Shown here: positions 1 to 64,000 of the stretch, in pieces
Layout of the letters: each line of letters begins with the position of its first letter
Numbering within the stretch: the stretch's first letter is position 1
NCBI GenBank assembly: GCA_020086605.1
Contig: JACBWW010000046.1
Coordinates: forward strand, 6,307,354-6,371,353
DNA from: Lanius collurio
Lineage: Eukaryota; Chordata; Aves; Passeriformes; Laniidae
Reading direction: 5' to 3'
Length of the DNA: 64,000 bases
Program-made: the position numbers and the translations under genes
Notes under the pieces: model-generated
Told to the model about the DNA's origin: nothing
Seen by the model: only the letters and a program-made list of their open reading frames with translations
Databases searched by the model: none

Positions 1-2147
1 TATTTAGTTTCTTGTACAGCTTGTGCTATCTTCTGTATTTATTTACAGCAAGCTGCCTTCTGCAGTCCTGCTAATAGTTTTTACATAGCATGTAAAATCT
101 AAAAAGGGAGGAAAAGTCAGCAGTGCCCCTGGATGCACACTGGAATGTGTGATTGCTGGACAGACCTGCTTATCCCTGCACACCAAGCCCTCTTCTGTGT
201 TTGTTGTGGGGCACCATAAACACCACAAGAGGAAGCATGGAAGCAACGAGTGGCTTGTCCTGGGATGGTCCAGCTCAGAGTGTGGTGGTGCTCCGGCCCT
301 GGGAGCCAAACACAGTGCGGCACAGGTTGAAAACAGAACAGAAATGGAAATAAATTTATATTTCAGGGCTTTGGGACTTCAGAGGGTTCCACTTAGGGCT
401 AATTTGTCTCTGATGTCTGGACTTGCGGTTGTGCTTGGCATCTAGTGCATAATCAAGGTTATTTGGGATTTCCTACTCTGTTATTACAGGGAAGTAAAAA
501 GAGCCACTTACCTTAGCTGCTGAAGTGGAAATAAAAATATAATCACAAAAATAAGATTTGCTTTTATTCTGTGATTTCTTGAGCTTGAGATGAAACATTA
601 ATTTTGCCTTGGGTAGAACTGGGGCAAACCAGAGAGGAAAATGCTGCTGCATAATGTCACCTTCTGATATCAAAACACTACTCAGAGAAGTCTTATCCTG
701 CAGTTGGATGCTAATGGGTGAACAACACCAAAACACAGAATAAAAAAAATTCAATTATTTCCATTCTCCCAGCAATTACTTCTGAGTAATGAGTTTCAGC
801 ACAGTGATGTCAGATTACTTAGCTGATGGTTGGCAAGCAAAATTTGATGAAAATGTAAATGTATCATTGGTTATTATAGTCAATAAATAGAACAGTTTTG
901 GGGCAGGAGTTTTTAGAAGGGCAGAACATGGTGAGTTAGCTCTAACTGTTGAGATATGTTGAAGATACAGTGTGATTTGTGGAGTTAACGTAAAACAATT
1001 ATAATTGTTAAAGGTTTAAAAAAAGGACCATATCCCTGGACTGTCCCTAACAGGCACAACCCTGGTTTTTCCAGCTTGCTCCAGTATTTTTTCTGCCTCA
1101 CAGTTTAAGGGTCTTTCCTAGGACCTAACTCACATCTTCCTTGCAATTTCCAGCAAATCTTCATTTTCTCTTTAGGTTGGGAACAGCTGATCCATTCTTC
1201 TGTAGTGGACCTGCATCAATCAGGTGATTGTTGTTCCTTTCTTCTTAGTTAAACAAACTCAATTTTTTCAGGATTTGTTTTTTGAAAATAATTTTTGGAG
1301 TTATATTTTATTAAAAGTTTAAACCAACTCTGCTGAAGCTGGGACCCCAGCTGAGAGTGAAGACATTCCTCCTGGAGTGGCAGCAGAATGGGGAAGGTAC
1401 CCTGTTCTGGAAGGAAATGTTCCTGTTTTCAGTGTCAGTGCCATGCCTTGGATTCATTAACCAGGTGGGATATCCTGTGGGAGCCTAGAGCTGTTTAGAA
1501 GGACTTGGCTGCATCACCGAGAACAGGCTCTGGCACAGCCCAAGAGGTGGGTTACTCCCTGGCCCTGCAGTTGGGGGAGTTATGGCTGGGTGAGGAAGGA
1601 ATGTGGGTGTTCTGGAAGCTCCAGTTGAGGAAGAGGAGGTGAAATACGAATGTATGAAAGGTCACAGGTGACTAAAGTCCACCTGGGCAAGTCCTGTGTG
1701 GCACTGTGAGTGTGCACTTCTCTCTGCTCAGCAATGAGCTGGGTGTGGGTTCTTGCCTCTTGGATAGTTTAAAATCCCCTGGAAGATCTCTGTTCAATGA
1801 CTTTATCTATCCATTTTCATTTCCTTTCCTCTAAACCCAATTTGAAGATAAACATGACAAAGCCCAAGGGACAGCAATGCACAGAGCTGCGGTGATGCAG
1901 GGGTAGCATATTATGTCCCTTCTCTCTCAGAGTTTGTTCTCTCAAAGCCTGTTCCTCTCTCGGGAGGCAGTGGGGATGTTTGGGGCATTTCCTTGCCCAT
2001 CCCCAGGCCCAAGCCAAGACAGCAGCCAAACTCACTCATTTGCTTCCCAGTGACAATGGATAACCATTCTGGGAGGCTCCACAGTGCTACAGTGCTCAGC
2101 TCTCTGCTGTGTCCTGTGGGCTGCCCTCACTCCAACACCAATAGGGG
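1..2147. other. Intergenic flank, no gene recognised
   Basis: I see no exon with convincing flanking splice sites and protein similarity here. The short open frames on both strands have no recognisable domain. By synteny with human Xq26.2 the next gene to the left should be RAP2C, so part of this stretch could be its distal flank; that is inference, as no RAP2C coding sequence is visible. Confidence 0.5.
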
Positions 2148-3061
2148 TGTTGGGGTTTGGGGAGTTCCTTTTTTTTTCTCTTGAGGAATTTTCTCCCATA
2201 TATGTTACCGAGACAAAAAATTGCTGGGTACTTGGGAGAAACAAAAGAACTGGCCACGGAGAGGAGGAGCCCATCTGGGGCTACTGTCCTCACCTGGGTG
2301 TGTGCCAGGGACTCGGGACTTGGTGTGGAGATGGGGAGAGACCACTCTCGTCAGCACTGCGGGTCTCCTGCTGTTTTTAGCTCTCTGCTGGAGAAACCCC
2401 GGGATCCAAACCCTGTCCTTCCCTGCCTCGCTGGGAGCTGAGCTGCAGATGCTGCTGCTTCAAGCCTTGCTGCTCTGTAGCCCTGCCCCTCCTGCCTGCC
2501 GGGGATTCCTACCACAGCTCCACAGCTCGATACATCTCGCCTGCCACCCGGAATTTGTGCATCTACTGCTGTTCCAGCCTGCCTGGACAGGAGAGCCCGG
2601 ACAGACCCCAGGATCAGCTGCCCAGGGAGGTTTGTGAAGCCTTTCTTCCATCCCTTCCCGGATCCCAGGCCGCCATTACTACGCCCTCCCCGAGCTCGCT
2701 CCGGAGCGCCCCCTGCAGCCGCGGGGGAACCATCGCACCTGCCCCGCTCACCGGGAGCCGCCAGCGCCCCTGCCGGCTGTGACTGGAACTGCACCAAAGG
2801 GGAAAGGGCCTGACAGCCGAGAGAGGCTGGCACTGGGTTTGTGCTTCTGTCTTGTTGTCACCACTGTAGTTATTGTTGTTTGTTTGCTTGTTTATATATC
2901 TGTATTTTAGTAAAGAACTGTTATTCCTATTCTTTATATCTTTGCCTGAAAGCCCCTTAATTTCAAAGTTATAATAATTCAGAGAGAAGGGGATTGCATC
3001 CTTCATATCAAGGGAGGCTCCTGTCTTCCTTAGCAGACATCTGTCTTTTCAAACCAAGACA
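2148..3061 (-). mobile_element. Solo LTR of an endogenous retrovirus, minus orientation, with 5-bp TSD
   Basis: Read on the minus strand, this 914-bp unit starts TGTCTTGGTTTGAAAAGACA and ends CCAAACCCCAACA, so it has the TG...CA ends of an LTR. The five bases on each side are identical, AGGGG at 2143-2147 and at 3062-3066, which is a perfect target-site duplication. No gag, pol or env and no second LTR lie next to it, so it is a solo LTR left by recombination. A second copy of the same family lies at 40042-40980 in the opposite orientation. The terminal 150 bases are well conserved between copies and the middle is more diverged. The GC-rich centre carries a CTCF-like AGCGCCCCCTGCAG at 2705-2718. 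The family resembles LTRs common in songbird genomes; the exact family name needs a repeat library. Confidence 0.9.
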
Positions 3062-6000
3062 AGGGGACAAAGGAGAAATCCCCAAACATCGTTGTGAGTA
3101 TTCTCCTTGGAAAAAGGGTAAATACAATTTGGGAGGAAGGAAAGTTCTTATTTCTTGCTCTGCTCAGTCCATCCCAGCAAGCTGCAGAGTACTTGAGAGG
3201 CTCAAGAAGACCCTGAGCCAATGCATCCAGCCTAATATAGGGTCAGATGCACTCAGTGAAAGAAAGTCCTTCCTGGGAGAGCAGGTGCAATGCAGGATGG
3301 TGATAGTAAGGTCCAGAGTATTTAAAAACAAGGGCTGAGCTGGCTGAGCAACCTGCCCTGAAGCAGAACTCACTCCAACATGCTGCTGCTGAGGCCCCAC
3401 CATGGTCTGGTGCTGCTGCTCGAGGTCCCTCTCCACCTGCCACTGTGGCTGTGCTTGCCCTTCATGGGTTCAGTGCTTTCCTGCAGTGTTTTCACATTAT
3501 TCCCTGCCCCTGCAGATAAGGAGGACATACATACCAGGCTGAACTTTGGCATTGGCTCAGGCCAGGAGGTGGAATTACTCCTGGTGCTCCCCTTGTGTGC
3601 TGTTCCGGCTGGCCCACAAGTCACTCCAGAAGAAGGAGATAGATGGGGGTAAAATATGTTTCTCATCTGCTCAGATAGCAACACTCTCTATGCCTGTACC
3701 AGTTTGGCCAAATTTAGAAATATATACTCTGAGAAAAGGCAGATTATAAACCACTCCTCCTCCCACCAGGTTTGGGGAAAAAATTATTTTCCTCAAAGGA
3801 AAGTGAAGGAAATAAAACTTTTATTTAACAAACACACAGGAAAAGGATAATAATGCAGAGAGGAAAACTTGGGAAAAGGTTATAGTCTTCCCTGTGTCTC
3901 TCTCCTCCTCAGAGCTGGAATGGGATGGGCTCCCCCCACTTCTTCAGGGGCCAAGCCTTGGTGGAGAGCAGCCCTGATGTGTTCCAATGCTGAAGACAAC
4001 CCAGTAGAGGGAAAAGGAAAATCCAAAGTCCCAAGAAAACAAAATTCAACTCTCCATCTCTCTCTCCAGAGGGAAGAAAAACCGAGAAAAAAAAAACCAA
4101 CTGGCTAAACAAGCAAGCCGAGTACTTCCATGCTCCTCTTCCCACCGCCATAGAAAAGCAATGCCCAGAAAGCAAGAGCCTATGTTATCTCTGTCTGTCC
4201 TTGAAAACAAAAAACTGTTTTGAAAAGTCTTGCTCAGTTTCAGTTGGGTTTTTTGGTTTTTTTTCCTCTTTCTCAGGCTCAGATTACAAGCATAAAAAGG
4301 CACAAAACAAATTTCTGGGCATCGATCCGTGATAGGGAATACAACATCAAGTCACCCTAAGACACTGCCCCAAGGAAACCTTGCTTGTCCCACATCTCTT
4401 CTTCTGTCCTTTAGTATCCTATGCCAAAAGTTCTTGTTTACGTACCTTGATCCTGTTTGCTACTGCTGACTCCATGCTGTCTCCATGGATAGCTTTACAG
4501 GGTGGCCAGAGGTCCTGTTTGACCCAGCCTTATTCCTTCATAGCAACTCTTTTTTGCCACCCACAACCTGACTGGCCAGTGCCCAGCTTCTAACAGCATC
4601 TGAGGAAACCAGGGTCAGTGCCCCTGGCATGGCAGGAAAGCCAGTAACAGAGAAACTTGGCTTCTTCTGGGGTTAGGGACTCCTCTATTGCACCTCCATA
4701 CATCCTTCCTGCCAGTCCAGTGCCTCCACCATGCTCCCAGTGCAGAGCTGTGCCTGTGATGTGAGAGCCACTCAGGAGATCTGCTCCTCTCCTCAGTGTC
4801 TGTCAATATTTGACACCACAAACATTTTAAACTGCAGAGGGAAAGTACACCCAGAGCACCCCTGGATGGTTTGTACATGATGCTGCCCTTCAAAAGACCA
4901 CAAAGACCTCCACATGCAGCACTGGAAATGTGGTCCTTGGCGTGGTGCTGGCACATGGGTCACAGCCATCCCCTCCTGGCAGTGGAGCATGATGGACTCA
5001 TCTGCCTTGTGGAGCAGCTTTGCAGGGAAAAGCAGGCTGGCTAAAACTCTATGTTTTTTTTTCTCTGCACCAGAGATTACAAGGTATTATGTTACCCTGG
5101 CAGCATCTGTCCTGACATGCCCAGGAATACTTGGGAAGTGTAAGAGAGGCCATGGAGAATGGTCTGGAGTTACTTACAGTGGAAGTTCCAGTAGAAGCAG
5201 GCAAGGGAGCACCAAGCAAAATCTCTGCAGCACTAAATGCGGGTTTTTTTTGTTTGCCAAGCTGTGTTTCTATCACTCTGGGTCCCACAGGATCATGTGT
5301 GGTTGTGACTTTTTCCAGCAGCAACAATAATGATCCCCTATGACAGTCCAGTGCCTGCCTTTGAAACGACTCAGTGCATTTCTTTCTGAAAATTAGGGCT
5401 GCTGCCCAAAGGCTGCTTTCACCCAAAAGCTCAGTGAGGGGGTCTCTGGTGGATGAGAGGAGCCAGGGGGGTCAGACAGCTCATTGTGGCCCTGCAGCAC
5501 CTGGGGCAGAGAAGCAGCACAAGTGTTCTCACCACCGCACCAAGTGAGGCTGCACACAGCAGCCTGGGCTGAGCCTGGGGGTTTGAGGGTGGGTGGCTGG
5601 CTCTGGCACTCTGAGGATGAGCTGATGAGGGGGGACATGGGATTTTCAGATTTGAATTGGGAACCAGGTTGTCTCAGAGGTTTATGAGACTTCCCTAAGC
5701 TGCTCAACCAGGATGTGAACTGGGAATTAGGAACAAGTTCTTCTCTGCCTCTCCGGGAAGGACTCACAACTGGTTTTGAGTCCAGTTGGAAACATTTTTC
5801 CACTCTCTGGTGAAGTACATTAGCCCATCCACACATTGCTCAGTGGACAGGACATGATATGCCTACTCCATAGAGCCAGGACAGCTGCCAGCCAGCTGCT
5901 CTCCCAGTGCACCTTAACCAGAGCAGAGCAAAGGTGACACTCACTGCTGGGTGACTTTGGCAGGAGAGATGCTCAGCTTTTCTCCCCTGACCCTGTGGTA

Positions 6001-6370
6001 CCAAGCATGGGCTTGCTTTGCCCTTGCATTGCTCACCACCAGCTGTAAGAGCCCAGTGTTTATCTCAGCCCCGTTACTGCCAATCTTCCCCCTAATTAAT
6101 ACACCCATAATTCACAGGCAGAAAACATCCTTTATTGAAGCGGTGACATTTAAACCAAGGTAGGTATTGATTTGTTGGGGTGTTTTTAAATTAGTTTTTA
6201 GGCAGTCAGCCTGTTTGCTCCAGCCTCCGCTCCACATCTGTGACTGCAGCCTTCTACATCCAGCTGAGAGGGAATTATATGTGCAAGAGCAGTCAGGGCT
6301 CCCTTCCCAGCTCCTGGCTCACACTGCTAGAACTGCTGTGCCTGCCTCACACCCAGCTGCATGCTCGAGG
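3062..6370. other. FRMD7 upstream flank, no gene recognised
   Basis: No coding exon is recognised. The part closest to 6370 must contain the FRMD7 promoter and 5' UTR, but I see no clear TATA box or CpG island. The stretch 3720-3850 has two close AATAAA motifs read on the minus strand (within the ATTTCC/TTTATT run near 3810-3830) and may be an old degraded retroelement; this is weak. Confidence 0.4.
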
Positions 6371-6427
6371 ATGCTGCACCTGAAAGTCCAGTTCCTGGAT
6401 GATTCTCAGAAGATCTTTGTAGTTGAT
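6371..6427 (+). CDS. FRMD7: FRMD7 coding exon 1
   Basis: Encodes residues 1-19 ([19 protein letters not shown]), the first strand of the FERM F1 ubiquitin-like lobe. The frame is open upstream to about 6167, but this Met is chosen because it is the conserved family start. The exon ends in phase 0 at GAT|GTAAGT. Confidence 0.96.
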
Positions 6428-9400
6428 GTAAGTGGGTATCATATTTTTACTTTTTTTTGGTGTTAATAATCAAGTCATTGCTGCTCTCAAGAATTGCATG
6501 GTCTCTTACAGCTTCTGGTTTTCAACTTTAAAAAAAACCCCAGCAAACAAACAAGAAAATCAATCTCAAATTCAAAATGAAATTTTATAGTACTAACTGG
6601 TAAGTGGTTTTTGATATCTGTTATTAGCATTTTGATATGTTATTGTCATTATTTATGAAAAAGGAGGAATGGCTTTTACTTATCTGGTGTCATCTTTAGT
6701 AAATCAGTTAATATGAAGTGATGGTCTTGACAAGTGTTGAGTTCTCACATTTGTCTGGCTGCCAGTGTAAACATTCAGCAAGGAAGTAAAGTCTGGGAAC
6801 AGAATAAAAATAGCATATTTGTCCAAGTTATCCCTGGCGAGAAACATCTGCACACATCTCTTCCTGGGCATTCAGTTGAAAAAGAAAACTGTGGTTTTGT
6901 GAACAGCTAAGGGAAAACCTCACTGTATCTTATTTTCTGTATGGCAGAGTCCTACAACACATTGTGAATAATAATTCAAATTTAACAAATGCTAGCTCTG
7001 AACTAGGTTTAGAATGTTAGGTATTAATATCTACGGTGTTAGATTCATGCATATGTGTATAGATATAACTGAAAGCAGATAAGTCTTGACTGTGTGTTGG
7101 AAGCATCTTTTCACAAGCGTGATTGCACATTTACTGTTGGCTAGGGTTTGATAATCACAGTAGCTAATTGAATTAGCTAATTCACGTAGATTTATTCTAG
7201 TACTTACCTGCATCTCCTGTGGGACCAGAGTGTTTAATATAAAATAGGCTTTTTTTCAAGTTCTGTTGCTTTTCTTATATGGTTCTTGTTCTGTGGTTTA
7301 TAGCGCAGCCTGAAAACTGCTCTCTCAGATGTACAGCTACATTTCTTTGTGATAGTATTTTGCACAAAAGTGGATTACAAAGCAATTCCATCCCTTGACA
7401 CAGTATGGAAATTGTTTGATTTAGTTTAATTAATCTATCCTAGTCCAGGAGACATCTTAAAAATTAGACTAGTCAATTTAAAATGCCTTGCCATCCTCCC
7501 CCCATTGATTAGATGAGGTCATAGTGAGACACAATGCAAAAGATGCTGCTGGTACAATGTTGCTGCATTTTTTTCCATCTCTATTTTCTTATTTGCTTGA
7601 AACACAGCACTATAGCACTGCACGAAATGTTGTTGCAGCAAATAGCTTCCATTAGAGGAGCTCCTGGTCATTTCCTCTTTTAGCCTGCAATGGTATTGGA
7701 AACCCCTTTTAGGCATTTCATGCATTTGCTGCTGTGTGGGTACAACAAATGAATAGCTGAATTAGTGACTTCTCCAGTATAAAAGGACTGCTTTGGGCTA
7801 AATTTTGAGCAGATATTTTAAGCAACTCTTCCTAAACCCCTTCTGACTTTAGAAGGCTCTTTTGAATGTGGAGCATTATACTACAGTATAATGGGAGGGA
7901 AAAGGACAAAAGAGAGAAAACACAGCAGGCCTGATTCCCCCTGCACCTCATGCTCAGTGTAAACATCTCTACCTGCCTCACGTGGGTGTCACAGCTGCTG
8001 GCATGTGCAGAAAGGTCTAATTTCCATGCTGCTTTGCATGAGAACAAGTTCCTCTCCTGGTGCTGGATGCTGACCCAGGAAGGCTTCTGCCTCCATCTGC
8101 ATCTTTGCTGATGGTTGGGACTGCTGTGTTCCCAGGATTTCCTTCAGCTGAGCACTGAAGTTGGTTCCCAGGATGACAGGTCTGAGCCCCCAGGGCAGGG
8201 GAAAGAAGGGTCTTGGCACATCTCTGAACTCCCCACTGTGCTCTCCCTGCTGAACCCCCCATGGCTGAGCCTAGGATGCTGCTGGGCAAACCAAACAAGT
8301 CCAGAAAAAACAGTTGCTGAGGCTGAGTGAAGGACAGAGTCTCCTGAGGTCATGTGTCCCTTTGTAAAGCTGGAAATTCCTTGACAGGAGGTGTGTGGGG
8401 CTGGTGGCAGAAGAGCAATGGCACAGGGAGCCTTAGGGCTTTTGGTACATGACAGGTGTGCAGCTGCAGCACACCTGTTAGGGCAGGCATCTCCCAGGGT
8501 GGTGGGAAAAGATCACACCGAATCCCACAATCTGTTGCTCACCTTTAAACCATGGACCTGGGTGTAGCAGCCTGTCCTATGTGGAATACTGCAGATATGG
8601 GCTTTGCCATCAGACTGCAGGTGCTGTCAGAGTCCCTCTGGGGACAGCGGGGTGTGTGTCCCATGTGTTGCACATGTTGCTGTCTACATCTGGAAGTGCC
8701 TCTGGCTTTCTGATTCTGCTCACAGTCCCAGATGCTTTCACTGAGGAGAGGAGGAGCCAGTGCAGCCTCTCCATTTCACCTTCTACGCTGAGGTTTCTGC
8801 CTGTGGTTGCTCAGATGGCCTTGCATCATTCTCTGAGGCACATGTAGGCTTGGACATGGGACAAACAGCCCCACATGTCGTGCTTCTGCCTTGCACTGTG
8901 CTCCTCCAGCACCGCACCCACTTCTCTCACTTGGTGCAATACAAGGCTGATGCTGCTGAGCATCACTGTACCCCAGTGCTTGAGGCACTGGCCTCAGCAC
9001 CCCAAAATCACAAACAGGACACCTGCAAGCAACACTCTACAAGAGAAAGGCTGCTTCTAAAGCAGCCCCTCCAGCAGCAGAGCTGTGTCTCAGTGAGCAG
9101 GTTTTCCTGGGTTTGGGACTTCTGTCCTGCGATGCCTGCCCTGGGCAGTGCTGGGCTTGGAGTAGAGTGGGTTGCTCCCAGCAGACATATGGTAGGTAAT
9201 AACCCAATAATGCTTGTCTTTCCTGGCTGCCTGTCAAAGGCCAAGGCCTTTCATGCTAGAAAATGCTAGCTTGGAAATAAACATTTATAGTTGGTTTAAT
9301 TACCCTTGTAAATCCAGTAATTTTGAGGAGACCAGGAATGCTGCAGAGTGAGTGCTGTTATTAGGCTATCACTTTTCTGCAGCCTTTCAGCACAGAGGCA

Positions 9401-12400
9401 GCAATTTCATGCCAGGAGAAGCCCTGAAAGGTGGTTATTAGTGTGCATCACCACCAGCAGTCAGGTGCCTCCAGTCCCTTCTGGGAACAGCCACTGCCAC
9501 AGGGAGCTGCAGCCTGTCTTCCCCTCCATCACCCAACATGCCATAATTTAGCAGCTGTCTAACCTGGCCTCTCCGCTTCAGCTTGCTTTTGCAATAACCC
9601 ATGCTTCTTTTTGGTCTGCTTTTGACAAGCTGATGAAGGCATATCAGGGTTTTGTTGGGGTGAATCATTGCCTGTCACGATTTGATGCAGCTATGTGTCA
9701 AGCAAAAGAAATCAGTTATTTTCATAAGGAGAAAATAAAAAAATATTGAGAAAAACTAGAGAGCTGCAAGGCAAAACAGGTTCCAACTTAAACGGTTGCA
9801 GTACATAGAATGAATTTTATTACTAACAGAATTACAAGTAAACAGACATAACAAGGAATTAAAGCAACTCCTCTCCTTGCCCAGCACTGTCTTTTTTTAC
9901 CTAACTCACACAAAGGGGTAACAGAACCTGAGATTTTAGTCAGAGTTCTTGAAAAGTCTCTTTCTTAAGCTTAAGGAGAAAAGGGTTTCTTCTGCTACGC
10001 GTGGTTCCCAAACTGCAACCAACAACAGACCCAGCCAGAAAGAAACCATCTGCTGTGGTATAAAACATTCTCTCATGAAAAATATCACAGTTCTTTCATA
10101 CTGCCACACACGGGCCATCTCATGGGGTTATTAATCTTTTTAAGGATGAGTTATTTTGGCCTGAACACAAAAGCTTTCTTCACTACAAGTCTCTTAAAAC
10201 TTTTCACTGCTTCTATATAGCCTGGCATAGGCACTCTTCGTAATCTTCACGGGCCACAGGTGAGTCCTCTATTCCTCCATGTACTTCAAATGGATTAAAG
10301 AGATAAACAGTTTGAGATATTGCATTTTCTTACTACTGCATGCAAGAAGTATTTTCAAGCTATGCCAAGAAATACGGCACCGCCCTTTTTTCTCCCGTTG
10401 TCATTTCCAGCTCCGTCTCACATAACTCACTCTCTCGTTTCTCTCTGACTTTGAAGCTTCTGTGTTGAAGAGGGTTCTGTGTTCAGGCTTTACGATGGAG
10501 AAAGCCTCGCTCTCTTTTGTGCTGCTGTCTGCATGGTGCGCAAAGTGTGCTGGCTGCAGACAGGAGACTCTGCCGGCTACTGTCAGCTCTGCATGGAGAG
10601 GTGAGGGACCTGCCGGTCCCAAGAAGCCGCGCCGGATGATTTTTAGCTGTCTAGCAGTCCATGGCTGGTTTTAGCTGCCTGCGGCTCTGGGATATCCCCC
10701 CGGCGACCCAGGGTCCACGGGTGGGAAAAAGGGAGGGGGGCAGGGGCCTCGGCCCAGCCCAGCGGCCTGAAGGTTCGGAGGCCCCTTCCACCTCCCAGCA
10801 GGCCGGCTGGAACGAAAAGGAAACTACCGCCTTTCCACGCGTTTTAAATATATAAATTGTGAGAAGCGTCATTAGTCTAAAAGGCTGTCCATCGACTCAG
10901 GTTCAACTCACTACACTGCCATTTTAATTTTTGGTGCTGTCTGCAGCATTTTCCAGAGTAGGGGGCCTCCTGTTTTGTTCTGCCACTGTGTCATACAGCA
11001 TGGCAAGAAGTCAAGAAAGCACCCTCCTGTTTCTGTTTACTGGGAATAACTACATCCTGGCCTCCCTTATCAGCATGTAGTGCAACTTAATTCCTATTGC
11101 TAAAGCTCAGGAATGACTCAGAGCCCGTGGCACAGGATTTCTGGTCCTGTTGATGTTAATTACCATTAACCATAATAGTATCTCATCTCCAGTTGTCAGG
11201 GCACACGGACTAACTGCATATGTTTGAGGTTGGCTCTTAATTAAGCACGTTTGCCATTGCTGTATCTGGTTCAGGCAGATGCTCATCCTGGGGATCACAA
11301 CTGCCCAGACAGTGGTAATTGCAAACAGTGAGTCAAAACAAGGTTTCTTTTCTCTTGCTTTCCTTTCTGGTTTATGTTCCTTAATAAAGGAGAGAAGTGA
11401 TGGGAAGGAGTCTGATTTCCAAAAGCAGGGAACACAGCATGCAGTTGTCCTCTCGTACATGCTGAAGACAACAGCATTTACTGAGTAAGATATTGCTGCT
11501 GCATGGTCAGGAAAAGGGTTGAAGATAGGGAGCTGAAACTTCTCCCCATCTCTCTGAAATCCCATCATGGCTGCTGTCAGCATTGCCTAACCTGCTGCTT
11601 CTGTGCTGTGTTTGTTTGCTAGCAAAAATCCTGTGGGAAAGCGCTCTTCAACCTCACCTGCAGCCACCTCAACCTTGCAGAGAAGGAGTACTTCGGGCTG
11701 GAGTTTCACAGCCAGGCTGGGAACCAGGTGAGTGCAGCCAGCAGTGCAGGGCCCCGGAGCTTCATGGCTGAGGGATTGTTTGCACCTCCCTGAAATTCCA
11801 CATGGAGAACTTAAATAGAAAGTTTTGATATGATGGCAGAAAAACCCTGAAAATGGGAGTTAGGAGGGGAGTCACAAGCCCCAGTGATATCTACAGCTCA
11901 TGGGGTCTATCCATAGCCATCCGTGTGAGGCTGCCCAGCAGGACACTTGTCACAGCACCAAGCTGGCCAACAGTTTCATGTTGCATTCCACTATGATGCT
12001 GCTGCTTTTATTCCCTATCTCTTGCGCTGTTTATTCACCCAGCTCTTCATTGCTTCATTTCAGGTCTGGTTAGAACCACTAAAACCCATAACAAAGCAAG
12101 TCAAAAGTAAGTATTTCAAGAATAGAATTCTTCTAAATCACTACCAATGACAGTCTAGCGCAGCCACATTCATGCAATGTTGTTGCTTGGGGACAGGATC
12201 CAGCACTTACCTGAGCTCATTTTAGAGGGTGAGGCTGGGCAGGACTGCTTGCAAGGACACCTCAATCCATACAAAATCCCATGGAAATACCACTGCCTTT
12301 GCAATCTGGTATCAGCACCCTTTTAGGCTGGAGCTGTTAATAACCTGATAACTTGGCAGAGGAGCAGAAGTGGCTGAGTGCCTGCATGGCCATGCTAGCA

Positions 12401-15400
12401 GCGTGATAGGCACTGCTCCTGCATGCCCTCCTTTTCCCTTGGCAGCTCAGAGCAGCCCAGGCACCTATGTAAGGCAGGGTCCCCCTTGTGCCCTGTAGGC
12501 TTTGCCACTCCTCCCCAGCCCCATGGAGATGCTGCAGAGCCTGACCTGAATTCCTGACCTCCTCTACCATGGCCATGACCAGTGTTAGCATAGTGCCCCT
12601 TTCAGCACAGGCCTCTTTCCATCCCTGTGATATTTTCCCCAAGTACATGATGGCTGGGAGGTGACTGAGAGCTTGAGGCCATGGCTCCAGTCTTTGCCAT
12701 GGGGAGGCTGCAGAACAGTGTTTGCATTAATTTCCCTGAAGGAAGAAAGCCTGGTAAGGAGCCTTCCCTTTCTGGGTGCACCACAAATGGAATTATTTCA
12801 GGCACCTATTTCCTTTACCATGTGCCTTCTGGGTGTTGTGTGGCAGTCAGTGCTTACATAATTGCCTCCCTCCCTCCACACACTTTGCCTTGAGCTTGTC
12901 TGCTTGTTCTCATTCATCCCTCAAAAAACCTTTGCCCAAGCAGCCTCCTACGGGAGCTGTTGCACCCCAAGTGCTTGGAGGGCTGAGTTTAGCGCACAGC
13001 CTCAGTGATGGCAATTAGGCTCTGGCCACGCTCCCTGGCACCATTTCATGGAAACCCCCGCCCAACAGGCATTTTTACAATTCAAAGAATTGCTGGAGCA
13101 TTTTCTCTTTAGTATTCTTTAGATAAATAAATCCCTATTTGCACCCATTGGTAATACTGGGGGCCTGGGCAGACTGGTTGGGGCGGAGGGAGGGGCAGTC
13201 TCTAGTCCCTGATTTATAAGGGTCCAGATTCATTTACTCTGTAAGGAGGCAGCATGTGTGAAGAGAGTTGTAAATGTTCTCAATAGACATGTAAAAGAAA
13301 ACTTATGAAGATGTTGTGTTTTAAGATCCTAAGGAGGTTCTTTTCAAATTTATGGTGAAATTTTTCCCAGTGGACCCTGGCCACCTGAGAGAAGAACTCA
13401 CCAGGTACAGCACTAGTTTTATTTCTTTCTTACCACACAGTTCTGTGTTTTTGCAGTATGTTAATTCTTTGTCTTTATCCACCTCAGCCTGTCTGTGAGC
13501 AGTGGTTATCCTAAGTATCCTAAGTATTATGCTTTACAGAACAAAACCAGAGAATATGTTTTCTTGATCCTCTGTTTTTAAACACAGTCCACTTGAAGGA
13601 TCATCCATCTTATGAGGCTGCAATTTGTTTACTGCCAAACACTTTAGCAGTCGGGCACAGTCTGACTGCTCAGTCCAGCTCTTGCCTCAACCTGTGTTCT
13701 GAAAGAACAACTTCAGTTTTATTTTAAAAAATGACATTGTTAGCTCTTAAAATTTTAGAGAAAGCATTGCTAACAGGGACTGAGAATAAAACCAAGACTG
13801 CTTCTGCAGAACGTCAGCCCCAAGAGAGGCAAATGCCCTCCAAAAGAGAAAGGAATGTTAATTCTGAAAACTACTAATGAGCATTTCAATGACATTAGTA
13901 CTGGTCATGGTGATGCCTAGCTGCAGCCTTCTACAGGGGCTGCATGCTCCTCCTGTGACCCTGTGAACATGTATCCCATGGGTTGAGACATGGGAACAGG
14001 CATGACCCTCATGGTTCAGCCCAGTACCCAGTTCCCTCCAGGGCATGCTCCTGTCCCCTTCTACAGGTACCTCTTCACCCTCCAGATCAAGAAGGATCTG
14101 GCACAGGGGCGGCTGCCCTGCAGTGACAAGAGCGCAGCGCTGATCATCTCCCACCTGCTGCAGTGTAAGGGCAAGGAAGTCCCTGCAGGGACAGTGTCTT
14201 TTCCCTGGGGACAGGCTTTGGCTGTGTAGCCAGGGGTTCCCACTGCACTGACCCCTCACAGTCTAATGCTCTCCCTGTGTCCCCAAAGCCGAGGTGGGTG
14301 ACTTCTATGAGGAGACAGACCAGCAGCACCTGGCCACACACAGGTACCTGCCCAGCCAGGAGTACCTGGACAGCAAGATCATGCACTACCACCAGAGACA
14401 CAGGTAAGGGCTACTCCACACCACTGCCATTCACACAAATCCCCTGATGGATGTCTGCATCAGCAGGCAGGGCTGGCAGTGGGGTGGGTGTGATGCCAGC
14501 ACATAAAAAATGGCATTTTTTCAGCCCATTTCAGCATCTGCCTTCTCACTCCTGTTGCTTCCTGTGCATTTGTGTCTCCAGAGGAAAGACGCCAGCCGAG
14601 TCGGACGTTCAGCTGCTGGACGTGGCCAGGAAGCTCGAGATGTACGGAATCCGCCCGCACCCCGCCAGCGATGGCGAGGGGACACAGATCAACCTGGCTG
14701 TGGCACACATGGGGGTGCTGGTGTTGCAGGTGAGCCCGGGGTTCAGGGGTGGCTGCCAGCACCCAGGTAGTGTGGCTGCTCCAGCTTAGGGTGACCCTTC
14801 TCCCCTTAGAGTGCTCCAAACCATCCCAAATCCTACAGGAGGGCATGTGTTCCACAGACCTCGGGGGTTAAGGTGATGCTCTGGGATGTGGCTGTGGAGC
14901 TCAGCCCCACTGTCCCCCCAAGCACCCACTGCATGCCACTGAACCTTCCCCAGCTCTTCTGGCCCTTGTCCCATGAGAGTGGTGGCCGTGTGAATACCAC
15001 AGGTTCTATGGCTCTGTCACATGTGTTCACCATGTAATCTTCCAGCAAAAATAGCCCCCCACGTCTGTGCAATTACCTCACACTGTAATCACGGCCGAGC
15101 TGCACAGTAAATACAGAGTTCCTCGCAGACAGCATGAAGCAGTGCTCTGCTCCTACACCAGCTGATTTCAACCTGGGAACATCTTGTCACAACAAAAAGA
15201 AAAAAAATAACAAACATAAAACCTAGCTGTGGGTTTGCTGTTTGTAATTAGTGCTGCCAGACCTGGTTATTTATTCAGAGCCATAAACACCCCTCTCACA
15301 TGCTTAGAGCATTTGTAAGCCCATTAAAATCAGGGCTCTCCCAGAAAGCTGAGAGGGTCCTGGTACCACGGAGTGGAGTAACACAGTTAATCCTGGTTCT

Positions 15401-18085
15401 TCCATGACACCAGTGTTTTGTAGCTGTATCTAACCTAGTGCAAAATAGTAACAGGGTAAAGTGTGCTTGCCGCCTGCTTAAAGCAGGTCTAAAGGTGTGG
15501 AGGTGGGGTGAGCACTGCTACACTTCCGAGCAAAGGAGGGGAGAATCTTATTTCTTTGGAGGGCTGATTCTGCCATGACATTTGAGCTGGCACACATAGG
15601 ACTCCCTGTTTTGACCTCTCTGAGGTTTGTCTGGGGATCCTGGAGTTTTGCAAAGAGCTTCAGCAGGCAGAGTTAAGCCCTGAACCTCAATTTTTACTTG
15701 TAGAACCAGCTGATAAGGTGGTCAACACCAAATCCCAGCACCCTTTCCCCAGACCCCAGCAGCTCAAAGAGCTGCATTGGAGTCTCATGCAGTGTCCTGT
15801 GAGCTTAGGCCTTGGCCCACTGCATTTCTGTATACAGGTTGCTCCATCCAGCTGTAACTGCTGTGTTTGTCCTTGCAGGGCAATACAAAGATCAACACCT
15901 TCAACTGGTCCAAAATTCGCAAACTGAGTTTCAAGAGGAAGCATTTTCTCATCAAGCTCCATGCAAACATCTCCGTAAGTACCATGCCACAGGCAGCTGC
16001 TGGGCTCAGGAGCAGACAGCTGTGAATGGAAGGTCAGCCACACAAAATCCTCAGTTTTCAGTAAAATCCATTCCTGCTGCTCATGGGTGATGCTCCTTCT
16101 CCTTAAGTGTGACATGTGCTACTCCTGCGCCCCCAGCGAGGTGACAGTACACTGCCTGGAGCCACTGACATCCCATATGACCCTTCAGGGGTTCAGGAGG
16201 TCAAATGGCAGAGGTTGTCCTGTGCCCCTGACACCATCTGCCTTGTCTCTGGCACACAGGCACTGTGCAAGGACACACTGGAGTTCACTATGGCGAGCCG
16301 GGACACGTGCAAGGCCTTCTGGAAGACCTGTGTGGAGTACCATGCCTTCTTCAGGCTCTCTGAAGAGCCCAAGTCAAAGCCCAAAGCCCTTCTGTGCAGC
16401 AAAGGCTCCAGCTTCCGCTACAGGTAAATTCCCAGGGGAAAACCAAACTGCTGGGGCCAGGGAGGGTGTGGGGATGTCTCTGAGCCTCCCCTTTATGTCA
16501 GCCCTGGCTGAATCCAAGGGGTGATAAAAGCTACTTCTCCTGGTGACCCCTGCCTTGGTCCTGCTGCATCCCCTCATGTGGGGCACAAGGCCTGCCCAAG
16601 ACTGGTGCAGATGGTGCTGCTCACATTTCTCCCTCCATGCTGCAGTGGGAGGACTCAGCGGCAGCTGCTGGAGCATGGGAGGAAGGCTAAGATAAAGAGC
16701 TTGCCCTTCGAGAGGTACTGGGGGCATGGAGGGGGCAGTGCCTGAGGGGACTGGGAAGAGGGGATGGACCCTCCTGGCCGTACATCCACCCATGCTCTTG
16801 TCCTGCAGGAAGCACTGCACATCCCGCTATGATGAGAGGCAGTGCCGCTCCTCCCCAGACCTCCCGATGGATGTATCAAAACAGGTAAGTCTCCATGGCA
16901 TCAGCAATAGTTCTGTGCCGAGGTCTTGGCATTGCTGCCCCAGCTGGAGGAGCTCAGCTGCAGGCCAAGCCAGACCCTCAGCTCTGGGTGCTCTCTTCCC
17001 ATCCTGCTCTGGGTACCCATCTGGCACCCACCCCTCTGTGCCCTGCCCAGGTGGAGGAGCTGCGCCTGACCTATGGCAGCCGAGGCTCGTACCACGCCAA
17101 CGGAGTGCATGGCTCTGAGCCCACCCTGGACAGCCGGCGTCGGAGCTCCACCATGGAGGTGAGGTTTGCCACTGAGCTGGAGCACTCCAAGCCTGAAGCA
17201 TCCCCCACCTTCCTGCCCCACTCCAAAAGCTCATTTGCTTTCCCCCTGCTCTACACCGAGCTGGAGATGGAGCGGGCATGGGAGCCCATTGACTTCTTCA
17301 GAGCCAGAAATCCCTTGACATCCTTTCGGCCCCACCACCAGTTCGCTGGGAACAGTAAAAGCACTTCTGTGGGCAACATGCGGGAGGTGAGCACCCGGCC
17401 ACTGGTGTACATGGATATGCCCTGTCCCCTGCCCATGGTGGCTCCGGCCCCGCCAGTGCTCTTTTATCTGGACAGGGCCCTGCAGTCTCCATGCCCTGCA
17501 CTGGCCCCTCGTGAGGACACAGCAGGAACGGCTAGCACAAGCAGCCCCATGGCAGCAAAACCCCCTCAACAGAGCCCAGGTGGGACCCAGGCTGGGCAGT
17601 TCCATTGTGAGGCTACAGGCATGGCTATGGGCACAAGCATGGTGGGGAAGAACAGGTCACTGGCTCACTCCTTTGATTACGGCCTTCAGGAGCAGCCTCC
17701 CAAGCGTTCTTGGAGCCAGTCAGACATGAAAACCATCTGCTTCCCCTACGGCTCTGAGTTCAGGCCCCTGGGGCCATGCCCTGCACTGAGCAGCCGGAAA
17801 GGGGGTGTTTATTGCCATGTCCCAGCACAGCAAGGGCTGTCTTCGGGGCCACAGTGCTCCACCAAGCACTACCTGGGCAGCAGCACCGAGTCCAGTGACT
17901 CTGACTCGGACCTGCTGGCCACTGACTCCTGCTCCCTGTACGGCCGTGTGCTGCGCTCACCCATGGCCCGCATGCGTCTCTCCTCGGGCAGCCTTCAACT
18001 GGATGAGGAGGATAAGGAGGTGTCCTTTGCCACCAGCACTGCTGAAGAGAGGGTTTCCAGAGGGACTTCAAAGTATTTCACCTAG
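6371..18085 (+). CDS. FRMD7: FRMD7, FERM domain-containing protein 7 (12 coding exons, complete)
   Basis: FRMD7 is a FERM-FA cytoskeletal adaptor. In vertebrates it links membrane proteins to actin and Rho/Rac signalling and promotes neurite outgrowth; human loss-of-function mutations cause X-linked infantile nystagmus. Joining 12 exons with consistent phases gives 2085 nt, 694 residues plus TAG (human protein about 714). The start [19 protein letters not shown] matches the family N-terminus. FERM lobes F1, F2 and F3 span about residues 1-282. The FERM-adjacent region follows ([14 protein letters not shown], about 302-325). The long last exon encodes a poorly conserved linker with conserved islands near the end ([37 protein letters not shown]). 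All introns are GT-AG. The gene converges on STK26, as at human Xq26.2. The CDS lies at 6371-6427, 11623-11727, 12064-12106, 13326-13404, 14067-14164, 14289-14403, 14582-14729, 15879-15974, 16260-16423, 16646-16714, 16809-16884 and 17051-18085. No frameshift or premature stop is seen. Confidence 0.97.
6428..11622 (+). other. FRMD7 intron 1
   Basis: A 5.2-kb intron with donor GTAAGT and acceptor TTTGCTAG. It holds the candidate antisense LTR at 9673-10915, whose GC-rich part (about 10550-10850) stands out from the surrounding sequence. I see no other gene. Confidence 0.85.
9673..10915 (-). mobile_element. Candidate long LTR in FRMD7 intron 1, minus orientation
   Basis: Read on the minus strand the unit starts TGTAGTGAGTTGAACC at 10915 and ends ATCGTGACA at 9673, giving TG...CA ends. 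It is flanked by TTGCC (9668-9672) and CTGCC (10916-10920), a 5-bp duplication with one mismatch. An AATAAA polyadenylation signal (near 9817, minus strand) lies about 140 bases before the end, as expected for R/U5. The first third is GC-rich. No internal retroviral sequence is attached, so it would be a solo LTR, antisense to FRMD7. It is not the same family as the LTRs at 2148 and 40042. The boundaries rest on the imperfect duplication. Confidence 0.55.
11623..11727 (+). CDS. FRMD7: FRMD7 coding exon 2
   Basis: Residues 20-54, including [20 protein letters not shown], the rest of the F1 lobe core. The acceptor is TTTGCTAG|CAA and the donor CAG|GTGAGT; the exon is phase 0 on both sides. The last residues read GNQ. 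Confidence 0.96.
12064..12106 (+). CDS. FRMD7: FRMD7 coding exon 3
   Basis: A 43-nt exon coding [14 protein letters not shown] and the first base of the next codon (Asn). The acceptor is TTTCAG|GTC and the donor AAAA|GTAAGT. It forms the end of F1. Confidence 0.94.
13326..13404 (+). CDS. FRMD7: FRMD7 coding exon 4
   Basis: Encodes [20 protein letters not shown] and EELT, the FKFxVKFFP strand typical of FERM proteins at the F1/F2 junction. The acceptor is TTTTAAG|AT and the donor ACCAG|GTACAG. The exon leaves the Arg codon split AG|G. Confidence 0.96.
14067..14164 (+). CDS. FRMD7: FRMD7 coding exon 5
   Basis: Encodes [20 protein letters not shown] and continues to HLLQ; YLFxLQIKxDLxxGRL is the hallmark start of FERM F2 (acyl-CoA-binding-like fold). 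The acceptor is CTACAG|G and the donor CAGT|GTAAGG. Confidence 0.97.
14289..14403 (+). CDS. FRMD7: FRMD7 coding exon 6
   Basis: Encodes [20 protein letters not shown] followed by the middle of F2, ending HYHQRH and a split Arg codon. The acceptor is CCAAAG|CC and the donor ACAG|GTAAGG. Confidence 0.96.
14582..14729 (+). CDS. FRMD7: FRMD7 coding exon 7
   Basis: Encodes about residues 167-215, with the conserved [20 protein letters not shown] and [11 protein letters not shown], the end of F2 and start of F3 (PH-like lobe). The acceptor is TCTCCAG|A and the donor TTGCAG|GTGAGC. It ends in phase 0. Confidence 0.97.
14730..15878 (+). other. FRMD7 intron 7
   Basis: A 1.15-kb GT-AG intron. I see no repeat, RNA gene or exon in it. 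Confidence 0.8.
15879..15974 (+). CDS. FRMD7: FRMD7 coding exon 8
   Basis: Encodes residues 216-247 beginning [20 protein letters not shown], the conserved F3 strand with [22 protein letters not shown]. The acceptor is CTTGCAG|GGC and the donor TCC|GTAAGT. Confidence 0.97.
16260..16423 (+). CDS. FRMD7: FRMD7 coding exon 9
   Basis: Encodes residues 248-301, including [20 protein letters not shown] and [12 protein letters not shown], the end of F3 with the CVEHHxFFRL-like helix of FERM domains, then the start of the FA region (SKGSSFRY). The acceptor is CACACAG|GCA and the donor TACAG|GTAAAT. Confidence 0.97.
16646..16714 (+). CDS. FRMD7: FRMD7 coding exon 10
   Basis: Encodes [20 protein letters not shown] and PFE, the FERM-adjacent (FA) motif, which carries a potential phosphorylation-rich basic segment in this family. 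The acceptor is CTGCAG|T and the donor GAGAG|GTACTG. Confidence 0.96.
16809..16884 (+). CDS. FRMD7: FRMD7 coding exon 11
   Basis: Encodes [20 protein letters not shown] and [14 protein letters not shown] is the strongest conserved island of this stretch. The acceptor is CCTGCAG|G and the donor CAG|GTAAGT. It ends in phase 0. Confidence 0.96.
17051..18085 (+). CDS. FRMD7: FRMD7 coding exon 12 (last, with stop)
   Basis: A single 345-codon exon (including TAG at 18083-18085) coding about half of the protein. It starts [12 protein letters not shown] after acceptor CTGCCCAG. Conserved islands are [40 protein letters not shown] and [19 protein letters not shown]. The sequence between them is Pro/Ser-rich, likely disordered, and differs strongly from the mammalian form. 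Third positions are GC-rich. The C-terminus reads KYFT, close to the NYF-type end of the human protein. Confidence 0.97.
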   Translation: MEELRLTYGSRGSYHANGVHGSEPTLDSRRRSSTMEVRFATELEHSKPEASPTFLPHSKSSFAFPLLYTELEMERAWEPIDFFRARNPLTSFRPHHQFAGNSKSTSVGNMREVSTRPLVYMDMPCPLPMVAPAPPVLFYLDRALQSPCPALAPREDTAGTASTSSPMAAKPPQQSPGGTQAGQFHCEATGMAMGTSMVGKNRSLAHSFDYGLQEQPPKRSWSQSDMKTICFPYGSEFRPLGPCPALSSRKGGVYCHVPAQQGLSSGPQCSTKHYLGSSTESSDSDSDLLATDSCSLYGRVLRSPMARMRLSSGSLQLDEEDKEVSFATSTAEERVSRGTSKYFT

Positions 18086-19360
18086 ATGCCTGACACCAGC
18101 CAGAAGGAGCAAAGGTGGCTGGTGCCGACCCAGGGTCAAAGAATGGTGACACTCTTTGTTTGCAGGTCTGCTTACATCTTACGAAACATTGATGGGATTG
18201 TTGTGTGAGTGGTCTTAGCTATAGAGGATGTGTTAATGGACATCAGGGGTATGTTCAGAAGTATTCAACCCCTGTACCACACTTGGAAGCTGGTTTGCCT
18301 GTACCACCACATGTTGGGAGGGGGAGTCTTGCTTCATCCAGAGGCCAGGGATCTCCTAAAGCCCTGCTAAGCCCTTATGTCCTGCCCAAGCTGATGCTTG
18401 GAGCTCAGCTGCTGGAGTCTTCGCTGAGGGGGAGAGAGAAAAAGAGACTTCTCATAGAATAGTTTCAGCTGCTGCTTTTCCCAGCTGCAGGGAAGCACAC
18501 TAGAGGGAGGGTGTTTCAGGCCCTTTTGGAGAGGAGCAGGATGTTCTTGAGAGGCTGCTCCTAGAGCTGATGCCATGCAGACAGGAAAAACCCCAGCACA
18601 GAGCCCATCTCCCCTAATTGCCTCACCTCCCTTCAATGCTGCAGGGAGCACCTGGCACTCAAAGACAAGGCTGTGTGGCTGTCTTCTCCCTGGACAGTTT
18701 GATGGATTATCCTTCCCCAGAAACATCTCAAGCAGTGCTTGTCAAGCTTTTAGAAGCACCCCATGGTGAGCACTGGGAAGTGGGTTCATACTGTAGAGCT
18801 GTGCTTTGCTTAAGCCCATCAGCCATCAGCTCCTGGCAGCACTGTGACAGGCATGGTACCTCAGTGCTCTGCTTAAATTTGAGGGAGAGAGATGTGTAAG
18901 GGGGTTCTTTGGGGTCCTATGCTTCCCCAAATCAGTCCTCAGTTAAGCAGCGGGAGAAAGATACCAGGATAAAGTTATCAGGAGCAGATAGGAAAGGAAC
19001 AGGCACCTTCTTGGAACTATTTTTATTACTAAAACTTGCTATTACCCTAAACCTACATTAAATCTACTCAGAAATTTTGAGAATGATGACACCTCCATAC
19101 GATTTTATGGGAGCCTCTTGATAATTTTCTTTAAGAACAACCCTGTAAGTCTTTGTAGAACATGACTGTAAGCAGAGGGCCAGCCTAGAAAATCCATGGT
19201 GGAGAAACCACTGCAGCCCTGCTATTTAAGATTTAAGAAACAAGGAAGCTGGGATAAAATATTAGATTAAAATGTAAAAAGAATTGGGCTTATGGGTTCT
19301 CTGCACTCTGCTGTCCTTTGTTTCAGAAGGTGGACAATAAAAACCAGTTGTTCACACAGG
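18086..19360 (+). other. FRMD7: FRMD7 3' UTR (proposed)
   Basis: The region from the stop to about 20 bases after the AATAAA at 19336-19341 has no coding features and is the likely 3' UTR. The end is inferred from that signal only. Confidence 0.5.
19336..19341 (+). promoter_or_regulatory. Candidate polyadenylation signal of FRMD7
   Basis: A canonical AATAAA in GGACAATAAAAACC, 1.25 kb after the FRMD7 stop codon and the best placed one in this gap. It is followed about 20 bases later by a GT-containing stretch (CAGTTGTTCACAC). Other transcript ends cannot be excluded. Confidence 0.5.
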
Positions 19361-22024
19361 AGTTTTGAGTTCCTCCTTCTGCCCTGGGAAATCTGCACTC
19401 CCCAGTCCTGCAGGCACCCCCACAGCACACCTTGCCCTGTGCCTCCCAGTTACGGGGCAGCCCTCAGTGCTCCAAGGAGCTGGTTTCCTTCTCTTGCTCT
19501 GCTTCCTAGCTCCCTCGGTGCCTGTGCTATCCCAGCAAGTGGGGAGATTTGTGGAGATCCCTGAATGCTGCTGAAAACAGCCACATTCTTAGTTGGTTGC
19601 CCAAAGAAATGCGGTAGTCCAAGTGAGTACATTTTAAGGTTTGCTTCTTCTCCTAGTTACCCTGTGCTGAAGCTGTAAACTGCAGTGATCCATCATGCTG
19701 CTCCGGCAGATATTCTGTCGAAAAAAGGGATAATCTTTCTGGCTAGAGAGTTGTTTCTTCCCCATTCCCAAAGGTCTGTACCTTGGAAAAATTTAAGAAT
19801 GGCAGTCCGTGGGCACAATTTGGTAGAGGGTTAAAAAAAGCAGCAGTTTCAAACACAGGCTGCACACACAGCCCTGGGATCTATCCACAATCCCTGTTAG
19901 TTCCTCAAAGCATGTGGATACAAAGGCGAGGGCTGGCCTTGAGCATGTCCCAGAGCAGACACCATCCTATCATGAGAAATCATTGTACAAACACCCTGCC
20001 CAAATCTTCAGGAACTGCCAGGTCTGGTCTTCAAGACTATACTGGGAAAACCACACTGAGAGGAACAAACAAGGACTTGGGAACTATTTTTCGATTTTTC
20101 CATGGACTAGGGAGCACTGGGGCACAGTGTGGGCACTGTGCCTCAGCACATCCTACACATGGTCAACAATAGAAGAGAACAAAGCAGCTTGTCAGCAAAA
20201 GACACAAATTGACATCTCCGAGCTAAATTCATTGCGTGAGACACTTTCTTGGGACTGACTAAAATTAAGGAACAATCCCAGTAAGCAGTGGCTCACTTGT
20301 CAAGGAACAATTGAAACAACCCTTGACCAAGTCTAACCATAAGCCCCAGTCCCTCCTCAGCCCTATTCACCCCCGAGATAAGGACATCTGTTTAAGCAAC
20401 TGTGTTTCCTTAGGGAAGAAAAAAGAAGGATGGAGAGAGGATGGGGAAAGATCTGGTTTTGCTAGTGGTGAAAGACAAACAGCAGTACCTGGAAAATGTA
20501 AACTATTATACTCCTTACACAAAGGATTATTGAAGGGGAGAAGGCACAGCAGCATCACAGTGTGCACAGTGTGAAAATATTAAGCTACTCAGTGCATTCA
20601 GATAGAAGAAACTGATTTATATAAAACAGATAAAGGTTTAGACAAAATAGATAAAGCTATGAAATAAGACAAGCCAACATACATACCACTAAAAGTTTTC
20701 AAAGAGGAAAATAATTTTACTCCAGTGTTAAGTCATAAAACAGTGTGATAAAAATCAGACTTTAACAATTGCTAAACTTTGTGCAAACACATTAAAACCT
20801 GCACACTCTCCTATTCAGCTGTCAACATTCCAAGGCAAGAGCAGGTAGGTGTGATGACACTACACTGACTGCACAGAAATAAATAGAGGGGTCAGACCAA
20901 GGGCTTAAAGAATGGTTACATTGATAAAGGACAAATACATTTCTCTATTCTGCAATTCAGACTACAGATCACTTCAGCAACAATTCTTCTCAACCTACAG
21001 CAGGAAGCCTGGCAAACCAAACGAGCAAGAAGATGGTCCCTGCATTAATATTTTGATCTATCTTTCCATTAGCTATCTGCCAGCTACAGAATACTGCTGA
21101 TTAAGTTACACAGGTAATCAATAATTAACACCTGTGAAAAAGACAGCTCTTCTCCGGAACCAGCAATACATACATCCCTTCTTAGGAGCTAATTATAGAC
21201 TTACGACGCACAGAGACTTCAGGCATATGCAGCATAGTGAAAAAAACTTTCTTGAATGGACTGTGCTACATGAGAATGAGTTTGTTTTGTACACACGAGG
21301 GTGAGTTTTTCCCATACTGTCCCACAAGGTAGGTATACATCCCACCCATTCCACAGGAAAAGGCACCATAGTTCAGCAGCTAATTACAGTTGTATCTCAA
21401 ACATGTCAGGTTCCAATTTCCTGTGTCATCTGCTAACCCCACCTACCCAGAATTATTAATGAAGTTGCACAGATTTAAAGATCCAGCATCAACAGGGTAG
21501 AGCCACCAGTTACAAACTCAGGAGGAATTCCCAACAGCTCTTCCCTCAGACTCTCACAGAAAAAGAACACCTCAAGGGAAGTGACATGGAAGTAAAAAAC
21601 AGGTTTTTAATTCTGAAAACTTTATATGGAGCTCCCTCAAGTGAGATCTGTGTTGAGGCTGCTGAGGTCAAAGTTGAGGGAGCTGTGGCACAGGCATTTG
21701 TGACCCTTCACAGCCTCGTGCCAATGCCAAAGGCAGTCAGAGTTGTGACATTTCTGGACGTATCTATCTGAGCTCATCCATCCTGGGGTCTCCCCTCTAT
21801 GAAAGGAACCAAACGGAACCCCAGGACTGCTCCATCCATTCCCTGGGGCATAGCAACTGGCAGGTGTCCTCTGGACAAGGACAGTGTGGGGCATCCACAG
21901 CTTTGCAAAGCATGCACACAGGAAACATCTTTCTCAGAACACGAGTCTGTCACAGACACATCCACACCTCTGCACAGCTGTTGAAATCCAGAAAAAAATT
22001 ATGCTCAACAGAACAAGCTCATGA
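19361..22024. other. Intergenic gap between convergent FRMD7 and STK26
   Basis: I recognise no gene or mobile element. The short open frames on either strand (for example 19783-20172 and 21586-21771) show no known domain and no flanking splice sites that extend them. Confidence 0.5.
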
Positions 22025-23899
22025 AAGTTTACAGAACTTAAATATTTATTTTCAAACCATTTAAAACCCCCGAAAACATTGAAATAAGCCTCATATATAA
22101 ACAGATTTACAAGACTAACAACTACAGAAGCTAGAGGAGCACTAGTTCGTTTCTGTGATGCAGTTATTTTGTAAAGCTTCAGATCAACTGTATTTACAAC
22201 TTTTGCTGCTTTTACATTTATAAAAATATTTATTTAATCCATAACATTATTGTTTTCAAAAACTATTTCCAGACTTTTTTCTCAGATATAAATTCTAATT
22301 GAACTTCAGTTAATATAGCAGATGAAATTTTTCAACAGAAACATTTTTTTTTTAAATTAAAACAAGGAGTTTAAAGTAATTTTTTTACAGTGTAGGCACC
22401 ATAGAAAATAATTGTCCTTGGCATATCTAACCACCATCTCTCACAAGTGTCCTTTATATAAAAATGATGTAATGGCAACATTTGAGGAAAAATGCAGTAT
22501 TTACTTGCACACCATTACTTTTTCAATATTTGGCAGATATATTTCAGATTCTTTAAAATTACTTTTGTGCAAAAACAAAATATGCAGGTCTGAACCATAA
22601 AATAAACACACTCAGCCTTTATCAAAAATAAATTTACACCAACAGTTCCACAGCTAAGTACTGAAAAACAACCTCAGTTCAAAACTTCAGCATAATATAC
22701 ATACTGGGTTGAAAAAGGGAAAAAACCAAAACAAAACAGAAGAGACTATCTAGCAGTACCATAAATATATAACTGAAAGCAACTTTATTGTCTTCCCTAC
22801 TTTTTATGAAGTAAATCACTCTGTACTGCACAGTACTACCTTTATATGAAAGAATATCTATAACTCAGTTATTTGCATATTAACTGGTAAATACATATTT
22901 AAAATACACTTTCAGAAAATTATAAACAAATTATGTTGATGTACTGTATTTAATGTATTTCAGAAGAAAAATGTGTGTAAATATCTTACAGGAGAAACAC
23001 CACCACCACACTGAACGCTGGTGTTACACCGATACTTGCGTGTGAGGTATGCAACATGCGATGCTCGGCTTCTCTGGCTCCCTTCCACTCAGAAGAAAAA
23101 AATTAAATTAAGTTAAATTGGACTTCAGGTTGTGTCCATTATTGCCAAAAGCCCCACCCTCTCAACTGTATTGCTCTAAATTTTCCTACCATGATGATAT
23201 AAGATTGAGTTACTACTTCAAAACCTGTTCTAAAAGGTAATACACAGACTGTACATCAGGATAGACCTGTTGCTACATATCACCTGCAAACTATTGACAT
23301 ATTGCTCTCAAATATATTTAATCATAGAGCTGCCTAAAATACTGTACCAATTCAGAATTAAAATAGATACTGTTGCAGGTTTGTCTTTCAGGACATGATA
23401 ACTATATGCTGGTTGAAGCAGATGCTACAGCAATACCCTTGCCACTACATTACATGTTTTGAATATGTTTGTGAAAAAGCTATTTTTCTCTGAAGCTTGT
23501 TAGTGATTTACAAAAGTTTAACTCATGAATATAAAAGAGCTGTACAACTCCACGTACAGGAACAAAATAGCATCAAAACATACTGTACTTGCACATTCTA
23601 TTAACTAAAGTAATGGTTATTTCTAAAAGCAAAACTGCACCTCAACATTTATCAGATTAAACTGGTGAAACTACAATATTAAAAGTTGTTCTTTACAAAA
23701 TAATTTCCTGAAAATATAAAACCATGTGCACTGCCACAAAATAGTTGAGTAGGTTCTTTCAAATCTTCAGTCACCATCAATATGTTGCAAAGATCCAAAA
23801 GGCACAAGGAGCTCATGAGCTAAGCACTGCCAAGCTTGAAGTAGTTTTGGTGGATTACACTGGGTCCATACAAAACCGCAGTCGATTGTGTGAAGTTTC
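22025..23899 (-). other. STK26: STK26 3' UTR (proposed)
   Basis: About 1.9 kb of very AT-rich sequence follows the STK26 stop on the minus strand and ends at an AATAAA at 22045-22050. It contains many ATTTA-like motifs, as expected of an AU-rich 3' UTR. No open frame of note is present. The length is plausible for a long vertebrate kinase 3' UTR but has not been confirmed by transcripts. Confidence 0.65.
22045..22050 (-). promoter_or_regulatory. Candidate polyadenylation signal of STK26
   Basis: AATAAA on the minus strand in GAAAATAAATATTTAAG, with a TG/T-rich stretch (GAGCTTGTTCTGTTG) about 25-40 bases downstream. An alternative AATAAA lies about 185 bases earlier in the transcript (22229-22234). 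Both could be used. Confidence 0.55.
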
Positions 23900-53504
<29,605 letters not shown>

Positions 53505-53584
53505 GGCGGGCTGAGGCGGCCGGGCGGACGCCGTCCGCTGCTCCCCGATCTCGGCCTCTTTCTCCTGGGCGGCGGCGGTGGGGC

Positions 53585-53686
53585 CTGGAAGGACAAAGCG
53601 CCGGGAAGGCGGCGGCTTCAGTGCAGGCCGCACTCCCTCCTTCCCTCCCCGCCCTGCCCGCCAGCCTCCGCCCGCCGCCGGCTCAC
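53585..53686 (-). other. Candidate 102-bp intron in the STK26 5' UTR
   Basis: On the minus strand CGAG|GTGAGC at 53687/53686 looks like a donor, and CTTTGTCCTTCCAG|GCC at 53585/53584 like an acceptor. Together they would define a very short GC-rich intron separating a noncoding first exon from the ATG exon. If retained, the ATG frame remains open through much of it. This rests on splice-site sequence only. Confidence 0.35.
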
Positions 53687-54070
53687 CTCGCGGCCGCGGG
53701 GCTGCGCTGCGCGAAGGGCGGGCGGGGGTCGCTAGCGCCGCTGTCCCCTGCCCGCCGGGCTCCCCGCAGCGGCCCTGCCCATGCCCCGGTCCCGGCGCGG
53801 GGGCGGCTGCTCGGGAACCCCGGGGTGACGGCTCTCGGCGCGGCCGAGGCTATCTCAGAGCGCCATAACGTGCTCCGACTACAGGCGGCGGCTGCTGTGC
53901 GGTAACTGCTTCCTTCTCGGCCCCGGCCTCGCGGGGCGGAGCCGCCTCACGGCCCCGGCGTCACAGTGCCCGCCTCCTTGGGCGGGCCAGGACCGGGGCA
54001 TGGCGGGGGGAGGGGTGGTGGGGACGGCCCTGCGTCAGCACACCGAGGGCTTGGGTTGTGGACGTCCTCG

Positions 54071-54590
54071 CTGTCACAGAATCACCAACAAATATGTTGG
54101 AAAAGGCTTCTGAGGTCATCAAATCCAACCTATGGCCCAACACCACCTTGTCAACCGGACAATGGCACTGAGTGCCACGTTCAGCCTTTCCTTTACGGTA
54201 TGTTGACTCTACCGGGCAGCCTGTTCCAATGTCTAATCACCCTTTCTGTGAAGAAATTATTTAAAATGTCCAACCTAACCCGCCCCCTCCGGCGCAGCTA
54301 AGACTTTGTCCCCTTGTCCTGTTGCTAGTTCCCTGAGAGAAGAGCCCTACACCTACTTGGCTATACCTTCCTGTCAGAGAGTTGCACAGAACAATAAGGT
54401 CCTCCCTTAGTGTCCTTTGTCCAGGCCAAACACCCCCAGTTCCCTCACGGGCTCCTCATCGGACTTGTGCTCCAGATGCTTCACCAGTTCTGTTGCTCTT
54501 CTCTGCACCTGCTCCAGCACCTCAATGTGTTTCTGAATTGAGAGGCCCAGAACTGGATACAGCACTCTAGGTGTGGTCTCACCGGTGGCA
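54071..54590 (-). mobile_element. CR1 LINE, 5'-truncated 3' end
   Basis: Read on the minus strand the segment contains the well-known CR1 3' region: GAGACCACACCTAGAGTGCT, CCAGTTCTGGGCCTCTCAAT, TGGAGCAGGTGCAGAGAAGA, and TTGGATTTGATGACCTCAGA before the end TTCTGTGACAG. It is about 520 bp, with no intact reverse-transcriptase frame, so it is a dead, 5'-truncated copy. It lies just upstream of the STK26 CpG island. Confidence 0.92.
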
Positions 54591-55739
54591 ATGCCAACCC
54601 CTCAGGCACTACCATGGGGTCCCATCTGCACAGTCACAGCAGTTTCTCCCTGGCCCCTGTGCCCCCAACACCCCATAACCCCTGTATCCCTGGCTCCTGG
54701 AGACACAGGGTGCAATTAATTGAGGGGATATTTGATGGGGTTTACTTGCTTTTGTGACAAAAGTGGTGGTGTCTTCTTGTCTCAGGGGTGCTTCTGGCAG
54801 CCAGATGCAGCGGAGGTGTTGACGGCAGGTCCAGCTCCTCTCTGGAGGTTCAGCTCCCAGTTCAGGGTCGTTGGCTCTTTCTTGGCTCACCAGGAGTGTT
54901 CCCCCTCCTTGGCCAGCTCTCTCCACCTTCTACCGGCTGCTGCAGGGCTCTCCCTACCTGCACCTCTGTCCCTCACCATTACCTGCTTTTCTGATGAGGT
55001 GAGCTGCCCCCAACATTCTACCAGGGCTTGGAGAGGGGAAAATAACAGTGTTTAGAAAGTTACTTTTTTTCCCATTCATGCATAAGTCACCTATTCACAT
55101 GGGTGATTCATGTTCCTATACAGGAAATTTGCCCAGTTACTCAAGCAAAACTCAAATTGACATCTTTTATGGCACTGGTTTTCCCTGCAGCTCTCTCAGC
55201 AAGAGTATAGAAATCACATGGATCCATCACAAATATCCTCATGGGTATGCAAGGACTTCCCTCAAGTTCATAGGTTTCTAGGTGTAAAAACCAATAAAAA
55301 GTAAGGTAAGCTGGAGGTGTTGGATTGCTGGGCATACCAGAGCTATCCTGCTGAGAGGGTGGGTCCCTTCAGAAAGGATGTGACAGTAGGCGGTCTCTCT
55401 CCTCTAGGACTCAGAAGAATGTTGCACTGTGGCAAGGAAGACAAAACACCTCTGTTTAAGGTAAGGTTGTGCTAAAATAGGCTGAAGCCAAGAATTTCAA
55501 ACGTAGGCAATCTTTCCATCCTTCACTCACTGTGGTTTAAACCAAAAAGCAAACAGTAATGTTTGTTAAGGACGAGCTTGTGGGTTAAAGTGGAATACTT
55601 TTTTCCAACTTGCCAGTTTGTTAAGCCTTTACTGTTGCTAAAATATTTACTTTCTTCTGCACCTTTTTTAAAAAAACAGCATGACTTTAAAAGGCTTCTG
55701 TGTGCTAGTTATACATCTAAGTTACTTACGAGCCTACCT
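54591..55739. other. Intergenic stretch between CR1 and the provirus
   Basis: I see no gene or recognisable mobile element. Its right end is the pre-insertion target, CTACCT, at 55734-55739. Confidence 0.55.
55734..55739 (+). repeat. Target-site duplication, left copy
   Basis: CTACCT directly before the left LTR, identical to 58234-58239 directly after the right LTR. A 6-bp duplication is typical of alpha- and betaretrovirus-type integration. Confidence 0.9.
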
Positions 55740-56038
55740 TGTTGTAGTGCGGGGAATCCTTAAAACAATATATAAGATAGTGATGGACTTGGAAGGAAAG
55801 ATGAAGCAGTATTTTTGTAGATATTCAGGGATTATTTTATTCCTCCAGCCGCATGGCTGGAGTTCCCAGGCCGACTCCCAGTCATGGGACCCTCCTCTCT
55901 TCCCCGAGCCCCAGGCACACACACCAACCCAATCAGGATCAGGTATGGGGCACACGTGACATGGGGACAGGAACACGGACAGACCCGTACCCTGCAGGGT
56001 CCCTCCCCCTGGGGATTTCAGGGAGAGGCACCTCCACA
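55740..56038 (-). repeat. 3' LTR of the Y-box provirus
   Basis: On the minus strand it runs TGTGGAGGTGCCTCTCCC ... GCACTACAACA. It contains an E-box CACGTG at 55953-55958 and AATAAA in GGAGGAATAAAATAATCC, about 115 bases before the end. It differs from the 5' LTR by about 20 substitutions and small indels. Confidence 0.9.
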
Positions 56039-56056
56039 ATTCACCCTTTCTTATTA
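56039..56056 (-). other. Polypurine tract of the provirus
   Basis: On the minus strand AATAAGAAAGGGTGAAT directly precedes the TG of the 3' LTR, as expected for the plus-strand primer site of a retrovirus. It is slightly imperfect, with pyrimidines inside. Confidence 0.6.
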
Positions 56057-56250
56057 AATAAAATAACATTGGAAACAGTTGGATAAACAACAAAACAATT
56101 TCAAAGGAAAGGAAGCCACTATCTTGAGTCCCTAAATGTCCAAACAGATTTTCTTTGGAGCATCAGAAGGGAGACAGGACTTGAGCATGCTTCAGATGGA
56201 AACTGAGGGATTTTCCATTTTGTACCTGTTGGAATCTTAGTAAATGACGG

Positions 56251-57530
56251 TTAATTTCTTCCCTCCCTCCTTTTCATCCCCCCCATTGGCATTGCAAAGG
56301 GATTAATGGCATATGAAAAAGACTGGTTTTGTGAGGGGTACCAGAAAGGCAGATTTGGGCTGGGCATATATGGGAGATAAAGGGGCATGGGATAAAAGGA
56401 GAAGGTGACATAGGGGAAAGGATAGGGATTATGGGGATATTGTCTAGCATATCTACTGCCTTTGACAGGGACAGCCCCAGGGCCTGTAACACATGCAGCC
56501 TGTGAGCCCTTCCTTCCTTGCACAATTTTAAATTCTACTCTTTCTCCTTCTTCTGAGCTTGGAACATCACTTTTGGGGTTATTTTTTACAATAGCAGACT
56601 TATGGACAAAAATACTTTCTCCAGTATCATTTTTCAACAAGAAACCATAATTTTTCTTTACATTATACCACTTTTTAGGGTTCCAAAAACCCTAGCTGCA
56701 ATAACCTTTTCATTTGTCAGAGTTCCTTTGTTCTTGCTTTCAGCTTTGCTTGCTCTCTCGTCAGAACTGCCGCAGCCGGGACCGCCAGGGCCGGGGCCGC
56801 CACCGCATTCTTGTCACGGGGTCTGGACTCCTCGGGATCGCGTGTGGGGCCGAGTGGGTCTGGTCAGGCCATGCTGGTGCACGCTGACCCTGCCAGCTGT
56901 TCCGCCATTGGCCCCCTCTGCACTGCTGCTTGGCGCTGTGCTCGCTACTCCTCTGGAGCTCTGCATGACTGCTCCATGCTTTCCAGGCGTTTGCACGGCT
57001 GCACGGCCGCGCCCTGGGAGGCATTCGCATGTTCATGGCTTCGTATCGCCGGCACTGCCACTGCTGCTGCTGCCATCGGCTGTGTGCCCGTCGGCTAGCA
57101 CAGTTTCCTTCTTGCCCCCACGCCCCTCTGGCTCTGCTCAGCGTGGCGCACCACGGTCGCCATAGCGACTGCCACAATTGCCACTGCCTTTCTCCGTGCG
57201 GGGCTTGGACTGTCGCTCGCCACGCGGCGCGGGGTGGCCATTGCTGGGACGCACCTTGGCCGCCACTGCCCTCGCCGCTGCCTCAGGGCGAACACCGCCA
57301 GGCCCACGCCGCCGCGTTGCTCCTGGCTCCATTCCCACCACCTCTGGTCTCCCTGCCGGCTCTGCTGCCGCTGTGCCGGGCCTCACTGGCTCTCCCACAC
57401 GCGGGAGCTCCCTCGCCGCCGCCCGCAATGCACCCGGCGCCCACGGCCGGGGCCGCGCGGTCTCCGGGGTGGTGGAGGAGCCCACTGCAACGCGCGCACT
57501 GCTCGACCACATGTTCGCTGCTAAAACCTC
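56251..57530 (-). pseudogene. Captured Y-box / cold-shock-domain coding sequence, broken
   Basis: The minus strand encodes a cold-shock domain of the Y-box family (YBX1/2/3 type, RNA and Y-box DNA binding) at about 56446-56715. Visible marks are KWYNVKKNYGF (RNP1-like, family KWFNVxxGYGF), SIFVHKSAI (RNP2-like, family VFVHQTAI), KNNP, ERVEFKIVQGRKGSQAA, and VTGPGAVPVKGSRYA, the Y-box-specific end of the domain. Upstream is a Gly/Pro-rich stretch (GGGPGPGGPG) and an acidic/basic linker, like a Y-box N-terminus, in a GC-rich block reaching about 57530. A 2-nt shift in the T run at 56672-56676 breaks the frame inside the first strand of the domain, and stops lie upstream. After the domain comes an unusual Pro/Tyr/Phe/Met-rich tail ending GGMKRREGRN at 56254, not the alternating basic/acidic repeats of host Y-box proteins. 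There are no introns. The source paralogue is not resolved. Confidence 0.8.
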
Positions 57531-57785
57531 AGCGGGACACAGCCAATATTGCTCAACAGTCTCTGAAATCAGGTAATACTCACGGAAATAGTCCTGCATC
57601 GGCATATTTTTTGATTCGGAAATTAACTGTGTCCAAACATTCTTCCCAAAGTCCTTGGTAGGAATCAACTTCCACGAAACATAGAAGAAGTTTTTAAACA
57701 GCCATGCCAAAAAGTGTCTTAATTCTTTCTGATCTTAAATTAAACTAAAATCTACATATTGCTGTTCCAGAACCTTTTTAAGTTA
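57531..57785 (-). pseudogene. Gag matrix-like remnant
   Basis: Just inside the 5' LTR side, the minus strand encodes a short helical, Trp/Tyr-rich segment (for example FLAWLFKNFFYVSWKLIP and YFREYYLISETVEQYW). Its position and pattern resemble the N-terminal matrix part of a retroviral Gag. One in-frame TAA (57735-57737) interrupts it. From 57710 the frame is open to 57138 and so passes without interruption from this segment into the GC-rich captured part. The Gag call rests on pattern and position, not on a database match. Confidence 0.45.
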
Positions 57786-57936
57786 AAGGTAAATGTCTCT
57801 TTGTGGTTCGGACAGCCATGAGTCCTTCCATGAGTCCTCCATCGTTCAGAGATGGGACAGCAAAACAAAAGCAAGAGATATGGAGAGTTACGAATTATGT
57901 TTTCCAGGGATCATTTGCCAGCATTTCTCTACCATT
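57786..57936 (-). other. Provirus leader between 5' LTR and Gag-like remnant
   Basis: About 150 bases of untranslated leader. The sequence next to the LTR, TGGTAGAGAAATGCTGGC, starts TGG two bases after the LTR as a primer-binding site should, but I do not recognise the matching nuclear tRNA 3' end. A packaging signal would lie here but cannot be seen. Confidence 0.5.
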
Positions 57937-58233
57937 TGTTGTAGTGCGGGGAATCCTTACAACAATATATAAGATAGCGATGGACTTGGAAGGAAAGATG
58001 AAGCAGTATTTTTGTAGATGTTCGGGGATTATTTTATTCCTTCAGCGCATGGCTGGAGTTCCCAGGCCGACTCCCAGTCATGGGACCCTGTTCTCTTTTC
58101 CCCAGGCCCCAGGCACACACCACCCAGTCAGGAACAGGTATGGGGCACACGTGACATGGGGACAGGGACAGGGACAGACCCGTACCCTGCAGGGTCCCTC
58201 CCCCTGGGGATTTCAGGGAGAGGCACCTCCACA
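57937..58233 (-). repeat. 5' LTR of the Y-box provirus
   Basis: On the minus strand it starts TGTGGAGGTGCCTCTCCC and ends GCACTACAACA. It has the E-box CACGTG at 58148-58153 and an AATAAA signal at the equivalent place to the other LTR. It would drive transcription towards STK26. Confidence 0.9.
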
Positions 58234-58239
58234 CTACCT
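58234..58239 (+). repeat. Target-site duplication, right copy
   Basis: CTACCT directly after the right LTR, identical to 55734-55739. Confidence 0.9.
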
Positions 58240-61200
58240 GGAGTTCATTTTAATGCTTGGAATGTTTAAGGTAAACCTTTCTGAAAGTTTATACCATATA
58301 TTTAAATTCAAAAGGGTTTTCTATTATAAACCTCTGGGAAGAAATGGGGATTTCTAAGGACCAAAAGCTTTCTTAATTATGTACAGCGGTTCAGCAAATA
58401 AGTGGATGAATATTCACTCATGGTACTTCTGATTCTTCTCAAACATATTTAAAACACTTCTCCTTCAACCTTTTAATAATCTTTAGAACATGAGCCCTGA
58501 AAAAATCCTGACAAATAAAATAGGATGATTTTTATTTCATACTGCTGCTGCATTGCAGACCTGCTGCTCCTCTTCTGGTCCTGAGGCTTTGCTTTTCTCT
58601 TTCTATCCATCTGTCACTTTCATTTTTCTACCCAGATTCCTGCTAATTGTTTATCTCAGCCTTGTCTTGAAGTTATATTCTCCCTCACATATTTTCTCCT
58701 TGTTTACTTTGTACCAGAGAATACTAGTTGCCAACCCATTCTTCCTATTTTGGGGCCATATACTAAGACTTATGGCCTTTTATGCATTTCTGACTTGCAT
58801 GCAGTTTAATGTAACATGAAAGGGACTGTAACAGATTTATTTAGGAGAGTTCTACTTCTGCTCTTGCAGGACAAATGTGAAGCATGTGATAAGGTATTCT
58901 CCCCAGCAATTTTATCTGTAGCTGTCTCCCACCCATGGCAGGTTGGCCAAAGGAACTGCAGTGAAAAAAACACAAAGGAAAAAGTCAGGTCAGAAAGCCC
59001 GGGAATGGCATGGTGAGCAAAGCCAGGGAGGAAAATCTGTCAGGGAATCTTAAGTAATCAGCTGGTCATGCAATGACTGAATCATTGAGCCAGGCTGTGA
59101 AGTGAGGTAGACTGGCACCATAACATCTAAGGAAAGGGCTGTAATATTGTATGCCCCTCTGTAATTAGCAAATTCTAGTTTGTGCATTAAGAAAGACAGA
59201 CGGTTAGTTGCTGAAATTGTTCTCTGAAAGACCTTCCCTGCTCCCTGCCAGCCTGCCCTTTAAATACCTGGTGCTGCTGTTTTCCAAGACTTAGAATGTG
59301 TCTATAATTCACGTAGGACAGCTCTCAAGTCCTTACAGTAGCGATGTGACCCAAGTCAGACCTTCAACTCTTTAATATTTTTAAACTACTATTTTTGTGT
59401 TGCTGGTGTGAAAATGCAATTATTTTTATATCAGAAGACTGCAGGGAGCTATCAAAACCGGAGTTTGGAGAGTGCCTGCACCATGTTAGTTGCTTTAGAC
59501 CTATCACAAAAAGTGGTAGAAATGTCTCTCAAACATTCAAACATAAATAAATAAAATGAAATTACTTAGAGTGCTAAGCAGAAAAATACTGCATTTTACA
59601 GACTCCAGGGGCTCCTCATAGTGATGTGCTGGGGGAAGAAATGGAACAGGTGTCTGATCTGGTTCTAGCAGAGCTGATGCAAACTCACACATCTCTCTAG
59701 AAAATATAATGCCCAGTTTCTATGTGTCAGGATAGATCTGGGTAATCCAAACCCTTCAGTGCCTCTGTAAAGTTCTGCTGGCTGGTGTTGCGCTGACCTG
59801 TGCTTGTGGTGACAATCTCATGTGATACATTTAAATGTAGCCACAATTCTCCTGCCTGGCACCTTTCTCTCAATACAAGCAGCACTGCTAAAGGGTTATT
59901 TCATAAAAGTGGAATACAGCATCTCAGACTGGTGACTTCCAACGCCTTTCATGCTTTTAAATTTGAAACAACTTGCCAAAGATGTTGTGGAAGTTAAAAG
60001 TTGATTGGGATTGGGGGGGGAGGGAAAGAACTATATATCTATTTTATTAATGAGAACATCAGGGATGTAAAAGGAAGAATTAAAATGTTTTTGTAAGGAT
60101 GTAATTTCTCAATTCTTTGACATAAATCAATCTCTGATTCACAGGCATTAGGGAAATTGCTTTGTCTTCAAGACAACTTATTTAGGACCTTCAGAATTTC
60201 CAGCACTGCCACTAGAAGATGCTGATACTCACTAACATGGGAGGTAAATGTAGTTCTTGTCAATCTCTTATTCCAACTTTGATATCTCTGTATCCAATAA
60301 ATAATTTAAAGTTATAGAGCCTTGCAGCTGGACTAGAAACAGTACCATAGTACATTCACTTCTGTTTACCACCTTCATTCCCATGCCCAGAATACATCTT
60401 GTCTCCCCTCATTCTCTAGTATTCTCAGTATCCCACCTTCCCCATAGCCTCTGTAGCTCTGGGTTCCCCCAGAGGAGGCAGCTTAGTTGTTCTGTAGGAC
60501 ACCAGGTGCATGGGGCTCCTGCAGCACAAATGGATTATTTAGATCATTCTGCTGTCAAAGTCTGCCAGTGCCAACTAAGTGTTAAAAAATAGGTATTTTC
60601 ATGTGATATAGCAAAAGTATGCATTTTCTCCAGAAGACAACAATGGCACATCCTTCACACAAGGATGATGCCTTCACCACATTCAGTCCTTTCTCAGAAG
60701 CAAGGGAGAAAAATTATATTTCTTAGCAGGGCAAAATTATACATCTTCTTGCAACCTTCCTCTTAGAAATGGCGGAACTATTTTTTAATTGACACTTCCT
60801 GTACTTTTAAGGAAAATAATCAGGCTGAGGTAAATGCCTAGGATGGAAAAGGTGGATGAAGGATGCTGGTTCACCATCTCTTTCAAATGTAAGGACTAAA
60901 GATCATTAAATCAAACAAGCAGATCCCAAGTTCAAAACAAACAAAAGAAGGCACTTCTTCAGACAGGGTGTAGTTAAGCTGGTGAACTATTTGCTACAGG
61001 CCAAAAATGACTGGACAGTTTAATGGAAGGAAAAAATCCCCCTAACACTGGGAAATACCGTTTATGAAACCAGCACCTCTGGTTGATGAAGTAGGCGTGC
61101 CGCAAATCCCCTCAGGCAAGTGCAAGCACTGCCCCTGCTCACTCCATTCTTAGCCACTTCCCTGAGTCCCTTCCACTGGCTCCAGCCAGAGATGGTGTGG

Positions 61201-64000
61201 ATGGGCTTTGTCCTTGCATGATTGGCCTGTTCCATGCAGAAGTTTCACCCTGGAGGGTTGAAATTTGGTCAAAGTACTTGGCTGAGATGGGATTGCCTAC
61301 CTTGCAATGGTAGGCAGAGCTACTTGTTAACAGCACCAGTAGACACGGTGCCCATGATACTAGATGAGTTTGTAGCACACAAATTTAGCATTGACATAAT
61401 TTTAATTTTCCATAACAGGAAAAAAAATCAGTGAGTTGTCTTTATGAGGGTACTAAGATGATAGTGCATATGTATTGTACCAGTCTGGAGAATGGTGCAT
61501 CACTATGTTCTTTAAAATTACGATAAATTGAATGGACTGTTCACAAGTTCAAGGGCAATTTTTCCACCTTCAACACAAAAAATCCTTGTGCCAGTTAACT
61601 TATTATTTCAATACAATATATGGCTTAAAGCAGATGATCTTCTGTCGGATAGTCCTGTGCTTCTAAGATTGCAAGATAAGTGAGATGGGGCTAGTGTTTT
61701 GTTTCCAACCTCTTTATTACAAATATACTCTTTATGCTTCCATCTTTACAGTAAACCACTGTATATCTCTACATAAACACACACAGAGCCACACATATAT
61801 GTATTTATACGTAATTATATCCAATTCAGTAGTTTAATATCACAGAATATTGTTCTCAAATTATTGTTCTCATCTATTCTTCCCCCTGTTTGCAAATATA
61901 TTTTTGTAATTTTAAATAAATCTTGCTTGCTTTAATTTCCCCCCATAGCAGGAAACCAGAATTTCAGCAAAGCTTGCGTTCTTGTAATACCAAAATTAGT
62001 TTGGTCACAACAATGGAAAGGGTGAAGGATGTGAGAGGCCCTGCCAGCGGGCAAACAAAACACCAGCCCCAACAGCACGGTGTCTTTACATAGCCAGTCC
62101 AACCTTTTTTTTCCTTATTTTTCTTTTTTTAGTAAAATTCATACGGTATTTATAGAATTAAAAACATTTCTATATAAGGGAACAGCAACAAGTTCTGGTG
62201 GAATTTCTACACTAGCAAAGCACCCCTTCCAAAGAGGCTGATAGCCCTGGGCAGCTCTCTGGGCAGGATACTTGTGAGGGCAGGTTGCTCTGCCAGCACC
62301 AAGAAAAAGGTGGAGAGAAAGACAGACAAGATGGGTTAAAAAAGAGAAAGATAAAAAAATAGGTAATTTTTTAAATATACCATCAGAAAAAAAAAGGAAG
62401 GAAAGAGCAAAAGAGAAGGCAAAAAAAAAGTTCAAAAATAAGTAGCATCTCTTCTTGGTAATTCTCACACGGAATTACTGTACTAAAGGAAGGGTCCTCC
62501 TTACCTTTCATACCACATCTTCAATATTTTTTGGTGCCTGGTTTCTGTTGCTCTCAAGAAGATGATTTCTTCAGCTCAGCCTCCAGCTGAGCTGGTCCAT
62601 ATCTGCAGTAAGGCAGTGATGATCTGATGGAGACAACTGGGAGGGGAAAAAGAGGAGAATGAAGTGCTAGGTAGCACTAGCTGTGAGAAGGAGAGTGCTT
62701 TTTCCCAGCCTTGCCAGGCTTTCAGCACCAAAACAGAGCCACATAAACATGTATGCACACACACATGTGCACAGACATGTGAATGCAGATGCACACACAT
62801 CTTCAGTCCCCGTCCCCAGAGCTTCAGCCATCCTTCCTGAGAGGCCAGGGCCATCAGCTAGCTTAGTGCTGCTCTGCCACTTGCCTCTCAACCTTGTTCC
62901 CCTCCCCAACAGCCTGCCTATTGAGCTCTGACAGTGCAGTTGACTCCCAGGAAGAAGTATTCACACACGATGGCAGCTTAAGAGAAAAACTGAAAAGGAA
63001 TCAAAGCCATCTCTGTTAAAATAAACATCTGCTCTGCACTCAGTATCATGGCAACGGGGCTCACAAAATGCACAGGCAGCCTTCCAAAGGCTCCTGGCAC
63101 ATCACAGCTATCAGTACCTGCTGAAAACAGGCTGATGGAGTGGTCACAGCACAGTGGGGAGCACAGACGGGGACACTCAGAAGAGAAAAACTTCAGTCAA
63201 AGCTAGAAATAACTTCATGGTTCCCTTGGAGGAATCACAGCTCAGAAAGCCACTGTCCCTGCAGCGATGCTGGCAGCTAGGAAGAAACAGTGGCCCTACA
63301 TTTCCTTGCATGTGGCTGAGACATGTGCTCATCACCCTAGTCCATAGTTTCTTCCCAGTCACCCCAACACAGGCGGAGGAAGAAAGCAGTGGGATATGGC
63401 TGTGGAAAAACATTTGTCCCTGGAAACCATTCAAGGACATGTGTGTTTGATGGTTCTCAGTTTACATCCAGTTCCATGGGGAGTGGTCAGAATAGGCAGA
63501 GATCCATTGCCTTTGCCTCTAGCTACAAGTTCTGCCTGGACAAAATGGGACATTAGATGCAAACCTCTCTGTTTAGCTTCTCATTCCCATATCCCTGCAG
63601 AGGCAGCACTGTGACACAACATTGAGCCGAGTCCAAACGAGGCACTGACAGTCACAGCCAGTGCATCCAAGTTCTGCATTTGTCATGCATATCCTCTGCT
63701 TTTAGTGATGGTGTCTTAGCAGGGGAAAGACCACAGCTTGGGTCATGGAGACTCACCCAAACTCCGAGTTGGAACTTAGTAATGATAGCAAGAGGTCTTT
63801 TAAATGAGTGAATTGGGTGTGGTTGAACCAGGAATCAATGGGAAGAGGCAATCTGATAATACCACTGTTACTCAGCTTCTTAGAGCAGAAATGCACATGA
63901 AATGCAGGAATCTGATAACTTCCTGGGAGAGGGAACAGAGATATCTTTGTCTCCAGTCCAATTTACTCAAATTCCCCTCGGAGCACTAAGTGACAAACAT
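58240..64000. other. Right flank, no gene recognised
   Basis: 5.8 kb without a convincing exon. Short open frames exist on both strands but none shows a known domain. Weak points are a CA/TG-rich patch at 62750-62800 and a minus-strand AATAAA at 61713-61718. Confidence 0.5.
61713..61718 (-). promoter_or_regulatory. Possible polyadenylation signal of an unseen minus-strand transcript
   Basis: AATAAA in TTTGTAATAAAGAGGTTGG, followed by a GT-containing stretch (AAACACTAGCC after GGTTGGAAAC). It sits below AT-rich, ORF-poor DNA (61740-62500) that could be a 3' UTR whose gene lies beyond the window. This is weak. Confidence 0.25.

What the first reader, a model, noticed from the sequence alone, without database searches (positions are those of the whole stretch)
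55740..58233. A retrovirus-like element that carries a captured Y-box (cold-shock) gene
Seen directly: two ~298-bp direct repeats with TG...CA ends, a perfect 6-bp duplication CTACCT outside them, AATAAA in each LTR and a polypurine tract, all consistent with a minus-strand provirus. The interior has no pol or recognisable env. It encodes a cold-shock domain with RNP1- and RNP2-like motifs and the Y-box signature TGPGAVPVKGS. Established: acute transducing retroviruses carry intronless host cDNAs joined to partial gag. Inference: an avian endogenous retrovirus captured a Y-box mRNA, a cargo I do not recall being described. Y-box proteins package and mask mRNA, so the cargo could have served viral RNA handling or germline expression.
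Basis: partly seen in the sequence, partly recalled or inferred. Interest (0 to 1): 0.88.

Follow-up and report, generated by a model that had tools for sequence, protein, structure and literature searches.

The report
Retrovirus-like family carrying Y-box gene
A retrovirus-like mobile element in this genome carries, fused behind a Gag-like head, an RNA-binding domain resembling the host's Y-box protein, and it has spread with that cargo to many separate places in the genome.

Summary
Confirmed and extended. Window 55740-58233 (minus strand) holds two 93%-identical LTRs, TG...CA ends, a perfect CTACCT duplication and an intronless Y-box cold-shock domain (Pfam E 4e-16). It is not a one-off: in its own 1.1-Gb genome the Y-box piece has 1051 first-look candidates (40 scored). 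Of 20 copies fetched with flanks, 19 have LTRs on both sides of the Y-box; 17 of 18 distinct sites have a 6-bp duplication, each different. Overlapping open frames show one design: matrix-like head, Pro/Ala/Arg-rich linker, Y-box domain, aromatic/proline tail. No pol or env match. Two strongly diverged heads share the LTRs and cassette. Host YBX1 has this domain in four exons; against it dN is about 0.3 and dS saturated, so capture is old and the domain was long constrained, though not necessarily inside the element: within-family selection tests did not beat controls. Most likely a non-autonomous endogenous-retrovirus family, moved by an unidentified helper, whose Y-box domain is a nucleocapsid-like RNA-binding module (anatomy and mobility shown; function inferred). 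Ten literature searches listed no report.

The parts
58234..58239 (.). target-site duplication CTACCT (copy 1)
   Evidence: read; the other haplotype of the site has the same pair (L009)
57938..58233 (-). 5' LTR, 296 bp
   Evidence: 93.3% identical to the 3' LTR
57831..57937 (-). leader after the 5' LTR (approximate end); primer-binding site not firmly identified
   Evidence: compared with other copies
57500..57830 (-). Gag matrix-like head, type A (approximate limits), frame broken in this copy
   Evidence: open piece in ORF 57138-57734; homologous open heads beginning with Met in other copies; no Pfam or relevant PDB match
56740..57499 (-). GC-rich Pro/Ala/Arg/Ser linker (approximate limits), in one frame with head and Y-box in the family
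   Evidence: indels shared between copies 5 of 5 multiples of three
56446..56739 (-). Y-box cold-shock domain with RNP1-like, RNP2-like and TGPGAVPVKGS motifs (approximate start); frame changes near 56680 in this copy
   Evidence: PF00313 E 4.3e-16, PDB YB-1/YBX2, ORFs 56658-56813 and 56251-56691
56251..56445 (-). aromatic/proline-rich tail and stop codon
   Evidence: mean pairwise identity 0.931 over 22 copies
56039..56250 (-). 3' untranslated region ending in a polypurine tract
   Evidence: mean pairwise identity 0.942 over 22 copies
55740..56038 (-). 3' LTR, 299 bp, AATAAA at LTR position 198
55734..55739 (.). target-site duplication CTACCT (copy 2)

Best explanation
This is one member of a numerous family of non-autonomous endogenous-retrovirus-like elements. 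Members carry, between LTRs of about 295 bp, one fused reading frame: matrix-like Gag head, probably disordered linker, a Y-box cold-shock domain derived from a spliced Y-box mRNA of host type, and an aromatic/proline tail. Having no pol, the element is copied and integrated in trans by a helper retrovirus (not found here). The fused protein most likely works as a short Gag in which the cold-shock domain takes the place of capsid-nucleocapsid: the head brings it to helper particles or their assembly site, and the domain binds, protects and helps package the element's RNA. Shown: LTRs, duplications, layout, fused design (pieced together from different copies), intronless domain, mobility, two heads on one cassette. 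Inferred: Gag nature of the head, helper, translation, RNA binding, packaging. My confidence is about 0.95 in the anatomy and the family and about 0.45 in the RNA-packaging role.
For: Family and mobility: 1051 first-look candidates for the Y-box piece, 40 scored, 93-100% identical; of the 20 best-matching places fetched, 19 have an LTR pair, and 17 of 18 distinct sites a 6-bp duplication, all different; 18 of 20 type-A and 4 of 4 type-B places chosen by head only have Y-box sequence downstream. Fused frame: L018 is open from the head Met into the linker (235 codons), L013 from inside the head to the end of the linker (362), L014 and L025 from the linker to the end of the tail (295 and 299). 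Linker indels shared by two or more copies are 5 of 5 multiples of three, private ones 11 of 27. Constraint: dN 0.28-0.34 with dS about 2 or more, or saturated, against host YBX1 in 37 copies; the residues I recall as the RNA-stacking W, F, F, H of YB-1 are kept in 35, 37, 36 and 36 of 37. Heads A and B (35% identical as proteins) are scattered on the Y-box tree, as expected of template switching between co-packaged genomes. [quoted passage not shown]
Against: No helper was found. None of the 19 copies keeps the whole fused frame open; 11 of 37 keep domain and tail open. The within-family test on the domain (variants in two or more copies: omega about 0.64, p 0.04) does not beat controls, which range from 0.63 to 1.86 in LTR, 3' UTR and wrong frames. 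The 3' UTR is as conserved as the domain. The linker's shared-variant omega is 0.82 (p 0.15), and the one indel shared between type-A heads is not a multiple of three. The head has no Pfam or relevant PDB match, so 'matrix-like' rests on position, start codon and my reading. No expression data.
Confidence: 0.5

Rival explanations
1. Passenger cargo: the element moves because of its LTRs, leader and 3' UTR alone, and the Y-box frame was useful only around the time of capture or not at all.
For: Within-family omega on the domain does not differ from non-coding controls; the non-coding 3' UTR is as conserved as the domain; most copies are broken, 26 of 37.
Against: 18 of 20 type-A and 4 of 4 type-B places keep Y-box sequence; shared linker indels keep frame, 5 of 5; shared-variant omega of the type-A head is 0.41, p 0.003, below the controls' 0.63-1.86; dN is far below dS against YBX1.
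Confidence: 0.25
2. The fused protein acts on expression, not packaging: a captured Y-box protein that raises transcription from the element's own LTR or masks and stores its mRNA in germ cells.
For: LTR position 103 reads CTGATTGG, the Y-box core as I recall it, in 22 of 38 LTRs; its eight columns average 0.93 conserved against 0.87 for the LTR. YB-1 is said to raise transcription from the RSV promoter (PMC6040738, passage).
Against: Two of the eight bases are kept in only 0.87 and 0.79 of LTRs, and many other LTR octamers are better kept; CCAAT-type boxes are common in LTRs (recalled); a particle-directed head would not be needed for a nuclear role.
Confidence: 0.17
3. The Y-box was not captured from a mRNA by this lineage but came from another mobile element or a now-lost host paralogue, so its constraint reflects that earlier life.
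For: Synonymous sites are saturated or nearly so against YBX1; by eye the tail resembles no part of the YBX1 exons seen; a YBX2-like query pointed to no third host gene.
Against: No other source is known to me; the domain aligns without gaps to YBX1 over the 78 codons compared.
Confidence: 0.1
4. A Y-box retrocopy inserted by chance into an older provirus, or LTR-like repeats around a retrogene.
For: None found.
Against: Same layout at 18 distinct sites, 17 with their own 6-bp duplication; head, linker and domain share one frame in other copies.
Confidence: 0.01

Closest known systems
Acute transducing avian retroviruses (gag-oncogene fusions; recalled)
   Same: Non-autonomous, LTR-flanked, host-derived intronless sequence joined behind a gag start, helper presumably required
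   Different: Germline family with about a thousand first-look candidates and LTR divergence 0.035-0.163; cargo is a Y-box RNA-binding domain, not an oncogene; capture apparently older than the insertions
Non-autonomous endogenous retrovirus families such as VL30, ETn and ART-CH (recalled)
   Same: Multi-copy, no working pol, mobilised in trans
   Different: These are recalled as lacking a captured host domain in a fused frame
Y-box proteins YBX1/YBX3 of the same genome (L052, L053)
   Same: Cold-shock domain, 42-47 of 76-78 residues identical to YBX1; nucleic-acid-binding residues mostly kept
   Different: Gag-like head and other linker instead of the host N-terminus; aromatic/proline tail instead of the Arg-rich C-terminus seen in YBX1 exons
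Songbird TguERVL2 with a putative herpesvirus envelope C domain inside its gag frame (PMC6523648, passages read)
   Same: A songbird endogenous retrovirus proposed to hold a foreign domain in gag
   Different: That element is about 6.4 kb with reverse transcriptase; its domain match is weak (E about 8e-4); Y-box and cold shock have no occurrence in its main text

Membership tests
LTR retrotransposon / endogenous retrovirus | Paired LTRs with TG...CA ends | tested here: met
   LTR pair in 19 of 20 fetched copies; ends TG...CA in most, mutated in some
LTR retrotransposon / endogenous retrovirus | Fixed-length target-site duplication, different at each site | tested here: met
   17 of 18 distinct sites: 14 exactly at the ends, 3 with ends shifted by 1-3 bases, 1 none
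LTR retrotransposon / endogenous retrovirus | Primer-binding site and polypurine tract | tested here: inconclusive
   Polypurine tract seen; TGGT(A/G)GAG after the LTR in the copies read, but no tRNA match established
LTR retrotransposon / endogenous retrovirus | pol (autonomous members) | tested here: not met
   No pol match in six interior frames of the window copy; hence non-autonomous
Class II (betaretrovirus-like) endogenous retrovirus | Recognisable matrix or capsid | tested here: not met
   No Pfam or relevant PDB match for heads A and B; only the 6-bp duplication fits (recalled)
Transducing retrovirus | Host-derived intronless coding sequence joined to gag | tested here: inconclusive
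   Intronless across three YBX1 introns and in frame with the head: met; that the head is gag: not proven
Transducing retrovirus | Helper virus sharing LTRs and packaging signal | tested here: inconclusive
   None recognised at 24 head-selected places, of which 20 were read for 600 bases only, or in 120 bases on each side of 10 LTRs; not a full search
Y-box protein family | Y-box-type cold-shock domain with nucleic-acid-binding residues | tested here: met
Y-box protein family | C-terminal alternating basic/acidic clusters (recalled) | tested here: not met
   by eye the tail is aromatic/proline-rich where YBX1 is Arg-rich

The most novel reading that the evidence does not exclude
A vertebrate retroelement in which a captured Y-box cold-shock domain has replaced capsid-nucleocapsid as the RNA-binding part of Gag, kept through perhaps a thousand insertions and passed between two different Gag heads by recombination: a retrovirus lineage that internalised a cellular cofactor other retroviruses borrow.
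Probability: 0.35. Interest if true: 0.88.

Novelty: new variant of a known kind. Interest (0 to 1): 0.74.

Why it matters
Captured host genes are best known as short-lived oncogene cargoes (recalled). Here an RNA-binding domain of a general host protein became a lasting part of a mobile family. YB-1 is described as a cofactor for several retroviruses, including one whose Gag assembles with it; an element that carries its own version makes the question of what YB-1 does for retroviral RNA testable with sequence and biochemistry, and offers a possible case of a new RNA-binding module in Gag.

Tried and rejected
Rejected: a later Y-box retrocopy in an old provirus. Rejected as evidence: within-family omega on the domain, because LTR, 3' UTR and wrong-frame controls overlap it; raw conservation of domain and tail, because the 3' UTR is equally conserved. 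The LTR CTGATTGG motif is a lead only. Structure prediction of the window's domain ORF without an alignment failed (pLDDT 38.5). Viral contigs gave no relative of the head or the domain. Rfam gave nothing in the window at the curated cut-offs. A query for a third host Y-box gene gave 18 matches: YBX1, YBX3 and 16 places that look like family copies but were not read. Ten literature searches listed no report of a Y-box-bearing retroelement, judged from titles and abstract starts; only open-licence PMC papers are covered, and the supplements of PMC6523648, where repeat consensus sequences are given, were not seen. Of 20 head-selected places two lacked Y-box sequence in the 600 bases read: L065 leaves the element inside the linker, L062 shows none of the element there; neither looks like a helper, but 600 bases cannot exclude one.

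Full report
What is there. On the minus strand, 58233 to 55740, the window holds a 2494-bp element: 5' LTR 57938-58233, leader, interior, 3' LTR 55740-56038, LTRs 93.3% identical, CTACCT on both sides. ORF 56251-56691 matches the cold-shock domain family PF00313 at E 4.3e-16 and solved YB-1 and YBX2 domains at E about 3e-26. The start of the domain lies open in another frame (56658-56813), so this copy is broken. None of six interior frames scanned matches pol or env.

It is a family. The window lies in G000:C46 of a 1.097-Gb assembly. The 441-bp Y-box piece has 1051 first-look candidates there; 40 were scored, 93-100% identical. First-look candidates for the type-A head number 698, for the type-B head 322 and for the LTR 3323; 40 were scored each time, so these indicate copy number and do not count it. 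They fit roughly a thousand bodies plus solo LTRs: of ten LTR hits of which 120 bases on each side were read, four border this kind of interior and six show none of it.

Layout and mobility. I fetched 20 of the 40 places, the best-matching ones, with about 4.7 kb on each side (L009-L028). Nineteen have an LTR pair around the Y-box; L011 has only the 3' LTR. L009 is the other haplotype of the window site (flanks 99.9-100% identical), and L010 and L023 are two haplotypes of one site, leaving 18 distinct sites. Seventeen have a 6-bp duplication, all different: fourteen exactly at the LTR ends, three with ends shifted by one to three bases; L014 has none. LTR-to-LTR divergence is 0.035-0.163 (K2P, 19 copies); at about 2e-9 changes per site per year (recalled for birds) this is about 9-40 million years, and exchange between copies may blur it.

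The protein design. In 19 copies the open frames overlap to show one plan. L018 is open from the head's Met into the linker (235 codons), L013 from inside the head to the end of the linker (362), and L014 and L025 from the linker to the end of the tail (295 and 299). L021 is open from the Met to just before the domain (391), but against the other copies part of its linker lies in a shifted frame. No single copy of the 19 is open from end to end. The head starts with Met and reads like a small Gag matrix, but Pfam and PDB give no relevant match, so that label is my inference. Linker indels shared by two or more copies are 5 of 5 multiples of three, private ones 11 of 27; in the 3' UTR the shared ones are 2 and 2. 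In the type-A head the one shared indel is not a multiple of three. In the domain the W, F, F and H that I recall as RNA-stacking in YB-1 are present in 35, 37, 36 and 36 of 37 copies.

Two heads, one cassette. L012 and L028 carry a head (type B) whose DNA does not align with type A; the proteins are 35% identical. Four more type-B copies chosen by head alone carry the Y-box and the 3' LTR, and 18 of 20 type-A places chosen by head alone carry Y-box sequence, one of them (L075) interrupted. For a tree 44 domain sequences were tried; five dropped out (two short, three without a match). On the tree of 39, head type changes at least 7 times, no less often than with shuffled labels (mean 6.6); it is poorly resolved, and firmly supported branches force only 2 changes. 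Recombination between co-packaged genomes is the natural reading.

The donor. The host YBX1 gene lies at C64 and YBX3 at C9. YBX1's domain is split over four exons; in the element it is continuous. Over 76-78 codons the copies match YBX1 at 42-47 residues, with dN 0.28-0.34 and dS of about 2 or more, or saturated (37 copies). The domain thus evolved under strong protein-level constraint for a long time, in the element or in an unknown intermediate. A YBX2-like query pointed to no third host gene (18 matches: YBX1, YBX3 and 16 places not read). The donor cannot be named.

Selection inside the family. In 37 copies, 15 have a frame-breaking indel, 15 an in-frame stop, and 11 are open throughout domain and tail. 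Singletons look neutral (omega about 0.92); variants in two or more copies give 0.64 (p 0.04) and in four or more 0.53 (p 0.08). Controls (LTR, 3' UTR, wrong frames) give 0.63-1.86 and 0.55-1.65 for the same two classes, so this test does not decide. The type-A head gives 0.41 (p 0.003, 16 rows) and the linker 0.82 (p 0.15) for variants in two or more copies. Mean pairwise identity is 0.93 for domain and tail, 0.94 for the 3' UTR, 0.91 for head A, 0.87 for the LTR and 0.84-0.85 for the linker (22 copies; 16 for head A and half the linker).

How it probably works. Without pol it must borrow reverse transcriptase and integrase. A head that directs to assembly sites, fused by a flexible linker to an RNA-binding domain, has the logic of a minimal Gag: matrix plus an RNA-binding end. 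Host YB-1 is said to support MLV and MMTV production in an RNA-dependent manner and to bind the RSV promoter (PMC6040738, passages); [quoted passage not shown] I therefore favour packaging or protection of the element's own RNA, at about 0.45; a transcriptional or mRNA-masking role and a passive passenger are the rivals.

Novelty. Ten searches of the open paper library listed no Y-box-bearing retroelement. The closest songbird case seen, TguERVL2 (PMC6523648, passages), has a different putative foreign domain, and neither Y-box nor cold shock occurs in its main text. The kind (host-gene-bearing non-autonomous retroelement) is known; this cargo, fusion and scale look new. That the genome is a bird's was not tested here.

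Noticed in passing
L010 (G000:C46:5500500-5510400) and L023 (G000:C45:925200-935100): Two haplotypes of one insertion site have 99.6% identical flanks but only 96.9% identical elements, and L010 is 96-98% like the window copy in three interior pieces and 84-89% in four others: suggests sequence exchange between copies, or an assembly fault.
   Followed up: partly
window 56039-56250: The non-coding 3' stretch of the family is as conserved (0.942) as the coding domain (0.932); it may hold a cis-acting RNA signal.
   Followed up: no
window LTRs, LTR position 103 (55929-55936 in the 3' LTR): CTGATTGG, the core of the Y-box DNA element as I recall it, is present in 22 of 38 family LTRs.
   Followed up: partly
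L075 (G000:C38:7131520-7132120): In this copy the sequence just before and at the start of the Y-box is interrupted by a stretch unlike the family, with a repeated end sequence and a short run of N.
   Followed up: no
G000:C45 and C46: The two 6.4-Mb contigs appear to be two haplotypes of one chromosome piece in opposite orientation, so copy counts on them are doubled.
   Followed up: partly
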